Positions 1 through 64,000 of a stretch of 64,000 nt of DNA are shown here, in pieces. The position numbers were made by a program, and so were the translations under genes. How positions within the stretch are numbered: the first letter of the stretch is position 1; each line of letters opens with the position of its first letter. Source of the stretch: an uncultured Sphingomonadaceae bacterium (GTDB taxonomy: Bacteria; Pseudomonadota; Alphaproteobacteria; Sphingomonadales; Sphingomonadaceae); assembly GCA_947488625.1 (NCBI GenBank), contig CANKZR010000006.1:1-64000 (forward strand), given 5' to 3'. The notes under the pieces were generated by a model. That model did not search any database and had not been told where the DNA came from. It saw nothing but the letters and a program-made list of their open reading frames with translations.

Positions 1-333
1 TTGCTTCAACCGCGCTCATGCGCAACAAAGCGGCTAGGCTCTAATCCCAGCTGGGGGAAAGCTGGGGGTCACGTCACCGGCGACAAAGGATACGACTCCG
101 ATCAATACCGCCAAGCCTTGAAGGCGAAAGGCATTAGCGCCTGTATCCCGCCACGCAAAGGACGCAACTCACCAGCGGCGTTCTGCAAAACACAATACAA
201 ACAGCGCCATAAAGTCGAAAACATGTTCGCCAAACTCAAAGACTGGCGAAGGGTCGCAACCCGATACGACCGACGCGCCGATGTCTTCATGGCCGCAATC
301 ATCATCGCGGCCATCGTCATATGGTGGCTCTAA
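1..333 (+). mobile_element. IS5-family transposase, C-terminal fragment
   Basis: This is the end of a DDE transposase of the IS5 family. From about residue 26 the reading frame shows the family's GDKGYDSD block, then a KQRHKVENMFAKLKD block that carries the catalytic glutamate, and the usual hydrophobic tail ending in WWL. The first 25 residues do not look like transposase, and the DNA there holds two near-copies of agctggggg, so the element is broken or rearranged near position 70. The sequence gagtcctgaccctagg just after the stop (about 334-350) may be the right terminal repeat. No second end is visible inside the window. The fragment lies beside defence-like genes, as expected at the edge of an accessory region. 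Confidence 0.75.
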
Positions 334-413
334 TGAGTCCTGACCCTAGGGCCTTCTATCCGAGCTAAAGAAACAGCGAAGCGGTCGGCATTGTTGGAGC
401 CAGTATACAAGTC

Positions 414-992
414 ATGATCATTTACCTGACGGGAAGTCCAGCGAGCGGTAAGACTACCATTGCGGAGCGTCTGGCCGAACGAGAGCATGGCTTAGTGCAT
501 TTTCGATTTGGACAAGTCCTCACCGAACTTATTCGACAGAACCACCAGGTGACCCAAGAGGGGCTTCGGCAAGCCACATCACATGTGTCGACGCCAGACA
601 TTGTCGATCAGGTCAACGAACGAGCTATTGCCACGTGCGAACAATTTAGGGAAACAAACAGCGTTGTTATCGATACGCACGCCGTGACGACTGAAGAAAC
701 AGGGTTTCGGATCACACCGTTATCTGTGGCGCAGATGACGCGATTGAACCCCGATATCTTGGTCTGCCTGACATCTCAGCCCCGGATCAGGGCAGCGCGA
801 GTAAAGGCCGCAGCGCTTGGCCGCCCTCCACTTACGGAAGAGCAACTCCGAACTCAGGCCTTGCTGCAAGAAAGTCTTGTCGTTTCCTATTCCGCTGCGA
901 CCGGTATTCCCGCTTACTTCATGAGAAACGAAACTGATGAGAATCTTCACAGTATCGAGGCTGAACTTTTGGCTCTGATTAGAAAGGGCTGA
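414..992 (+). CDS. Archaeal-adenylate-kinase-like P-loop kinase
   Basis: 192-aa protein with an N-terminal Walker A motif, GSPASGKT (residues 7-14), directly after a hydrophobic beta strand. The body resembles archaeal-type adenylate kinase (AdkA): an FGQVL segment near residue 33, VVIDTHAV near 88 (the archaeal family has a VDTH motif here), a NPDILVCL strand, an arginine-rich lid (RIRAARVKAAALGRP), and a C-terminal nucleotide-base region ending IPAYFMRNE. It probably phosphorylates a nucleotide or a related small molecule, but the substrate cannot be read from sequence. It converges with the zinc-ribbon gene, with only 2 bases between the two stops, so they share no promoter. Housekeeping bacterial Adk has a different architecture, so this looks like an accessory gene. 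Confidence 0.7.
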   Translation: MIIYLTGSPASGKTTIAERLAEREHGLVHFRFGQVLTELIRQNHQVTQEGLRQATSHVSTPDIVDQVNERAIATCEQFRETNSVVIDTHAVTTEETGFRITPLSVAQMTRLNPDILVCLTSQPRIRAARVKAAALGRPPLTEEQLRTQALLQESLVVSYSAATGIPAYFMRNETDENLHSIEAELLALIRKG

Positions 993-994
993 GG

Positions 995-2122
995 CTACGA
1001 CGCGTTCTCAAGCATCCTTTCGAAGAGGTCCTTGCGCGCCAGAGTTTTGCCCTCGAAAATCACCTCTGAAAACGTATCGTCGACAATTCGCTGCCCATCC
1101 TTCTCTACATGGACATGTATTCCAACTTCTTGTGGTCGATCCGCCGTCCACACTATAGCGGGAGTGGATGCCCAGACTCGGAAATCGTGATCGGCCGCAT
1201 AGTCGTCCAAGTTTAGCTGGCGGTCAGGCGAGATTTGATCCGAATTTGAGAGAAAAAAGTCATGTAAGGGTTTCAATGGGGTCGAGACGATAGCTTTCTT
1301 GCTCCAGGTGCTATCGCGTCCGCATGCAGCACAAAAGTGCTTTCTATGGGGCGTCTCCGCAAAGCTACCCATGTCTAGATGAGGGAACCCGCAGCTCGAG
1401 CAATTAATACAATCCATGTCTTTTCCCTCTTCAAGCCCAGCAATGAACTCGAGCGCAGCGGGAGGTGTTATATTCACCCTTTGAATCGAGGCGGATTTAA
1501 ATAGGTCAATCTTTGGATCGTAGAGTAAGGAAATGGCTGCAAAGTCTCCGTCAGTATGCTTTGTTCCACCAGAATGCTCTCGAAGATGAACGTGAATACG
1601 CGGCTTTCTTGCCTGTATTGGGCTTGACGCAATCGCGGCAGGCAGCGAACACCAGATGCCGACCTCAGCGTAACTCTCAATGTCTATTGTCTGAGGATCC
1701 ACCACGTAATTCATCCCCTGAATGTGATTTGCGCAATGCATCTCACCGGTGGTTTCCAGAGATCGTTGGTCCGCCTTTATTCCCCAATGCTTCTGGTGGG
1801 TCCTGCACCAAAGGCGAGTTGCGCCATTCCGGAACTTGCCCGCAGATACGAAGTCACAGGGAAGGACTGCATCGGTGCCTTCTTTAGCTTTGAAGACACC
1901 CATCATTTCTGGCGACGAGACAGCAATGTTCCCCATAGTACGGTCGTCTGCCCAGCAGACTGCAAAAGTCGACGCTGCCACTTCATCATCTACTGCGGGT
2001 ACGTCTGTTTCGTCGCAAACCTTCTCGACGAAAATCTTCTTGGCCGGTGGGCCAGGCTCCCACCTGACCATCCAGAATTCGATTTGTCCTGTTTTGTCGT
2101 TCTTCTTCCGCTCAACGAACAT
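995..2122 (-). CDS. Zinc-ribbon protein of unknown function
   Basis: 375-aa protein that I do not recognise as a named family. It has a likely zinc ribbon in its second half: C238-x2-C241-x2-C244 paired with C264-x2-C267, with H260 and H262 nearby. A looser Cys/His cluster at about 89-133 (C89, C106, H109, H112, C130, H133) could be a second metal site. No signal peptide or membrane segment is visible, so it is probably cytoplasmic. The ATG at 2122 has AAGGA seven bases upstream. It lies 88 bases downstream of the nuclease gene on the same strand, so it may be the last gene of the methyltransferase-nuclease operon. A role in nucleic-acid binding or defence is inference from this context only. 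Confidence 0.6.
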   Translation of the reverse strand: MFVERKKNDKTGQIEFWMVRWEPGPPAKKIFVEKVCDETDVPAVDDEVAASTFAVCWADDRTMGNIAVSSPEMMGVFKAKEGTDAVLPCDFVSAGKFRNGATRLWCRTHQKHWGIKADQRSLETTGEMHCANHIQGMNYVVDPQTIDIESYAEVGIWCSLPAAIASSPIQARKPRIHVHLREHSGGTKHTDGDFAAISLLYDPKIDLFKSASIQRVNITPPAALEFIAGLEEGKDMDCINCSSCGFPHLDMGSFAETPHRKHFCAACGRDSTWSKKAIVSTPLKPLHDFFLSNSDQISPDRQLNLDDYAADHDFRVWASTPAIVWTADRPQEVGIHVHVEKDGQRIVDDTFSEVIFEGKTLARKDLFERMLENAS

Positions 2123-2210
2123 GTGCGATCCTTACTTTCCCACTCAATGAGATAGGCCGCCAACTTCTTTTGCGCAATTCGAGGCTGCGCTTTCATCGGC
2201 AATGTAGTTG

Positions 2211-2957
2211 TCAAAGGTCAGAAGCGGAATTGGCTGACGCATTCCCAAGCCGCATGTCAATCCAAAGGTGGTGCAGCGTTATCGGCGAAGCACCTTTGCG
2301 GGAATTGACAGAAAGGTGCCGTGCCGTACGCCGTGCAACGTCATGTGTCCCTCCTCCAAGGATGTCGGCACGCGACCATCCCGGGATTTCCGCTCGAGTG
2401 AGCACGAGGGCCCAGCGATTAATGCGCGCGAGCCAGCTGGATAAGGTCGGCTCCTGAACGTAGCCGATCATCACACCGATCGCATGGCCGGAGCCGTGGG
2501 CGCCCGACTTAAAGCGCTGCATGCCGCCCGTGGTGCGCTTCTGCGTATGCAAGTATTCTCGTCGCTCTCGCGCCGATCCGGATGGTGTCGGCAGACGCTT
2601 GCACTCGATTGGGATAATAGGATCATAGAGTGAGTAACGTCGACTACCGATCCAGATGACGCAGCCACTTGGCCCAGGTACCAAGTCGAGCGTTCGGCCC
2701 GCAACCGTAGGGTCTGGGACTTCGGCCTGGAATACCACACTGTCCAAGTCGGTTGTCCGGGTGGCGCTGTTTAGGAATTGGCAGAGCTGCGCTGTAAGGC
2801 GCGTCTCTGCGTATTCAGTTGGTCGGGATGGGTCATCGCGCCAGATTGCGAGCTGCGAGTAAACAAAATCGACAAGCGTTTCGAGCCAAGCCGAGGGCTT
2901 ATGTAGTGTTGGCGTTAAGTTACCCGACGGTTCGTCGCCAATTTCGTCCGCCAGCAT
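2211..2957 (-). CDS. PD-(D/E)XK-type nuclease partner of the methyltransferase
   Basis: 248-aa soluble protein with the hallmarks of a PD-(D/E)XK nuclease core. A helix carries a glutamate (E51, in AETRLTAQLCQFL), then comes a strand with D91 in TLDLVP, then E118-x-K120 in PIECKRL. The spacing of 26 residues from D91 to E118 fits the family. Its start overlaps the methyltransferase stop by one base (TGATG), so the two are translationally coupled. The likely role is the cleaving subunit of a restriction-modification or related defence system, with the upstream protein providing methylation and recognition. I do not recognise the exact family. The C-terminal 100 residues are less informative. 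Confidence 0.6.
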   Translation of the reverse strand: MLADEIGDEPSGNLTPTLHKPSAWLETLVDFVYSQLAIWRDDPSRPTEYAETRLTAQLCQFLNSATRTTDLDSVVFQAEVPDPTVAGRTLDLVPGPSGCVIWIGSRRYSLYDPIIPIECKRLPTPSGSARERREYLHTQKRTTGGMQRFKSGAHGSGHAIGVMIGYVQEPTLSSWLARINRWALVLTRAEIPGWSRADILGGGTHDVARRTARHLSVNSRKGASPITLHHLWIDMRLGNASANSASDL

Positions 2958-5833
2958 CAGAAGCCCTGCGCGCGCAAGTCGGCGAGCACGTCGTCGGCGT
3001 CTTTCAATGCGATAGACGGCATCCAGTAGCGCAAGCGGTCGGGCTTAAGCAGGAACACAAACGAAGAGTCGTAAATGCGTGCGATGCGGGTCATTCTTAG
3101 CGAAGTGCCGCGTGTCGTGCAGAGCAGCGTATCGAGCCGTCCAGCCAAGAGATCAGTCTGCGACCAATCGAGCTCTGCGTCTCCGAAGGCGAACGCCTGT
3201 ATGACTGTGCCGCCGAGGCTTAGCGATCCAGCCGCCCGGAGAGGGTTTTTGCGATAGAGCGCGTTTATCTGCTTGGTGAACACGGTGGCAAACCGGTCAA
3301 TGCCGTCTGTTGCCTGGCGGTGAGCCAGCTTAGAAGAGCTACCTAACCGAACGTAGTCGAGATAGTGTTCTAAGATATCGTGGGCGACGAGCCTCTCATT
3401 CTCACTGAGGTCGAGCCCTTTTGCCTTCGGATCGAACGGAAGTTCATAGATGTCGCGGCATGATAGCGTTGTCGCCTTCTGCGACAGCATTCTTAGGCTA
3501 ATGGCAGCCACGTAAGATCGTAACCCGACATGTTCGTTGCGAAGCCAATCCTGTACGGGCTTCAACTCTTCTACCTGATCGGCAGCAAACCCAACGATTT
3601 TATTCTTAAAGGTGAGATATCCGTCGGTCCAGAGTTCGTTTGGTAAGTCTCCGTGCTCGCGAATTAGAAGTATCGGCGGCGTGAAGAGTGCTGCAGTGCG
3701 AGGACCTTCAATCGGTTTACGGTCGACGGTCCCGAGGCGGGATCGGTCGATACCATCGACAGTCAAAGCGTCCGAGGGCAACAAAGGCTGTCCATAGAGG
3801 TGCTCGGCGTGGCCCGACTTGCCCTTCCGACCCTCAATGAAGCCCTCCCCAAATTTCCAACCCATCTTCTTGGCGTGCTCGCGCAGCGACGGCATCTTTC
3901 TCAGCCGCTTTACGAGGGCATATGTACGTGAACCGCCAAGTAGGTTGGATCGCCAGAGGTCCGGCGTTTCGTCGGACTTGACAGCAGCTCTGGGAACTCG
4001 ATGTAGATCATAAGCGTCGATGTCGAAGCGCTGGCCAGCGTCTGCGCGCGCGGTGCGTCGGAAGACGGCATGGAGAATGCTCCCGTCCTTTGGGGGTGGC
4101 TCGGCCACTGCCAGGACCGTGATCACCTTAGTGTCTTTTGAGAAAAGACCCCTGACGGATACAAAGTCGAGAATCTCCCGCACATTCCAATTGGCCAGAA
4201 AACGCCGTCGAAAATCAGGCTTCTCGTTGTAGAGTAGATTGTATTGCTGCAGCATGCCCAGGACGCCACCCGGCCGCAGCAGCCGCATCGACTCATGTAG
4301 AAAAAGGTAGGCGACTTGAAGGTCAGGCAGCTTGCCGTTTTCCTCAATATATCTTGCATGCGCGATCTTCGCCCCGTTGGTCTTTAGCGCCGACTTAAAT
4401 GGAGGGTTTCCAACGAGCACGGCGGTCTTCCTGGACAGTAGTCCGGCGTCTTTCGCCTCGAAGAAACAGGAATGGATGAGACTCGAACCGCGTAGCTTGG
4501 GAAAGAGCTCGGTCGTCCCCCGAATTTGCTCTGGAGTAAGACTGTCGCACATGGCTAGACAAAGGCTGAAAGTCGCAAGTTCAATTGCGCCCTCGTCGTT
4601 GTCTACGCCATGCACGCGCCTGAGGAAGTCGCGCAGAGTGGAAACGTCGGGATGCGCCCAGTCATTACGTGCGCGCCAACGCGTGACAATTCGCTTGTAC
4701 GTCTCGACGAGAAAAATGCCTGACCCGCAGGCGGGATCGAGTGCGACATCATCACCGTCGATGATGCTGTCGATGCGATTTTCGTCGAGCACCTCGTCGA
4801 GGATCAGCCTGACGAGGGCCGGGGGTGTATAGACGCTATCGGTCGGGTCGCTGACAAATAGCTCGTAGATATTGCTGATAACCTCGACTGGGAGATCTCG
4901 GAATGAGTACAGTGCCCAGAGATTCATCTGGCCCGATTCATCCTCACGTGCTTCAATCAACCGGCTAAACTCAGAGAGTTCCTTCGCCGTCGCAATTGCA
5001 GCTATCTCGGTCTCGTCGAGCGTGAAGACATCGCCGTTGAAGAGAACTTGCAAGCTGGCGAGCACCTTGAGGAGTGCGGCGCTGTCAGCGAGCACGGCTG
5101 GGAATGTCCTTGCGCCATCGAGAAACTTGGCGAAATATCCGTCCGGAAGCGCGTTGCGTTGGTCGAGATAGGCGACGAGAAGCGACAAAATGAGCAAGCG
5201 GCGTTGTAGGTCACTGTCGAGCTTGCTGTTTGCCAGCAACCGCGAGCGTAAACTTCTCACGGCACCGACTAGGCGGCGGTGTGCGGACTCGTCGCTCGAG
5301 AGGAGCCTCTTTGCTGCCTCTGGATCGTCCCACAAAGTTCCAGTGCGGATGCGGCTGGCGTCCCACCACGATTCCGCCTTCGCGATGTCGGCTGATATAC
5401 GCAGTGTGTCGTAAGGTTTGCAGACAAGGCGCCCATTCTCCGCGAAGTCAGGACGGTGAGCGCACCGGAAGATTTGAACCGCATCGGGGAGGCGACGGTA
5501 GATTAATGGGACCCCGCCCCAGCTCCAAAGCCGCTGGTGTACCTCAGCGAACTGCTTGTCAGCCTCCGCGCCCTGGGAGCCCTCAAAGATAAAGGCCTGC
5601 GGGCTGCCGTTGCCGCCATCTGGGCTAACCTCGAAGAACACGGAGTGCGCGCCGTAGGCGGCGGCTTTCTCCATAATGACGGCCTCTTTTGCGGGGCGCG
5701 CTTGAGGTATGTAACCTTCGACTGAAACGAGGCCTTCCTTATCCACCTCGCTGGCTCCGCCGCCGAGCAACCAGTTGACATCGGCGAGCGGTGACCCTCC
5801 ATCCCCTTCGGTGCCTCGGGGTCGGCCCGTCAT
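2957..5833 (-). CDS. Eco57I/type IIG-like N6-adenine DNA methyltransferase
   Basis: 958-aa protein. The central catalytic domain has motif I, DPACGSG (around residue 364), and motif IV, NPPF (around residue 473), the S-adenosylmethionine-binding and catalytic motifs of N6-adenine methyltransferases. Between them lies a typical N6_Mtase helical segment. The first 160 residues contain a strand-rich stretch (VFFEVSP, AFIFEGSQ) that may be a degenerate nuclease or dimerisation domain, but I cannot point to a convincing catalytic triad. The C-terminal 400 residues are suitable for target recognition. The start overlaps the stop of the small RHH gene (ATGA), and the stop overlaps the start of the nuclease gene. 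The size and single-chain form fit type IIG-like or BREX-PglX-like enzymes, but no other BREX genes are present. Confidence 0.8.
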   Translation of the reverse strand: MTGRPRGTEGDGGSPLADVNWLLGGGASEVDKEGLVSVEGYIPQARPAKEAVIMEKAAAYGAHSVFFEVSPDGGNGSPQAFIFEGSQGAEADKQFAEVHQRLWSWGGVPLIYRRLPDAVQIFRCAHRPDFAENGRLVCKPYDTLRISADIAKAESWWDASRIRTGTLWDDPEAAKRLLSSDESAHRRLVGAVRSLRSRLLANSKLDSDLQRRLLILSLLVAYLDQRNALPDGYFAKFLDGARTFPAVLADSAALLKVLASLQVLFNGDVFTLDETEIAAIATAKELSEFSRLIEAREDESGQMNLWALYSFRDLPVEVISNIYELFVSDPTDSVYTPPALVRLILDEVLDENRIDSIIDGDDVALDPACGSGIFLVETYKRIVTRWRARNDWAHPDVSTLRDFLRRVHGVDNDEGAIELATFSLCLAMCDSLTPEQIRGTTELFPKLRGSSLIHSCFFEAKDAGLLSRKTAVLVGNPPFKSALKTNGAKIAHARYIEENGKLPDLQVAYLFLHESMRLLRPGGVLGMLQQYNLLYNEKPDFRRRFLANWNVREILDFVSVRGLFSKDTKVITVLAVAEPPPKDGSILHAVFRRTARADAGQRFDIDAYDLHRVPRAAVKSDETPDLWRSNLLGGSRTYALVKRLRKMPSLREHAKKMGWKFGEGFIEGRKGKSGHAEHLYGQPLLPSDALTVDGIDRSRLGTVDRKPIEGPRTAALFTPPILLIREHGDLPNELWTDGYLTFKNKIVGFAADQVEELKPVQDWLRNEHVGLRSYVAAISLRMLSQKATTLSCRDIYELPFDPKAKGLDLSENERLVAHDILEHYLDYVRLGSSSKLAHRQATDGIDRFATVFTKQINALYRKNPLRAAGSLSLGGTVIQAFAFGDAELDWSQTDLLAGRLDTLLCTTRGTSLRMTRIARIYDSSFVFLLKPDRLRYWMPSIALKDADDVLADLRAQGF

Positions 5834-6003
5834 TTCCGCCCCGCTTTCTTGCTCAGCTCAAAGCCTTCCTTCAGCAGGTCGAGCATAGATATGCCGCGCT
5901 CAGCAGCATAAACTTTATAGGACCGTTTGAAGGCCTCCGGTACCTTGAAGTTGAGCGTCTGGAGCTCTTCCGGCTCTTTTCCGCCGCTACTCTTCCTCGC
6001 CAT
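5830..6003 (-). CDS. Small ribbon-helix-helix-type regulator
   Basis: 57-aa basic protein with the pattern of a ribbon-helix-helix DNA-binding protein: a short strand (LQTLNFKVP), a first helix (EAFKRSYKVYAAERG), then a second helix (SMLDLLKEGFELSKKAG). I chose the ATG at 6003, not an earlier one at 6048, because a strong GGGGGAGGG ribosome site precedes it by about ten bases. It is the first gene of the methyltransferase-nuclease operon and overlaps the methyltransferase start by four bases. It therefore probably acts as the operon's controller protein. An imperfect inverted repeat, TTTCA-N9-TGAAA, at 6092-6110 upstream is a candidate operator. Confidence 0.6.
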   Translation of the reverse strand: MARKSSGGKEPEELQTLNFKVPEAFKRSYKVYAAERGISMLDLLKEGFELSKKAGRK

Positions 6004-6431
6004 AGAAAAGGCCCTCCCCCTCAAAGAGGCCACTGCTTTGCCCGCCACCCTTTAACAGAGCGAGCTGCGCACGGAAAGAAAGAAATCGGGATTTCACGAA
6101 AATTATGAAAGAAGTTATTCGTTATTTATGGATTTCAGTGTTTCGGGGTTTTGTAATTTCAACAGCTCTAGGCTGAGACAATGAGATGCAAAGTGGCATT
6201 GCCATGGGGCTGCGGAGCAAATGGGGAAATGCTTGTGCGGCGGAGGACGGGGGATTCCTAGACAGCGGTAGGCCCCAGAGTTGATAATCCAGTTTATGCC
6301 AGTTCGAGCGTGTGCCCTTTGATCGACGAAGGTCCGCTTTCAGGACTCCCACTGGAGTGGCTCAATGACCGAAACTGGGGCGCAAAGCAGTCATACGGTG
6401 AAATGTAATCGGGCCCGCGGGCGAGCCCCGA
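6004..6431. other. Intergenic region upstream of the methyltransferase operon
   Basis: 428 bases without a convincing gene. The part at 6080-6170 is clearly more AT-rich than its surroundings and includes the inverted repeat TTTCA-N9-TGAAA (6092-6110). It is the natural place for the promoter and operator of the minus-strand RHH-methyltransferase-nuclease operon. Near 6408-6431 a short GC-rich dyad (ATCGGG...CCCGAT) follows the stop of the nucleotidyltransferase-HEPN gene and could help end its transcript, though there is no T run. Confidence 0.4.
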
Positions 6432-7355
6432 TCAAGCGACTGCTTCACTCTTGAGCTTCTCAAGCCGTTCCGAGCATATCTCATGGACAACGCGGCCAAG
6501 TTCCTCGACACGCTCGCCGAGCCATTCGAGTTCTTCCTTGGTGATGCGGTAATGCTTCGAATAGCGGGCCTTGACGTAAGCTTCCTTGAGCTTCTCGAAG
6601 CGGGCACGATCACGCTTGGTGTCGCGCGGCCAGACATACGTCAATCGAGGGTCGATCCGCTCAGCCTGAGTGCGGAGAAAGCCGAGATTGTGCACATGCG
6701 GCGTGTAGAAGGTGCAGACTAGCAAGACACAGTGGTACAAGCGCTCGGCTGCCTGATGAGTTAGAAATGCAGCATCCTTCAGCCGGCCCTGGTTGACGCT
6801 GAATTTTGCAGTCTCCAGCATTCCCGACGCAGCAGGCATCCACTCGTCGAAATACTCCTGCGCCATCGCGAGTGCTTGCACGGGCGTTTTGGGCTTAGGC
6901 TTATGCAGTTCGGTGTCGTCTGCCTGGTAGAGCGCCAGCCCGTCTTTCGCGACATCCATGAAGAAATAGCGGCCATGGGCCAGCCCATCATTCACTTCCT
7001 GCAATGTGTGGACGATAAAATTCACCGGCGTGTTGAGGGTCTTGGTGACGCCGTATTCGCGCATCAGCCGGTCATCGAGCTTGGACCAGTACTTGATGCG
7101 GTCAACCAGACGCTTGTCATTGACGATAACAAGCAGATCATAGTCAGACTGGTAGCCCTTAGCAGTATGGGGTTCATCGACCCATGTTCCGCGTGCATAG
7201 CTGCCGTACAGAATGACCTTGAGGATGCGCCCGGCCTTCTTCCAGTCGTGCTTCGCGAGCGCGAAGGCGTCATCGAATTCTTCGAAGATCAGCTGCACCA
7301 CGCGCTCAAGCTCGCGCTGTTTTTGCGGTGGCAGATGATCGAGTTCGGTGCGCAT
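6432..7355 (-). CDS. Nucleotidyltransferase-HEPN fusion protein
   Basis: About 307-aa protein joining an N-terminal minimal nucleotidyltransferase to a C-terminal HEPN domain. The nucleotidyltransferase signature is visible as GSYARGTW followed by SDYDLLVIV, i.e. the G-S motif and the D-x-D metal-binding pair, plus a third-strand segment at NFIVH. The HEPN half has the long helix with LKDAAFLTHQAAERLYH and a later ARYSKHYRI segment like that in the kanamycin-nucleotidyltransferase-C type. As separate genes MNT and HEPN often form toxin-antitoxin pairs; here they are one chain. The ATG at 7355 has AGAGG seven bases upstream and is preferred over the codon at 7391. It occupies the position where trbB would follow copG in an intact transfer cluster. 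Confidence 0.75.
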   Translation of the reverse strand: MRTELDHLPPQKQRELERVVQLIFEEFDDAFALAKHDWKKAGRILKVILYGSYARGTWVDEPHTAKGYQSDYDLLVIVNDKRLVDRIKYWSKLDDRLMREYGVTKTLNTPVNFIVHTLQEVNDGLAHGRYFFMDVAKDGLALYQADDTELHKPKPKTPVQALAMAQEYFDEWMPAASGMLETAKFSVNQGRLKDAAFLTHQAAERLYHCVLLVCTFYTPHVHNLGFLRTQAERIDPRLTYVWPRDTKRDRARFEKLKEAYVKARYSKHYRITKEELEWLGERVEELGRVVHEICSERLEKLKSEAVA

Positions 7356-7528
7356 AACACAACCTCTAGCAAGCAGTTGGAATAGTTGCACCTATAGACT
7401 GGCGCAGCGGCATTTCGCCCTGCTCCAGAGCGCACCTCTGCTCTCACCCAACCGCAACATTTAACTAAGGTCTGCGCGTCTTCACGCGCGGTGTTGTCGT
7501 GAAGCCATCGAAGCGCGCATCCAATGGA

Positions 7529-7969
7529 CTATCGGTCAGTTTCCGCTTCATCATGTGCTGGCCCCAGACGAATAAGCTCGTCGGACAGGTGCTTTCCCGT
7601 TTCCATTCTGCGCGCCAGCGCCTCGACGAGATGGCTGAAGCGTTTCTCGGCGTCGGCGCGTGCTGCCGCAGAGGCATCGCCGCCGAGCGCGGGCGTGACT
7701 TCGAGCCAGCGTCTCAGGTAAAGAGCAAATGCCTCGTTTCCGACCTCGACGTGATAGTCGAGCTTGTCGATCTGCCGCGAAATCCGGTCCAACCGGCGGC
7801 TGAATGCCGCCTCGAGTCTCTCCGAACCATCGGGCGACAGGAACGAAGCGATCGCGGCTTCGACCACCGAAGCCTGCGATACCCGCTTGCGTCCGGCAAA
7901 GTCGGCCAGTTGCCGCGAGAGAGCGGGCGGCAGGCGGAAAGTGTGCTTGATGCGGTTGCCTTTGCTCAC
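7529..7969 (-). CDS. CopG-like ribbon-helix-helix protein of the transfer cluster
   Basis: 146-aa protein with an N-terminal ribbon-helix-helix (KHTFRLPPALSRQLADFAGRKRVSQASVVEAAI, residues 8-41), then two helical, probably coiled-coil segments. Its GTG start overlaps the stop of traG (GTGA), so it is co-translated with the coupling protein. In related alphaproteobacterial transfer clusters a CopG-type protein sits between traG and trbB. It may act in relaxosome binding or regulation. Here the next gene downstream is not trbB, so the normal cluster stops at this gene. The stop TAG is at 7529-7531. Confidence 0.75.
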   Translation of the reverse strand: MSKGNRIKHTFRLPPALSRQLADFAGRKRVSQASVVEAAIASFLSPDGSERLEAAFSRRLDRISRQIDKLDYHVEVGNEAFALYLRRWLEVTPALGGDASAAARADAEKRFSHLVEALARRMETGKHLSDELIRLGPAHDEAETDR

Positions 7970-9957
7970 AATTCGATCCCGTCATCGGGGTCGAGCGCCG
8001 CCCGCTGTGCATTGGCGCGCATCTGGTCGGCGATCCGGCGGTTTCTGCCCGCCTCTTCGTCATCGCGCCGGTCGTCGAACTCGAATTCATTGCGCGGTGG
8101 CGATGGCGTGGGCGCTATATCCTCGTGCTGGGGAAGTTCGGGCTCGCGCCGGACACCGCCATCAGCGACCGTGTCGCGATCTTCCAGCTCAGCGGCATCC
8201 GACGCGACAAGCGGTTGCTTGGGTGCGCGCGCAATCACCCCTTCCCATTCTCCTGCGTCGGGCTGACTGGGCGATTGTTCAGCCATCGGCGGCGGCTCGA
8301 CCCGTTTTGCCAATCTGGGATCGGCATAATAGCGCGCCTTCTTCGCCCGGATCGGATGCGCGCCTGCAAGCATCACAATCTCATCGGTATCGGGCAGCTG
8401 CATGATCTCGCCCTGGGTGAGCAAGGCCCGGGCGGTTTCGCTGCGCGAGACCATCAGATGACCAAGCCATGGCGAGAGCCGGTGCCCGGCGTAATTCTTC
8501 ATCGCGCGCAGTTCGGTAGCGGTGCCAAGCGATTCAGAAATGCGCTTCGCCGTGCGCTCGTCATTGGTCGCAAAGCAGACCCGGACATGACAATTGTCGA
8601 GGATCGCGTTGTTCTGACCGTAAGCCTTCTCGATCTGGTTGAGCGATTGCGCGATCAGGAATGCCTTGATGCCGTAGCCTGCCATGAAGGCAAGCGCGCT
8701 TTCGAAGAAGTCGAGACGACCGAGCGCCGGAAATTCGTCAAGCATCAGCAGCAATCGGCGTCGATCCGATCCTTCGTTCAGGTCTTCGGTCAGGCGGCGG
8801 CCCAGCTGATTGAGAATGAGCCGGATAAGCGGCTTGGTGCGGCTGATGTCGGACGGCGGCACGACAAGATAGAGTGTGACGGGGCGCGCCGGATCGACGA
8901 GATCGGCGATCCGCCAGTCGCATTGCCGCGTGACTTTCGCGATCACCGGATCGCGGTAGAGGCCAAGGAAGGACATCGCGGTTGAGAGCACGCCCGAACG
9001 CTCATTCTCCGACTTGTTGAGCAGTTCGCGTGCGGCGCTCGCCACGACCGGGTGGACGCCTTCCTCTCCCAGATGCTGCGTTGCCATCATTGCGGTGAGC
9101 GTCGTCTCGATCGAGCGCTTCGGGTCGGACAGGAACGAGGCCACTCCGGCCAGGGTCTTGTCGGGCTCGGCGTAGAGGACATGGAGGATCGCTCCGACCA
9201 GCAAGGCATGGCTTGTCTTTTCCCAATGGTTGCGGCGTTCGAGCGAGCCTTCGGGATCGACCAGCACGTCGGCGATGTTCTGCACGTCGCGCACTTCGTT
9301 AATTCCCCGCCGCACCTCCATCAGCGGATTGTACGGCGCCGAGGCTTCATTGGTCGGATCAAACAGCAGCACGCGGCTGAAACGCGAACGAAAGCCTGCG
9401 GTGAGATCCCAGTTTTCGCCCTTGATGTCGTGAACGATGGCCGAGTGCGGCCAGGTCAGCAGCGTCGGGACCACGAGCCCTACACCCTTGCCGCTTCGCG
9501 TCGGGGCGAAACACAACACGTGCTCGGGTCCGTCATGGCGTAAATAGAGATTGGCATGGCGACCAATCACTGCGCCTTTGCCGCCGAGTAGCCCTTCGCG
9601 GGCGATCTCGGAGCGGGTTGCCCAGCGCGCGGAGCCATAGGTTGCGCTGGTCCGGGCCTCGCGGGCACGCCAGACCGACATGGCGATTGCCACAACCACC
9701 GCAATCAGACCGCCCGATGCGGCGATCATCCCGCCGGTTTCGAATATTCGCGGAGCATAGGCCTCGTAGCTGAACCACCACCAGAAGATCGAATATGGCG
9801 GATAGACCGGGTGACCAAACGCGGTGAACCATGCTGGACCGAGCTCTTGCTGGTAGCCGAGCGTTGCAGCAGTCCATTGGGTGGCCGCCCAGACTCCTGC
9901 GAGCGCAAGCGCAAATACAGCCAGGATCTGGCCCCACAGGATCTTGGTTGCCGACAC
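7966..9957 (-). CDS. traG: Type IV coupling protein TraG (VirD4 family)
   Basis: 663-aa inner-membrane ATPase that links the relaxosome to the type IV secretion channel. Two N-terminal membrane segments are seen (about residues 7-27 and 74-95). Walker A, APTRSGKGVG (151-160), and Walker B, LLLMLDEFPALG, follow, then the conserved segment around AFLIAQSLNQIEKAYGQNNAI. The acidic, proline-rich tail is family-typical. I chose the GTG at 9957 because AAAGGAGG lies just upstream and the protein then begins SATKILWGQ, as in relatives. The 60 extra codons upstream have no ribosome site. The gene is coupled to the CopG-like gene downstream. Its natural partner, the trb-type mating-pair system, is not in the window. 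Confidence 0.93.
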   Translation of the reverse strand: MSATKILWGQILAVFALALAGVWAATQWTAATLGYQQELGPAWFTAFGHPVYPPYSIFWWWFSYEAYAPRIFETGGMIAASGGLIAVVVAIAMSVWRAREARTSATYGSARWATRSEIAREGLLGGKGAVIGRHANLYLRHDGPEHVLCFAPTRSGKGVGLVVPTLLTWPHSAIVHDIKGENWDLTAGFRSRFSRVLLFDPTNEASAPYNPLMEVRRGINEVRDVQNIADVLVDPEGSLERRNHWEKTSHALLVGAILHVLYAEPDKTLAGVASFLSDPKRSIETTLTAMMATQHLGEEGVHPVVASAARELLNKSENERSGVLSTAMSFLGLYRDPVIAKVTRQCDWRIADLVDPARPVTLYLVVPPSDISRTKPLIRLILNQLGRRLTEDLNEGSDRRRLLLMLDEFPALGRLDFFESALAFMAGYGIKAFLIAQSLNQIEKAYGQNNAILDNCHVRVCFATNDERTAKRISESLGTATELRAMKNYAGHRLSPWLGHLMVSRSETARALLTQGEIMQLPDTDEIVMLAGAHPIRAKKARYYADPRLAKRVEPPPMAEQSPSQPDAGEWEGVIARAPKQPLVASDAAELEDRDTVADGGVRREPELPQHEDIAPTPSPPRNEFEFDDRRDDEEAGRNRRIADQMRANAQRAALDPDDGIEL

Positions 9958-10164
9958 GGTCGCCTCCTTTCGCCCAATAACAGGAGGCAGTTGTAACGCC
10001 GGTATCAAGTTCGAATGCGTGTGATCGGGGTCCAGCGTAGCAAAAGAAGCAGGAGGAGGGGTCGTTGCAACACGGATCAATCCAGCGCGGCTGGCACGAA
10101 ACCCGCTTGCTGGACCCTGTGCCGGATAAGAGCACAAGGCTATGATTTGCTAATAAAACCCGAC

Positions 10165-11103
10165 ATGTTAAATCTTTCCAGTATCATGGTATCCGAGAGA
10201 CCATCGACCACTCCTGCGATTGTCGTACAGCTTTTGCTGGGCATGGCACTCTTTGGCAGTGCAACGCCGCTCAGCAAGTTAATCGGGCAGCAGTTCTCGG
10301 TCTTCACAGCGTCATGCATGCGCATGCTGATCGCTTGTCTGGTCCTTGCTCCATTCACATGGTTGCTGACGAAAAGGTTTGCTCATGCGAAGCGGTCGGA
10401 CTGGTGGGTGATTGTCGCGATCTCATTATTCGGGATGGTCGGTTTCACCGCAGCCATGCTTTTTGGCATGCGTCTCACCACAGGCGTGATTGGCTCCACG
10501 ATCATGAGCGCGACACCGGCAGTGACTGCCGCCGCGGCCGTAGTTTTCTTCGGTGCCGCAATGAACTGGCGCACATCAGGAGCATTGGCCCTTGCGGTCG
10601 CGGGGATCGTGATGATCAATCTGCTGCGAACCGGGGGAAGCGGAGCCACCGAAGCGCCGATCCTTGGCGCAGCGCTTGTCGCAATGGCTGTGTGCTTCGA
10701 GGCAGCCTACACCCTGCTTGCGCGCAAACTGTCCGACGGGATCAGCTCACTGGAAGCCACTCTGGCCGCATCGCTCATTGCCGCTTTGCTCTTCGTTGCT
10801 CTGGCTTTTGTTTTCGACCCTCGACCGTTTGATTTTTCCGGCATAGGTCGGGATGGTTATTTTGCGCTCGCCTTTTGGGGTGCGGCCACAGGAGGGCTCG
10901 CTCCTGTTCTATGGTATAATGGTGCCCGCAAAGCGCCAGGAGTACTCACGGCAGGTGCGATGGCAGTCATGCCCCTTAGCGCGCTTGTCCTATCTTACGT
11001 CCTACTTGGCGAATCCTTTCGCTGGTCTCACCTTTTGGGCTTCGGGTTGGTTTTCGCAGGGCTTGTCCTGATGATAGTCGAGCATGCGAAATCGGCGGAT
11101 TAA
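10165..11103 (+). CDS. EamA/DMT-family transporter
   Basis: About 312-aa integral membrane protein with ten predicted transmembrane segments in two homologous halves (EamA domains), each ending in the conserved glycine- and proline-containing helix (GLVFAGLVLMIVEH at the C-terminus). Such proteins export metabolites or drugs, and the substrate cannot be assigned. The start is uncertain: ATG at 10165 or 10186, neither with a strong ribosome site. It runs opposite to traG and sits between traG and the toxin-antitoxin pair, so it is cargo inside the transfer cluster. Confidence 0.8.
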   Translation: MLNLSSIMVSERPSTTPAIVVQLLLGMALFGSATPLSKLIGQQFSVFTASCMRMLIACLVLAPFTWLLTKRFAHAKRSDWWVIVAISLFGMVGFTAAMLFGMRLTTGVIGSTIMSATPAVTAAAAVVFFGAAMNWRTSGALALAVAGIVMINLLRTGGSGATEAPILGAALVAMAVCFEAAYTLLARKLSDGISSLEATLAASLIAALLFVALAFVFDPRPFDFSGIGRDGYFALAFWGAATGGLAPVLWYNGARKAPGVLTAGAMAVMPLSALVLSYVLLGESFRWSHLLGFGLVFAGLVLMIVEHAKSAD

Positions 11104-11158
11104 TGAGAATGAGATGTTCGTCCCACCCAACCCCTGAGACAGAATGAGCGTCTAGAAC

Positions 11159-11887
11159 CTACGCGGCCTCCCATGTAAATTCAGGACTACCCGACCAGGT
11201 CAGACGGTACATGGCGCCCTGAGTCACCGACTGAACGACATTGGGCCATAGCGCCGCGATGCAAATCCCTTCCGGATGGCGAACCGAGGGATAGATGATG
11301 CCGTTGTGACCCTCGGCACGAGCCTGCGCCGCCAGCGCGTTGCCGACCGGATAACCCTTTTCAGCATTTGGATGGAGGCCGGGATGATCGGACGTGCCGC
11401 GCAAGTCGACAAAGATGCCGGACATACTTGCAATCATCTCGCCATATTCCACCACGGCATTGAAATCGGCTGCATCCGCCAACGCCTGAGTCAGGTGATG
11501 TCCGACCTCGGCGAGGCAGGTTTCGACCGCCAGGGCCGCGTACCAAGCCCCACGATCCGCGGGGTTAAATCGCCCCGGCTCGCGTGGTTTGGCGTAAGCG
11601 AAACTCGCATTGATGAACTTGGCATGCGGCACGCCGTGCACCAATTCTTCGGCGCTAAGGCCGCCATGGCCGCGCTCCTCGGCTATCAGGCGCGAGCTAG
11701 TCGCTCCTTCGATTTCCGCAAGCAGCGCAAGCTCGTCGTCATCGTCAGCGAGCGGCGCCATCGCCGCGTCGCGCAGGCGCGCACTCGAAACCAGCCGAAT
11801 GGTGCGCTCGAACGCTTCTCGTTTGGTAACCAGATCGGTCGACGGCGGTTCGGGATCGCTCTCAGAGCCCGCCACGAAGCGCGTCAA
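11159..11887 (-). CDS. RES-domain toxin (NAD+-degrading type)
   Basis: 242-aa protein with the RES domain: a RFNPADRGAWYAALAVETCLAE segment holding the conserved R, Y and E residues, a later FVDLRG strand, and the IIYPSVRHPEG segment with the conserved serine. RES toxins of Xre-RES type II systems degrade cellular NAD+ as phosphorylases. The gene overlaps the end of the Xre-type antitoxin gene by 26 bases, the usual antitoxin-first arrangement. The first 75 residues (acidic DDDDELALL stretch) precede the core domain. The pair probably helps stabilise the element that carries it. Confidence 0.85.
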   Translation of the reverse strand: MTRFVAGSESDPEPPSTDLVTKREAFERTIRLVSSARLRDAAMAPLADDDDELALLAEIEGATSSRLIAEERGHGGLSAEELVHGVPHAKFINASFAYAKPREPGRFNPADRGAWYAALAVETCLAEVGHHLTQALADAADFNAVVEYGEMIASMSGIFVDLRGTSDHPGLHPNAEKGYPVGNALAAQARAEGHNGIIYPSVRHPEGICIAALWPNVVQSVTQGAMYRLTWSGSPEFTWEAA

Positions 11888-12293
11888 TATACTGGCGGGT
11901 TTCGAGCATACGCGGGATACCGCCTTCGATCATTGCCTGGACTGGCGAAAGCCGGTCGAACACAGGTGCCGTATTGACGAGCCTGGGCCAGCGATCGGCC
12001 ATGTCGTCGGCAAACAGCAGATGCAGCCCCTTGAACAAGCCGATCAACGCCGAAGCGCGCGTCAACTGGTCCTGGCTAAGCGCGCCTTCCCAAGTTCCGG
12101 CCTTCATGCGGTCCCAGGTGCTTTCAGAGACACCGAGCAGCGCCGCACCCTCGGCATTGCTGCCACCCCAGGCGCCAACAAGCCGCAAAACGGCTTTGAC
12201 TGCCGCGCCGGTCAGGCGGCTGCGATCATCACTGCCCGCGAAGGTCTGAACGCCTCGTCGTGCTTTGGCTTGCTCTAATGCTATACTTGCCAT
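11862..12293 (-). CDS. Xre/MbcA/ParS-type antitoxin
   Basis: 143-aa antitoxin of the Xre-RES system. A helix-turn-helix region lies in the middle (GSNAEGAALLGVSESTWDRMKAG, about residues 44-66). The C-terminal toxin-binding (DUF2384-type) region includes LSPVQAMIEGGIPRMLETRQYIDALRGG (about 115-142), whose end normally plugs the RES active site. It is the first gene of the pair and overlaps the toxin gene by 26 bases. It probably represses its own promoter, which should lie in the short AT-rich gap at 12294-12365. Confidence 0.85.
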   Translation of the reverse strand: MASIALEQAKARRGVQTFAGSDDRSRLTGAAVKAVLRLVGAWGGSNAEGAALLGVSESTWDRMKAGTWEGALSQDQLTRASALIGLFKGLHLLFADDMADRWPRLVNTAPVFDRLSPVQAMIEGGIPRMLETRQYIDALRGGL

Positions 12294-12365
12294 ATCGCAT
12301 CTCCTGATGCTTATTTACGCATCACATGGTGTTTCGTCAAGGACAGATCTGTCTGCACAGCCCCG

Positions 12366-14111
12366 TCAGACAGAAGGCCCCCGTGAGCGCGTGAAGCTCC
12401 AGTCAACACTGCCGCGCTCGTTGACCCTGCCTGCGACCGTCTGGCCCAGATGGCGCTCCAGATCCTGCCGCCAGGGGACGAGTTGGAAACCCACACCGTT
12501 GTCGATCATTGCAAACCGGCCCGAAGCGAGTGTCACGCGTTCCCGATAAACGCCTGCGACATGATCACCGGTAGTCGCGCTCTGCATGGTGCCTCCGTGA
12601 CGCGCGGCGAGCGCATCGCTCGCATTGGCCAGGTCCCGTTCGCGCAAAGTGCCAAGCAGATTGCGAGCATAGACGATCTGTTGCCCCTGACGCTTGGCTA
12701 AGCCTTGCTCCAAGAGGACATCGGCCCGTTTAGCCAATGCCTCGCGCACCTCCGACCCGAACCCGCCTGCCACGGTTTTGAGGCGGGGCGATACGAGTTG
12801 CCGATCAAGCCAGGTCGCACCGCCTGCACCGATCTGTCTTTCGAGAGTGAAGTCGGAGCGAACAAGCAGGCTCATCTGCTGCCGGCCTTTCCGATCGGTC
12901 CATGCGCTCGTCTCCACGATGGCACCGGGCGCGGCATCACCTGTCCGCTCGAGGTACGGAAAACGCAGGTGATGAATGCGCCCATCGGCTCCGTCGACGA
13001 TGGCATAGGCCTTGCCAGTAAGCTCGTCATGCAGCCCGCGCTCGACGAGCCTGCCAATCACTCGCTCGCCGTTCGCATCCTCATGCAAAGCCAGCCGCGC
13101 CGGGTCCGTATTCAAGCCTTTGCCGGTCATGGCCCGGTGCATCGTCTTGATGATGTCGCCGCGTTTTCCAAGTGCCCGAAGCGTGGGCTCGATATCGGAT
13201 GCCAGCGTCCAGCTTGCTGGTCCCACCTGCTCAGCCAGTCCCATGCGTTCGAGCACCTTGACGCGTCCAATCAAGATCGAGCGATCCCTAGGTGCGCCCG
13301 AACCGGCATCGGGCCGCAGGTCGATCTCGCCAAACGCGCCGCGTTGCTTGTGCAGGCGGCGATCGAGACTGGTCCAGCGTTCAGCGTCAACCTCGCGCGC
13401 CAGAGCATTGAGGATATCACGTTCGCTGCGCGGTCCCAGCTCGATGGTCACGCGTTCCTCGGCGCGGGCGCGCATCCCCTCGCTGATATAGGCGCGGTCG
13501 ATCACAAGGTCCTCGCCGCCTGTTGCGACGCCGCGAACCAGCACATGGATATGCGGATTGTCGGTGTTCCAGTGATCGACGGCCACCCAGTCAAGGCTGG
13601 TGTCGAGATCGTTGGCCATGTCGGTCATAAATTCACGCGTGAAGGCGCGCAGGTCGCCCATCTCGTTGGCATCCTCAGGAGAGACGATGAAGCGGAAGTG
13701 GTGCCGGTCGTCCTCGCAGCGCTCGGCAAAGCTATCCCCATCGGCCTCGTCTGACGTGGCATCGAACATCCGGCCCTGCGATCCGTCGCGCGTCGCTCCC
13801 TCGCGCTGAATATAATTTATATGACGCGCGAGCGGCGCGGACCTGGTCTGGGATTGCCATTGGCGAACAACGCGGGCCTTGATCAGGACACGCCGCCCAA
13901 ATGCGCTTCTGCTGCGCGTCAGCGCAGCGAGCTTGCCGCGTCCATAATGTCCCGTGCCACGACCGCCTGCGCCGCTTGCCTTGAACCGTGTGTATCCAGC
14001 CTTGTGAGAGACCTGAGCTACCCGGCCGAGCAGCGTCTTGGCCTTTCTGTAGGAGCGAGCGCCGCTGTCGCGCGAACGCCCGGGCTCGATATTGAAATCA
14101 TCGTCAGCCAT
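12366..14111 (-). CDS. VirD2/RlxS-type relaxase (DUF3363)
   Basis: 581-aa relaxase that would nick the transfer origin and pilot the strand. The metal-binding histidines are visible in VDHWNTDNPHIHVLVRG (around residue 187), preceded by the upstream segment HHFRFIVSPEDA. The C-terminal half matches the DUF3363 part of the RlxS group. I chose ATG 14111 (MADDDFNIEPG) because it gives the family-typical start; the 15 upstream codons look random. The N-terminal catalytic tyrosine is likely among YTRF and HYGRG near residues 40-60, but I cannot assign it. Downstream lie the Xre-RES pair and then traG. Confidence 0.9.
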   Translation of the reverse strand: MADDDFNIEPGRSRDSGARSYRKAKTLLGRVAQVSHKAGYTRFKASGAGGRGTGHYGRGKLAALTRSRSAFGRRVLIKARVVRQWQSQTRSAPLARHINYIQREGATRDGSQGRMFDATSDEADGDSFAERCEDDRHHFRFIVSPEDANEMGDLRAFTREFMTDMANDLDTSLDWVAVDHWNTDNPHIHVLVRGVATGGEDLVIDRAYISEGMRARAEERVTIELGPRSERDILNALAREVDAERWTSLDRRLHKQRGAFGEIDLRPDAGSGAPRDRSILIGRVKVLERMGLAEQVGPASWTLASDIEPTLRALGKRGDIIKTMHRAMTGKGLNTDPARLALHEDANGERVIGRLVERGLHDELTGKAYAIVDGADGRIHHLRFPYLERTGDAAPGAIVETSAWTDRKGRQQMSLLVRSDFTLERQIGAGGATWLDRQLVSPRLKTVAGGFGSEVREALAKRADVLLEQGLAKRQGQQIVYARNLLGTLRERDLANASDALAARHGGTMQSATTGDHVAGVYRERVTLASGRFAMIDNGVGFQLVPWRQDLERHLGQTVAGRVNERGSVDWSFTRSRGPSV

Positions 14112-14351
14112 GCCGCGCAACAAGAGGCGATGGCGCCTTCGCCTTTGAAAAAACACAGAAAATCAGTAGTGGCGACGGCACTGTAGTCGTCCAGACGGCG
14201 CAAATTGGCCAAGAAAACCAACCACATGCAGCCCGGGCGACGGCGCTGCTTTTATCTTGCCATCCTCCCTTACCCTTTCTGACCAGCCCGCCACTCGTCC
14301 GCAGGTCTTCGCTAGCGGACGACGCGAGACGCAAGGATGCGCGCCTGGCTG

Positions 14352-15032
14352 TCATTGGTCGGCGACCGTGGAGACGGGCGCGAAAAGATCGTGCGCGGGC
14401 TGTACCGGGCGAGCAAAAACCTCGCCCGAAGCCTTCGGGAGACCTAGATCGCCGGGTGCATAATCCGAAGTGGAAACAGGTTCATCGGGCGCGCCCGGAG
14501 CTTCCGCAGAGTGCGAACCCGCCGTGACAAAGATGCGCCCGGGCTGCAGCAGGGGTGCGATCTTCGCGACATAGCGGCGGGTCTCGAGGGGAAGCGAGCG
14601 CCGTCCGGCAAGCCAGGCCTCGTAGCGTCCCGGCCCCGCATTATAGGCTGCAAGAAAGCCAGCTGCACCGTAGCGGTCATACATTTCTCGCAAGTAAGAT
14701 GTGCCCGCCAGGATATTGTCGCGCGGGTCGAAAGGATCGCTTCCGAGCGAGTACCGGCCGCGCTGGCGCGCCCAGGTGCCGGGCATGAGCTGCATCAATC
14801 CCATCGCGCCTGCCGACGACACTGCGCGCGTCCGGCCCGCACTTTCAACGCGGATCACCGCATAGATCCAGTGCTGGGGAATGCCGAAGCGCTGCGAGGC
14901 CTCGCGCACATGCGCTGCAATATCGATCGAATCTGCGTGCGTTTGCGCTGCGCGCGATTGCCCGCTCGCGTGCAGCGGGTACGCAAGTGCCATTGCAGCC
15001 AGAGCCGCGGTTAGCGCGATACCGAGGCGCAC
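14352..15032 (-). CDS. VirB1-like lytic transglycosylase
   Basis: 226-aa periplasmic protein with a signal peptide (residues 1-23, ending LHASG) and an SLT domain. The catalytic glutamate lies in YAVIRVESAG (about residue 64), followed by GAMGLMQLMPGTW and the AAYNAGPG motif, all diagnostic. It locally cuts peptidoglycan so a secretion channel can cross the wall. It starts with GTG and has AAAGG eight bases upstream. The start lies 3 bases past the DUF736 stop, so it belongs to the traF-DUF736-transglycosylase-relaxase operon. Confidence 0.9.
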   Translation of the reverse strand: MRLGIALTAALAAMALAYPLHASGQSRAAQTHADSIDIAAHVREASQRFGIPQHWIYAVIRVESAGRTRAVSSAGAMGLMQLMPGTWARQRGRYSLGSDPFDPRDNILAGTSYLREMYDRYGAAGFLAAYNAGPGRYEAWLAGRRSLPLETRRYVAKIAPLLQPGRIFVTAGSHSAEAPGAPDEPVSTSDYAPGDLGLPKASGEVFARPVQPAHDLFAPVSTVADQ

Positions 15033-15035
15033 CGT

Positions 15036-15368
15036 TCAAGCCTTTCTGGCGCGCCGCGCAGGGCGCGACCACGTCAGTACATGAAAGCCGTCATCGGATG
15101 CGAAGAGATTCGCGCGTATCGACCGGGCGAACGCCGGATCGTCGATCACCACCGCGATATAGTCCCCGGCCTTGTCGCCAACGCGCTTCCAGCCCGCACC
15201 AACTTCGTAGACGGCGTCATTGTCACCAACCATGATCCGGTAGTCCGGCGCATTTTCGGCTTCGGATGGTTCCGCAGGAAGGAGGGTGAGCCGGGCATCG
15301 AGCGTGAGCGTCTGCAAATGCCCCTCGAAGCCATCGCGGGTCGCTGCGAATGTGCCGATATATGTCAT
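15036..15368 (-). CDS. DUF736 family protein
   Basis: 110-aa cytoplasmic protein of the DUF736 family, recognised by the N-terminal MTYIGTF strand, a central NAPDYRIMVGD segment and the GDYIAVVIDDPAF segment. Members are a regular part of alphaproteobacterial transfer regions and are suspected to be regulators or accessory factors. No enzymatic function is established. The start ATG overlaps the traF stop (ATGA) and has AAGGAG upstream. Confidence 0.9.
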   Translation of the reverse strand: MTYIGTFAATRDGFEGHLQTLTLDARLTLLPAEPSEAENAPDYRIMVGDNDAVYEVGAGWKRVGDKAGDYIAVVIDDPAFARSIRANLFASDDGFHVLTWSRPARRARKA

Positions 15369-15946
15369 TGATCGTCTCCTTGGTTGTTGATTGTGGCTGC
15401 AACATTGCTTGGCTGCGCGAACCAGATATGCGCGCCATCACCGTGCTCGTCGGTCCAGACGGGGCTGGCCTGGCCAAGCACGCGGTCGCGCGCGATGGGT
15501 CCGAAATAGCGCCCGTCGAAGCTGCCTGACGCGCGCCGGTTCATGACGAATATCTGGCCTGCTGCGATGGTCCGGCAGCCTTGCCAGACCGGCAGAGCGC
15601 GCCCGATACTGTCTGCCGAGCGCGCCACACCGGCGCGCGCACCATTGATGGTGATGGTCAGACCCTCCCTGCAGACAGTGTCGCCGGGACGCGCCGCGAC
15701 TTCCTTTAGCAGCGGAATTCCCGTCGGCAGATAGCCGCGTGTCGCAAGGTAATCGCGCAGCCGAGGCGGCGGATCGATCGCCACGCGCTCGCCAACCTGC
15801 AGACCGGTCGTCCCGCCGATATGATACAGCCCCGTCGGCACACTGGCAGTCGCGTTCCAGATCAGAACGCGCGAGAGCGGCAGCGCGGCGCTGACCAAAG
15901 CGGCGGCACAGACTGTGCCCGCGATAATGAGAGTGCGGCGCTTCAT
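15365..15946 (-). CDS. traF: TraF-type S26 family signal peptidase
   Basis: 193-aa membrane-anchored serine protease of family S26. One N-terminal membrane segment (residues 5-27) is followed by the catalytic serine region ATASVPTGLYHI. The lysine region lies in PLLKEVAARPGDTVC, and the C-terminal box includes SFDGRYFGPIARDRVLGQASPVW. TraF matures the transfer pilin (TrbC-like), a substrate not encoded in this window. I chose ATG 15946, which overlaps the DUF2840 stop (ATGA); the longer reading frame upstream is the DUF2840 gene in another frame. Confidence 0.92.
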   Translation of the reverse strand: MKRRTLIIAGTVCAAALVSAALPLSRVLIWNATASVPTGLYHIGGTTGLQVGERVAIDPPPRLRDYLATRGYLPTGIPLLKEVAARPGDTVCREGLTITINGARAGVARSADSIGRALPVWQGCRTIAAGQIFVMNRRASGSFDGRYFGPIARDRVLGQASPVWTDEHGDGAHIWFAQPSNVAATINNQGDDQ

Positions 15947-16398
15947 GGCCGAAGATTCCGGTAGCGCAGCCATATGGCGTGCCGGTCTGGATGATAGACG
16001 CGCGGCTGCATTCCAGCCGCAAGGCGGTTGTGCATATGCCGCCAGTGGTCGGGCGTGACATCGCACGGATCGGTGCCGCCTGCCTCGATTGCATCGATCA
16101 GGCCTAGGACCTGGCGCACCTTTGGCCATCCCCGGACCGAGAGCAGTATCTCTGCGCCCGGATCGACTTGCGGAAGCGTGGAATAGGTGTCGCCAGCTGC
16201 GACCGCGCGCGCAATTGCGAGAGCCGAACGGATGGTGCCATATTCGTTGGACGCCCAGCGCACGAAAGCGAAGATCTGCCCCGGCGTATAGCTTTCAACC
16301 CGTGTCCTGCGATCGATGATGCGCTGACCAACCGGCTTGCCGAAACGCAGCCAGTCTTCGCGCAGGCCTTCCTGCCACACCAGAGTGACATGGGTCAG
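15943..16398 (-). CDS. DUF2840 domain protein (start unclear)
   Basis: About 151-aa protein of the DUF2840 family, recognised from THVTLVWQEGLREDWLRFG, IFAFVRWASNEYGTI and the C-terminal VYHPDRHAIWLRYRNL. Its role is unknown; it usually precedes traF in transfer clusters. No ATG, GTG or TTG occurs in frame near the expected N-terminus, so I give the CTG at 16398, just before THVTLVW, as a placeholder. The open frame runs upstream to 16857, but those codons cross the iteron-like repeats and repA and look non-coding. The upstream end may have been altered by a deletion. Confidence 0.65.
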   Translation of the reverse strand: MTHVTLVWQEGLREDWLRFGKPVGQRIIDRRTRVESYTPGQIFAFVRWASNEYGTIRSALAIARAVAAGDTYSTLPQVDPGAEILLSVRGWPKVRQVLGLIDAIEAGGTDPCDVTPDHWRHMHNRLAAGMQPRVYHPDRHAIWLRYRNLRP

Positions 16399-16558
16399 CG
16401 GCGGATCGCCGTCACAACGCCCGGCGCCGCTGCGCGGCGGTGTCAGTCGGCCGGCCGTGCACAGGCGCGGCGACGTTAGCAGGAATCGATAAGATTCCTT
16501 GTTAGGATAGTTAAGGAGCTCGCAAGGCCAGCATTTCTGCGGGTTTGCGCAGCGTTTC

Positions 16559-16621
16559 GGTTCCCGATAGTCCGAACTTGCGGTTCCTGATAGTCCGTGC
16601 GCGGGGGTTCCTGATAGTCCG
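16559..16621. repeat. Three iteron-like direct repeats next to repA
   Basis: Three copies of GGTTCCYGATAGTCCG lie at 16559-16574, 16582-16597 and 16606-16621. The second and third copies are identical and the first differs by one base. The starts are 23 and 24 bases apart, about two helical turns, as in initiator-binding iterons. They lie immediately after the stop of the RepA-type initiator gene (16626). I infer a replication origin or an initiator self-control site. Confidence 0.65.
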
Positions 16622-16625
16622 AACA

Positions 16626-17507
16626 TCACACCGACTTGTCCACAGGAGGCATGCCGATGCGCCGCCGGGCGACATCGAAGGGATCGACAGGAATTGCCAC
16701 GAAGCTGAGCCGCTCGCGGCCCAGCTGGTGGTCGAGCGAGAGGGTGTAGCCCGGGAGCGGTTGGCGCTGGACGATTGCGCGCATCTCGAAAGCGAACCGC
16801 TTGAGCGGTGAAAGCGCACCAGATTTGAGGTGAAGATGGGCAATGTCGAAGCTCCATCCGCCCTTTTGTTTGCCGCCATGCTTGCGCACGATCCGGTATA
16901 GCCAGCGCTCCAGGCCCCCGGTCAGCGTGAAATAGGCCGGGTCGATCGTGAGTACGAGCGCTCGGTCGATTACCGCTTCATAGAGCCAGTCCGGCACGAT
17001 CATCTCGATGCCGAGCGCGCGGCCATTGCCATCGAGGCATTCGCGCCATTCGTTGATCCAGGAAAAGCGGTGGCGACGTCGTGCGCCCAGCTGGCGGATC
17101 GATGTCGCGATGCTGGTTGATTGCAGCCTGTCGAGCGCGGCTTTCAGTCGCTCATAGGCGGCCTTGCCGGTACCGCGGCGGGTAAAGGCGAGGATTTCAT
17201 GCGGGGTGGCGGCAATGAGCCGCGACGTCGGCTTTCCGGCATCGCGCGCCTCGACGATCTGGCTGGCCACCCAGATCAGCACATCGGCGTCCCATATGGT
17301 TGCCATGCCATGTTCGGCAGTTGCCTCGACAAGAATTGAGATGTCGCCCATACGAAAGTCGATGGGCTTCACCCGCTTCGATTTGGCGAGGCTGAAAAAG
17401 GGCCATGCCATCAGGTCCTGCGCATCGCGCGCCGCGATGGCTGCGCTGGTTCCGACGAACAGATCGAGCTGCTGTGCTGCGCTGGCAAAGGTCGTGCGGG
17501 ACGCCAT
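16626..17507 (-). CDS. repA: RepA-type replication initiator protein
   Basis: 293-aa protein of the replication initiator A group found on alphaproteobacterial plasmids and integrative elements. Typical segments are DLMAWPFFSLAKSKR near residue 33, IDFRMGDISILVEA, IWDADVLIWVASQI, and GLERWLYRIVRKHGGKQKGGW in the C-terminal winged-helix half. It would bind the three adjacent direct repeats. It starts 11 bases downstream of the AlpA-type gene, so the two form an operon. In related elements a parA gene usually follows repA; here none does. Confidence 0.88.
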   Translation of the reverse strand: MASRTTFASAAQQLDLFVGTSAAIAARDAQDLMAWPFFSLAKSKRVKPIDFRMGDISILVEATAEHGMATIWDADVLIWVASQIVEARDAGKPTSRLIAATPHEILAFTRRGTGKAAYERLKAALDRLQSTSIATSIRQLGARRRHRFSWINEWRECLDGNGRALGIEMIVPDWLYEAVIDRALVLTIDPAYFTLTGGLERWLYRIVRKHGGKQKGGWSFDIAHLHLKSGALSPLKRFAFEMRAIVQRQPLPGYTLSLDHQLGRERLSFVAIPVDPFDVARRRIGMPPVDKSV

Positions 17508-17518
17508 GGAACAGGCCC

Positions 17519-17791
17519 TCAGCGCCGAACCGGGCCGGTGTAGCCGTCAATCCTTTTGGCCGGATGGACCACGCCCTTGCCCGGATCGCTGGTCGAGCGG
17601 CGCACCCCTTGTTCGGCCCAGGCATCGAGATCTTCGCGCCGGTAGACGATCCGCCCGCCGAGCTTGTGGTAGACGGGACCGGTCCCGTAGCAGCGGTGTT
17701 TCTCGAGTGTACGCGGCGATAGGCCCAGATGAACGGCAGCATCGGGCGTTCGCAGAAAACGGGGGCGAACTGGTTCAGGAACGGCAGTCAT
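17519..17791 (-). CDS. AlpA-type helix-turn-helix regulator
   Basis: 90-aa DNA-binding protein of the MerR/AlpA-like HTH_17 type: FLRTPDAAVHLGLSPRTLEKHRCYGTGPVYHKLGGRIVYRREDLDAW (residues 12-58) contains the helix-turn-helix and the wing. I chose ATG 17791, which has GGAGA upstream. The much longer open frame to 18241 has no such support. It is the first gene of the alpA-repA operon and probably regulates it. Confidence 0.88.
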   Translation of the reverse strand: MTAVPEPVRPRFLRTPDAAVHLGLSPRTLEKHRCYGTGPVYHKLGGRIVYRREDLDAWAEQGVRRSTSDPGKGVVHPAKRIDGYTGPVRR

Positions 17792-18239
17792 CGGTAATCT
17801 CCGCAACACATGGGATGGATGGTGCGGCGAGCTGCCGCTTGTTGCAGAGAGTGATGGCGGGCAATTGTTCCCATGGAGGAGCGACAGAACTACGCGAGAA
17901 CAATAGTCGCCCGTACCTTGCTGCCCTGCCCCCAAATATGGGTCGCTGGCCGTGCGGACCCACGAAAGTCCATCGCCCACCCGATCATGAGCGATGCCAA
18001 GCAAAAATTCCGCACCGCGAACAAGACGGTGGCAAAGGATCGCGTGCGGAGCCAGGGACCGGGACTTGTCGGTCCCGCCAGCTTTGCGCCGGTCCGACCC
18101 GCTGCCGGTTCGCAGTGCGCGCGGGGCCCAAAACGAAAACGCCGCGCCCTCAGGAGCGGTGCCGAAGGCAGCGCGGGACAGAGCGCGTCCCCAGCCCCGC
18201 TCCGCATTTCGCAGCCATCCCTCCTGCATGCGGACACGC
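17792..18239. other. Intergenic region upstream of the AlpA-repA operon
   Basis: About 450 bases with no convincing gene. The long open frames here show no ribosome sites or recognisable domains and are by-products of high GC. It should hold the promoter of the AlpA-repA operon near 17800-17870. The far end borders the terminator of the next minus-strand gene. Confidence 0.45.
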
Positions 18240-18270
18240 AAAAAGGCAGGAACCGGAGAAGGCTCCTGCC
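18240..18270 (-). terminator. Rho-independent terminator
   Basis: The hairpin GGCAGGAACC / GGCTCCTGCC (one mismatch, six-base loop) is followed on the minus strand by TTTTT. It lies 10 bases after the stop of the 72-aa gene and ends its transcript. Confidence 0.8.
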
Positions 18271-18280
18271 CAATCGCGCG

Positions 18281-18499
18281 TCAGAACTCGAGCATCGCAC
18301 CGGGCACAGTATGCACTATGCGGTTCGCCAGATGCACCGGCAGCGCATTGTAGTCGCCCTCATCGAAGGCGAAGTGACCAAGGTCGTCATCCTCGACGAC
18401 ATGCTGGTCAAAGAAGCTGTGCAAAGCACGCCGTTCAGCAACAGCCAGAGCTTCGAAATAGCTGTCCGAGCTCGGTACAGATTGAGTGAGTGTAGCCAT
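18281..18499 (-). CDS. Small acidic hypothetical protein
   Basis: 72-aa acidic protein that I do not recognise (VEDDDLGHFAFDEGDYNALPVHL in the middle). I chose ATG 18499 because a perfect AGGAGG lies six bases upstream; the longer frame to 18592 has no such site. A strong terminator follows, so it is a single-gene transcript. It lies between ssb and the AlpA-repA operon, in the replication and maintenance part of the element. Its function is unknown. Confidence 0.75.
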   Translation of the reverse strand: MATLTQSVPSSDSYFEALAVAERRALHSFFDQHVVEDDDLGHFAFDEGDYNALPVHLANRIVHTVPGAMLEF

Positions 18500-18808
18500 G
18501 ATATCCTCCTGATGCCTGCCTTGAAACGGCAGGAGGACCGGCGGACGGGCATGCAGGTGCCGGGTCACAGGATCGCCCGCACGGGCGACCACGAAGTGGC
18601 GTTGGGGGAAACGATTTTGTCGGACTGCAGCGCAGCGAAAGGAGGCAAAATGGTGGGGCCCCGCCGTCCTTGATGCGGTGGCTGCACGCCCGTCATGATC
18701 AGATTTCCGTGGGTCAGCCCCTCCCCGCTCTTACGCTCCTGAACAACACAAGAAGGGGCCCTGTCCGGTGAGGACAGGACCCCTTCGGGAGAGATCGACT
18801 GGGAGAGA
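18500..18808. other. Gene-free stretch between ssb and the 72-aa gene
   Basis: 309 bases without a supportable gene. It holds the terminator hairpin of ssb (18753-18785) and the presumed promoter of the 72-aa gene near 18520-18600. Nothing else was recognised. Confidence 0.5.
18753..18785 (-). terminator. Terminator hairpin downstream of ssb
   Basis: A 14-bp stem with one mismatch, AAGGGGCCCTGTCC / GGACAGGACCCCTT, with a five-base loop. On the minus strand it is followed by the T-rich TTCTTGTGTTGTT. It lies 23 bases after the ssb stop. Confidence 0.7.
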
Positions 18809-19219
18809 TCAGTCGATTTCGGGAGCGTCGCGATTATCGCTCTCGCCGCCAGATTCACCGCTCTGAGGGTTGCCGCGCGAGAGAAAGTCGACCTTGTCGG
18901 CGAGGATCTCGCAGCCGTACCGCTTCACGCCGTCCTGATCGTCCCACTGGGTGTAATGCAGGCGGCCCTGTACCGACACCAGCTGGCCTTTCGAGCAATA
19001 CTGGCCGACCGTCTTGGCGAGGCCGTTGAAGCAGGTCACGCGGTGAAATTCGCTGTCCTTGGCGGTGTAGCCGTTTTCATCCTTGTAGGTCTTGCCGTCC
19101 TTGTCGCGAGCGGGGCGATCGGTGACGACGGTGATCCCGGTGACGCTGGTTCCGCTCTTGGTTTCCCGTGTTTCGGGATCGCGGGCAATGCGGCCGGTGA
19201 GGATTACGATATTGGTCAT
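18809..19219 (-). CDS. ssb: Single-stranded DNA-binding protein
   Basis: 136-aa OB-fold protein starting MTNIVILTGRIARDPETRET, with the family segments FHRVTCFNGLAKTVGQYCSKG (residues 58-78) and LVSVQGRLHYTQW (79-91). The acidic C-terminal tail ends RDAPEID, lacking the usual DDDIPF tip, as is common in element-borne SSBs. It protects single strands during transfer or replication. The ATG at 19219 has AAGGAG upstream; the longer frame to 19333 is rejected. Confidence 0.93.
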   Translation of the reverse strand: MTNIVILTGRIARDPETRETKSGTSVTGITVVTDRPARDKDGKTYKDENGYTAKDSEFHRVTCFNGLAKTVGQYCSKGQLVSVQGRLHYTQWDDQDGVKRYGCEILADKVDFLSRGNPQSGESGGESDNRDAPEID

Positions 19220-19754
19220 GATAAATTCTCCTTCAGCTCTCAACCCGGAAACCATTTCCGGCTTGCGACCGTCGATGAGAAACAGGGCATGGGAGGACTG
19301 CACCGCAGGCGCGCAGCGCCAAGGGAAACCCATTTACGCCGGGTGGTGCGGGCAGCCCGCGCAGCGGGCAACACGGCCGGAAAGTAAACGGGTTGCCGGG
19401 CTCAGCTGACCTGGTTCAGACAGGTTCGCATGAAAAGCCGGACTGGGTTCGGAGTGGGCATGAAGGAAGCGCAATGGTCCAACGCTTTATTCGCAGGCCG
19501 CGGTGCTTCCGCTTGCAGCAAGAAGGTCCATGAAATTGCGGGCAGCGCCGCAATCATCAGGAGACTCCAACACGGCTCAAGGTCAGGCGCAACCCCCCCC
19601 CTATGCGGCATTGCCCGCAAAGCGAAACGCTTCCTCCGGTTCTGCTCAAGGCCGAAATTGACCAAGCAGCGCTCGATACCCAAGGCCATCATCTCAGGGC
19701 TAACCGGCGACACATCGGTTGCAAGGACATGGCGTAAAAGGAAATCACTGGCAG
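19220..19754. other. Gene-poor region upstream of ssb
   Basis: 535 bases. Open frames of 103 aa (minus, 19402-19713) and 113 aa (plus, 19430-19771) overlap each other. Neither has a recognisable domain or ribosome site, so I do not call either. A run of nine C residues lies near 19590-19600. The ssb promoter should lie at about 19230-19330. Confidence 0.4.
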
Positions 19755-19937
19755 TTACGGTGACAAGCTAGCCTTTTTCATTTCTGCGCCATCAGGCGTT
19801 ACGTTGTTTGCATCAGAGCGTTCGGGACTATCGCGTTTGTCACATGCAGCTCCCACAGCTTCTTGCGGTCCACAGGGCAGCGCGCCGCCTTCTTCTTCCC
19901 ATCGCAAAAGGTCTCTATCCTTCTTCTCGATCACCAT
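19755..19937 (-). CDS. Small hypothetical protein
   Basis: 60-aa hydrophilic protein starting MVIEKKDRDLLRWEEEGGALP, a pattern I have seen in small uncharacterised proteins of such elements but cannot name. The ATG at 19937 has TTGGAG upstream. Its position fits the element's maintenance region. Coding is likely but not certain. Confidence 0.5.
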   Translation of the reverse strand: MVIEKKDRDLLRWEEEGGALPCGPQEAVGAACDKRDSPERSDANNVTPDGAEMKKASLSP

Positions 19938-20273
19938 ATGGAATTCTCCAAATTGAAGCGGCGACGCAGCAGTCAATCATCGTATCAAGCAGAGGCCCAG
20001 CGTCTACAGAACCGTTAGTATCACAGCGCCGATAGCACTGTTCCGGTCGCCTGTTCGGGACAGGGATGGCACTTGCACGACACATTATTCATTTCAGGTC
20101 GCGGCTCTCCTGAAAATTGCCTTGCGCAGAAGAAACCCCGCGCATGAGCGTGTCATACGCGGGGTTTCAAAGCGGCCCAATTGCACCTGCGGCCCGCAGG
20201 GCTCCGGGGGGACGTCGGGACCGCCTGTTCGGTGAGCGATGTAAAAGACGCTCGATGTTCTTTCCCGCTCGCG
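19938..20273. other. Boundary region between element and metal cluster
   Basis: 336 bases with no supportable gene. It contains the strong 11-bp hairpin at 20132-20168. It marks the change from the transfer/replication genes to the copper-related genes. Confidence 0.4.
20132..20168. terminator. Perfect 11-bp terminator-like hairpin
   Basis: GAAACCCCGCG pairs with CGCGGGGTTTC across a 15-base loop. It lies 106 bases after the stop of the minus-strand lipoprotein gene, whose transcript it may end. T-rich flanks are short, so the terminator call is tentative. Confidence 0.5.
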
Positions 20274-20681
20274 TCACATGTCTTTCATGTCGTGATCCGG
20301 CATCGTCCGCATATCGTGACCTGCATGCGGGTCGGCGTGCTCGGCTGTCGGCGTGACCGCGCTGGCATCTGCCGGTAAAATTGGCGTCACTGGTGCCGCG
20401 CGCGAGTTGCCGGAGCGCGGCCTGGTTGAGGCCTCGCCCATGCTCTCAGGGGAAGTTCCTGCGGTCACTGACTGCGTCTCGCGGTTAGCATCCGAGGAAT
20501 TTTCGGAACCCTCAACATCGAGGGAAGCTGTGGCAGCCGATGGCACAGTTCCGATGGTAATTGGCGTCTGCGCGTCAGGTGCCGAAACCCGCGATTCGTC
20601 ACACCCGGCGAGGAAAAACAGAGCACCCACGACTGGAGCGAGACCGGCGGCTGTCATCTTCGATTTGCTTTTGCGCATCAT
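20274..20681 (-). CDS. Lipoprotein with His/Met-rich tail
   Basis: 135-aa lipoprotein. The signal peptide ends in a lipobox with cysteine, FFLAGC (residue 27). A low-complexity Ser/Thr/Pro-rich linker follows, and the tail EHADPHAGHDMRTMPDHDMKDM holds four His and four Met that could bind copper. It starts 9 bases downstream of the DUF2231 gene in the same operon, with AAGGGA upstream; ATG 20681 and 20678 are both possible. The likely role is copper binding in the envelope, judged from composition and context. Confidence 0.7.
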   Translation of the reverse strand: MMRKSKSKMTAAGLAPVVGALFFLAGCDESRVSAPDAQTPITIGTVPSAATASLDVEGSENSSDANRETQSVTAGTSPESMGEASTRPRSGNSRAAPVTPILPADASAVTPTAEHADPHAGHDMRTMPDHDMKDM

Positions 20682-20690
20682 ACGATTCCC

Positions 20691-21347
20691 TTACAGCCAG
20701 GAAATGCCGAGATGGTTCTGGCCATGCGCCAGTTCGCCGCCCAGGAATCCTTGGGCGAGAATGAGCACAGCCATCGAAACAAGCGCAATGCGCAGTACCG
20801 TCCTGCTCTCCGGGCGGCGGTGCGCTAGTGCGGCGAGTACAACACCCAGAACAGCAATCAGCATGCCGTTCCAGCGGTGAATCTGCATAGCCGTATCCCC
20901 GCCAAACCACAGGCCGGTATGTATCCACCCGAATATGGCTGCAATGACGGCGCCGCCCGCCCCGCCATAAATGAGCACGCGTACGGCGGGCTCCAAGCCG
21001 GCTTCCCTACGCTTACCGACGAAGAGCTCGGTCAGCGCTGCCATCAGAAACAGGGCAATCGGGAAATGTATCGTGGCGGGATGCAATCTCTTGAGCACAC
21101 CGACGATGCCTTCCTCGTTCACATCGGCGGCCTCACCCGATGCTTCGTCGTGCCCGCCGGAAGCATGAGCGTCGCCCGAAGCTCCATTCGATAATTCCTG
21201 GGCTTCACCAAAGTTGTCTGCTGGACTGCCTGTCGCAGGCGCAGCTGCGCTCTCGGCCCCGCCATGCGCTTCGTCACCATGCGCGTGGACCGGGCTGACC
21301 CAAAGAAGACTTGCACAAACAAGCGCCAACAGTTGGAATGGTTTCAA
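20691..21347 (-). CDS. DUF2231 membrane protein with His-rich N-terminus
   Basis: 218-aa protein. A signal peptide (1-22, ending VHAHG) is followed by a His/Gly/Ala-rich periplasmic stretch (HGDEAHGG, DAHASGGHDEASG). After that comes a DUF2231 membrane domain with four helices, starting LHPATIHFPIALFLMAAL and ending near GQNHLGISWL. DUF2231 proteins occur with copper and cytochrome genes; their function is not established. An ECF-type promoter (21397-21421) lies about 50 bases upstream. It forms an operon with the following lipoprotein gene. Confidence 0.8.
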   Translation of the reverse strand: MKPFQLLALVCASLLWVSPVHAHGDEAHGGAESAAAPATGSPADNFGEAQELSNGASGDAHASGGHDEASGEAADVNEEGIVGVLKRLHPATIHFPIALFLMAALTELFVGKRREAGLEPAVRVLIYGGAGGAVIAAIFGWIHTGLWFGGDTAMQIHRWNGMLIAVLGVVLAALAHRRPESRTVLRIALVSMAVLILAQGFLGGELAHGQNHLGISWL

Positions 21348-21396
21348 AATGACAGGTGCCCTTTCATGGCGGCTTACCGCTGCCCATGCAGATTGT

Positions 21397-21421
21397 TACG
21401 CATCTGGAGCTCTCACCCCTC
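21397..21421 (-). promoter_or_regulatory. ECF-type promoter upstream of DUF2231 gene
   Basis: On the minus strand CTGAGGGGT (-35 side) is followed by exactly 14 bases and CGTA (-10 side). The same pattern occurs at five other sites in the window. The expected transcript start is about 40 bases upstream of the gene. Confidence 0.65.
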
Positions 21422-21561
21422 AGAACAGTTTTTGGGGGTGGGCTAGCGCAGGATTCATTCGAAATGTGTGGGGTCGGGCAATTAAACGTCTGCCCGAATT
21501 GCAACTCATTGCAGCGAGCGGAGCCCGGGGGAGCGTCAGCACCGACCCGGGTCGCCGGTTC

Positions 21562-21951
21562 CTAGTCTTGCTGCGCCATATCCTGCTGGGCAGCTATCTG
21601 CTCCATCATATCGTGCATCATCGTCATGCGCTGGTGACAGGCCGCCATCATGCCAGCGTTGTCCCCCTGCATCATGCCCGCCATGTGTTCCTGCATCTTT
21701 TCGCGGTGCTCGGCCATCAGCCTTTGGCGTTCGGCAGGATCGCTTTCGGCGCGGGCCTGCTGCATCAGTGCGCGCATCTCAGCCATCTTCTCACGATGGG
21801 CTGTCATGGCCTCGGAATCCTGCATCATGTGGCCACTGTGATCCTGCTGCTGTGCTGCAGCTTGATTTGCATGGTCATGCTGCTGCTGTGCCATCACCGG
21901 GGAGGCTGTCAGGCCGGTGGCGAGCAATAGGGCTAGGGCTGTGCGTTTCAT
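21562..21951 (-). CDS. Met/His/Gln-rich periplasmic protein
   Basis: 129-aa secreted protein. The signal peptide (1-21) ends VMAQQ. The mature part is rich in His, Met and Gln (QQHDHANQ, DHSGHMMQD, then MAEHREKMQEHMAGMMQ and HQRMTMMHDMMEQ) and strongly helical. It resembles small periplasmic copper-handling or CpxP/Spy-like helical proteins, but I cannot name a family. I chose ATG 21951, with AGAAGGGA upstream; the longer frame is rejected. It has its own ECF-type promoter at 22006-22030. Confidence 0.75.
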   Translation of the reverse strand: MKRTALALLLATGLTASPVMAQQQHDHANQAAAQQQDHSGHMMQDSEAMTAHREKMAEMRALMQQARAESDPAERQRLMAEHREKMQEHMAGMMQGDNAGMMAACHQRMTMMHDMMEQIAAQQDMAQQD

Positions 21952-22005
21952 CGTCGAGTTCCCTTCTGTAACTGTGTGGTGGATGCCTTGTGCATTCATC
22001 ACCTT

Positions 22006-22030
22006 TACGCAGCGAACGTCGCTGCCCCTC
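22006..22030 (-). promoter_or_regulatory. ECF-type promoter upstream of Met/His-rich gene
   Basis: Minus strand: TTTGAGGGGC, 14 bases, CGTA. It matches the shared motif with one change at the last -35 base. The predicted start leaves a leader of about 48 bases before the gene at 21951. Confidence 0.65.
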
Positions 22031-22180
22031 AAACAATCACGCAAAAGATGGTGGCGGCGAAGGGCAGGCCAACAGCCGAGCCGGTTGCAGCAGTACTGAT
22101 TTTCAGCCACGTTTCCGGCATAAGCCCAGAGAAAAGAAAGAGACTGTCATGGTATCAGAAAAGCCGCCAGGAATGCTGCA

Positions 22181-22468
22181 ATGAGCACGGTCAACGATGA
22201 TGGCAGCTGGCAAGTCCCGGAACCCGACCACGCCGAACTGGTGCAGATGCGCATTCGGCTCATAACGCTCGAAAACATCGTTCTTGGCCTGCTGTCCGGA
22301 GCGAGCAGTGAGCAGATCGAACAGATCAGAAAGCGCGCGGACATGATTGAACCGCGCCCCGAGGCGAGCAGGCACCCCCTCACCGAACTGGCAGCCAATG
22401 ACATGCGCAAATTTCTTGACCGTGCTGCTCGGCTTGCCGACAACGCGGATCATGGAGAGGCGGAGTAA
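22181..22468 (+). CDS. Hypothetical protein
   Basis: 95-aa soluble, mostly helical protein that I do not recognise. MRIRLITLENIVLGLLSG (residues 23-40) looks like an amphipathic, possibly coiled-coil helix. No signal peptide or metal-binding pattern. It is the first plus-strand gene after the Met/His-rich gene and may pair with the membrane-protein gene that follows after 84 bases. Confidence 0.6.
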   Translation: MSTVNDDGSWQVPEPDHAELVQMRIRLITLENIVLGLLSGASSEQIEQIRKRADMIEPRPEASRHPLTELAANDMRKFLDRAARLADNADHGEAE

Positions 22469-22552
22469 TCCGGCAATGCAAACGCGATCGAGGACCGAAA
22501 ATGCAGGCCGGGCGCGGCTTCGTGATGCACATATCTGCGGTATCCTGGTAAC

Positions 22553-22993
22553 GTGACCAGAACCCATTGGCTAATCTATATTTGCGGCAGCTTGATCGCG
22601 TTCGTCTGGGAAATCTACCAGATGCCGTTTTTCGTTTCCGGCAATCTCGAACCCTATGAACAGACCATTCGCTGCGGCATTGCGAGCTTGGGCGATGGAC
22701 TTATCCTGCCCGCAGCCTACTCGCTCGCAGCCATCAACGGCGGGCGGGCCTGGTTTCGCCGAGGCGCCAAGATACCTTATGCAATATTCTTCGGTTTCGG
22801 TCTTGTCGTTGCGATCGCTGTCGAAATCATCGCGACGTCGCTACCGTCAGACAGCCTGCTGAGCTGGCGCTATAGCGCTCTGATGCCTCGTGATCCATTG
22901 ACCGGCATGGCTCTGATCCCGATCGCGATGTGGACGATCGTTCCTGCGCTGACGATCCTTCTGGTTCGGTTTGCTCAAACCGAGCGCAACTGA
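22553..22993 (+). CDS. Four-helix membrane protein, unknown function
   Basis: 146-aa integral membrane protein with about four transmembrane segments (near residues 5-25, 43-60, 74-94 and 117-140). It starts with GTG and a weak ribosome site. I do not recognise a family, and its only context is the metal cluster. It converges with the PepSY gene, with 13 bases between the stops. Confidence 0.65.
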   Translation: MTRTHWLIYICGSLIAFVWEIYQMPFFVSGNLEPYEQTIRCGIASLGDGLILPAAYSLAAINGGRAWFRRGAKIPYAIFFGFGLVVAIAVEIIATSLPSDSLLSWRYSALMPRDPLTGMALIPIAMWTIVPALTILLVRFAQTERN

Positions 22994-23006
22994 ACTGAAA
23001 GCAGTC

Positions 23007-23759
23007 TCAACGAGCGACTTGGCCACGTCTCGCCCGGCGCTTCATCCTCGGGAACCTGTTGGCCAGCAAGACGAAGCCCGAGATCGCGATAATTGTCCCG
23101 CCGATGCCGAACAGCAAAAGCCACCAGCTGTTGATCCGGTCGCGCTGCGTCCAGTCCATGATGTGCAGCCCCCAGATGAAATCGAAGAACCGCCACGTGT
23201 CGCTTCGCGCGGAGAGGACCGCACCGCTCGATGCATCGACATAGACGCGCGTGTTAGCCACGTCATTATAGGTGATTTGCCATGCAGGAAACGGGCCCCT
23301 GAATTCGGTGCCAACGCTTTCGTCGACCAGGCGCGCCGCATGGATGGATGTTTGCGGGCCGACCCAGGCGCGGCGCGCAATTGAACGTGCCGTGGCTGCT
23401 GGAATGGGAGATAGTATCCGCCCGCTTAGTGGCTCATGCAGGCTCACCGCGCCATCGGCTCGCCGCACCTCAGTAACAGTCTTGCCATCAAGAGCCCGGG
23501 TCGTGATCGCGGTAATGCCATCGCTGTCGGACAGCCATCGCGGGATGGCGGCCTCGTCGGGAAGCGTTTGCGCTGCACGCGAGATGACGTGCTCGGATCG
23601 TACTTCCTCCAGATCGAGAAAGGACATCAAAGCTCCGGTGGCCATCCACAGAAGGACCTGGAGGCCGACGAAGGCCGCGAGCCATTTGTGCAGCTTGCTG
23701 CCCAGGACATGCAGGCGCAGTCTGAACGAGCGCTTCGCCACCGGGTTGGCCACTCGCAC
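23007..23759 (-). CDS. PepSY-domain membrane protein
   Basis: 250-aa protein with an N-terminal membrane segment in LHKWLAAFVGLQVLLWMATGALMSF, a periplasmic PepSY-like part containing TRVYVDASSGAVLSARSDTWRFFDFIWGLHIMDW (about 170-203), and a C-terminal membrane helix (215-235). Such proteins resemble parts of PiuB/siderophore-reductase-like membrane proteins and may handle electrons or metal at the inner membrane. It is the last gene of the copA-copB-NTF2-PepSY operon, 5 bases after the preceding stop. Confidence 0.8.
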   Translation of the reverse strand: MRVANPVAKRSFRLRLHVLGSKLHKWLAAFVGLQVLLWMATGALMSFLDLEEVRSEHVISRAAQTLPDEAAIPRWLSDSDGITAITTRALDGKTVTEVRRADGAVSLHEPLSGRILSPIPAATARSIARRAWVGPQTSIHAARLVDESVGTEFRGPFPAWQITYNDVANTRVYVDASSGAVLSARSDTWRFFDFIWGLHIMDWTQRDRINSWWLLLFGIGGTIIAISGFVLLANRFPRMKRRARRGQVAR

Positions 23760-23764
23760 TCCGA

Positions 23765-24328
23765 TCAGCGGTTGCGCGGCGCGCGCGACGAGGAATGATA
23801 TTGCACGATCTTCCAGCCATCGGCGTCATGGGCAAGTACGGATGTTGCCACGCCTTCGCGCTCGATCACCCGCCCATCCGTCAGTTCGATCCGGTAGGTA
23901 TAGGTCTCGCGCCCGTAAGCGAGATGTCCCATGCGGGTGACCGCAACGGTCGGATCACCGAAGGTGAAACTTGTAATTGCATCCAGTTCGGGCCCGAGAT
24001 GATGCTCCATATAATGCGTGAAGCTGCCTTCGTCCTTGCCGTTCTCGTAAACGAAAGATTCGTCGGCAAAAAGGGCATCCATTGCGTCAGCATCGCGGGC
24101 AACCAATGCCTCACGGTAGGCGACCAGAGCCGCTTCTGCACCGGCGACATCATCGTTCATGGCCGCCATGCGATCGGCATGGTTCATGCCTTGCGCCGAA
24201 TGGTCCATCTCCATCGCTTCAGCTTGTTCCTGATGCGCCGAATGATCCGTGGTCTGCGCCATCGCCGGTACTGCGGAAACTGCGAGGGCCGAAGCCATCA
24301 AACCTTGAATGATCATCGACTTTTTCAT
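23765..24328 (-). CDS. Secreted NTF2-like (SnoaL/DUF4440-type) protein
   Basis: 187-aa periplasmic protein. A signal peptide (1-24, ending AMAQ) is followed by a Met/His-rich stretch (DHSAHQEQAEAMEMDHSAQGMNHADRM). Then comes an NTF2-like fold: VAYREALVARDADAMDALFADESFVYENG, later HLAYGRETYTYRIELTDGRVIEREGVATSVLAHDADGWKIVQYHSS. The ATG has AGAGGGA upstream and follows copB by 16 bases. The combination of a metal-binding leader with an NTF2 fold suggests copper binding in the periplasm; an enzymatic role cannot be excluded. Confidence 0.75.
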   Translation of the reverse strand: MKKSMIIQGLMASALAVSAVPAMAQTTDHSAHQEQAEAMEMDHSAQGMNHADRMAAMNDDVAGAEAALVAYREALVARDADAMDALFADESFVYENGKDEGSFTHYMEHHLGPELDAITSFTFGDPTVAVTRMGHLAYGRETYTYRIELTDGRVIEREGVATSVLAHDADGWKIVQYHSSSRAPRNR

Positions 24329-24344
24329 TAGTTATTCCCTCTTT

Positions 24345-25607
24345 TTAGAACCAGAACCGGACACCGACGACATAGTTCGTCACGCTCGGGTCTTCGCCGG
24401 CCGCACGGGCATAGGCGGCACTATCGCCTATCCGCCATTCCTGAGAGACGCCGATATACGGCGCGAATTCGCGTGCGAATTCATAGCGCAGGCGAAGGCC
24501 TGCTTCGATTCGGTCGATCCCCGCGCCAACTCCCAGCTCCGGAATATCCTGAGCCGAAAGTGCAAGTTCCGCGCGCGGCTGAAGGATCAACCGCTGGGTG
24601 ATGCGCTGGTCAAGTTCGCCCTCGATGCGGGCCGTCACATCGCCCTTGCTGGAAATAAACGCCGCAGCATCGACTTCGAACTTGTAAGGGGCAATACCCT
24701 GGATGCCGATCACCGCATGGGTGCGTTCAGGTCCGGTCAAGTCTTGTCGGACACCAGCCTGGAAGTCGAAAAAGGGTGCGATGGCGCGGCTCCACAGAGC
24801 CTGCACCTCGGCCCCTTCGATCGGTTCGCCGAAGCTGCCCTCGCCTTCCGATTTGAACCAGAACTTATTGATATCGCCGCCGTAATAACCCTGAACGTCC
24901 CAAAGATAGCCGTCCGCGCCTTCGCGCGCCCGGTATTCCACGCGGTCGCCCTGTATCCATAGCCGCATGCCGCCATCGGTTTCGCGGACCAGCTCCTGCC
25001 GGGCTTCGTTCATGGCTTCCTCGCCCCAAATTGCAATACCGGCGCGCGCGGGGCCGCTGCCAGCTTCGGGCGGAGGCGGGAGGAGCGGGATCATATCGTC
25101 GGCAGACCCTTGCATTGCGGAATGATCCATTCCCTGCATGGCTGGTGACGGCGCGGAAACCTGGCCCATCTGACTGTGGTCCATCTGGCTGTGGTCCATC
25201 TCGCTCTGGCTCGCCTGGCCTTGAGGCATATCGCCATGATTCATCTGGCTGTGATCCATTTCCATGGATTCCTGACCGGACTGCGCCATGGGCATCTCCA
25301 TGCCCGAACTTTCTTCACCTTCGGCCATCGCCCCTTGGCTCATCTGCGAATGATCCATGGTTCCGTGATCCATCGCCGGTTGGTCGCTGGCGGTCGGCTC
25401 GCAGGCGCCGTCCGCAACGGCATGGCCCATGTCCCGATGGCGCTGCGCTTCCTGCGCACACCTGTCCGCAGCATCCTGGCCCGTGACCGGCTGAGCCCCG
25501 GGCTGGGGTTGACTGGTGTCATGCCCGGCATGCTGTGCCGAAGCCGGTGCCGACAGCATCGTTCCGGCAGCGAGCGAGGCAAGCAGGCTTGCTAGAAAAG
25601 TCTTCAT
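24345..25607 (-). CDS. copB: Copper resistance protein B (outer membrane)
   Basis: 420-aa CopB/PcoB-type outer-membrane protein. The signal peptide (1-24, ending ASAQ) is followed by a long Met/His-rich segment with repeated MDHSQM units (about residues 75-175). A conserved C-terminal beta-barrel domain starts near PLLPPPPEAGSG and ends YVVGVRFWF with a terminal aromatic residue. The start overlaps the copA stop (ATGA). It partners CopA in periplasmic copper sequestration and oxidation. The Met-rich part is longer than usual. Confidence 0.93.
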   Translation of the reverse strand: MKTFLASLLASLAAGTMLSAPASAQHAGHDTSQPQPGAQPVTGQDAADRCAQEAQRHRDMGHAVADGACEPTASDQPAMDHGTMDHSQMSQGAMAEGEESSGMEMPMAQSGQESMEMDHSQMNHGDMPQGQASQSEMDHSQMDHSQMGQVSAPSPAMQGMDHSAMQGSADDMIPLLPPPPEAGSGPARAGIAIWGEEAMNEARQELVRETDGGMRLWIQGDRVEYRAREGADGYLWDVQGYYGGDINKFWFKSEGEGSFGEPIEGAEVQALWSRAIAPFFDFQAGVRQDLTGPERTHAVIGIQGIAPYKFEVDAAAFISSKGDVTARIEGELDQRITQRLILQPRAELALSAQDIPELGVGAGIDRIEAGLRLRYEFAREFAPYIGVSQEWRIGDSAAYARAAGEDPSVTNYVVGVRFWF

Positions 25608-27421
25608 GCTTCGCTCCCGTCCGGATTGGCGACCGTGACGATCTGAAACATCCCGGCGTGCATGTGGTAAAGAAGATGACAGTGAAAGGCCCAGTCACCC
25701 GGCTCGTCGGCAGTCAGGTCGAATTGGGCGCTGCCGCCTGGCTGCAGGATTACCGTGTGCTTCAAGGGCTGGCGATCCGCAGGGGCACCATTGACCAGTT
25801 CGAAGAAATGACCGTGGAGATGGATCGGATGCGCCATCATCGTGTCGTTGATGAGCTTGACCCGTACCCGCTCGTCATAGGCAAAGCGGATCGGTTCGTC
25901 GGAGACGGCGGAAAACTTCTTGCCGTCGAACGACCACATGTAGCGCTCCATATTGCCGGTCAGATGGATTTCCATCCGCCGGGACGGAGTTCTGCCTTCC
26001 TCGTGCGGCCTCAGCGCGCGAAGCTTGCGATAATCGAGCGTGCGATGGGGCACATCGGCAAGGCCAATGCCCGGATCGCCCATGCGATCGACCGGGTTCA
26101 TCGATACCATGTCGAGGCCCGGGCCGACCTTCACGTCAGGCGGAAGGCGCGACGTATCGCGCATCTGCATGCCAGACATGCCTGCCATCCCCGCCATTGC
26201 GTCGCCGTTCGGCGCTCCGCTCGAACCATGATCCATGCCCGCCATGGCACCATCGGTTCCGTGATCCATCCCTGACATGTCACCACCAGTGCCTGCACCG
26301 TGGTCCATACCGCTCATGCCCATGTCGGCCATGGTGAGCAGCGGCGGATCGCGCAGCGGAGGTATAGCTGCGCGCGCGCCGGGCCTGCTCGCCAGCGTCG
26401 CGATGCCCATGCCAGAGCGGTCCATCGACTCCGCCACCAGCGTGTAGGCCGGTTCCTCGCGCGGGGTGACGACAACGTCGTAGGTTTCGGCGACACCGAT
26501 CTGCAGCTCATCGACCTCGACCGGTTCGACATTCTGTCCATCAGCCTGAACCACTGTCATGGGTAGGCCGGGGATGCGTATATTGAAGAAAGTCATCGCG
26601 CCGGCATTGACAAAGCGAAGGCGCACCCGCTCACCCGGCCGGAACAGATACTCCAGATTGTCCAGCGGGCCATGGCCATTCAGAAGATAGGTATAGGCCG
26701 CGCTCGATACGTCGAGGATGTCAGTCGGCATCATGCGCATCTTCGCCCACATCCGGCGGTCTTCACCCGACAGCGGATAATCATCAGTCCAGGTGTTCTG
26801 GTTGTAGTTGAAGTAGCCTTCGCCCTTCTTGAGCTTGTCGAAGATCGCGTGCGGCGACATGTCGCTGAATTCGCTCAGCACCACGATATATTCGCGGTCG
26901 GCCTGCACCGGATCGGGACCTGCGGGATCGACCACGATCGCGCCATAGTGGCCCGCCTGTTCCTGAAGGCCGCTGTGCGAATGCCACCAGTAAGTTCCTG
27001 ATTGCCGCACGGGAAATTCGGCGGTGAAGGTCTCACCCGGCTTGACGCCGGGGAAGCTCACTCCCGGAACGCCATCGAGCTCAAATGGTACGAGAAGCCC
27101 GTGCCAGTGAATGGACGTATCTTCCTCAAGCTGGTTATGCACGTTTAGCCGGACCGTCGTTCCTTCCTGCAGGCGCAGGAGAGGTCCTGGAATACTGCCA
27201 TTGACAGCGATCGCGCCGCCGCGCCTGTTGCCGCTTGCGAAGGCGGACCGGGCTACGGTGAGGTCGATATTCGGCCCCGCCACCTCGTCCAGTCCCTTAC
27301 GGGCATTTCCCGCCAGGAGGTCACCGCCGCGCGCCCAGGCCGGCATTGCTCCGGCAAGGCCAAGCAGGCCCATCCCGCCTGCTCCCGTACCAAGGAATTT
27401 GCGTCGATTTACGGAAATCAT
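25604..27421 (-). CDS. copA: Copper resistance multicopper oxidase CopA
   Basis: 605-aa periplasmic multicopper oxidase of the CopA/PcoA family. A twin-arginine signal is present (NRRKFLGTGAG). Copper ligands are visible in HWHGLL, YWWHSHSG, HPIHLHGHFF and HCHLLYHMHAGMFQ (type 1/2/3 sites). A Met/His-rich insert (MSGMDHGAG, AMAGMDHGSSG) lies around residues 365-425. I chose ATG 27421, not 27445, because CAGGAG lies upstream and because the ECF-type promoter at 27457-27481 would leave almost no leader for the earlier start. It heads the copA-copB-NTF2-PepSY operon. Confidence 0.94.
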   Translation of the reverse strand: MISVNRRKFLGTGAGGMGLLGLAGAMPAWARGGDLLAGNARKGLDEVAGPNIDLTVARSAFASGNRRGGAIAVNGSIPGPLLRLQEGTTVRLNVHNQLEEDTSIHWHGLLVPFELDGVPGVSFPGVKPGETFTAEFPVRQSGTYWWHSHSGLQEQAGHYGAIVVDPAGPDPVQADREYIVVLSEFSDMSPHAIFDKLKKGEGYFNYNQNTWTDDYPLSGEDRRMWAKMRMMPTDILDVSSAAYTYLLNGHGPLDNLEYLFRPGERVRLRFVNAGAMTFFNIRIPGLPMTVVQADGQNVEPVEVDELQIGVAETYDVVVTPREEPAYTLVAESMDRSGMGIATLASRPGARAAIPPLRDPPLLTMADMGMSGMDHGAGTGGDMSGMDHGTDGAMAGMDHGSSGAPNGDAMAGMAGMSGMQMRDTSRLPPDVKVGPGLDMVSMNPVDRMGDPGIGLADVPHRTLDYRKLRALRPHEEGRTPSRRMEIHLTGNMERYMWSFDGKKFSAVSDEPIRFAYDERVRVKLINDTMMAHPIHLHGHFFELVNGAPADRQPLKHTVILQPGGSAQFDLTADEPGDWAFHCHLLYHMHAGMFQIVTVANPDGSEA

Positions 27422-27456
27422 TGAATGCGGCTCCTGATGTGACATACACCCACCCT

Positions 27457-27481
27457 TACGCGCCTGTCAGCTGTACCCCTC
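27457..27481 (-). promoter_or_regulatory. ECF-type promoter upstream of copA
   Basis: Minus strand: CTTTGAGGGGT, 14 bases, CGTA. It overlaps the last codons of the sigma-factor gene. The predicted start leaves about 29 bases before ATG 27421. Matches the shared six-site motif exactly. Confidence 0.7.
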
Positions 27482-28042
27482 AAAGTTTTTGACCCGTTCT
27501 CTCAGCCGGTTGCGCGCACGATATATGCGCGTCTCGATCGCCTTCTCGGTCGTGCCGAGCAACGCGGCGGCTTCGGCCTGGCTTCGGCCTTCGACACTTA
27601 CGAGCACAAGCGCTTCGCGCAGGCGTATGGGCAACCGCCCGATCTCCGCCTCGACGAGCCTGAGTTGCTCACGGCTCGCTGCAAGGTTTTCGGGATCGGG
27701 CGTGTCGTCGGCCACCGCCTGTACCTCGTCGGAACTCGGAAAACCGAAGAAACCGACGACCTTCCTTCGGCGAAGTCGGTCGCGACACCGGTTCAGGACA
27801 ATTGTTGTAAGATAAGGGCCGACGGGCTTGGAGGCATCGAGACGATGCCGGGTGAGCCAGACCGATGCGAGGCTATCCTGGACCACGTCCTGAGCGGAGG
27901 AGGAAGACCCCAGCATGCGCGTCGCCAGCGCAATCAGCCGCGCGATGTGGGCTTCGACAAGAGACGAAAACGCCTGCCTGCTGCCGGCCACGACCTGCGC
28001 GACAAGTATTTGTTCTGAATTGCCCCCCTTTTTTACCGGCAT
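27467..28042 (-). CDS. ECF sigma factor, CnrH-like
   Basis: 191-aa extracytoplasmic-function sigma factor. Region 2 includes LIALATRMLGSSSSAQDVVQDSLASVWL (about 36-63). Region 4 includes LPIRLREALVLVSVEGRSQAEAAALLGTTEKAIETRIYRARNRL (about 136-180) with the helix-turn-helix. It lies third in the order anti-sigma, periplasmic sensor, sigma, as in the cnrYXH set of Cupriavidus metallidurans. I infer that it reads the TTTTGAGGGGT-N14-CGTA promoters found around it, including its own operon's. Confidence 0.9.
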   Translation of the reverse strand: MPVKKGGNSEQILVAQVVAGSRQAFSSLVEAHIARLIALATRMLGSSSSAQDVVQDSLASVWLTRHRLDASKPVGPYLTTIVLNRCRDRLRRRKVVGFFGFPSSDEVQAVADDTPDPENLAASREQLRLVEAEIGRLPIRLREALVLVSVEGRSQAEAAALLGTTEKAIETRIYRARNRLRERVKNFEGYS

Positions 28043-28048
28043 GCGGGG

Positions 28049-28483
28049 TCAGCTGCGCGGGCTGTCGGTGAGAGCTTTGGACACTTGCTGGTCAAATCGT
28101 CTTTGCTGATCGGGGTCGAGAATTTCACGCATGTCGAAGACATGGCGGACCGTTGCTTTTTGGAGATCGCCCATGCGTGCATGAACCTTGTCGATGGCCG
28201 CCCCCACCCTGGGTCCGTATTCGTGTTCGGCTTCCATCGCCTGCGCGAGTTGGGCGTTGGCAGCGCGCGCAGAGGCCTCGAGCCTGGCCCGTTCCACAGC
28301 GAAGCGCGCTTCGAGTGTCTCAAGGCGTTGCTTCTGCTCGTTTGTTAGTGTGAGTTCATCATGCACGAACGCATGTAGGCCCGTATCAGCATCGTGATTG
28401 GCCCAGCGATCTGCGGCGAGCGCACCGAGACAACCGGCGAGCGCCGCGAGCAGCACCGCGAGGGCAATATGCAATTTCTTCAA
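28049..28483 (-). CDS. CnrX-like periplasmic metal sensor
   Basis: 144-aa membrane-anchored sensor: an N-terminal hydrophobic helix (5-23), then a helical hairpin domain of the CnrX/heavy-metal-resistance type. The residues that bind metal in C. metallidurans CnrX (H42, H46, E63, H119, M123) have exact counterparts here at H37, H41, E58, H114 and M118, all shifted by five. It lies between the anti-sigma and sigma genes with 3- and 6-base gaps. It is inferred to sense periplasmic metal and release the sigma factor. The natural inducer may be copper given the targets, although CnrX itself senses Ni/Co. Confidence 0.85.
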   Translation of the reverse strand: MKKLHIALAVLLAALAGCLGALAADRWANHDADTGLHAFVHDELTLTNEQKQRLETLEARFAVERARLEASARAANAQLAQAMEAEHEYGPRVGAAIDKVHARMGDLQKATVRHVFDMREILDPDQQRRFDQQVSKALTDSPRS

Positions 28484-28486
28484 TGT

Positions 28487-28783
28487 CTAGCGCTCCACAT
28501 GCAGCAGCTCGGAGGGCGAGAGCCGCTCTCCGACAATGATGCTATCTGCTATGCCAGGTTGGGAACCAGCAAATTGTGCAGGCCACCCGCTGGTGCCTGC
28601 ACCGGCTCCCAGGCCGACGACGAACAGGCCCGCGAACAAGGCCATCCTGCGGCGTCTTTCAACGATTTCGCCAAGCTGGCCTGCCCGTTGCCACACGCCG
28701 GTCATGAAATCGTCCGGAACTTTGAAGGAGTCCCGTGTGTCCAGCGTCCCAAGCATCGCATCGAGTGTCTGATTGTTACGCAT
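28487..28783 (-). CDS. CnrY-like anti-sigma factor
   Basis: 98-aa single-span membrane protein: a 45-residue cytoplasmic part (TLDTRDSFKVPDDFMTGVWQRAGQL), one transmembrane helix (MALFAGLFVVGLGAGAGTSG, about 47-66), and a short periplasmic tail. Size and topology match CnrY-type anti-sigma factors, which hold the sigma factor with a short N-terminal segment. It is the first gene of the three-gene operon and has an ECF-type promoter at 28814-28838, implying autoregulation. Confidence 0.78.
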   Translation of the reverse strand: MRNNQTLDAMLGTLDTRDSFKVPDDFMTGVWQRAGQLGEIVERRRRMALFAGLFVVGLGAGAGTSGWPAQFAGSQPGIADSIIVGERLSPSELLHVER

Positions 28784-28813
28784 CCATTGCTCCTGTCGGT
28801 TGCCCGCTTCCTA

Positions 28814-28838
28814 TACGCGATAGAATACCCGAACCCTT
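28814..28838 (-). promoter_or_regulatory. ECF-type promoter of the cnrYXH-like operon
   Basis: Minus strand: ACTTAAGGGTT, 14 bases, CGTA, leaving about 24 bases before the anti-sigma ATG. It is the most divergent -35 of the six but has identical spacing and -10. It faces away from a second copy at 28852-28876. Confidence 0.6.
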
Positions 28839-28851
28839 AAGTTTCTTTTTT

Positions 28852-28876
28852 GAGGGCTGCGGCCCGGCTGTGCGTA
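28852..28876 (+). promoter_or_regulatory. ECF-type promoter of the methyltransferase-DUF411 operon
   Basis: Plus strand: TTTTTTGAGGGCT, 14 bases, CGTA. It is divergent from the promoter of the anti-sigma operon, with the two -35 elements 13 bases apart. The predicted start is near 28883. Confidence 0.65.
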
Positions 28877-28929
28877 TCAGAACGTGCAACGAACAATAGC
28901 GAAGGTTGTTTGAACAGATCGGAAATTAT

Positions 28930-29613
28930 GTGGTGAAAAATGCACGCCTCACAAAAGTGGAACGGGAGTTCACTCCTCTGCTTGGCCACAGCTGGCTCAC
29001 ACCGCTCTACGATCGTGCGATTGGCGTTTTCACGCGCGAGGCGAAATGGCGCCGGGAGATCGTCAAACAGGCTCGAGTAAAACCTGGCGACAAGGTCATG
29101 GATGTAGGTTGCGGCACGGGGACGTTGTTGCGAGCCTTCATGACCAGCTGCCCCCAAGCAGATTTATTAGGCGTAGAACCCGATCCGGCAGCGCTTGCGA
29201 TCGCACGGCGCAAGCTTGGTCCTGCTGCGGGCCTCGTTCGATGGCACAACGGATTTCTCGACAGTCTCGACCTTTCGGGTGATCGGCGACCCGATACGAT
29301 CGTCAGCTCGCTTGTTTTGCACCAGGTTCCCGTGTCGCAGAAGCGCGCGATCCTCGAGCAAATGGAGGCCTTGCTAGCTCCTGGCGGCATGGTGCTGATC
29401 GCTGATTACATGCGCCAGGACCATCCGCTCATGCGCGCAATGTTCCGCGCGACCGTTCAGCTTCTCGACGGTTTACCAGACACCCAGCCGAGCGCTGACG
29501 GAGCAGTCGAGAAATTGCTAGGCGAAATTTTCGCAAGCGCAGAGCTGCTCGCTCAGATCCATACCGCAACCGGAACCATTTCGCTCTGGCGCGGCTCCAA
29601 GAAAGGCATGTAA
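28930..29613 (+). CDS. SAM-dependent methyltransferase
   Basis: About 227-aa class I methyltransferase. Motif I is VMDVGCGTGTLL, the acidic residue after strand 2 is in LLGVEPDPAALAIAR, and the post-motif segment is TIVSSLVLHQVP. It ends with helix/strand elements (LAPGGMVLIADYM) typical of ubiquinone/menaquinone-type (UbiE-like) enzymes. The substrate is unknown. Possible starts are TTG 28906 and GTG 28930 or 28933; I use 28930 because a GGA lies upstream of it. It heads an operon with DUF411 and DUF5676 genes under an ECF-type promoter. Confidence 0.8.
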   Translation: MVKNARLTKVEREFTPLLGHSWLTPLYDRAIGVFTREAKWRREIVKQARVKPGDKVMDVGCGTGTLLRAFMTSCPQADLLGVEPDPAALAIARRKLGPAAGLVRWHNGFLDSLDLSGDRRPDTIVSSLVLHQVPVSQKRAILEQMEALLAPGGMVLIADYMRQDHPLMRAMFRATVQLLDGLPDTQPSADGAVEKLLGEIFASAELLAQIHTATGTISLWRGSKKGM

Positions 29614-29614
29614 C

Positions 29615-30082
29615 ATGATCAAAGACAATCCATCGAAGCCGCTGCGGCGTTCGCTGACGGCATCGGTTCTTCTCACGCTTGCGGCCTGCTCGAATGCCGC
29701 ACAGGCCGCCACCTACACGATGTTCAGGGACCCGGGATGTGGTTGCTGCCTGAGCTGGGCAGGACATGTCGAGGGCGGCATGGAAGCAGAAGTGGCTTCG
29801 GTCGATACTGACGATATGAGTGCGCTCAAGGCAGCCAAGGGCGTACCGCAGGATATGTGGTCGTGCCACACAATGGAAGTCGAGGGCTACATCATCGAAG
29901 GTCATGTGCCCGCCGAAGCGATCGCGCGGCTCCTGCGCGAAAGGCCCGAGGGCGTGACCGGCCTCGCCGTTCCCGGAATGCCGCTAGGCTCCCCCGGCAT
30001 GGAAATGGGCGATCGAGTGCAGCCCTATGAGGTCATCGCTTTCGGTCCGGACGGCCAGAAAGTCTTCGCATCCTATCCGTAA
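29615..30082 (+). CDS. DUF411 periplasmic metal-binding protein
   Basis: 155-aa secreted DUF411 protein. The N-terminal signal ends near CSNAAQA, with a possible lipobox (LAACS). The core has the cysteine motif DPGCGCCLSW (residues 39-48), then VPQDMWSCHTMEVEGYIIEGHVP and the final GLAVPGMPLGSPGMEMG methionine segment. The family occurs in copper clusters and is thought to bind metal. It starts one base after the methyltransferase stop. Confidence 0.9.
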   Translation: MIKDNPSKPLRRSLTASVLLTLAACSNAAQAATYTMFRDPGCGCCLSWAGHVEGGMEAEVASVDTDDMSALKAAKGVPQDMWSCHTMEVEGYIIEGHVPAEAIARLLRERPEGVTGLAVPGMPLGSPGMEMGDRVQPYEVIAFGPDGQKVFASYP

Positions 30083-30123
30083 ACGCCGACCAGCCCAGAT
30101 GACGGTAATTCAACAGGAGAACC

Positions 30124-30387
30124 ATGATGTCAGAGCGTTCGCTCAAATCCTCGATCATCGCCTGGGGCTGGACACTCAGCCTGTTTCTGCTCGTCAGCTA
30201 TTTGATCTGCATAGCTTTCGGCCTGCTCGCGCCCGAACGGTTCCATATGCATGAGGCCTGGGAACCGCTGCTTCCCGGATACGAATGGCTGACTCTGCCT
30301 GGATTTCTCGCAGGCGCAATCGGCAGCTTCTTATATGGGTGGTACATCGCGGTGATCGTGGTGCCGTTATACCGGTACTTCAGATAA
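30124..30387 (+). CDS. DUF5676 two-helix membrane protein
   Basis: 87-aa protein with two transmembrane segments (about 12-34 and 57-80) separated by the loop PERFHMHEAWEPLLPGYEW. This matches the small DUF5676-type membrane proteins often seen near copper genes. The function is not known. It lies 41 bases after the DUF411 gene and is probably co-transcribed. Two ATG codons at 30124 and 30127 are possible; AACAGGAGA lies upstream. Confidence 0.8.
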   Translation: MMSERSLKSSIIAWGWTLSLFLLVSYLICIAFGLLAPERFHMHEAWEPLLPGYEWLTLPGFLAGAIGSFLYGWYIAVIVVPLYRYFR

Positions 30388-30588
30388 CGCTTGAGGAAAT
30401 CAGACTGGCTTGAAACGGCGCTCTATCGATCGGAACAAGCACTTGGTTCCACGCGGGTGTCGGATGCGACAAAAGAAGGCTGGCGACACCAATCAGAATG
30501 ACGCCTCGACAGGAGACGAACAATTTCGCGATATCGATCCAGCGACGATAGACGGGGTCTGCTCCTGCACACCGCCATAGGCGCAGTC

Positions 30589-31335
30589 ATGGGTTTCGCG
30601 ATCCTTCATCCGGTGACGACACTTGTCTACTGGTATGAATTCGGTGCCTCGAATATTGCCGCCCAAAGCAACGCGCTCGCTTTTCTGCTTGACCGTCTGT
30701 CTTCGGCATTCGCGTTTGAAATGCTAACGATGAGCGCTGTGTATGTGGCGTTGGGCGCTGCGATTGGGCTGGGGTTTGGTATTTATCACAGCCGCCTTTT
30801 GGATGAACGCTCGAAAGTTCGTTTCCTCGAACGCGAGCTTGAAGAAGAGCTACCTTTGCTCATTGCCCGGGGCGAAGGAGAGCATGTCGAGTTCAAGTCG
30901 TCTATGCGTTGGGACAGACGCGAAGAGCGCGTAAACCGGCGCCTGCAGCAGGTTGTCGTGAAGACAATAGCGGGTTTTCTCAACCATGAAGGTGGCACGC
31001 TCTTGATCGGCGTGGAAGATGACGGGACTGTTGCGGGCATTGAAGCGGATATGCGAACGCTCAAGCACGCGAACCAGGATGGATTCGAACGACTTTTGAT
31101 GGACACTGCAAGAGACGCCCTGGGCGGGGATGCTTGTGCCCTGGTCCATAGTCGTTTCCATGGGCTTGGCGGGCTGACCGTTTGCAGGGTGATCGTCGAG
31201 AAAAGCGTGCATCCGGTCTACTACACCGAAGGGGGTGTCGCTCATCTCATGCTGCGCACCGGAAACAGTACCCGGGAGCTGGATGTTCGCGAAGCTCAGG
31301 CGCACCTTCAACGAAGAGAAGCCGGGCCGATGTAA
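30589..31335 (+). CDS. Membrane-anchored Schlafen AlbA_2-domain protein
   Basis: 248 aa from the ATG, with two N-terminal membrane segments and a cytoplasmic AlbA_2 (Schlafen-type) domain. The domain shows EGEHVEFKSSMRWD (near residue 95) and IAGFLNHEGGTLLIGVEDDGTVAGIE (about 126-151), both family hallmarks. The start is doubtful: ATG 30589 falls inside the first hydrophobic helix. The frame stays open upstream to 30502, and an AGGAG lies seven bases before an ATT at 30523 that would complete the helix. A membrane-bound AlbA domain suggests nucleic-acid or nucleotide sensing at the membrane; this is inference. Confidence 0.75.
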   Translation: MGFAILHPVTTLVYWYEFGASNIAAQSNALAFLLDRLSSAFAFEMLTMSAVYVALGAAIGLGFGIYHSRLLDERSKVRFLERELEEELPLLIARGEGEHVEFKSSMRWDRREERVNRRLQQVVVKTIAGFLNHEGGTLLIGVEDDGTVAGIEADMRTLKHANQDGFERLLMDTARDALGGDACALVHSRFHGLGGLTVCRVIVEKSVHPVYYTEGGVAHLMLRTGNSTRELDVREAQAHLQRREAGPM

Positions 31336-31384
31336 CTATAACCCGGTCGCACACAGGCGCCTGGAGTCTCGCAGAATCTTTTTT

Positions 31385-31409
31385 GAGGGGTGAAGCCCTG
31401 CCGAACGTA
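31385..31409 (+). promoter_or_regulatory. ECF-type promoter upstream of the APC permease
   Basis: Plus strand: CTTTTTTGAGGGGT, 14 bases, CGTA. An exact match to the shared motif; it lies 52 bases upstream of the TTG start of the permease. Confidence 0.7.
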
Positions 31410-31460
31410 CTGTTCGGCAATGATGTTTCTCGAACGGGAGGACATCCATAGGGGAATGTA

Positions 31461-32813
31461 TTGCAAGACCATGGTCACGATCGAACGGGCAATACCGCAG
31501 GCTCCATAACGCTGCTGGGCGGCATCGCCATGGGCACCGGCGTTATGATCGGTGCGGGCATCTTCGCACTCACCGGGCAGATCGCCGAACTTGCCGGCCC
31601 CCTCTTTCCGCTATCCTTTATCGCCGGGGCGCTGGTCACTTCATTGTCGGCCTACAGCTACATCAAGATGTCGAACAAATGGCCCTCATCGGGCGGCATC
31701 GCGATGATTTTGCAAAAAGCATACGGGCCCGGCGTCATCGCCGCATCAGCCTCGCTGCTGATGGCCCTGTCGATGGTTATCAACGAAAGTCTCGTGGCAA
31801 GGACCTTCGCAACATATGCGCTGCGTCCGTTCGATCTCGAGAGCAGCGGATGGCTCGTTTCTCTGGTAGCGCTCGCTCTCATTATCTTTGCCTATTTCGT
31901 CAATGCAGCGGGCAACAAGTCGGTAAGCGGGTTTTCACTTATCATGTCGGCGATCAAGATCGGCGGCATTGCGCTATTTGCAGTAGCTGCGATCTGGGTG
32001 AGCGGTTTTTCATCAGGAGCATTCTCGCAGCCTGTAGCGCTGACCAACGCAGAAGCCCTGGTCGCCTCAGTTGCCTTTTCGATTCTCGCTTTCAAGGGCT
32101 TTACCACGATCACCAATAGTGGCGGCGAAATCGTCGATCCGCACAAGAATGTAGGCCGCACGATCATGATCTCGATTGGCATCTGCATCGTGGTCTATCT
32201 GCTCGTCGCTGTTGCGGTGGGCTCAAGCCTCAGCATCTCCGAGATTATCGAAGCACGCGATTATTCACTGGCGGCGGCGGCGCGCCCGGCGCTTGGCGAT
32301 CTGGGTTTTTATTTCACCGTCGCGATCGCGATCGCCGCGACCACGTCAGGCGTCATCGCGAGTGTTTTTGCGGTGTCGCGGATGCTGACGATGCTGACCG
32401 ATATGAAGATGATCCCGCATAGCCATTTCGGCATGAGCGGCGGGATCCGCAGCCACATGCTGGTCTACACTGTGGTCGTTGCCGGAACGCTGGCCGTATT
32501 GTTCGATCTTTCCCGTATCGCATCGCTGGGTGCCTTCTTCTATCTCGTCATGGACATGCTGGTTCACTGGGGCGTCCTGCGCCACCTGCGCGGGGAAGTC
32601 GGCGCGCGCGCCTCGGTGCTTCTCGCTGCACTCGCAGCCGATGGCGTGGTCCTGGCAGCTTTCACTGTCGCGAAATTGCGCAGCGATCCTGCCGTCGTGG
32701 CCTACGCCGTGATCGGGATCGCCGCCGTTTTTCTTGGCCAATGGTTCTACCTCTCGCGCAATCCCGGCGCACCAGCATCGCCCGAGAACGATGGAACGGA
32801 AGAGGCGAGTTGA
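31461..32813 (+). CDS. APC-family amino acid permease
   Basis: 450-aa transporter with twelve predicted membrane segments. The APC signature is at the start: GGIAMGTGVMIGAGIFALTG (helix 1, unwound Gly-rich segment), then FSILAFKGFTTITNSGGEI in helix 6 and NVGRTI. It starts with TTG at 31461 with AGGGGA upstream. The substrate is unknown; amino acid or amine uptake is typical. The ECF-type promoter makes it a likely member of the metal-stress regulon, where importing cysteine, glutamate or histidine precursors would be sensible. Confidence 0.85.
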   Translation: MQDHGHDRTGNTAGSITLLGGIAMGTGVMIGAGIFALTGQIAELAGPLFPLSFIAGALVTSLSAYSYIKMSNKWPSSGGIAMILQKAYGPGVIAASASLLMALSMVINESLVARTFATYALRPFDLESSGWLVSLVALALIIFAYFVNAAGNKSVSGFSLIMSAIKIGGIALFAVAAIWVSGFSSGAFSQPVALTNAEALVASVAFSILAFKGFTTITNSGGEIVDPHKNVGRTIMISIGICIVVYLLVAVAVGSSLSISEIIEARDYSLAAAARPALGDLGFYFTVAIAIAATTSGVIASVFAVSRMLTMLTDMKMIPHSHFGMSGGIRSHMLVYTVVVAGTLAVLFDLSRIASLGAFFYLVMDMLVHWGVLRHLRGEVGARASVLLAALAADGVVLAAFTVAKLRSDPAVVAYAVIGIAAVFLGQWFYLSRNPGAPASPENDGTEEAS

Positions 32814-32925
32814 CCATGCACTTCCTTTCCAGGTGGGAAGCTCTCGAGGCGGGCTCCACTGCACAACCGTGCCCGGCTTGCGCATTGCCCAGTAGCGCCA
32901 TCACGAAAAACAAACGGAGCGAATT

Positions 32926-33675
32926 ATGACGACCCGAACAGCGACGGTTTACCGCATGGTGATGGAGGATCACGTTTGCCCCTATGGTCTCAAGACGATC
33001 GATCTCCTCAAGCGACAGGGATTCGAGATCGACGACAATCACCTGACAAGCAGGGAAGAGACCGACGCGTTTAAAGACAAGCACGAGGTCGAGACCACGC
33101 CCCAAACCTTTATCGAAGACAGGCGCATCGGTGGCTATGACGATGTGCGCGAATTCTTCGGCAAAAGCCGCTCGCAGCCCAAGGAGGGCGAAACCAGTTA
33201 TCAGCCCGTCATCGCGATTTTCGCGGTAGCTCTGCTGCTCGCGCTCGGGCTGAGCTGGGCGTTCTTCGACAACCTCTTTACCGTGCGCGCGGCAGAGTGG
33301 TTCGTGAGCCTGTCGATGACCTTGCTGGCCGTCCAGAAGCTGCAAGACGTGCGCAGCTTCTCGACAATGTTCCTGAACTACGATCTGCTGGCCAAACGCT
33401 GGGTCCCCTATGGCTTCGTATATCCGTTCGGTGAGGCCGCCGCAGGTATTCTCATGACCGCTGGCGCGCTGACCTGGTTTTCTGCTCCGCTAGCACTGTT
33501 CATCGGGACTATTGGCGCCGTCAGCGTATTCAAGGCGGTCTACATCGATAAGCGCGAGCTCAAATGCGCCTGCGTCGGGGGTAGCAGTAATGTTCCGCTT
33601 GGCTTCGTCTCATTGACCGAGAACCTGTTCATGATGGGCATGGGTCTGTGGATGGGCGCAAAGGCCTTCCTATGA
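32926..33675 (+). CDS. Glutaredoxin-MauE/DoxX fusion membrane protein
   Basis: 249-aa protein. The N-terminal 80 residues form a glutaredoxin-like domain (VCPYG active-site segment near residue 18, TTPQTF cis-proline loop at about 57-62, GGYDDVREFF helix). The C-terminal part is a four-helix MauE/DoxX-type membrane domain, with cysteines at CACVGG near residue 215. In the CxxC position the motif is C-P-Y-G, i.e. a single active-site cysteine. The combination suggests passing thiol electrons across the membrane. It is the first gene of a coupled four-gene operon. Confidence 0.85.
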   Translation: MTTRTATVYRMVMEDHVCPYGLKTIDLLKRQGFEIDDNHLTSREETDAFKDKHEVETTPQTFIEDRRIGGYDDVREFFGKSRSQPKEGETSYQPVIAIFAVALLLALGLSWAFFDNLFTVRAAEWFVSLSMTLLAVQKLQDVRSFSTMFLNYDLLAKRWVPYGFVYPFGEAAAGILMTAGALTWFSAPLALFIGTIGAVSVFKAVYIDKRELKCACVGGSSNVPLGFVSLTENLFMMGMGLWMGAKAFL

Positions 33676-34085
33676 TCATTGCGCTCATTCTTTCCGTCTT
33701 CCTGTTCCTCTTGGCTATCGCCTCACACCTCGCGATCCTTGGTGTCGGCCACCGCCTGCTCGGCCGCAGGCGAGACACGCTGGCCAAACTTGGCGTCTCG
33801 CTGCTCGTCCTCAGTTCGCATTTTCTGGTCGCAATCCTTTTCGCGGTCGGCTTCTGGCTCGGCGCGGAATGGGATCTTGGAGGGTTCGACAAGGCCCCGA
33901 CAATGGACTGGATGGACTACTTTTATTTCTCGCTCATCAACGTGACCACGCTTGGTCTGGGCGACATCTATCCGACCGACCACCTGAGGGTGCTCGCCGG
34001 CATCGAAGCCCTGACAGGCTTCGCACTCATCAGCTGCTCGGCGCAGCTATTCTGGACCATGATGCATGAAGGAGAAAAAGCATGA
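33672..34085 (+). CDS. Two-helix potassium-channel-like protein
   Basis: 137-aa membrane protein. The pore-loop segment INVTTLGLGDIYPTDHLRVLAGIEALTGFALI (about residues 86-117) resembles the selectivity-filter region of Ion_trans_2 channels (TTLGLGD for the usual TTVGYGD). Two membrane helices precede it. The ATG overlaps the stop of the previous gene (ATGA). Real ion conduction is uncertain because the filter is LGLGD rather than VGYGD. Confidence 0.75.
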   Translation: MIIALILSVFLFLLAIASHLAILGVGHRLLGRRRDTLAKLGVSLLVLSSHFLVAILFAVGFWLGAEWDLGGFDKAPTMDWMDYFYFSLINVTTLGLGDIYPTDHLRVLAGIEALTGFALISCSAQLFWTMMHEGEKA

Positions 34086-34609
34086 CTGAGAAGACGCGCC
34101 ACTCGGACAAGGGAGGGGGAGGCAGCTACTGGCGGTTCATGGCCATGGTTTCGACCTCGACCGTGATTATGTTCTTCCTGATGTATGCCAACACCTTCAC
34201 CGTCGACGATATCTTCTGGAGCGAAACCCGCTTCTGGATGATGTTCGTCATGGGCGGAATGATGATGATCGTGATGCTCCTTTTTATGTGGGGCATGTAC
34301 AAGGACCGGACCAAGAACTTTATCATTCTTGGCGTCGGTGCCGTCGTGTTCGCCCTCGCCCTGTGGCTGGTGCGCAGTCAGACCACCGTAGACGATACCG
34401 AATATATGGCCGCGATGATCCCGCATCACTCGATCGCGATCATGACCAGCGAACGCGCAAGTCTGAAGGATCCAAGAGTGCGCGAGCTCGCACAGGCTAT
34501 CATCGTCGCCCAGCGCCGCGAAATCGCCGAGATGAAATATTTGATCGACGACATCGAGCAGAACGGACCGCGAACCGAAGAACGCCTGCCAGAGGAGATG
34601 CAGCAATGA
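34082..34609 (+). CDS. DUF305 membrane protein
   Basis: 175-aa protein with three N-terminal membrane segments (about 17-36, 48-72, 76-97; the second very Met-rich) and a C-terminal DUF305 domain with MAAMIPHHSIAIMTSERASL (residues 108-127) and the helical EIAEMKYLIDDI. The HH pair and methionines of DUF305 proteins may bind copper. It overlaps the channel gene (ATGA) and the lipoprotein gene that follows. Confidence 0.85.
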   Translation: MTEKTRHSDKGGGGSYWRFMAMVSTSTVIMFFLMYANTFTVDDIFWSETRFWMMFVMGGMMMIVMLLFMWGMYKDRTKNFIILGVGAVVFALALWLVRSQTTVDDTEYMAAMIPHHSIAIMTSERASLKDPRVRELAQAIIVAQRREIAEMKYLIDDIEQNGPRTEERLPEEMQQ

Positions 34610-35094
34610 AAAACTTCGCGCTTATAGCGGCCATCGCATTGCCGCTCGCCGCCTGCAATTCCAACACCGCCCCGGGCAATGACCGCGAGGCACAGCTAGA
34701 CCCGCCCGCAACCGCAGCCCCCATTGAGGATGCCGCCACTGCTCTGGCAAATGTCAGCCCCGGCCTGATGCTTCCCGAAACCATGAATGGCGCAGATATC
34801 GCTGCACTGGGCGCGCAAAATTCCTGTCAGTTTCGTCTGACCGAAATTGCCTTCCCGTCCTTCGTCTACGACGATAGCGGCCAGGGTGCGGTCAAGATCA
34901 ACGGTACCCTTATTCCGGTCACTGCCGATGGCCCGGACAGTTATTCGAACGGCGAGCTTCGCATCAAGACGCGCATGCTGGATGATGAAGGCGATGCGGG
35001 CCTGCAGATGCAGGAGATGATCGTGGCTGCGCCAAGAGCCAAGGATGAATTCGGCTTCTGGGGCTATACCACCTGTCCCAGCGGCGGAGCCTGA
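34606..35094 (+). CDS. Putative lipoprotein
   Basis: 162-aa protein with a lipoprotein signal (LPLAAC, Cys17), a low-complexity Ala/Pro/Asp linker, then a compact domain with ALGAQNSCQFRLTEIAFPSFVYD and WGYTTCPSGGA. Two cysteines could form a disulfide. I do not recognise a named family. Its start overlaps the DUF305 stop by four bases. A strong hairpin follows the gene and ends the four-gene operon. Confidence 0.7.
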   Translation: MKNFALIAAIALPLAACNSNTAPGNDREAQLDPPATAAPIEDAATALANVSPGLMLPETMNGADIAALGAQNSCQFRLTEIAFPSFVYDDSGQGAVKINGTLIPVTADGPDSYSNGELRIKTRMLDDEGDAGLQMQEMIVAAPRAKDEFGFWGYTTCPSGGA

Positions 35095-35102
35095 TTGAAG
35101 CA

Positions 35103-35138
35103 GGGCGCACGGTCGAGTGATGGCTCACCCGTGCGCCC
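35103..35138 (+). terminator. Hairpin terminator after the Grx-MauE/DUF305 operon
   Basis: GGGCGCACGG pairs perfectly with CCGTGCGCCC around a 16-base loop. TTTTTCTT follows 12 bases later. It lies 8 bases after the lipoprotein stop. Confidence 0.6.
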
Positions 35139-35188
35139 GCTAAAGCTGATTTTTCTTGCAGACATCATTTCTGAAAAGGAGCGATCCC

Positions 35189-35893
35189 ATGCCCGATACC
35201 AGGCCGATTGCTGTCTTCGGTGCCGGCGGTAAAGCAGGCACCGAGCTTTTGAAGCATGCCTTTGGCCGTGACGTACCGATCCGCGCCTTTGAACACAATC
35301 TGCCCGAGCCGAGCGAGCGTATAGGCGAGTTCGAATATATCGACTGCGATGTTCTGTCGGATGATTTCGCACAGCAGCTCGATGGATGCCGCGCGGTGAT
35401 TTCCACTCTCGGTGTCGGGTTTGGTCCAAGCAATGCCATCGATCCGCCACCGCTTTATACCGAAGGAACGCGGAATCTGCTCGAAGCGATGAAGCAAACC
35501 GACATAGACCGAATTGCCGTGATCTCCGCAGCGTTCGTGGAACACCAGTCGAGCGTTCCTGCCTGGTTTGAGCTGACGGCCAAGCCTGCACTGTTCAACA
35601 TCCTGGAACAGATGCGTGCAATGGAGGCGATGCTGAGTGACGCTCCGGATGTCAGATGGACTGCTGCGCGGCCCGGCTGGTTGCTTGACGAACCCTATAC
35701 CGGCGAAGCGGTGATTACCGACGAACGTCTGGCAGATGGTTGCTTTAGATGCCGTCATGCGGATCTTGCAGCAAGCCTTCTCGAGTTTGTACTCGAAGAC
35801 ACCTGGATCAACGCAAAGCCTGCCATCGGTCGGCCCGAAAACGAGAGCTTGGAGAGCCCTGCCGCCATCAAAGCCGAGCTGGGGATCGATTAA
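35189..35893 (+). CDS. NAD(P)-binding oxidoreductase (SDR/NmrA-like)
   Basis: 234-aa Rossmann-fold protein starting PIAVFGAGGKAGTELLKHAF, with the GxGGxxG nucleotide-binding motif (residues 9-15). Later segments DGCRAVISTLGVGFGP and RIAVISAAFVEHQ are typical of atypical short-chain dehydrogenases (NmrA/BVR-B-like). The substrate is unknown. ATG 35189 has AAAGGAG upstream. It precedes the rhodanese-hydrolase gene by 71 bases and may share its transcript. Confidence 0.8.
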   Translation: MPDTRPIAVFGAGGKAGTELLKHAFGRDVPIRAFEHNLPEPSERIGEFEYIDCDVLSDDFAQQLDGCRAVISTLGVGFGPSNAIDPPPLYTEGTRNLLEAMKQTDIDRIAVISAAFVEHQSSVPAWFELTAKPALFNILEQMRAMEAMLSDAPDVRWTAARPGWLLDEPYTGEAVITDERLADGCFRCRHADLAASLLEFVLEDTWINAKPAIGRPENESLESPAAIKAELGID

Positions 35894-35964
35894 GCCTGGT
35901 ACCAACGATTGAGGCTCAATCGGCCTGAACATCACAAATTTCGAGTAGGACACAAGGAAGCCGT

Positions 35965-37317
35965 ATGTATTTCGAGACGATCAAGACCCCGGGTCTTTCG
36001 CAACTTTCCTACATTATCGGTGCCGGCGGGCAGGCTGCGGTCATAGATCCGCGCCGAGACTGCGAAGTCTATGTCGACAAGGCCCGCGCCGAAGGACTGG
36101 AGATCACCCATATCTTCGAGACCCATCGCAATGAGGACCTCATCAGCGGATCGCCGATCCTTTCCGAAATGACCGGCGCGAGGGTCTATCACGGGCCCAA
36201 TCCAGCAGGCGAAGTCGTGTTTGCCGAGACTGCGCGCGAAGGCGATTGCTTTGAACTGGGACAACTGAGAATCGAAGTGCTCGAAACGCCCGGTCACACT
36301 GACGACCATCTCGCCTTTGTTATCCATGACAGCGAATATTCCGAAGGACCGGTTGGCGTCTTCACCGGCGATGCGCTGTTTGTCGGCGATGTCGGGCGAA
36401 CCGATTTCTATCCCGAACGCAAGGAGGAAGTTGCCGGGCTGCTGTACGATTCCCTGCAAAAGATTTGCCGTCTCGGAGACCAGGCAATCATTTACCCGGC
36501 GCATGGCGCGGGTTCGGTCTGCGGATCGGGTATGGCGGACCGGGAATTCTCCACGGTCGGCCACGAGCGCCGCAACAATCCGCGCCTGCGCATCTTTGAT
36601 CGCGACGAGTTCATTCAGGCGAAAATTGCAGAGCACCATTACCAGCCGCCGTATTTCCGGTTGATGGAGCGGCTTAATCTGGAAGGCGCAGATGCTGCGC
36701 CGCGCATCATGCGCCCCCGCCGGATGGGGCTCCAGCAAATTACCAAGAGCGGCGCTGACCACCTGATCGACGTTCGTGAACCGCTTGGCTATGCCGGCGG
36801 CCACCTGCCGGGCGCGATGTGCCTTCCGGTGGGAATGATCCCGGCTTTCGCCGGGTGGTTCATCACCGAGGGCGAGACGATAGCGCTGGTCGCCTCCGAA
36901 GAAGACCAGCTTGCCGAGGCGATGGCGCATCTGGTGCGCATCGGTTTTGACAACATCATTGGTGGTTACGTGGGCGTCGTTCCTGCAGCTGCACAGGGCG
37001 CGGCGATGCGCAGCGTTCCCATGATCAACACCGATGAAGTCGCGCAAAGACTCGACCAGAACGGCGGCCAATGGACCTTGCTCGATGTGCGTGATCTCGA
37101 GGAGCGCCAGCAAACCAGTATCGATGGCTCAGAACATATCTACGTCGGCGAGCTGAATACCCGCTGGAAAGAGCTAAAGCAGGATCATCACTACACGCTG
37201 ATGTGCGCCAGCGGGATGCGCGCGAGCGTTGCTGCGGGCTGGCTGGCCAGCAAGGGTTTCGAGCACCTCGACATCTATCTTGGTTCCATGGGGGCGTGGA
37301 AGAACGCGTCCGGCTGA
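35965..37317 (+). CDS. MBL-fold/rhodanese fusion, persulfide-dioxygenase-like
   Basis: 450-aa protein: an N-terminal metallo-beta-lactamase-fold domain (1-240) and two rhodanese domains. The canonical THxHxDH is replaced by THRNEDL (residues 53-59), so two ligands of the second metal site are lost. The three iron ligands of ETHE1-type persulfide dioxygenase have counterparts: H54, the His in ETPGHTDD and the Asp in FTGDALF. The first rhodanese (about 245-340) lacks a catalytic cysteine. The second has it in LMCASGMRAS. The likely role is oxidation or transfer of persulfide sulfur. Confidence 0.8.
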   Translation: MYFETIKTPGLSQLSYIIGAGGQAAVIDPRRDCEVYVDKARAEGLEITHIFETHRNEDLISGSPILSEMTGARVYHGPNPAGEVVFAETAREGDCFELGQLRIEVLETPGHTDDHLAFVIHDSEYSEGPVGVFTGDALFVGDVGRTDFYPERKEEVAGLLYDSLQKICRLGDQAIIYPAHGAGSVCGSGMADREFSTVGHERRNNPRLRIFDRDEFIQAKIAEHHYQPPYFRLMERLNLEGADAAPRIMRPRRMGLQQITKSGADHLIDVREPLGYAGGHLPGAMCLPVGMIPAFAGWFITEGETIALVASEEDQLAEAMAHLVRIGFDNIIGGYVGVVPAAAQGAAMRSVPMINTDEVAQRLDQNGGQWTLLDVRDLEERQQTSIDGSEHIYVGELNTRWKELKQDHHYTLMCASGMRASVAAGWLASKGFEHLDIYLGSMGAWKNASG

Positions 37318-37409
37318 AGCGCGTAGCTTGAAGCGCGAAACTCTTGCAAAGCACGTCAAAATCTTTTGCGAGATTTTGCTCGTATGTGGCGGGTCAGCGT
37401 GCTCGTCGC

Positions 37410-37856
37410 TCAACTAGCGGCGCGACCGAGCGCCGTATCCATTGAATGACTTCCTGGTCCGCGAACGAAGACAAATGCCAGCGCCCCCAGGATAGCGATA
37501 TTCTTGAGTAGAGGGCCTGTGTGGCCAGGGGCGATATGGATCGCGAAAGTTATCGGAACGAGAGTGAGAAATAGCGCGGTGCATGAGAGCCGAGTCATCC
37601 ACCCCAAGGCCAGCGATGTGCCTGCACCGATGAACACCAAGCCAGACAGCCACAAAAGGATGGACGCATCACCAATTAAAACAACATGATCTTTCCATGG
37701 CGACAATGCCATCCGGTCAAGCATATATTCATGCGCAAGAAAATGCCCCACTCCGCCGATGACGAATATGAGGCTCAAAGAGAGGCGGAAGACCGGATCG
37801 ATCAATCGCACTTTTGTGGCCCATGTCGCTAGGTTGTTTTCGACATTCCGGATCAT
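37410..37856 (-). CDS. DoxX-family membrane protein
   Basis: 148-aa protein with four membrane segments and the DoxX features IFVIGGVGHFLAHEY and LVFIGAGTSLALGW. I chose ATG 37856, with GGAGGG upstream. It is the last gene of the minus-strand sulfide operon (Blh-type, MBL, DoxX). DoxX proteins are linked to thiosulfate or thiol redox systems. The 8-bp dyad CAAAATCT/AGATTTTG at 37357-37378 lies beyond the stop and may help termination. Confidence 0.8.
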   Translation of the reverse strand: MIRNVENNLATWATKVRLIDPVFRLSLSLIFVIGGVGHFLAHEYMLDRMALSPWKDHVVLIGDASILLWLSGLVFIGAGTSLALGWMTRLSCTALFLTLVPITFAIHIAPGHTGPLLKNIAILGALAFVFVRGPGSHSMDTALGRAAS

Positions 37857-37897
37857 AATGTACCCTCCACCCTCAGGTTGATGCATCGACGGCAAAC

Positions 37898-38806
37898 TTA
37901 CTGGGTGCGTGGACCTGTTTCTTCGGGCGGTGTTTGCGGTTCACCCAAAACGTTGACCGGCAGTTTCAGATAGATCGTGCCGTTTTCTTCTGCGCCAGGC
38001 ATGTTCCCACCACGAATGTTGATCTGGATTGATGGCAGGATGAGACGTGGCATACCCAGCTGTTCGTCGCGCTCCTCTCGCATGGCCACAAATGCATCCT
38101 CGCCGATCCCGGCGTGGACATGGATGTTGCTGTGCTTTTGGTCTTGTACCGTAGTTTCCCACCGATGCTCCGAGCGGCCTTCCGGTAGGTAGTCGTGACA
38201 CATAAACAGCCGCGTCTCGCCTGGTAGCTCGAAGATCCGGCGAATAGAGCGATAGAGCGTACGTGCATCGCCGCCGGGAAAGTCGGCGCGCGCCGTGCCG
38301 TAATCGGGCATGAACAGCGTATCGCCGACAAAGGCGGCATCGCCGATAACATAAGTCATGCACGCGGGCGTATGTCCCGGCGTATGGAGTGCCCGAGCCG
38401 ATATGGTGCCCAGGTCGAAGCTGTCATTATCGGCAAACAAATGGTCGAACTGGCGCCCATCGCGCGGCAGGTCCACCCCGGCATTGAAGATCGGACCGAA
38501 GGTATTCTGCGTGACGGTGATCTGGCTGCCGATAGCGAGTCTGCCGCCTAGCGCGCTGCGAATGTAAGGTGCGGCGGACAGGTGATCGGCATGGACATGG
38601 GTTTCCAGTATCCACTCACATTTGAAACCCTTCTCCCGGACGAAATCGATCACCTTATCGGCGGACTTTGTCGCGGTTCGTGCCGCTGCGGCATCGAAAT
38701 CGAGCACCGGATCGATCACCGCGCACACCTTGGCCGCGGGATCGGACACGACATAGGTCACCGTATTGGTATTTGTGTCGAAAAATGCCTCTACGTCAGG
38801 TTTCAT
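37898..38806 (-). CDS. MBL-fold hydrolase/persulfide dioxygenase-like
   Basis: 302-aa metallo-beta-lactamase-fold enzyme with the full motif ETHVHADHLSAA (about 66-77), TPGHTPACMTY, GDAAFVGDTLFMPDYGTARADFPGG and FMCHDYLPEGR, which are the features of BigR-associated MBL (Blh-type) and ETHE1-like persulfide dioxygenases. I chose ATG 38806; the 33 codons upstream show no ribosome site and lie outside the fold. It sits between the Blh-type phosphatase-like gene and DoxX. Confidence 0.88.
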   Translation of the reverse strand: MKPDVEAFFDTNTNTVTYVVSDPAAKVCAVIDPVLDFDAAAARTATKSADKVIDFVREKGFKCEWILETHVHADHLSAAPYIRSALGGRLAIGSQITVTQNTFGPIFNAGVDLPRDGRQFDHLFADNDSFDLGTISARALHTPGHTPACMTYVIGDAAFVGDTLFMPDYGTARADFPGGDARTLYRSIRRIFELPGETRLFMCHDYLPEGRSEHRWETTVQDQKHSNIHVHAGIGEDAFVAMREERDEQLGMPRLILPSIQINIRGGNMPGAEENGTIYLKLPVNVLGEPQTPPEETGPRTQ

Positions 38807-38849
38807 CGAAAGCTCTTTTTGTATGCAGGTTGAAGGCGGGTCGGAGTGA

Positions 38850-39302
38850 TCAGTCCTGCGCTCGGTCGACGTAATTACGGACAAAATCTTCCAGCGCCGG
38901 TTCATCGCAAACGAAGCCCATATCCGCCGCTTGCTGCAGCGTCGCGTCGCCGCCCATTCCCTGTTGCGCCGCCAGATGCATCATTGTGAAGGCCCCTGCG
39001 CGCTTGCCCGAAGCGCAATGGACCAGCACCGGCTTCGGGAGCGCTTCGACGCTGGCCCTGAATTCATCGACGAGTTCATCCGACATGGCGCCGCCCGCCA
39101 CCGGCAGGTGACGATATTCGAGGCCAAGCGATGCCACAACTTCACCTTCCCGGTCCGGGGCGATTGGCTGATCCGCCTCATCCTGGCAGCGCAGGTTGAC
39201 GACGGCTTTGTAACCATCCTCCGCCAAGGCGCGCAGGTCGCTCTCGGAAGGCGGAGCAGCCGAGACGGCGAAACTGTCGTTGAGGGTCTTGATGTGGGTC
39301 AT
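38850..39302 (-). CDS. Blh-type phosphatase-like protein (DUF442)
   Basis: 150-aa protein of the dual-specificity-phosphatase-like fold with the P-loop VHCASGKRAGA (Cys at about residue 96, CX5R). It matches the N-terminal half of Blh (beta-lactamase hydrolase-like) proteins from sulfide operons; here the MBL half is the separate next gene. It may carry sulfur on its cysteine like a sulfurtransferase. It is divergent from the ArsR-type repressor gene and is likely the first gene of the operon that the repressor controls. Confidence 0.82.
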   Translation of the reverse strand: MTHIKTLNDSFAVSAAPPSESDLRALAEDGYKAVVNLRCQDEADQPIAPDREGEVVASLGLEYRHLPVAGGAMSDELVDEFRASVEALPKPVLVHCASGKRAGAFTMMHLAAQQGMGGDATLQQAADMGFVCDEPALEDFVRNYVDRAQD

Positions 39303-39372
39303 AAGGAATATCCTGGATCTGGTTCAAAGCTCCCGGCCCGCAATAGCGCGGCGGCAGATTACGATTGACTTT

Positions 39373-39392
39373 ATATGCACACCTTCGCATAT
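39373..39392. promoter_or_regulatory. Candidate operator for the BigR-like repressor
   Basis: Perfect 6-bp inverted repeat ATATGC-N8-GCATAT in an AT-rich stretch of the divergent intergenic region, with a third ATATGC at 39391-39396. It lies 8 bases before the repressor ATG and 70 bases from the divergent Blh-type start, as expected for a shared operator. Confidence 0.5.
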
Positions 39393-39400
39393 ATGCAAGT

Positions 39401-39733
39401 ATGCAAGCCGAAGATATTCGCAAACAAGCCGAAAAGGCGGTGACCCTGTTCAAGGCATTGGGCAGCCACAACCGCCTGATGATCGCCTGCCAGCTTGTGG
39501 AGGGCGAGCGCAGCGTGGGCGAGCTGGCCAATTTGCTGGAGATCGGTGAAACCGTCGTCTCGCAGCATCTTTCGCTGATGCGCAAGGACGGTTTGGTCGC
39601 AGCGCGGCGAGACGGTCGCTCAATCCACTATTCCCTGTCCGGCGATGCGACACGGCGTGTGCTGGAAACGCTTTACGCCATCTATTGCAGTCCGGACGGC
39701 GAAGCCGGCAGCGGACCCGGCGAGACAAGTTAA
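39401..39733 (+). CDS. BigR/SqrR-like ArsR-family persulfide-sensing repressor
   Basis: 110-aa winged-helix repressor: FKALGSHNRLMIACQLVEGERSVGELANLLEIGETVVSQHLSLMRKDGLVAARRDGRSIHYSL. It carries two cysteines, C30 and C96, 66 residues apart, the same spacing as C42/C108 of BigR and C41/C107 of SqrR, which form the (per)sulfide-responsive link. ATG 39401 follows a candidate operator; the longer frame from 39365 crosses it. It controls, by inference, the divergent Blh-MBL-DoxX operon and the downstream TauE gene. Confidence 0.88.
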   Translation: MQAEDIRKQAEKAVTLFKALGSHNRLMIACQLVEGERSVGELANLLEIGETVVSQHLSLMRKDGLVAARRDGRSIHYSLSGDATRRVLETLYAIYCSPDGEAGSGPGETS

Positions 39734-39752
39734 TGACGGCTGCGCCCGCCTG

Positions 39753-40553
39753 ATGGATATCGGTCTTGTTCAGGCGTCATTGTCGCTAGCCTCAGGGCTC
39801 CTCGTGGGGTTCTCGCTGGGCTTAATCGGCGGCGGGGGATCGATCCTCGCCGTGCCGCTATTGATCTATGTTGTCGGCGTTCGCGACACACATGTCGCAA
39901 TCGCCACATCCGCTGCCGCCGTGGCCGCGAGCGCCTTGGCCAACCTGCTGTTACATGCCCGTGGCGGCAGTGTGAAATGGCGTTGCGCAAGTCTTTTCGC
40001 GGCATTCGGTATTATCGGTGCAGCGGCGGGATCGACTATGGGGAAGATGACACAGGGCGATCTCCTGCTGGGCCTGTTCGGCTTGGTGATGATCATTGTC
40101 GGCCTGTCGATGATACGCGAAAAATCGGGTGGGTCCGACCCGGATGTCCGCCTTACCGCAGCGACCGCATTGCGGTTGACCCCGCGGCTGGCGGCCGGTG
40201 GGTTTGTTGTCGGCGCACTGTCCGGCTTTTTCGGTATCGGCGGCGGGTTCCTGGTGGTGCCGGGCCTGGTTGCCGCGACGGCCATGCCGATCCTCAATGC
40301 GATCGACTCTTCGCTAGTCTCCGTAACCGCTTTCGGCGCCACCACGGCCGCCAATTACGCATTGGACGGGCTGATCAATTGGCCGATCGCCGGGTTCTTC
40401 ATTGGCGGAGGCGCGATGGGGGGCTGGCTGGGAACCCGGGCCTCGCACAGCCTCGCGGCGCGCAAGCGGACGCTAACATACATTTTCTCTGCAGTCGTGA
40501 TCCTTGTCGGTGTGTTCGTCACCGGCGAATGGGTAACGACGGCTTTGTTGTGA
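39753..40553 (+). CDS. TauE/SafE-family sulfite/anion exporter
   Basis: 266-aa membrane protein with eight or so helices and the two TauE repeats (GLIGGGGSILAVPLLIYVVG and GFFGIGGGFLVVPGLVAA). Exports sulfite or related sulfur anions in sulfide-oxidising contexts. It starts 19 bases after the repressor stop and probably shares its transcript. The longer frame from 39645 overlaps the repressor and is rejected. Confidence 0.9.
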   Translation: MDIGLVQASLSLASGLLVGFSLGLIGGGGSILAVPLLIYVVGVRDTHVAIATSAAAVAASALANLLLHARGGSVKWRCASLFAAFGIIGAAAGSTMGKMTQGDLLLGLFGLVMIIVGLSMIREKSGGSDPDVRLTAATALRLTPRLAAGGFVVGALSGFFGIGGGFLVVPGLVAATAMPILNAIDSSLVSVTAFGATTAANYALDGLINWPIAGFFIGGGAMGGWLGTRASHSLAARKRTLTYIFSAVVILVGVFVTGEWVTTALL

Positions 40554-40569
40554 TCGCCGCCATTCGGCG

Positions 40570-42900
40570 TCATGTGTCCAGGCGCAGGCTCCGCAGCCGC
40601 AGCGCATTCGCGATCACCGATACAGAAGAGAGGCTCATGGCCGCCGCCGCGATCATGGGACTCAGCAGCAATCCGAAGAACGGAAACAGCACGCCTGCGG
40701 CGACCGGAATGCCAAGCGTGTTATAACCAAACGCGAAGAACAGGTTCTGCCGGATGTTGCGCATCGTTGAGCGCGACAGCACGATGGCCTGGACTACCCC
40801 TGTCAAATCACCGCGCACCAGAGTCACGCCTGCGCTCTCAATCGCCACATCGGTGCCGGTACCCATGGCGATTCCGACATCTGCAGCGGCCAGCGCGGGG
40901 GCATCGTTGATGCCGTCTCCGGCCATACCGACGCGGCGGCCTTGTGCCTTCAGCTCCTCAATCTTGCTGTGCTTGTCTTCCGGAGAGACATTGGCATGCA
41001 CCTCGTCGATCCCCATTTCGCGCGCCACCGCTTCGGCTGTGCCACGGCTATCGCCGGTGAGCATCACCACCCGGATGTCGCGCGAATGGAGCGCCGCAAT
41101 CGCCGCAGCGCTGGTCGGCTTGATCGGATCGGCTACCGCAATGAGGCCTGCCGGACGGCCATCGAACGCGACGAACATAACTGTCTGGCCCTGCTTGCGA
41201 CCGCCCTCCGCCGAGCCAAGCCAGACGTCATCGTCGATGCCGACACGTCGCATCATCTTCTCATTGCCGATAGCAACGCGGCGGTCCTGCACGCTGGCCT
41301 CGACACCTTCGCCGGTGGTCGAGGCGAGGTCTGTGGCCTCGGCCGGCGATACGCCGCGCGCTTTTGCGCCTTCGACGATCGCATGGGCCAGCGGATGCTC
41401 GCTTCCCATCTCGACACCCGCGACCGCGGCCAGGAATTCGGTTTCGTCAATTCCGTTTGCAGGTGTCACTGCCACCAGGTCGGGTTTGCCCATCGTCAGC
41501 GTGCCTGTCTTGTCGACCACCAGCGTATCGATCTTCTCCAATGTTTCGAGCGCCTCGGCGTTACGGATCAGAATGCCATGCTGCGCGCCCTTACCGGTAC
41601 CGGTCATGATCGACATCGGCGTGGCAAGCCCAAGCGCGCACGGACAGGCGATGATCAAGACCGCGATGGCATTGACCAGCGCATAGGCCAGCGCGGGCGC
41701 GGGGCCCCAGATAGCCCAGACTATGAACGTGACGATGGCGATCACCACCACGGCGGGCACGAACCAGCCCGCCACCTGATCCGCCAAGCGCTGGATCGGT
41801 GCGCGGCTGCGCTGCGCTTCGGCTACCATCTGGACGATCTTGGACAGCATCGTGTCCTTGCCTACACCGGTGGCGCGCATGACAAAGCCGCCGGTCTGAT
41901 TGACTGTCCCGCCTATAACTGTGTCGCCGGTTTTCTTGGCGACGGGCAGCGGTTCACCACTGATCATGGATTCATCGATTGCGCTCGAACCCTCCTCAAT
42001 CTCGCCATCGACGGGCACTTTGTCGCCGGGACGGACGCGCAGACGATCACCGGTGGCCAGCTGATCGAGCGGCACCTCGCGCTCGTCGCCGGACCCGAAG
42101 ATTTTGACCGCGCTTGGCGGAGCCAGTTCGAGCAGCGCGCGCAATGCGCTGGAGGTCGAGCCCCTTGCCTTGAGCTCGAGGACCTGCCCCAGCAAGACCA
42201 ACGTCGTGATGACAGCCGCGGCCTCAAAGTAGACCCCGACCCGCCCCGAATGGTCATGAAACGCGGGCGGGAAAATATGCGGTGCAATCGTTGCCACCAC
42301 GCTGAAAATGTAGGCGATCGCCACGCCGAACCCGATCAGCGTGAACATGTTGAGATTGCGCGTCTTCAGCGACTCGACGGCGCGGGTGAAAAACGGCCAG
42401 GCTCCCCACAGAACGACGGGGGTAGCGAGAGCGAACTGCGCCCATTGCGCATAGGCAGATTCGATAAGCTGGTCGAAACTGATCCAGGGAACCATGTCGC
42501 CCATTGCATAGACGAACAATGGCAGCGTCAGGAGCGCGCTCCACCAAAAGCGGCGACGCATATCGATCAGTTCAGGGTCTGGTCCATCGTCGAGCGAGAC
42601 CATCTCCGGTTCGAGCGCCATTCCGCAAATCGGGCACGAACCGGGGCCGGGCTGCCGGATTTCAGGGTGCATTGGGCAAGTATAAATCGTCCCCTCAGGC
42701 ACCTCTTCGACCGCATTGAGGTGCGCGCCCGACAGGTAGAGTTCGGGATCAGCAAGGAACTTGTCGTGGCAGCGCGAAGAACAGAAATAGTGCTCGGCGC
42801 CTTCATACGGCGCAATGTGCTTCGCGCCGTCGATCGCAACGCTCATGCCGCATACCGGGTCGATGGCAGTGCCCTCGATTACGCTTTCATCCTTGCTCAC
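40570..42900 (-). CDS. copA: Copper-exporting P1B-1 ATPase
   Basis: 776-aa P-type ATPase. The N-terminus has a YHS-type domain ([10 protein letters not shown]...[10 protein letters not shown], residues 14-49) and a metal-binding domain with [25 protein letters not shown] (about 74-98), instead of the usual HMA domain. The membrane site has CPC in IIACPCALG; the phosphorylation site is [19 protein letters not shown] marks the hinge. CPC identifies the Cu(I)/Ag(I) type. It starts 12 bases after the oxidase gene and ends the cus operon. The symbol copA is shared with the oxidase at 25604-27421, which is unrelated. Confidence 0.95.
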
Positions 42901-42912
42901 AACATTTCCTTC

Positions 42913-44454
42913 CTAGCTGTTCACGACGACGAATTGCCCCATCATACCTGCATCCTCGTGCTCGAGGATGTGGCAATGGTACATGTAGGGCAGGTCCGGG
43001 TCGGTGTTTTCCTCGAAGCGGACCAGTACGCGCACCTGTTCGCGCGGGTTCACCACCACGGTGTCCTTGTATCCCGTTTCCAGCGGCGGCGGCGCGCGGC
43101 CATTGCGCTCGATCACGCGAAACTGCGTATTATGGATATGGAAGGGGTGCGCCATCATCGAAGCGTTGGCGATCTCCCATATTTCCCATTGTCCGACCGG
43201 CACGCGTTCGTTGATGACATCCATGTCCATCGCCGCGCCATTGATCGACATTCCCCCGCCCATCATACCCATATCGATCACAAACCGGCGGGTTCGCACG
43301 GCGAGCGATGGATCGGGCACACCAAGCGGAGCAAGTTCGGCCGGCAGCCTGACAGACCGAGCCGTATCTGCGGGCCTGATGTCGAGAATGCGAAATACCC
43401 CGTCGGAAGGATCACCGTCATTTCCACGGCCCATCATCCCTCCGCCCATCATGCCGCGGCCCTGTCCGCCCATCATGCCCATCATGTTGTCCGGGCTGCT
43501 GGCGACAAGGCGCAGCGGGCGTCCTTCGGCGAGATCAAGGATGATCTGCGCCCGCTCCCCCGGCGCAAGCCTGAGCGACCGGACAGGATGGGGTCGATCA
43601 AGCAAGCCGCCGTCGCTCGCAATAAGCTGCATCGGTGGACCGCCCTCAAGCGAGAAATCATAGAACCGTGCGTTCGATCCGTTGAGAAGGCGCAGACGGA
43701 GCTGTCCGGTCGCTGCGTCAAAGACAGCGTCTTCGGTGCCGTTGACGTAAATCCGGTTGCCACGAACGCCCATCATGCGCGCTTGCATTCCGCTTGGGTA
43801 AATCAGTTGACCGGACCCATCGATTATCCGGTCCTGGACGATCAGCGGAATGTCGTCGACGCCATATTCGCTCGGCAGACCGAGGCGCTCTTCTTGATCG
43901 TCACGGACATAGATCGGCGCAGCAAGTCCGGCATAAACCTGCGGCCCGGCTCTGCGGTGCAGATGCGAATGATACCAGTAGAGCGAGGCGCGCTGGCGCA
44001 CTTCAAAAGACGGGCTCCACCTCTCGCCTGGGCGGATCAGTTGATGCGGCCCGCCATCGGCAGAGGCGGGGAGTTCGAACCCGTGCCAATGGACCGTGGC
44101 GCCTTCGGCAAGATTATTGTCGATGTGAAAACGGACCCGCTCGCCGCGGCGCATTTCGAGTGTCGGCCCGAGATAGGGTGCGTCAATGCCGATCGTGGGT
44201 GAGGCGACGCCGGCCACGAATTCCTTCTGGCCCGAGGTCAAGGAGAGGCGAAAAACACGCTCGCCCTGTTCGATCCGGCCCGCCTGGAGCGGAGGTATCG
44301 CGAGCGGATTGGAACCGCCAGTGCTGCCCTGCAAGAGCTTGTCGGATGCCTCGCACGCTGCAAGCGGCATGACCGCAAATCCCGCTGCGGCCAGGCCCGC
44401 GTGCTTCAGTAATCCACGACGCTCGATGGGGAATATCTGGCCTTTGCGGTTCAT
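42913..44454 (-). CDS. Multicopper oxidase (CumA/CueO-like)
   Basis: 513-aa periplasmic multicopper oxidase. Copper-ligand motifs are HWHGFELP, YWYHSHLHRR, HPFHIHNTQF and YHCHILEHEDAGMMGQF. The signal has a lipobox-like LPLAAC after a RR pair (ERRGLLKHAG), so it may be Tat-exported and lipid-anchored. A Met-rich insert (MMGMMGGQGRGMMGGGMMGRGND, shortened here to its key feature of repeated MMG) lies near 330-350. I chose ATG 44454, with GAGGAG upstream. It probably oxidises Cu(I) in the periplasm. Confidence 0.9.
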   Translation of the reverse strand: MNRKGQIFPIERRGLLKHAGLAAAGFAVMPLAACEASDKLLQGSTGGSNPLAIPPLQAGRIEQGERVFRLSLTSGQKEFVAGVASPTIGIDAPYLGPTLEMRRGERVRFHIDNNLAEGATVHWHGFELPASADGGPHQLIRPGERWSPSFEVRQRASLYWYHSHLHRRAGPQVYAGLAAPIYVRDDQEERLGLPSEYGVDDIPLIVQDRIIDGSGQLIYPSGMQARMMGVRGNRIYVNGTEDAVFDAATGQLRLRLLNGSNARFYDFSLEGGPPMQLIASDGGLLDRPHPVRSLRLAPGERAQIILDLAEGRPLRLVASSPDNMMGMMGGQGRGMMGGGMMGRGNDGDPSDGVFRILDIRPADTARSVRLPAELAPLGVPDPSLAVRTRRFVIDMGMMGGGMSINGAAMDMDVINERVPVGQWEIWEIANASMMAHPFHIHNTQFRVIERNGRAPPPLETGYKDTVVVNPREQVRVLVRFEENTDPDLPYMYHCHILEHEDAGMMGQFVVVNS

Positions 44455-44509
44455 GATAGCGTTGCTCCTCGAGGGCGACACCGGATTTGTCCGATGCCGC
44501 CCCATCGTT

Positions 44510-44893
44510 TCACTGCTTCGTGATCGACGTGATCACACTGCCTTCAGAACCAGTACGAAACTCGAAGGAAATTCCCTCACCGACGCTGACATCACTACGC
44601 AGTTGCTCGTCTGCCTCGAACGCCATTGTCATTGCCGGCCAGTCAATTGCGGGGACCGGGCCATGCTCGACCGTGATCGTGCCAGCTTCGCCATCGATTG
44701 CGGTGACGGTTCCCTCAGCGCTGGCGGTCTGCATCATGTCACCGGGGTCCATTGCCGACATGTCCTGATCATCCATCATCATGCCATCTTCAGCCATCGG
44801 CATATCGTTCATCTCAGCCATATCCTGGCCGGAATCACAGGCTGCCAGCGCCAGCGGGGCGGCCAGCAGGGTCAAGAGGGTTGTGGTACGCAT
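44510..44893 (-). CDS. cusF: CusF-like periplasmic copper-binding protein
   Basis: 127-aa secreted protein. A lipobox-like signal (LALAAC) is followed by a Met/Asp-rich linker ([18 protein letters not shown]) and a CusF domain with [18 protein letters not shown], which holds the tryptophan and two methionines of the Cu(I)/Ag(I) site. The same motif recurs at the C-terminus of CusB in this operon. It overlaps the end of cusA by 22 bases and has GAAGGAG upstream. Confidence 0.9.
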
Positions 44894-47800
44894 TCTTCTT
44901 CTCCTTCGGAGTGGTTTGGCCGAGCTGGCCGGGGACGCCGCAACAACAGATATGCGGCGGGAAGTACGAACATGGACAAAAGCGGGGCTGTGATCATTCC
45001 GCCGATCATCGGCGCGACGATCCGGCTCATCACTTCGGAGCCTGCCCCACTGCCGATCAGGATCGGGAACAGGCCGGCCAAAAGAACCGCTACGGTCATT
45101 GCCTTGGGGCGGACCCGCAGCAAGGCACCTTCGCGGATGGCGGCAGAGACTTCCTCTGCATCTGCATCCTCATCGCGCCGCTCCAGCGCAGCTTTCAGAT
45201 AGATCAGCATGATGACACCGAACTCCGCAGACACACCGGCCAGCGCAATAAAGCCGACAGCGGTCGCGACGGACTGGTTGTACCCCATGAGGTAAAGCAG
45301 CCAGAAGCCGCCGGTCAGCGCGAATGGCAACGTGCCCATGATGAGCAGCGCCTCGTCGAAACGGCGGAAGATCAGATAGAGCAGCAGGAATATGATCGCG
45401 AGCGTCGCCGGGACGACAATCTGCAGGCGCTCATAGGCACGTGTGAGATATTCGAATTGCCCGGCATAGGACAGGCTGACACCCGCTGGCAGATCAACCT
45501 CTGCGGCGATGACCTCCTGCAAATCGCTAACCACCGAGGTAAGATCGCGTCCGCGCACATCGATGTAGACATAGCTTGTGGGTCGGCCCTGCTCGCTCTT
45601 GAGCATGGGCGGGCCGCTGGTCACGCTGACAGCAGCCACGGTGCCGAGTGTGATCTGCTGACCCGACGGGGTGAGAACCGGCAGGTTGCGCAGCTCGTCC
45701 ACGCTGTCACGAATTTCACGCGGATACCGCACGTTGATCGGATACCGGGCCAGCCCCTCCACGCTGCGGGCCACGTTTGCACCGCCGATTGCGCCGGATA
45801 CGATTTGCTGGACGTCGGCGATGTTGAGGCCGTAGCGGGCTGCTTCCAGCCGGTCGATATCGACATCGACATAGCGGCCTCCCGATAGCCGTTCGGCCAG
45901 TGCAGAGCTGACGCCCGGAACGTTCTTGGCGGCTTGTTCGACCTGGAGCGCAACTCGTTCGAGCTCGCCCAGGTCTTCTCCGGAAACCTTGATCCCTATC
46001 GGGCTCTTGATCCCTGTAGCGAGCATGTCGATCCGGTTGCGAATTGGCGGGACCCAGACATTGGCGAGGCCGGGCACCTGCACGGCGCGATCCAGTTCCT
46101 CGACCAGCATGTCGGGCGTCATGCCCTCGCGCCATTCCTCGCGCGGTTTGAAGCGGATAGTTGTCTCGAACATGGTTAGCGGGGCGGGGTCGGTGGCGGT
46201 GTCGGCACGGCCGGCCTTGCCGAACACGGTTTCGACTTCCGGTACCGTCATGATCAGCCGGTCGGTGCGCTGGAGCAGCGCCGACGCCTCGCCGGGGGAC
46301 AGTCCGGGCAGGGCGCTGGGCATATAGAGCAGGTCGCCCTCATCGAGCGGTGGGAGAAACTCACCGCCGAGCCGGGAAAAAGGAACAAGCGTCGTCAAGA
46401 AGATCAGACCGGCGATGGCCAGCGTGGTCTTGGGGCGGCGCATCACCCAGTCGAGGCCGGGTCGGTAAGCGCGGGTCAGCACGCGGTTGACCGGATTGCT
46501 GTCCTCTGCAGGGATCTTTCCCCGGATCAGCCAGCCCATCAGCACTGGAACCAGAGTGATTGAAAGGATCGCAGCAGCGGCCATGGCGTAGGTCTTGGTG
46601 AAGGCGAGCGGCGCGAAGAGCCGTCCTTCCTGCGCCTGCAAGGTAAACACCGGCAGGAACGACAAGGTGATGATCAGCAGGCTGAAGAACAACGCCGGGC
46701 CGACTTCCTTCGAGGCATCGGCGACGATACGCCATCGCTCATTGACGGACAGAACCGCATCGGGATTGTCCTCAGTCCACCGTTCGATGTGTTTATGGGC
46801 GTTCTCGATCATGACCACCGCCGCATCGACCATCGCCCCAATCGCGATGGCGATACCGCCGAGCGACATGATATTGGCGTTCACTCCCTGGAAGCGCATT
46901 ACGAGGAAGGCCGCGAGCACACCCATAGGCAGAGTCACGACCGCGACCAGAGCCGAGCGCGCGTGCCACAGGAACAGAAGACACACCAAGGCTACGACGA
47001 TAAATTCCTCGATCAGCTTGGTGGTCAGGTTTTCGACCGATGCGTCGATCAGTTGCGAACGGTCATAGGTGGTGACAATCTCCACCCCTTCAGGGAGGCT
47101 CGCCTGCAATTGTTCGAGCTTGGCTTCCACTGCCGTAATCGCGCTGCGCGCGTCGGCTCCCTGCCGCAGGATGACGATACCGCCTGCAACCTCGCCTTCA
47201 CCGTTCAGCTCGGCGATGCCGCGCCGCAGTTCCGGACCGATCTGGACATTCGCGACATCGCCGAGCGTGACCGGCACGCCGCCCGCTTCGGCGCGCAGCG
47301 GAATGCTGCGGAAATCCGCCAGAGTTCCGAGATAACCCGATGCGCGGACCATATATTCCGCTTCGCCCATCTCGACGATAGAGCCGCCGGTTTCCTGATT
47401 GCCCGCCTGAACTGCCCTGACAACCTGCGCATGCGTCACACCCAGCGAGGCCATACGGTAGGGATCGAGAACGATCTGGTATTGCTTGACCATGCCGCCA
47501 ACGCTGGCGACCTCGGCGATCCCGGGTATGGTCTGCAACTCGTAGCGCAGGAACCAGTCCTGCAAGCTGCGCAGCCCGGCAAGGTCGTGTCCGCCGCTAC
47601 GGTCCACCAGTGCATATTCGTAGATCCAGCCGACCCCGGTGGCATCGGGGCCGAGCGTGCTCTCAACCCCTTCCGGCAGGCGATTCTGAACCTGGTTGAG
47701 ATATTCGAGAACCCGCGAGCGCGCCCAGTAAAGATCGGTACCGTCTTCGAAGATGACATAGACATAGCTGTCGCCGAAGAAGGAATAGCCGCGCACTGTT

Positions 47801-48039
47801 TCGGCGCCGGGGACCGACAGCATGGTTGTGGCCATCGGGTAGGTCACCTGATCCTCGACAATTCGGGGAGCTTGTCCCGGATAGTTCGAGCGGATCACCA
47901 CCTGTACGTCGGAGAGGTCCGGCAAGGCATCGACCGGCGTTGTTCGCACAGCCCAGAAACCGGCCAATGCCAGCCCGGTCGCCGCCAGCACCACGAAGAA
48001 GCGATTGGCAATCGAGCTATCGATAATGCGCGCAATCAT
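44872..48039 (-). CDS. cusA: CusA-type Cu/Ag efflux RND permease
   Basis: 1055-aa heavy-metal efflux RND pump. The HME4 (monovalent metal) signature is seen in helix 4: [23 protein letters not shown]. Porter-domain methionines lie around PLTMFETTI and [20 protein letters not shown]. Twelve transmembrane helices and two large periplasmic loops are present. It overlaps cusB (ATGA) upstream and cusF downstream. It exports Cu(I)/Ag(I) across both membranes with CusB and CusC. Confidence 0.95.
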
Positions 48040-49547
48040 TCGCCGGTCTTTCGGATCGAGACAATGCGGGGCCCAGTGCCGGCCTGCGCAAACGTGAAGG
48101 AAACCCGGTCACCGCGCGCGAAACCGCGCAGTTGCTCAGGCCCCTCGGTAGCGAAAGGCATGGTCATCGCTGGCCATTCGAGTGCAGGCACCGGGCCATG
48201 CCGCAGGGTCACACTGCTCGAGGTGATACGCTCAATTGTACCGGTTGCCCGATAGGTTTGCGGCTCGTCCGCCTCGCTTGACGTCTGGTCTCGGGTCGCC
48301 GCCGATGGAGCCTGATCGACAGGACGCACATCGATACCGGTAAGGCTGGCTTCGGAATCGAGCAGGAACTGGCCCGAAGTAACGACCTGCTCGCCCGCAG
48401 CAAGGCCGGCAAGCACTTCGGTGCGCCCGTTCGCTTCGCGACCGATGCGAATTTCTGCGGGGCGATAGCCGCCGCTTTCCTGTGCAATCATCACAAGAGT
48501 CCGCTCGCCAGTGCGAATGACCGCTTCCGAAGGGACCAGCAACGTCTCACGTCGCTCAGGTGCCAATGTGACTTGCGCGAACATGCCCGGTTTGAGCCGA
48601 AGCCCTGGATTGGGCATGGCGGCCCGCACGGTAATCGTCCGGCTGGCGTCCTGTGCGCTTGGAAGGATTGCAATGATCCGTCCTGCAAAACGCTCGCCGG
48701 GGAAAGCGGTGAGCGTCGCGCTCACGGGCTGCCCCACGCGGGCGCTGCCCGCCAAAGCCTCGGGCACTGCCGCCTCAAGCCAGATGGGACTGTACCCGCT
48801 GATTTCAGCGAGGGATTGGCCCATAGCCACGGTCATGCCCGGTCGCACGCCGAGCGAGGTGAGCGCACCCGACTGCGGGGCGGTCACGGTGAAAGTCGAT
48901 TGCGGCCTTCCGCTGCGAGCGACTGAGGAGATGATCGATTCCGGCATGCCAAGCAGCCGCAAACGCTCGCGTGCAGCGCGGATGAGCGCTTCGTCTCCCG
49001 TTGCCGAAACGGCCAGATATTCGCCCTGTGCGCCGCCCCACTCGGGCACCAGAATGTCGGCGATCGGCGCGCCTCGGGCGATGAGGTCTTGGGGCGCATG
49101 GCCGTATGTACGCTGCACGTATCCGCCGGCGCGCGGCTGGACGATCGACATATCACTGCCATTATAGGCAAGAGTTCCAGTCACCCGCGTTTCGGGTTCA
49201 AGCACGCCAATCTCGGCCTCGGCAGTCCGAATACCGAAGTTCTGCACCAAGGCGGAATCAATGCTGACTGCCCCGGCGCCCTGCGCTGCGCCAGCAGCGC
49301 ATTTGGGGACCAGCTGCATGTCCATGAACGGAGATTTGCCTGGCTCGTCGAAGCGCTGGTCGGGGACCATCGGATCGTACCAGTACAGCACTTCCTCGCA
49401 TCCGGTGTCGGCACCGGGCTCTTCGCCGCTGCTATCCCCGCCGAGCATCGACAGGCCGAAACCCGCCGCCAGACTAACAATGGCGATGGCTGCGGCGGAC
49501 GCATAAGTGCGCTGGCGCGGCGTAAAACGTTCGAAAGCGGCGTTCAT
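48036..49547 (-). CDS. cusB: CusB-type periplasmic adaptor with CusF-like C-terminus
   Basis: 503-aa membrane-fusion protein. An N-terminal membrane anchor (15-35) is followed by a heavy-metal-binding segment [29 protein letters not shown] (about 54-82; key residues the Met and Tyr). The lipoyl/barrel-sandwich hybrid and beta-barrel domains follow. The C-terminus carries an extra CusF-like domain, [18 protein letters not shown] (about 455-472). It overlaps cusC (ATGA) and cusA. The built-in metallochaperone domain would deliver Cu(I) to CusA. Confidence 0.94.
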
Positions 49548-50779
49548 GGCCTGTCCTCTCCGTAGGTAAGTCGCAGCGTGGCCGCAGCCTCGACCGCTGC
49601 CTGTTCGCGCCCGAGAATTTCCAGTTCGAGCAAAACGAGTGCTGCCTTGGCGGCGATTACGTCGACAAGATCGGCTCGTCCCGCAGCAAAACTGGCTGTC
49701 TCGAGATCAGCACGGTCACGCGCCAAAGGCAGAAGTTCGTCGCGCGCCCGCTCCCACTGCCGCGCCGCGCTGCGCCAGGAGGCGAGATCGGCTTCAAACC
49801 GGGCCCTGAGGGCGCGCAGCCGGTCTTCGCGCTCGGCAAGCGCTGCTGCAGCGTCGGCTTCGGCTGCCGCGATGCGCGGATTCTGTCGCCGGTCTGTAAA
49901 GATGGGCAAAGTGATCGAGCCCATGACCGACACCGCATCGCCAAAGTCGGGGTTGCGGCGGCCATAGGTGACGCTCACGCCGAAATCGGGTCGCTTCTCG
50001 GCACGGGCAAGATCAATCCCCGCCTCGGCGCGGCGGCTTTCAGCATCGGCCAGCAGAAGTTCGGGATTGCTTGTAAGTTCAAAGCGTAGCTGTTCGGGGT
50101 CTAGTGAAACAGATGGGGGTGCGCCCAGCGCAACAGGATTTTCAATTGGCATGTATCGCGAAATCTGTGCCTGCGCTGTTTCGCGCTCGGCTTCGATGGA
50201 CGTAGCTGCATCCTCGATACCGAGCAGCTCACGCCGGATCGCCAGACTTTCCGCCGGGCGATCCGATCCCGAAGCGACGGCACTGTTGGCGACCGGGACG
50301 AAGGCTCTGAGTTCGACCAGTGCTGCGCGAGCAAGGTCGAGCCGCGCTTGCGCATAGTGGAGCCTGACCCACGCCGTTCCGGCATCGGCGAGAACCTCGC
50401 GCTCGGCCATGCCAAGGCGCGCTTCGGCGAGGCGCACCTCCGAACTGGCAACGCCAAACCGCGCCCGGCGGCGGGCAAGATTTGGGATTTCCTGCTCGAC
50501 GCCGATCGCGACTTGCGTGGGAAGTTGCTGATCAAGTTCGAACGCGGCGGATCCGGTCACAGGAAGGTTCATGATCCCTCCCCGAACGCGCGGATCAGGG
50601 AGCTCGTCCGCCGCTTCCGCTGCCTCGCGCCGCGATTGCACGCGCAATGCACCAGCCTCCAAAACAGGTTGTTCGCCACGCGCCGCGGCAAGTGCATCCT
50701 CGTATCCGACAGACTGCGCTTGTGCAGTCTGCGCGGCGAGCAGGGCCGCTAACGGCACCCAGCCAATTCGCCAATCCAT
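49544..50779 (-). CDS. cusC: CusC-type outer-membrane efflux protein (TolC family)
   Basis: 411-aa TolC-family protein with a signal peptide ending AAQTAQAQS. Two repeats of alternating long helices are seen (e.g. EVRLAEARLGMAEREVLADAGTAWVRLHYAQARLDLARAALVEL). It forms the outer-membrane channel of the Cus pump. The start is ATG 50779 or GTG 50788; neither has a strong ribosome site. Its stop overlaps the cusB start. The strong hairpin at 50813-50855 precedes it. Confidence 0.9.
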   Translation of the reverse strand: MDWRIGWVPLAALLAAQTAQAQSVGYEDALAAARGEQPVLEAGALRVQSRREAAEAADELPDPRVRGGIMNLPVTGSAAFELDQQLPTQVAIGVEQEIPNLARRRARFGVASSEVRLAEARLGMAEREVLADAGTAWVRLHYAQARLDLARAALVELRAFVPVANSAVASGSDRPAESLAIRRELLGIEDAATSIEAERETAQAQISRYMPIENPVALGAPPSVSLDPEQLRFELTSNPELLLADAESRRAEAGIDLARAEKRPDFGVSVTYGRRNPDFGDAVSVMGSITLPIFTDRRQNPRIAAAEADAAAALAEREDRLRALRARFEADLASWRSAARQWERARDELLPLARDRADLETASFAAGRADLVDVIAAKAALVLLELEILGREQAAVEAAATLRLTYGEDRP

Positions 50780-50812
50780 AATTCTCACTCTTTCAAAGCA
50801 AGCTGACCGGGG

Positions 50813-50855
50813 GAGGCTTCGGCGCGCTCGGTCGATAGACCGAGCGCTGAGCCTC
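50813..50855. terminator. Strong hairpin upstream of cusC
   Basis: GAGGCT...AGCCTC and CGCTCGGTC/GACCGAGCG form a long stem with a GATA loop, between the Cys-rich gene and cusC. Without a T run on the minus strand it may lower, not stop, transcription into cusC, or it may be an mRNA-stability element. Confidence 0.45.
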
Positions 50856-50902
50856 TTTATCCTTCAAGCTCGCAAACGGCGCAGCGCGCCGTCCGGGAAA
50901 TG

Positions 50903-51277
50903 CTAGATAGTGAGTTGGTTTTGTGGAGGCGGGGATTCTGGTCTTGGTTGCTCTTTCTCGAGCCCGTCAGAAGTTGCGACGTGATACGAGAGAGCGAAAT
51001 TGAGTGGCGCAGCACCCAACGAACCCATACCCGTGAGGGCTAGCGGTGGCATGCAATTCATCGCGACCAGACAGTCGATTGTCATGTCGGGACAACACCC
51101 CTCGCGATCAGAAGACGGGTCATCGGCATCCATGCTAAGCTCGGGTATGGCCTGCGCCATTTCGGCGCAATCCACCATTTCAGCGACAGCGTTTTGAGGA
51201 ACAGCAGCCTGTGCCGCAACCTGCACAAACAGGCCTAAGCTAAAACAAATCAAAGTCAGGACGCGGATCAACTTCAC
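50903..51277 (-). CDS. Cys-rich secreted hypothetical protein heading the cus cluster
   Basis: About 124-aa secreted protein with a signal peptide (KLIRVLTLICFSLGLFVQVAAQA) and a Cys/Met-rich centre (DCAEMAQAIPELSMD, REGCCPDMTIDCLVAMNCMPPL). It probably binds copper in the periplasm. The ORF opens at GTG 51298, but a promoter-like pattern there would put the transcript start near 51280. I therefore prefer GTG 51277, which begins the signal peptide and would give an almost leaderless message. The family is not recognised. Confidence 0.6.
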   Translation of the reverse strand: MKLIRVLTLICFSLGLFVQVAAQAAVPQNAVAEMVDCAEMAQAIPELSMDADDPSSDREGCCPDMTIDCLVAMNCMPPLALTGMGSLGAAPLNFALSYHVATSDGLEKEQPRPESPPPQNQLTI

Positions 51278-51286
51278 CGTGACCGA

Positions 51287-51317
51287 ATAGTCCGACACCC
51301 CTCGGAGTTCAAGTCAA
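51287..51317 (-). promoter_or_regulatory. MerR-type promoter candidate for the cus cluster
   Basis: Minus strand: TTGACT, a 19-base spacer and GACTAT. The overlong 19-base spacer is the hallmark of MerR/CueR-family promoters. The -10 is weak (3 of 6) and the dyad in the spacer is poor. No merR/cueR gene is in the window. Confidence 0.35.
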
Positions 51318-51453
51318 TCACCGTCTGCAAGGTTTGTATCCCGGAAATTCGTTGCACATTCCCCGGATGCCGGCTTTTGGTTTCACTGAAGCCCGAAGCG
51401 ACACGGCATCATTGACAGCCGCGAGGAACATCACCTCAGGTCTCCCGTGGAGG

Positions 51454-53712
51454 TTAGAAGCTGACCCGAGCTCCGCTCACGAACCGACGGGGGACACCCG
51501 GCCGCAAACCGAATGGGCGCCGACTGACTGCGTACTGGTCATCGAAAAGGTTATCGACGCGCGCAAAGAGGGAGAACTTTTCCGTAAGCGCGTAGTTTCC
51601 CGCAAGATCAAAGATTATGCGGTCATCAACCCGATCATTTACAGCAATAGCGCCGCTTCCGGGATCATCGCGTAAATCGGAAACATAGCTAACGCCAAGG
51701 GTGGCGGTGGCGCGTCCGGCGTTTACGCCTGCCTCAAAATACACCTGATGCCGAGCTATATAGGGTAAATCGTCGCCTTCGATCACATCACCGAAAAATT
51801 CGCTGTCGAAACTGCTGTCGAATTCTGCGTCGGTGAATGTATAAGCGATAGACACGGGAAACGAGATTGTGTCGGAGGCGCGTGGCTCGGTCGCTATAGA
51901 CAATTCCAGGCCCTGAACCGTTACCGCACCGCCATTGAATTGATCGCCGATATCTCCTGTAGTGCAGCCCACAGATTGGGTGCAGTTGCCAAGCAGATTG
52001 GAATAGTCGTTGTAGAAGCCGATGGCAGAAACCTGGATTTCGTCGGTCCGATAACGCACCCCCGCCTCGTAATTCCAGCTTTTCTCGGCGCGCGCGTCGG
52101 GGTTGCCCGGTCCGGGAGGGGAGAAGCCGCGCGACACTCCTGCCAGCAGGATTGCATCGCCCATTTCGTAAGTAACGCCCAGAGCAGGTAGCCACTGGTC
52201 GATATTGGTCCGGCGAACGCGGGTAGGACCGGTGGATCGATCCGGGTCCGATCGGGCGTAGTCCAATCGGGTCAAATCGATCCCTTCATACCTCAAGCCG
52301 GGTGTCAGCGTGAGCGCGCCAATCTCGATCCGGTCTTCTATGTAGAAGGCGATGGCCGTCGCTTTCGCCTCCCGGTTGGCCTGCTGGCCGATATCGGTCT
52401 GACGCTCAAAGACCAGCTCGCCACCGATCTGGGAGTAGAATTCCTCGTTTTGCAGCCGATCCTCCTCATCCTCGTGATAGCGGACCGACACCGCAAGATT
52501 GTGGCGTAATGCGCCAGTCCCGAACGGCCGTTCCAGTGAGATCTGAGCGCCTTCGCTGCGATAGACGCGATTGTTGTTGCGGATGCGGACTGCACCGCTC
52601 GCAGTGTCGGCTCCGCGCAGAATGCCGAGTGCCTCGGCATTGTCATCGGGGCTATCGAACACCGATTGAATCGAATCGAAGTTACCGTCTCCATCGAAGT
52701 CGATATCCTGAAGTTTTGACCAGCTGCGTCTGAAGTCATTGCGATACAGCGTGGCGGTTATTCTCGTTTCGTCGGCAAAAGATAGCGTGCCGATGACGCG
52801 ATATTGGTCATGCTCTCCGGTGAACGCGTCGCGCTGGCTAGCGGCGTAGCGGCGATAGGGATCTGCCGCGAAGTCGGCATCGGCCAGCCCAAGATAGGTC
52901 TCATTGGCTTCAAGGTCCGATCGACCATAGACAAACTCCAGTCGCGCTTCGACAGGCGCGTCCGGTGCGGTGTGAACAGCAAAACGCCCACGGTAATCCT
53001 TTCGCTCGAAGCCAGTGTCCGCGTCTGGAAACCCATCAATCGTTTTGAAGCCGTCGCCGCCCTGCTGATAGGTTTCGATCAGCGCTCCGACATAGTCGGT
53101 GTCACCGCCGATCCAGGCCTGCCCCTGATAGTAGCCGCGCGAACCGTATTGGCCTGATGCGTAGCCTGCCAATTCTTCGGTCGGAATATCATTCGACCGG
53201 AGGTTGACCGCTCCGCCAATCGTACGGGGACCATAGCGAATGGCAGCAGCGCCTTTCGTAACCTCGACCGCTTGCATGCGTCCGATGGCCGGGAAATAGT
53301 AAGCGGCCGGAGCAGCATAGGGAGCAGGCGCAATCAGAACGCCGTCTTCCATCAGAGTAATATTGCTTGAGCGTTCGACCGGACTACCGCGCAGACCGAT
53401 GTTCGGGAACAGGCCGAACCCATCTTCTTCCTGCGTATTAACGCCGGGAACCTGTCGCAGGACGCGGTTTACGTCACCGTGATCGAACCGGCGCAAATCC
53501 TCGGTGTCGATCAGATCGGCCGAGCCCGCGATGCGATAGGGATCAATACGGCCGCCGATCACGATGATTGATCCGCTCGTATTGTCTTCGCGGTCGTCCG
53601 CAATTTGCTCTGCTCCGCTCTCTTCGCTCTCAGGCCCGGTATGTTCCTGGGCCAACGCGGGGGTGGATAGGGCGATCGCCAAGGACGAGACGGCGGCACG
53701 ATACATAAACAC
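51454..53712 (-). CDS. TonB-dependent outer-membrane receptor (FecA-like)
   Basis: 752-aa receptor with a signal peptide (1-21, ending ALAQE). A TonB-box-like stretch (SIIVIGGRI) and a plug domain follow (LIDTEDLRRFDHGDVNRVLRQVPGVNTQEEDGFGLFPNIGLRGSPVERSSNITLMEDGV). The 22-strand barrel ends RRFVSGARVSF with a terminal aromatic residue. The ligand is probably a ferric or cupric chelate. It has its own transcript; a Fur-like box at 53751-53767 suggests metal control. Confidence 0.93.
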   Translation of the reverse strand: MFMYRAAVSSLAIALSTPALAQEHTGPESEESGAEQIADDREDNTSGSIIVIGGRIDPYRIAGSADLIDTEDLRRFDHGDVNRVLRQVPGVNTQEEDGFGLFPNIGLRGSPVERSSNITLMEDGVLIAPAPYAAPAAYYFPAIGRMQAVEVTKGAAAIRYGPRTIGGAVNLRSNDIPTEELAGYASGQYGSRGYYQGQAWIGGDTDYVGALIETYQQGGDGFKTIDGFPDADTGFERKDYRGRFAVHTAPDAPVEARLEFVYGRSDLEANETYLGLADADFAADPYRRYAASQRDAFTGEHDQYRVIGTLSFADETRITATLYRNDFRRSWSKLQDIDFDGDGNFDSIQSVFDSPDDNAEALGILRGADTASGAVRIRNNNRVYRSEGAQISLERPFGTGALRHNLAVSVRYHEDEEDRLQNEEFYSQIGGELVFERQTDIGQQANREAKATAIAFYIEDRIEIGALTLTPGLRYEGIDLTRLDYARSDPDRSTGPTRVRRTNIDQWLPALGVTYEMGDAILLAGVSRGFSPPGPGNPDARAEKSWNYEAGVRYRTDEIQVSAIGFYNDYSNLLGNCTQSVGCTTGDIGDQFNGGAVTVQGLELSIATEPRASDTISFPVSIAYTFTDAEFDSSFDSEFFGDVIEGDDLPYIARHQVYFEAGVNAGRATATLGVSYVSDLRDDPGSGAIAVNDRVDDRIIFDLAGNYALTEKFSLFARVDNLFDDQYAVSRRPFGLRPGVPRRFVSGARVSF

Positions 53713-53750
53713 TTCCTGTTCTCCGGTTTGGAGATCGCTCCCTACCTTTG

Positions 53751-53767
53751 TTGCAAATGACTCGCAA
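53751..53767. promoter_or_regulatory. Fur-like box upstream of the TonB receptor
   Basis: TTGCAAATGACTCGCAA is an imperfect 17-base palindrome located 39-55 bases before the receptor ATG. Six of eight base pairs match. It resembles the inverted-repeat boxes bound by Fur-family repressors, but which member binds cannot be told. Confidence 0.35.
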
Positions 53768-53910
53768 GAGCAAAAAGGTCTTTTCGGGGTTTTCCGTAGA
53801 GGTTATTTCGCGGTGATGCAGTGTAAGCTGTCAGCTATCTGCGAAATGGATTTTGTGGAGTTATTGGCCGTTCTCCTGCGCTTGCCCATCATCACGCGGA
53901 TCGACCGGGT

Positions 53911-55914
53911 CTATCCGTCCTTGTATCCAAGCAATCGCAGAGCATTGAACACGACCAGCAAAGTCGATCCCTCATGTGCTATGACTGCGGGGCCGATACC
54001 CAGGCCGAAGATCGTCGCCGGAACGAGGATCGCCACGATGCCTAAACTGACATAAACGTTCTGCCTGATTATCGCTCGCGATTTGCGCGAGAGCCCGACA
54101 GCAAACGGAAGGTGGCGAAGATCGTCCGCCATCAGGGCGACATCGGCTGTTTCAAGCGCGACGTCCGATCCTGCCGCGCCCATTGCGATGCCAACGGTGG
54201 CCTTAGCCATCGCTGGCGCATCGTTTACGCCATCGCCGACCATTGCAACTTTCGCTTCGCGGCTGAGCGCGTCGATCGTATCGACCTTGTCCTGCGGCAT
54301 CAGATCGCCGCGGGCTTCGTCGAGACCAACCTCTCGGCCGATTGCCTCCGCCACTTTGGTGTGATCGCCCGAAATCATCAGCATCCGCTCGATCCCCAAC
54401 GAGCGCAGCTCTGCAAGCGCCTCTCTTGCCCCTTCACGCGCCGTATCCATCAAACCGATAACGCCTAGGTCGCGATCACCGAGGCGCACTGCCATGGTTG
54501 TTCGGCCTTGCTCGCGCAGCCGGGCAATTGCATCTGCCGCCGCAAGGTCTAGTGGCTCGATCCCGCCAGCTCCGAACATCTCGGCCTTACCGATCCACGC
54601 AGTTTCGCCGTTCAGCTGGGCGGTCACACCCCGACCCGTAAGGCTTTTCAGATCGGAGGCTTTCGCGAAAACCCGGCCCTCTAGCCGGTCCAAGCCGTCG
54701 CGGACAACGGCCTGCGCCAATGGATGATCGCTCAAGCGTTCGACAGCAACAGCGACCGAGAGCAATTGCTCTTCAGATGCCGCACCGATGGGAATCACAT
54801 CCGTGATGCGGGGCTCGCCTTCGGTAAGCGTCCCTGTCTTGTCGAAAGCCATAGCCTTCAGCGTGCCGAGATCCTCGAGCGCCGCGCCGCCCTTTATGAG
54901 CACTCCGCCACGGGCAGCGCGCGCCACGCCGGAAAGGACCGCGCTCGGTGTGGCAATGGCCAATGCGCATGGGCTGGCTGCCACGAGAACGGCCATGGAG
55001 CGATAGAAACTCTCACTGAATGGCTCGTCAATCACGAGCGGGGCGAAAAGCAGCAATACAGCCAGCGCCAGCACCAGCGGCACGAATATGCGTTCGAACT
55101 TGTCGGTCATCCGCTGCGTGGGAGAGCGCTCGGTCTCCGCCGTCGCCACCAGTTCGGCCACCTTGCTGAGCGTGCTCTCGCTCGCTTTGCGCGTGACTTC
55201 GATCTCAAGCGCGCCGCTACCATTGATCGTGCCTGCGAACACTTGTGATTGGGCCGCGATTGCCGTGGTGTTTTGTCGAGCTATTGCCCGATCGGAAACC
55301 GGTCGCTTGTCCACCGGTATGCTTTCACCGGTGACCGGGGCCTGATTGATCGCGGATTGACCATCGATAACGAAACCGTCAGCCGCAAGTCGCTCGTTCG
55401 GCCTCACAAGCACCACATCTCCGACCACCAGTTCCTCCACCGGCACAACAACCTGTTCGCCCGCGCGCAGCAGCGTGGCCGTGTCGGGAGCAAGCTCCGC
55501 CAGTGCATCGATGGCACGCTTGGCGCGGCCCATCGCATAATTTTCGAGCGCATGACCGATACTGAACAGGAACAGTAGCAGAGCGCCTTCGGCAAACTCG
55601 CCGAGTATCGCCGCGCCGGTCGCGGCAACCAGCATCAGGGAGTCGATCTTGAACTTGCGCGCCCGCGCGTTATCGATCGCTTCCTTGAGGGTATAAAAAC
55701 CCCCGAAGAAATAGGCAGCTACGTAACACGCTAGCGGGGCCCAGTCTGGACCACTCTCGACAAGCTTTTCAATGGCGAAGCCAACCGCGAGAAAAGCACC
55801 GGATAGCAAAGCAAATATGAGCTCGGTGCGTTCCCCGAAGATTCCGCCATGGGCATGTTCGTGAGCGGCGCCATTCGGTGGGCCTGATGTTTTGTCGTTC
55901 AACTTCGTTTCCAA
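53911..55914 (-). CDS. P1B-4-type heavy-metal ATPase (CzcP-like)
   Basis: 667-aa P-type ATPase with no N-terminal metal-binding domain but a short His-rich start (HEHAHGG). The membrane motif is SPC (VAASPCALAIATPSAVL), which marks the P1B-4 group (Co/Zn/Fe types such as CzcP), not CPC of copper pumps. The phosphorylation motif is AFDKTGTLTEGEP and the hinge GDGVNDAPAMAKA. It lies just after the CDF gene in the czc-type cluster and probably exports Zn, Co or Cd. Confidence 0.92.
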   Translation of the reverse strand: METKLNDKTSGPPNGAAHEHAHGGIFGERTELIFALLSGAFLAVGFAIEKLVESGPDWAPLACYVAAYFFGGFYTLKEAIDNARARKFKIDSLMLVAATGAAILGEFAEGALLLFLFSIGHALENYAMGRAKRAIDALAELAPDTATLLRAGEQVVVPVEELVVGDVVLVRPNERLAADGFVIDGQSAINQAPVTGESIPVDKRPVSDRAIARQNTTAIAAQSQVFAGTINGSGALEIEVTRKASESTLSKVAELVATAETERSPTQRMTDKFERIFVPLVLALAVLLLFAPLVIDEPFSESFYRSMAVLVAASPCALAIATPSAVLSGVARAARGGVLIKGGAALEDLGTLKAMAFDKTGTLTEGEPRITDVIPIGAASEEQLLSVAVAVERLSDHPLAQAVVRDGLDRLEGRVFAKASDLKSLTGRGVTAQLNGETAWIGKAEMFGAGGIEPLDLAAADAIARLREQGRTTMAVRLGDRDLGVIGLMDTAREGAREALAELRSLGIERMLMISGDHTKVAEAIGREVGLDEARGDLMPQDKVDTIDALSREAKVAMVGDGVNDAPAMAKATVGIAMGAAGSDVALETADVALMADDLRHLPFAVGLSRKSRAIIRQNVYVSLGIVAILVPATIFGLGIGPAVIAHEGSTLLVVFNALRLLGYKDG

Positions 55915-55977
55915 TGATTGTCGCTGCTAGCCTGAGCTAAGCGGGTGGCTTCGTATGTTTGAGCGGGAAAAAGAAAC

Positions 55978-56937
55978 TCAATGCTCATGCCGCGCTCCCG
56001 CGTGAGTACCGCGATTTGCCCTATGCTCTGCAATCAGAGCCGGTTCGCATTCGGTTTCCTGACAAGGCTCCAAAGTTGCGTGCTGAATATGGAAATCGAC
56101 GGCTAGGTCTTCCTTGACGCGGCTCTTCAGGTCTTCAAATGCAGCCAGAGTGTCCGTTTCAAGAACGAGATGAGCTTCGAGCGCGCGAGCATGTTCACCC
56201 AGATTCCAGACATGCAGATGATGAACGCTCCTCACACCATCCTGCTCCTCCAGCGCTTTGACAATCCGGTCGAATTCGACATCGTCGGGCACGGCGCCCA
56301 TCAGCAGCCGGACAGTTCGGGGCATAAGCGTAAGCCCCTGCCAGATTACATAGCCCGCGATGATCAAGGTGATGACGAGGTCGGCGATGAAGAGGCCATA
56401 CAGCAGGATGAGAACGCCAGCGACGATCACACCCACCGACGCCAAAGCATCGGAGACATTGTGCAGGAAGGCGGCCTTCATGTTGATACTGTCGTGCGAT
56501 CCCCGATAGACAATGAAAGCGGTGACAAGATCGATCACGAGCGCGATGCCGGCCACCCAGATCACGGTCCACCCTTCGATCGGTTGGGGTTCGGCAAAGC
56601 GATTGATTGCTTCGACCAGCAGGTAGAAACCAATAATAAGCAATGTTGTCAGGTTGATGAGCGCGGCAACGACCTCCCCCTGCGCATATCCGAAGGTCAT
56701 CAGCTTGTCGGCGGGTCGACGTCCGATCCGTCGAGCAAACCAAGCCAGGCCAAGCGAAGCTGCATCGCTGAAATTATGCAGCGCGTCGGCGATGAGCGCC
56801 AGTGAGCCCGAAACGATACCGCCGATGATCTGCGCGGCCGTTAGCAGGACGTTGATCGCGACGGCAAAGATAAGCTGGCGATCGCTGAGATTCTCTTCGC
56901 CGTGACTATGCCCAGCATGATTGCGGGATTGCCCCAT
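55978..56937 (-). CDS. CDF cation-efflux transporter (CzcD-like)
   Basis: 319-aa cation diffusion facilitator. Six helices, with the metal-binding residues in ALIADALHNFSDAASLGLAW (helix 2, HD) and AAFLHNVSDALASVGV (helix 5, HD). The C-terminal cytoplasmic domain contains VHHLHVWNLGEHARALEAHL, and His-rich ends occur at both termini (HAGHSHGEE and HAGARHEH). It starts one base into the preceding stop (TAATG). It transports Zn/Co/Cd out of the cytoplasm. Confidence 0.92.
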   Translation of the reverse strand: MGQSRNHAGHSHGEENLSDRQLIFAVAINVLLTAAQIIGGIVSGSLALIADALHNFSDAASLGLAWFARRIGRRPADKLMTFGYAQGEVVAALINLTTLLIIGFYLLVEAINRFAEPQPIEGWTVIWVAGIALVIDLVTAFIVYRGSHDSINMKAAFLHNVSDALASVGVIVAGVLILLYGLFIADLVITLIIAGYVIWQGLTLMPRTVRLLMGAVPDDVEFDRIVKALEEQDGVRSVHHLHVWNLGEHARALEAHLVLETDTLAAFEDLKSRVKEDLAVDFHIQHATLEPCQETECEPALIAEHRANRGTHAGARHEH

Positions 56938-57824
56938 TATTGGTCTCCTGTGCCTGGCTGTGGACCGTTCGAGGGTGCCAACGGTCGCTCTGCGGGGTGC
57001 TCCAAGCCAGACCTCGAGACGTCCAGCGCATCGAATACTTCACCGGCTCCGGCTGCGAGGAGCGCGTAAATGGCGAACCCACCGAGAAATGCGATCAATG
57101 AACTCATCTGCGACGCAGCAGACACTTGCGGAGTGAAAATCAGGGTTCTTGCCGCAGCAACAAGGAGTAGCCCCCCGAAAAATGCGAGGAGCAACGGCAA
57201 ACCGTAATTTTCGACGCTGTGTATTGCCCAAAACGCGAGAAGCGCCGCCGCGTTAAAGGCCAGAGCGTACATGACGATGGCCGCGATGCGATCCATTCGC
57301 CGCAATTCTAAGGGCATCAATCCAACGGCAAACCGACGGGAGGTCGAAATATTCACCGCGGCCAAACCGATAGCCACGAGTATTGCAAGCGTCACGGAGG
57401 CGGCCGCAACTAGACCCAGCGCGATGCCAGATCCGATCAGATCGATGATCGCCACCGCTGACACTGCGGCATCAGGTGAGGGATCATCGCTTCTCCCATG
57501 CAGCCGCTTTCGTCTATCCCCGGCACGACGACCAAAGGTCTCAGCGATCCGGCAAAGTAGAATATAGGTCGATCCACCCGCCATAAAAAGTAGAGGAACA
57601 AGCCAACGCTCAACTGTTGACTGCACAAATGGCGTGAATAGCACAGCTACGAGCGCAAACAGGACGCCAGAAGCGCCCAAAGGCAGCAAGTCCAGCCGGC
57701 GCAATTCGGAGCCAGCTCTTTCTGCCAAAACTGCTCCGACGATCAAGCCGACACTTGCGAACGTCGTCAGCAGCAGGACGTGCGATCGGCCTTGCGCCGC
57801 GAATATGGTGTCGGCAATGGTCAC
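56937..57824 (-). CDS. Multi-spanning membrane protein, unknown function
   Basis: 295-aa hydrophobic protein with seven or eight membrane segments and a basic cytoplasmic loop (RRAGDRRKRLHGRSDD, about 97-112). The C-terminal tail is Pro-rich. I recognise no family; the topology would allow a transporter or a membrane sensor. It is coupled to the CDF gene by a TAATG junction, so the two are co-expressed and may act together. Confidence 0.7.
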   Translation of the reverse strand: MTIADTIFAAQGRSHVLLLTTFASVGLIVGAVLAERAGSELRRLDLLPLGASGVLFALVAVLFTPFVQSTVERWLVPLLFMAGGSTYILLCRIAETFGRRAGDRRKRLHGRSDDPSPDAAVSAVAIIDLIGSGIALGLVAAASVTLAILVAIGLAAVNISTSRRFAVGLMPLELRRMDRIAAIVMYALAFNAAALLAFWAIHSVENYGLPLLLAFFGGLLLVAAARTLIFTPQVSAASQMSSLIAFLGGFAIYALLAAGAGEVFDALDVSRSGLEHPAERPLAPSNGPQPGTGDQ

Positions 57825-57960
57825 TTGGCGGCTTCATGAGGAACAGCGCAGAACGTATAAGAAGGGTGAACACTGAGACGGAGAAGCCCCACTGTTTTCG
57901 CAGCTCCTACGAAGGGGGCCAATAGGCGCTCCACGCCTGGGAAAACTGCCCGTACTGCCA

Positions 57961-58590
57961 TCACTTCCGCAACCCCGTGTGCTGCGTTTTCTTTTCATCG
58001 TGATTGTCCATATGCGCGTCGCGCAAGATCTCGATCCCGCCATAGACAGCGATACCCGCAACCCCGATCCCGACGACGAGATCGGGCCAGTTCGCCTCGG
58101 TCACCAGCACGATGATGCCCGCAATAATGATACCGCCATTGGCCACGAAATCATTGAAACTGAAAGTCGTAGCTGCACGCAAGTTCACATCCTTGTCCTG
58201 CATTTTTTGCAGCAGCCGCAGGCAGATAAGATTGACCACTGCGGCAACCGCAGCCATCGCCAGCATCATAACTCCCACTGGCTCTGACCCATCGAGGAAC
58301 CTCCGGATCGCATCGAGCACGACGCCGCCCGCGAATACGAGGAGCATGACACCGGAGAAGCGGGCTGCACCGCGCTTCCAGGTCCGCGAACGGGTAAGCG
58401 CCAGCAGGCTTAGACCATAGACGACAGCGTCGGATGAGTTGTCGAGCCCATTGGCGATCAACGCGTTGGAATCGCCGACGGCCCCGGTAATGAAGAAGCC
58501 CGCAGCGATGGTCACGTTGAGCCACAGGACAATCCAAAGTGTGCGGCGCCTCTCAGCGGAATCGAGCTTGAGTTTACTTTCGCCGCTCAT
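57961..58590 (-). CDS. Second CDF-type cation transporter
   Basis: 209-aa CDF membrane core without a C-terminal cytoplasmic domain. Key segments are NALIANGLDNSSDAVVYGLSLL (helix 2; ND in place of HD at the first ligand) and TTFSFNDFVANGGIIIAGI (ND again in helix 5). The ND instead of HD ligands differ from CzcD and may change metal preference. Its start overlaps the preceding stop (ATGA), so it is the last gene of the czc operon. Confidence 0.85.
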   Translation of the reverse strand: MSGESKLKLDSAERRRTLWIVLWLNVTIAAGFFITGAVGDSNALIANGLDNSSDAVVYGLSLLALTRSRTWKRGAARFSGVMLLVFAGGVVLDAIRRFLDGSEPVGVMMLAMAAVAAVVNLICLRLLQKMQDKDVNLRAATTFSFNDFVANGGIIIAGIIVLVTEANWPDLVVGIGVAGIAVYGGIEILRDAHMDNHDEKKTQHTGLRK

Positions 58591-58952
58591 GACACATCCT
58601 CGTTTTCACGTGCCCAATTTTCGGCCGGGCGTCTCTCGACAGTCAGGTGACGCACGGGCATCGCACGCGCATGCCTTTCGAAGGGCATATGCACATGGGT
58701 GTAGGCAATTGCTTCGCCTTCATCCCGCCAAATGCCGGCTGCGGATGGCTGTCCATCGGGCAACCGGACTTCCGCATGGAACCCGTCGGCGAAGAACACC
58801 CAGACTTGGCCTGCATCACACGAGGGCTGATCGCCAAGGCTCCAGAGGGCGGCAATCGGATTGGATTGCTGGGCATAGGCAGGCCCAGCCAGCCCAAACG
58901 CGATCAGCGGCAGGACAAGCATTCTCGCAAGCCTTATCGGTTTTCCCTTCAT
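58587..58952 (-). CDS. Small secreted hypothetical protein in the czc operon
   Basis: 121-aa protein with a signal peptide (1-27, ending AYAQQ). The mature part includes QPSCDAGQVWVFFADGFHAEVRLPDGQPSAAGIWRDEG and HVHMPFERHARAMPVRHL. No family is recognised. It is translationally coupled on both sides (ATGA overlaps with czcA and the CDF gene). Its His residues suggest a periplasmic metal-binding accessory to the pump. Confidence 0.7.
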   Translation of the reverse strand: MKGKPIRLARMLVLPLIAFGLAGPAYAQQSNPIAALWSLGDQPSCDAGQVWVFFADGFHAEVRLPDGQPSAAGIWRDEGEAIAYTHVHMPFERHARAMPVRHLTVERRPAENWARENEDVS

Positions 58953-61900
58953 GTTATTTCGCCCAATTCGCGCTGCTCATCGCGCGTGACGTTGCGACGC
59001 AGGCGGTCCCACCATTTTTCGCGCCAGCTGCGCTCATCGTCAGAGCGGTGCAGCACGAGGCGGGCGATCGCGGGCAGAACGAACAGAGTCAGCGCCGTTG
59101 CGGTGATCAGTCCGCCGATAACCACCGTAGCCAAGGGACGTTGCACCTCAGCACCTGTTCCTGTGGCGATCGCCATGGGCACAAAACCCAGCGACGCCAC
59201 CAACGCGGTCATGAGCACCGGTCGCAGTCGCGCCAGCGCGCCATCGGCAATCGCCTCATCGAGCGGCATCCCGCTGTCCAGTCGCTGTCGGATCGCGGTC
59301 ATCATGACGAGACCGTTGAGCACCGCCACGCCGGAAAGCGCGATAAAGCCGACCGCGGCAGACACCGAGAATGGCAAGCCTCGCAGCGCGAGCGCGAACA
59401 CGCCCCCGGCCAAGGCCATCGGAATGGCGCTGAACACCGCCAGGGCCGGAACCCATCCGCCGAGCGCCATGAACAGCAACAACAGGACCAGCGCGAAGCA
59501 GACAGGCACGACAATTGCGAGGCGTGCCTGGGCCGCTTGGAGGTTCTGATACTGGCCACCCCATTCGATGAAGGATGCAGGCGGCATATCGACCCCAGCC
59601 GCGACGCCCTCTTGCGCTTCTTCGACAAAGGAACCGAGATCGCGTTCACGGACATTGGCCGACACGATTACGAGCCGGCGCCCCTGTTCACGTCGGACCT
59701 CTGCGAGGCCATCGACCACCTGAAAATCGGCCAATGTCCGCAAGGGAACTGTGACGCCGTTTTCAAGCACGATCGGGAGCGCGCCGAGCTGGTCGAAATC
59801 GTCGCGCGTCGCATCCTCGAGGCGCACGACAACATCGAAACGGCGATCGCCCTCGAACACTAGTCCTGCTGGCCGCCCGCCGAGCGCGATCGCAACCGAC
59901 TGTGCCACCTCCTCGACAGTCAGACCATAGCGCGCAATGGTCGGGCGATCGAAGGCGATGTCCAGCGTCGGAAAGCCCGTCACCTGCTGCACCTTCACGT
60001 CCGCGGCGCCTTCGACGCCTCGAAGCACGCCCGCGACCTCACCCGCCGCTTCGGTAAGCGCAGTGAGATCATCGCCGTAGAGCTTGACCGCTACATCGCC
60101 GCGCACACCGGCGATCAGCTCGTTGAAGCGCAGCTCGATAGGCTGGCTGAACTCGTAGAGATTGCCGATGAGGCCTCCGAGCGCGCTTTCCATTTCACCA
60201 ACAAGCTCATCCTTGGGCAAATCGGGATCGGGCCATTCGTCGCGAGGCTTCAGGATAACATAGGCATCCGAAGCATTGGGCGGCATCGGGTCACTGGCGA
60301 CCTCCGCCGTGCCGGTCCGCGAGAATACCAGTTCGACCTGCGGGAATTCCTCGAGCCTGTCTTCCACTTTGCGCTGCATGGCCACCGACCGTTCCAGCGA
60401 TGTCGAGGGGATCCGCAACGACTGCACAGCGAGATCACGCTCGTCGAGCTGCGGGGTGAACTCGCTACCGAGAAAGGTGAACATAACCGCTGCTACAGCA
60501 AAGATGCCGACACCGGTGCCTATCATCGGCCAGGGCCGTGCGATGGCTTTACGCACGGCGGGACCATAGCGCTCCTTCGCCATGCGAATGGGTTTCACTT
60601 CCTTCTCGGTCAGCTTCTTGTTGAGAAGCACTGCGATCATCGCTGGCACAAAAGTGAGCGACAGGACGAAGGCCGAAGCCAGCGCGAGCATCATGGTGAT
60701 CGCCATCGGCGAGAACGTTTTGCCCTCGACACCAGTAAAGGTGAGCAGTGGCGCAAAGACGAGAAAAATGATTGCCTGCCCGTATACGGTCGGCTTGATC
60801 ATTTCCTGAGCGGCAAGCCGCGTCTCAGTCAGCCGCTCGCCCAAGGTGAGCAATCGGCCCTCCCGGTGCTGCCGTGCTGAAAGCCGGGCAACGCTGTTCT
60901 CGACGATGATCACAGCGCCATCCACGATCAGCCCGAAGTCGAGGGCGCCGAGGCTCATCAAATTGCCCGAGACACCGAGCCTGTTCATGCCGATCGCTGC
61001 CATGAGCATCGATACCGGAATGACCAGCGCGGTTATGATTGCCGCACGAATGTTGCCCAGCAAAAGGAACAACACCGCAATGACCAGCAAAGCGCCTTCG
61101 AGCAGATTCTTCTCGACTGTGGAGATCGTTGCATCGACCAGCGCTGAGCGGTTGTAGACAATCTCAGCGACAACTCCGTCCGGAAGCGACGCACGAACCT
61201 CTTCAAGTCTCTCGGCAGCTCCGGCCGCAACGGTCCGGCTGTTCTCGCCTGCCCGCATCAGCACCGTGCCGACCACGGCCTCTTCGCCATTGAGCGAAGC
61301 GGCCCCGGTACGCAGGTCGCCTCCGATCTCGACATCGGCCACATCGCCGATGCGGATGGGCACGCCCTCGCGGGTCGCAATGACAGCTTCTTCGATGTCG
61401 GCAATGCTGCCCAGCCTCGCATCGACGCGGACGAGCAGCGCTTCATCGGCACGGTCCACGAAGTTGGCACCGGCCGCGAGGTTGGCGGCCTCGAGCGCAT
61501 CGATCAATGAATCGAACGACAGGCCATAGCCGGTCAAGCGAGCGGGATCGGGCTGGACCAAGAACTGCTTTTCGAACCCGCCGATCGAATCCACGCCGGC
61601 CACACCATCGATCGAGCGCATCAGCGGCGCGACCACCCAGTCCTGCACGGTGCGAAGATACGCCGCTTTGGCAACCTCGCTCTCGAGCCGGTCGCCGCGT
61701 TCGGTGATGAAGCTGCCATCGGACTGCCAGCCTGTCCGCCCACCGGTCGAAGCGCCTCGACCTCCGGGATATTCGTATTCGATGGTATACATCAGCACTT
61801 CGCCGAGACCGGTGGAGATCGGCCCCATCGTGGGCTCTGCGCCCTCGGGCAGCGACGCACCGATTGGCGCGAGCCGCTCATTGACCTGCTGCCGGGCGAA

Positions 61901-62278
61901 GTAGAGGTCGGTTCCCTCCTCGAAGATCGCGGTAACCTGGCTGAAGCCGTTGCGCGAAATCGAGCGGGTCATTTCCAGGCCTTCGATCCCGGCAAGTCCG
62001 GTTTCGATGGGGAAGGTCACCTGCGTCTCGACCTGCGAAGGTGAGAGCGCAGCAGCGCTGGTATTGATCTGGACCTGCGTGTTGGTGATGTCGGGAACCG
62101 CGTCGATCGGCAGGCGCACCAGATTGAACGCGCCGTAGATCGCCGCGAAGACGGTCAGGACGATGATCGCCCAGCGAAACCGAACGGCGATATCCAGGAT
62201 GACACCGATCGGGCCGTGACGGTGGCTACCTTCGTCCGAAGACATAGGAGAAGATGCCGTGGTTTGATCAATGGCCAT
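58949..62278 (-). CDS. czcA: CzcA-type Zn/Co/Cd efflux RND permease
   Basis: 1109-aa HME-RND pump. Helix 4 has the divalent-metal signature [25 protein letters not shown] (DFG...DGAVVxxEN, CzcA/HME1 type), different from the CusA motif. Twelve helices, two porter loops. It overlaps czcB by 11 bases and the small secreted gene by four. It exports Zn, Co and/or Cd with CzcB and CzcC. Confidence 0.95.
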   Translation of the reverse strand: [1109 protein letters not shown]

Positions 62279-63416
62279 GTTCTGCGCCCTCCTTTTCGAG
62301 CTCGGACTTCAACAGGAAGGCATTGGCAGTCGCGATCCGCTGACCGGGCTCGAGCCCGGAGAGGATCGTCACCATTCCGGCAGACCGGCTGCCGATCTCG
62401 ACCTCCCGAGCCTGAAATCCGCGTCGTGTCCGCACGAAGACAACATCGCGTCCTTCGAGCACCTGCACAGCATCTTCGGGTACCGCGATACGGCTCTGGT
62501 CCAATTCGCCCGAGGGGCGAATACGCGCCTGAAGGAACGATCCGGGCTGCAGACCGGGAACGGCGCGCGTCAAGGTAAGAACCGCTGTCGCGCTACGGCT
62601 CTCGGCATCGAGCGAAGGCGTTACCGACCGGACGCGAGCGCCGATCTCCCTTCCATCGCCGAGGATCAACGCAGCCTCGTCGCCAGGCTGGATGCGTGAA
62701 GCATCTTCGGAAGGCAGCGCAACCTCGATCTGCAAGCCGCTGGGATTGACCACGCTGTAAAGCTCCTCCCCGGCGTCGACGAACGAGCCGAGCACGATTG
62801 GAGCGGCGGTCACACGGCCCGAAAGCGGACTGGTGACAGCGAGCGAGCGTCCATCGCCGCTCACGCCTGCCGCGGCGACGGCCGCCTGCGACCGGTTCAG
62901 TTCGGAACGGGCAACGTCAAGATTGGCGCGCGCCGCTTCGAGATCCTGGCGTGCGGTCACGTTGGCTTCGAATAGCCGGCGCTCCCGTTCATAGGCCGCC
63001 GAAAGCTCGGTTACGCGGGCGCGGGCGGCACTAAGCTGGGAAGCGAGTGCAGCCGCATCGGCGCTTTCGATCCGAGCGACGGTCTCGCCCTGCCGGACAT
63101 AATCGCCAAGCGTCTTGCCAACGCTGCGCACGACACCGGAAGCCCGTGCATCGATGCGTGCGCTGGCGGTCGGACTTGCCGCAACCGTTGCAGGAAATAC
63201 GAGTTCGACAGCGGCACCCGTTTGCACCGCTGCGACCTCGATCTCGGCGGTGCGGATCTGCTCTTGCTCGATTAGCACGAGCCCCTCGGGCAGTTCTGTC
63301 TCTGCGACCTCTTCGTCCGCGTGGGTGTCGACCTGGCTGTCAGGCCAGAACATCAGCATCAAGGCCGAAACAAGTATGACAATTCCGGCGATGATCGCCA
63401 GTCTTTTGCGGTTCAT
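62268..63416 (-). CDS. czcB: CzcB-type periplasmic adaptor
   Basis: 382-aa membrane-fusion protein: N-terminal anchor (3-20), acidic linker with THADEEVAETELPEG, then lipoyl halves (RIDARASGVVRSVGKTLGDYVRQGETVARI and SPLSGRVTAAPIVLGSFVDAGEELYSVV) flanking a coiled-coil hairpin (about 125-195), then the barrel. The start could be ATG 63431, which overlaps the czcC stop, or ATG 63416, which has GAGGAA upstream; I use 63416. Confidence 0.92.
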   Translation of the reverse strand: MNRKRLAIIAGIVILVSALMLMFWPDSQVDTHADEEVAETELPEGLVLIEQEQIRTAEIEVAAVQTGAAVELVFPATVAASPTASARIDARASGVVRSVGKTLGDYVRQGETVARIESADAAALASQLSAARARVTELSAAYERERRLFEANVTARQDLEAARANLDVARSELNRSQAAVAAAGVSGDGRSLAVTSPLSGRVTAAPIVLGSFVDAGEELYSVVNPSGLQIEVALPSEDASRIQPGDEAALILGDGREIGARVRSVTPSLDAESRSATAVLTLTRAVPGLQPGSFLQARIRPSGELDQSRIAVPEDAVQVLEGRDVVFVRTRRGFQAREVEIGSRSAGMVTILSGLEPGQRIATANAFLLKSELEKEGAEHGH

Positions 63417-63427
63417 TTTGGTATTCC

Positions 63428-64000
63428 TCATTGTGCGGCCAGCCTGATCAGTTCGGCGGCAGCTTGTCCCCGGTCTTCTTGCGCAGCAATCAACGCCTCG
63501 CGAATGGCATCGCGCGCTTCGGCTGCGCTCAACACTTCGATCAACGGAAAACGGCCATTGCGATAACCGATGCGGACGAGCCGAAGAGCCTCCTCGGCCT
63601 GGGGGAGTGATGTCGTGGAAAGCGTCTCGACGCGCGCTTCGGCAGCAAGATATTGCGATCGTGCGCGCGTCACGGCTTGCTCGAAATCGGCCAACGCTAC
63701 AGCCTCGCGAGCATTGGCGGCGCGCAGCCTTGCTTCGGCTGCAGCGATATTGCCCTGATTACGATTCAAGAAGGGAAGCGGGATCGAGACACCGAGAAGA
63801 AAGGCACTGTCATTGCTTTCCTCGAAGCGTCGAACACCGGCGGAAACGACGGGATCGGGAATGCGCAGGCTGCGCTCACGATCGATCTCGGCGGCGGCGG
63901 CGGTGCTTTCCGCACGCGCCACTCGCAATTGCAGACCGCTTGCTGTCGCCATTACAGCACCGGGCGGTTCGATCCCGGGGAACCTGCTCGGAACAAGCGG
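63428..64000 (-). CDS. czcC: CzcC-type outer-membrane efflux protein, 5' end beyond window
   Basis: C-terminal 190 residues of a TolC-family channel; the frame stays open to the window edge. Typical helix pairs are visible (AAAEARLRAANAREAVALADFEQAVTRARSQYLAAEARVETL and RLVRIGYRNGRFPLIEVLSAAEARDAIREALIAAQEDRGQAAAEL). The stop overlaps the czcB start region (ATGA). It is the outer-membrane part of the CzcCBA pump and the first gene of that operon visible here. Confidence 0.9.
   Translation of the reverse strand, partial: PLVPSRFPGIEPPGAVMATASGLQLRVARAESTAAAAEIDRERSLRIPDPVVSAGVRRFEESNDSAFLLGVSIPLPFLNRNQGNIAAAEARLRAANAREAVALADFEQAVTRARSQYLAAEARVETLSTTSLPQAEEALRLVRIGYRNGRFPLIEVLSAAEARDAIREALIAAQEDRGQAAAELIRLAAQ

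Follow-up and report, generated by a model that had tools for sequence, protein, structure and literature searches.

Gene organization of the locus

We analysed a stretch of 64,000 nucleotides, here called the window; its left end coincides with base 1 of contig 6 and lies inside an IS transposase fragment. The original prediction had described four minus-strand genes as a possible defence operon, and an ORF check recovered all four at the predicted coordinates. The features of the locus are listed below, from left to right.

1-333: IS transposase fragment (Pfam scan)
995..2122, minus strand: zinc-ribbon protein, 375 aa; a neighbour, judged to lie outside the system
2211..2957, minus strand: predicted PD-(D/E)XK nuclease, 248 aa, with E51, D91, E118-C-K120 and Q147
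2957..5833, minus strand: gamma-class N6-adenine methyltransferase with an HsdS-like target-recognition domain (M~half-S), 958 aa
2960..3238, minus strand: conserved C-terminal domain of the methyltransferase, residues 866-958 (..LLKPDRLRYW..ALKDADDVLADL..)
3419..3898, minus strand: target-recognition domain of the methyltransferase, residues 646-805 (from VIA-align and from exchange between relatives)
4397..4408, minus strand: catalytic motif NPPF, residues 476-479, in 29/29 methyltransferases
4718..4738, minus strand: SAM-binding motif DPACGSG, residues 366-372 (alignment of 29)
5830..6003, minus strand: RHH-like regulator, 57 aa, with its ATG at 6003
6070..6148, minus strand: degenerate 8-bp repeat array upstream of the RHH gene, family consensus about TTTCYGGM

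The first three genes, read along the minus strand, overlapped, in line with the proposed coupling: the stop codon of the RHH-like gene overlapped the start codon of the methyltransferase gene in the sequence ATGA, and the methyltransferase stop overlapped the nuclease start in TGATG. A longer open GTG start of the RHH-like gene was present at 6048. Because 88 nt separated the nuclease stop from the start of the zinc-ribbon gene, the zinc-ribbon start was considered uncoupled. Instead of the four genes originally grouped together, the unit comprised three, encoding the RHH-like protein, the methyltransferase and the nuclease, and the zinc-ribbon gene was a local neighbour.

No HsdS-type subunit gene, helicase gene or BREX gene adjoined the unit, in agreement with the prediction, and a Pfam scan of seven ORF products within 1-7391 found no helicase family above cut-off. 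The predicted mobile setting was recovered for the IS fragment; the conjugative element was represented by ORFs from about 7.9 kb that were judged by eye to be conjugation-like. Rfam (gathering scores) and tRNA scans of the window gave no match. One HSDR_N protein was encoded on contig 1, away from the unit.

The methyltransferase and nuclease genes occur together

We searched 72,556 plasmids with tblastn and compared the record lists of the two proteins by eye. At least 80% of the methyltransferase was present in 20 records, and these coincided with the 20 that had the nuclease; in 10/10 annotated loci among them the nuclease gene lay downstream of the methyltransferase gene on the same strand. 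The remnant in Rhizobium etli Mim1, where 43% of the methyltransferase was left, was absent from the nuclease records.

GTDB contigs found via the nuclease carried the methyltransferase upstream in 11/11 cases (in two frames in L003). These loci ranged over Sphingomonadales, rhizobia, Verrucomicrobia, a Planctomycetota bin and a Humidesulfovibrio bin; the taxa are record names, several of them of metagenome bins, and L004 (Frankia sp. RB7) may be mislabelled. Among 396 genomes of the window's order, the nuclease was found in 10 (nine full, one fragment), and a methyltransferase more than 50% identical to that of the window was found in nine, which were the same nine with a full nuclease and included the window's own genome. 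The class was represented by 385 genomes, two of which, the window's own and G496, had both genes. Among 189 genomes of the order that includes G783, the genome that carries L010, four had a close methyltransferase, and the nuclease was present in 4/4.

Two nucleases stood alone: that of G302 spanned residues 79-239 only, and that of viral contig L024 spanned residues 39-235; in L024, neither the 635 bases before the nuclease nor the rest of the 9.3 kb matched the methyltransferase. Since both lacked the N-terminus, they were read as decayed. Broken methyltransferases were also found in pairs, namely in L003, in L022 (premature stop) and in L065 (two ORFs); the L022 ORF of 934 codons was used unaltered in comparisons. 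Co-occurrence, on which the original prediction depended, was found for the methyltransferase-nuclease pair (20/20, 11/11 and 9/9). Conservation of the genes across phyla excluded a chance arrangement. By these sequence comparisons, the methyltransferase, the nuclease and the RHH-like regulator make up a unit that is both conserved and mobile.

The 248-aa protein is a predicted PD-(D/E)XK nuclease

Neither the nuclease nor the zinc-ribbon protein had a Pfam, PADLOC or NCBIfam match up to E 1. When 21 nucleases were scanned singly, seven Pfam families appeared, each matching one member (best E 0.026), and none of the PADLOC models matched any of the 21. A profile built from the same 21 sequences found no match up to E 5 among PDB sequences. 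PHROGs gave no nuclease match up to 0.01, and no nuclease was found among 50,697 phage records at E 0.01. Assignment to a non-nuclease family, which would have contradicted the original prediction, was not observed, as the protein matched no library family.

The residues D91, E118 and K120, previously proposed as nuclease residues, were invariant in 21/21 aligned sequences including that of the window, and E51, D91, E118 and K120 were present in 29/29 nucleases of the final set. An AlphaFold2 model built from 12 sequences (pLDDT 77, pTM 0.79) was compared with known structures by VIA-align. The best row was BglII (Z 7.8, 134 aligned, 3.9 Å), followed by BamHI and OkrAI (both 7.1), McrC (6.5) and BstYI (6.4), with NucC among the best; the N-terminal nuclease of the Type IIG enzyme DrdV gave Z 5.5. 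All these Z values were under 8, a level that by itself falls short of proving the fold and that according to the tool may reflect merely a common arrangement, and the absence of a family from the listed rows is no proof of its absence. A Foldseek search with the model gave no match at E 0.001. Because the structural rows were coherent and the four residues were kept in 29/29 sequences, we take the model-based assignment of the 248-aa protein as a PD-(D/E)XK nuclease to be strong.

The nuclease ORF of L007 contained an in-frame stop. Recoding was considered and rejected, as the neighbouring Verrucomicrobia loci L008, L010 and L011 had no stop there. L007 was excluded from the nuclease alignments A3 and A4 and was kept as a truncated ORF in the identities, the trees and 24 of the triples described below.

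The methyltransferase carries an HsdS-like recognition domain

The 958-aa protein matched the Pfam families Eco57I (2.7e-10) and N6_Mtase (6.9e-10), and its best PADLOC model was REase_MTase_IIG (8.2e-34). For the conservation analysis, identical copies and loci without a 900-aa methyltransferase ORF, such as L003, were dropped; all 29 rows were kept in the residue counts. Within the SAM-binding motif, D366, C369, G370 and S371 were conserved in 29/29 methyltransferases and G372 in 28/29.

By Foldseek, the whole chain was nearest to BpuSI, CamA and PglX, with BpuSI at rank 1 (5.0e-11). Its structural model had a mean pLDDT of 61, better at about 640-890 and poor elsewhere. In VIA-align comparisons of this model, residues 646-805 resembled specificity subunits of Type I and related systems: the PacII S subunit gave Z 11.6 (137 aligned, 3.2 Å), EcoKI S gave Z 11.2, and the 1yf2 S subunit gave Z 9.9. 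Within residues 34-200, neither a Lys nor a (D/E)xK reached 90% conservation among the 29 relatives, and for this reason the chain was considered to lack a recognisable nuclease of its own.

The bin covering residues 921-958 was the most conserved part of the methyltransferase, with a mean pairwise identity of 0.75. The C-terminal domain alone, used as a 98-aa query, retrieved the same 20 plasmid records and none else. We propose residues 866-958 as a candidate dock for the nuclease.

Exchange of the recognition domain between relatives

A nuclease that reads DNA itself is expected to change along with the recognition domain of its methyltransferase. We compared the parts of the system separately, after dropping near-identical L018 and L036 from pairs, trees and triples, and L012 from pairs and triples. 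L008 and L010, two loci of the Verrucomicrobia cluster, had identities of 0.92 (catalytic part), 0.95 (C-terminal domain) and 0.85 (nuclease); in the recognition domain they were only 0.32 identical, and the exchanged segment was sharply bounded, close to residues 641 and 815. The recognition domain of L010 was 0.62 identical to that of L092, and nuclease identities to L092 were 0.56 for L010 and 0.55 for both L008 and L011. The recognition-domain tree grouped L010 with L092 with support 100/100. This clade, chosen as the test clade after the identities were known, was rejected by the nuclease tree (p-AU 0.0007) and by the catalytic-domain tree (p-AU 0.00025), both of which grouped L010 with L007, L008 and L011. 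Judged from alignments and trees, L010/L092 is one clear case in which the recognition domain was exchanged without the nuclease.

A second pair, L035 and L059, also formed a recognition-domain clade (100/99), which the catalytic part rejected (p 0.002). The nuclease tree did not reject this clade (p-AU 0.58) and scored slightly higher when the two were kept together, so that this pair was uninformative as to the nuclease.

We then examined triples made up of two close relatives and a third sequence, with which one of the two has its recognition domain in common. In the 24 triples with L007, the recognition domain gained 0.206 in mean identity and the nuclease 0.009; without the truncated L007, 13 triples gave 0.207 and 0.001, respectively. 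The triples came from three close pairs on two backbones and are mutually dependent. With the catalytic domain allowed for, nuclease identity correlated with recognition-domain identity at a partial r of 0.37 (325 non-independent pairs), rising to 0.50 in the 52 pairs whose catalytic domains were more than 0.75 identical. The corresponding partial correlation between the C-terminal domain and the recognition domain was -0.02.

The RHH-like protein and the octad array

The 57-aa protein had been predicted to be an RHH regulator. A core of the form LNFK...FK was conserved in 15 aligned sequences; no Pfam RHH model scored above its cut-off, the best being RHH_10 (14.7 bits vs 27), and the protein matched phrog_6024, annotated as of unknown function (E 5.7e-9). 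From the sequence pattern, judged by eye, and the repeat array, we describe the protein as RHH-like only. Its gene was present in 14/21 loci and, within the window's class, in 9/9 additional loci, which include near-identical ones. It was not found in six Verrucomicrobia, Planctomycetota and Humidesulfovibrio loci, three of which keep only 270-350 bases upstream, nor in L022, L092 and L093.

The array upstream of this gene showed a period of 8 bp. Self-match at lags 8, 16 and 24 was 0.38, 0.40 and 0.38 within 6053-6152, and this mean was reached in 0/2000 shuffles of the stretch, which had been chosen after inspection. Upstream of the RHH gene in 20 related loci, near-identical L018 and L041 included, self-match at the same lags was 0.352, 0.325 and 0.337, compared with about 0.25 in shuffles (z = 13.3, 9.6 and 10.7). 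The lag-8 signal was absent from six 170-base stretches nearby and from six loci that lack the RHH gene (0.237-0.273). The octad occurred on either strand, and spacing on the same strand was mostly a multiple of 8. A motif search found 163 sites in 19 loci (L018 left out), compared with 26 and 30 in two control windows; training of the motif on the same sequences biases these counts. The lag statistics involved no training, but the loci are related. Tandem Repeats Finder did not detect the array, and on the minus strand a promoter scan of 5950-6450 gave nothing like a sigma-70 site.

Omega and other RHH proteins are described as binding iterated 7-bp repeats and repressing their own operons (PMC3874152, PMC9499535), and RptR as repressing a Type I operon via direct repeats (PMC12255303). 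As far as these accounts go, the present locus resembles Omega/ParB of pSM19035 and RptR in having a small regulator gene first in the operon and a likely iterated operator; it differs in its 8-bp unit, in the repeat sequence and in the position before a restriction-modification operon. The octad array is likely the operator of the RHH-like regulator. Because Omega and RptR repress operons via repeats, autorepression by the RHH-like protein through the octads is, by analogy, the likely control circuit.

Distant methyltransferases and their neighbours

Six genomes of the order and class contained distant methyltransferases of 1032-1059 aa, 26-29% identical to that of the window, and the gene downstream matched a nuclease profile in 6/6. 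Conversely, three loci found by weak nuclease matches had a distant methyltransferase upstream. All five distant methyltransferases in the order of G783 were followed by a ~220-aa D..ExK gene; the downstream gene of L098 matched the nuclease profile, and in L094-L097 (222-228 aa) the D..ExK pattern was judged by eye. On plasmids, a ~220-aa D..ExK gene lay downstream in 5/7 loci chosen among 61 distant records. The loci of Levilactobacillus (L077) and Thermus (L079), which have no nuclease gene, showed an HSDR_N-like stretch at the N-terminus of the methyltransferase (E 1.4e-4 and 0.0077, both below cut-off).

A second nuclease subfamily was related to that of the window by profile comparison (E 6.5e-14). 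The profile of the L094-L097 nucleases together with that of Methylobacterium L073 matched the second subfamily (E 7.6e-10), and compared directly with the window's subfamily it gave no significant match (E 0.0032, probability 10%). Two distant loci had another regulator upstream, a 158-aa ORF in one and a member of the MerR family in the other. As these two differ in the regulator, the system seems to tolerate its replacement, and the core seems to be the methyltransferase-nuclease pair.

Proposed mechanism and alternatives

We consider it rather probable that the unit is a motorless R + M~half-S restriction-modification system, in which the nuclease would attach to the methyltransferase and take its specificity from it. 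The 958-aa protein would methylate adenine at the site that its HsdS-like domain recognises. The 248-aa restriction nuclease would dock on this methyltransferase-specificity protein without reading the site itself, and would cut when the docked complex meets unmethylated DNA. With a single active site and no motor, the nuclease would be expected to cut close to the site, probably with two complexes acting as a dimer. The RHH-like protein probably represses the operon and could thereby give the nuclease a late start in a newly entered host. The function of the system would presumably be anti-phage.

The main competing explanation is an ordinary Type II system, in which the 248-aa protein would be an independent endonuclease that recognises the sequence of the methyltransferase unaided, and only its family would be new. 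The separate R and M genes fit such a system, and so does the nuclease model, which is most like BglII, BamHI and OkrAI; BglII and BamHI recognise DNA themselves. The leftover correlation between nuclease and recognition domain (partial r 0.37) points the same way, and the L035/L059 test is compatible with co-exchange. However, the nuclease of L010 tracks its backbone and not the recognition domain that L010 shares with L092, and in the 13 triples a common recognition domain adds 0.001 to nuclease identity. We regard an ordinary Type II system as unlikely, yet as the strongest of the alternatives.

A logic like that of BREX or MADS, with the methyltransferase marking self or signalling and the nuclease acting as a methylation-dependent or infection-triggered effector, appears quite improbable. 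The methyltransferase did match PglX and MAD2 models weakly, and the plasmid setting is rich in defence genes, with AbiH, PIN, Shedu, TIR and SIR2 genes as neighbours. However, a PglZ match was absent from the whole genome, the BREX PglX models reached at most 41 bits against cut-offs of 400-900, MAD2 reached 22.8 bits against 720, and the genes after the pair differ, by annotation, in ten plasmid loci. The four-gene operon with an essential zinc-ribbon protein, as originally proposed, is hardly credible. Its zinc-ribbon gene lies on the same strand and is closely spaced in the window, but 0/21 homologous loci carried it, save for one weak partial match inside a TniQ gene, and the 1/21 relatives searched that had the gene was the window's own genome. 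The only relative on the 72,556 plasmids lay in an unrelated context. The zinc-ribbon protein was rejected as a fourth component, as it did not co-occur with the pair.

Relation to known restriction-modification systems

Like the Type IIG enzymes BpuSI, DrdV and MmeI, the system has a gamma-class N6-adenine methyltransferase with a C-terminal recognition domain. Type IIG enzymes are described as carrying the nuclease domain permanently at the N-terminus of the same chain (PMC3874165, PMC4081073), whereas here the nuclease is a separate adjacent gene and residues 34-200 have no conserved (D/E)xK. The unit resembles Type I systems (HsdR, HsdM, HsdS) in its HsdS-like domain, here on a gamma-methylase, and in its separate nuclease subunit; unlike them, it has M and S fused, one recognition domain per chain, and a 248-aa nuclease without helicase or translocase. 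The best reading of the unit is a Type IIG system with a detached nuclease, or a Type I system minus its motor.

Type IIH ('Type 1 1/2', AhdI), DrdI and XcmI also combine a gamma-methylase with a separate nuclease gene. In AhdI, the gamma-methylase is described as paired with a Type IIP-like endonuclease and a separate S subunit (PMC4081073). Judged by that description, the present system differs in its fused S and in a nuclease that did not follow specificity in the one clear case. A split Type IIG system has been proposed for HVO_A0006/HVO_A0237 of Haloferax volcanii, with nuclease and methylase pieces acting together; there the split comes from a broken gene, HVO_A0006 being described as part of the N-terminus of a Type IIG enzyme and located elsewhere on the plasmid than its proposed partner (PMC4389544). 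By comparison with this description, the nuclease gene here is fixed beside the methylase across phyla.

In an engineered system, an M-half-S fusion showed methyltransferase activity and, once HsdR was supplied, phage restriction; its authors regard the fusion as a move away from Type I in the direction of Type IIG (PMC6158711). In contrast to that pairing with HsdR, the nuclease here would be motorless. Literature searches confined to open-access papers brought up none that described an R + M~half-S organization in its title or opening abstract lines. The gamma-methylase, the HsdS-type domain and the PD-(D/E)XK nuclease are each of a known kind; their linkage is unusual. We tentatively suggest, at slightly less than even confidence, an unnamed restriction-modification build that lies between Type I and Type IIG, with an M~half-S chain and a dedicated motorless nuclease. 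It would be thinly but widely spread, with at least three nuclease subfamilies, and in Alphaproteobacteria an RHH-like regulator acting on octads would replace the C protein.

If the nuclease borrows its specificity, one exchangeable recognition domain would set both marking and cutting, and the nuclease would be a portable module and a natural test of the relationship between Type I and Type IIG. A swapped recognition domain should then redirect methylation and cleavage together.

For the window's methyltransferase and the five relatives scanned, the best PADLOC model was the Type IIG 'REase-MTase', and the adjoining nuclease was annotated as 'hypothetical' in 19/20 plasmid records and left unannotated in one. 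Since the methylase is modelled as Type IIG and the nuclease is listed as 'hypothetical', defence inventories likely miss the system.

Variant forms of the methyltransferase and nuclease

The methyltransferase was annotated as two ORFs on the Burkholderia glumae plasmid (locus L078) and on plasmid pRSB223 (L076). At both loci, the catalytic part and the C-terminal (recognition) part were distinct ORFs, followed by the small nuclease gene. The layout may reflect a naturally occurring gene order M + S + R, but the genes may equally be broken. The entries below cover the N-terminal region of the methyltransferase and two nuclease genes from other loci.

Window 5234-5833, minus strand: methyltransferase N-terminal region, residues 1-200 (consensus and model)
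L054 8187-8972, minus strand: partnerless nuclease gene, residues 1-78 missing
L024 (viral contig) 636-1343, plus strand: partnerless nuclease gene, residues 1-38 missing

Within residues 1-200, a beta-beta-alpha-beta-beta arrangement was found with the consensus LHKRLWSWGGVPLVYR, in a part of the predicted model that has low confidence; this region could be a degenerate nuclease-like domain. The L054 and L024 nuclease genes had no methyltransferase partner and lacked their N-terminal part, and we read them as decayed copies.

The regulator and neighbouring genes

The RHH-like protein (5830-6003, minus strand) matched a functionally uncharacterised phage family, phrog_6024, at E 5.7e-9. Three further genes lie nearby.

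Window 414-992, plus strand: 192-aa P-loop kinase (AAA_17; family match)
Window 995-2122, minus strand: zinc-ribbon orphan, 375 aa
Window 6432-7391, minus strand: 319-aa nucleotidyltransferase-HEPN protein (domain matches)

The 319-aa protein combines an N-terminal Polbeta/SMODS-like nucleotidyltransferase and a C-terminal HEPN domain in a single chain, and is perhaps a further defence or toxin-antitoxin gene. Its homologues likewise lie close to the operon at two other loci (L003 and L053).

The zinc-ribbon protein had a single plasmid relative, in Azospirillum (33% identity), which adjoins an unrelated 194-aa gene. The kinase scored far under the cut-off of the archaeal adenylate kinase model, and PADLOC matched it weakly to VakA (7.1e-6). 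The kinase and zinc-ribbon genes are convergent.
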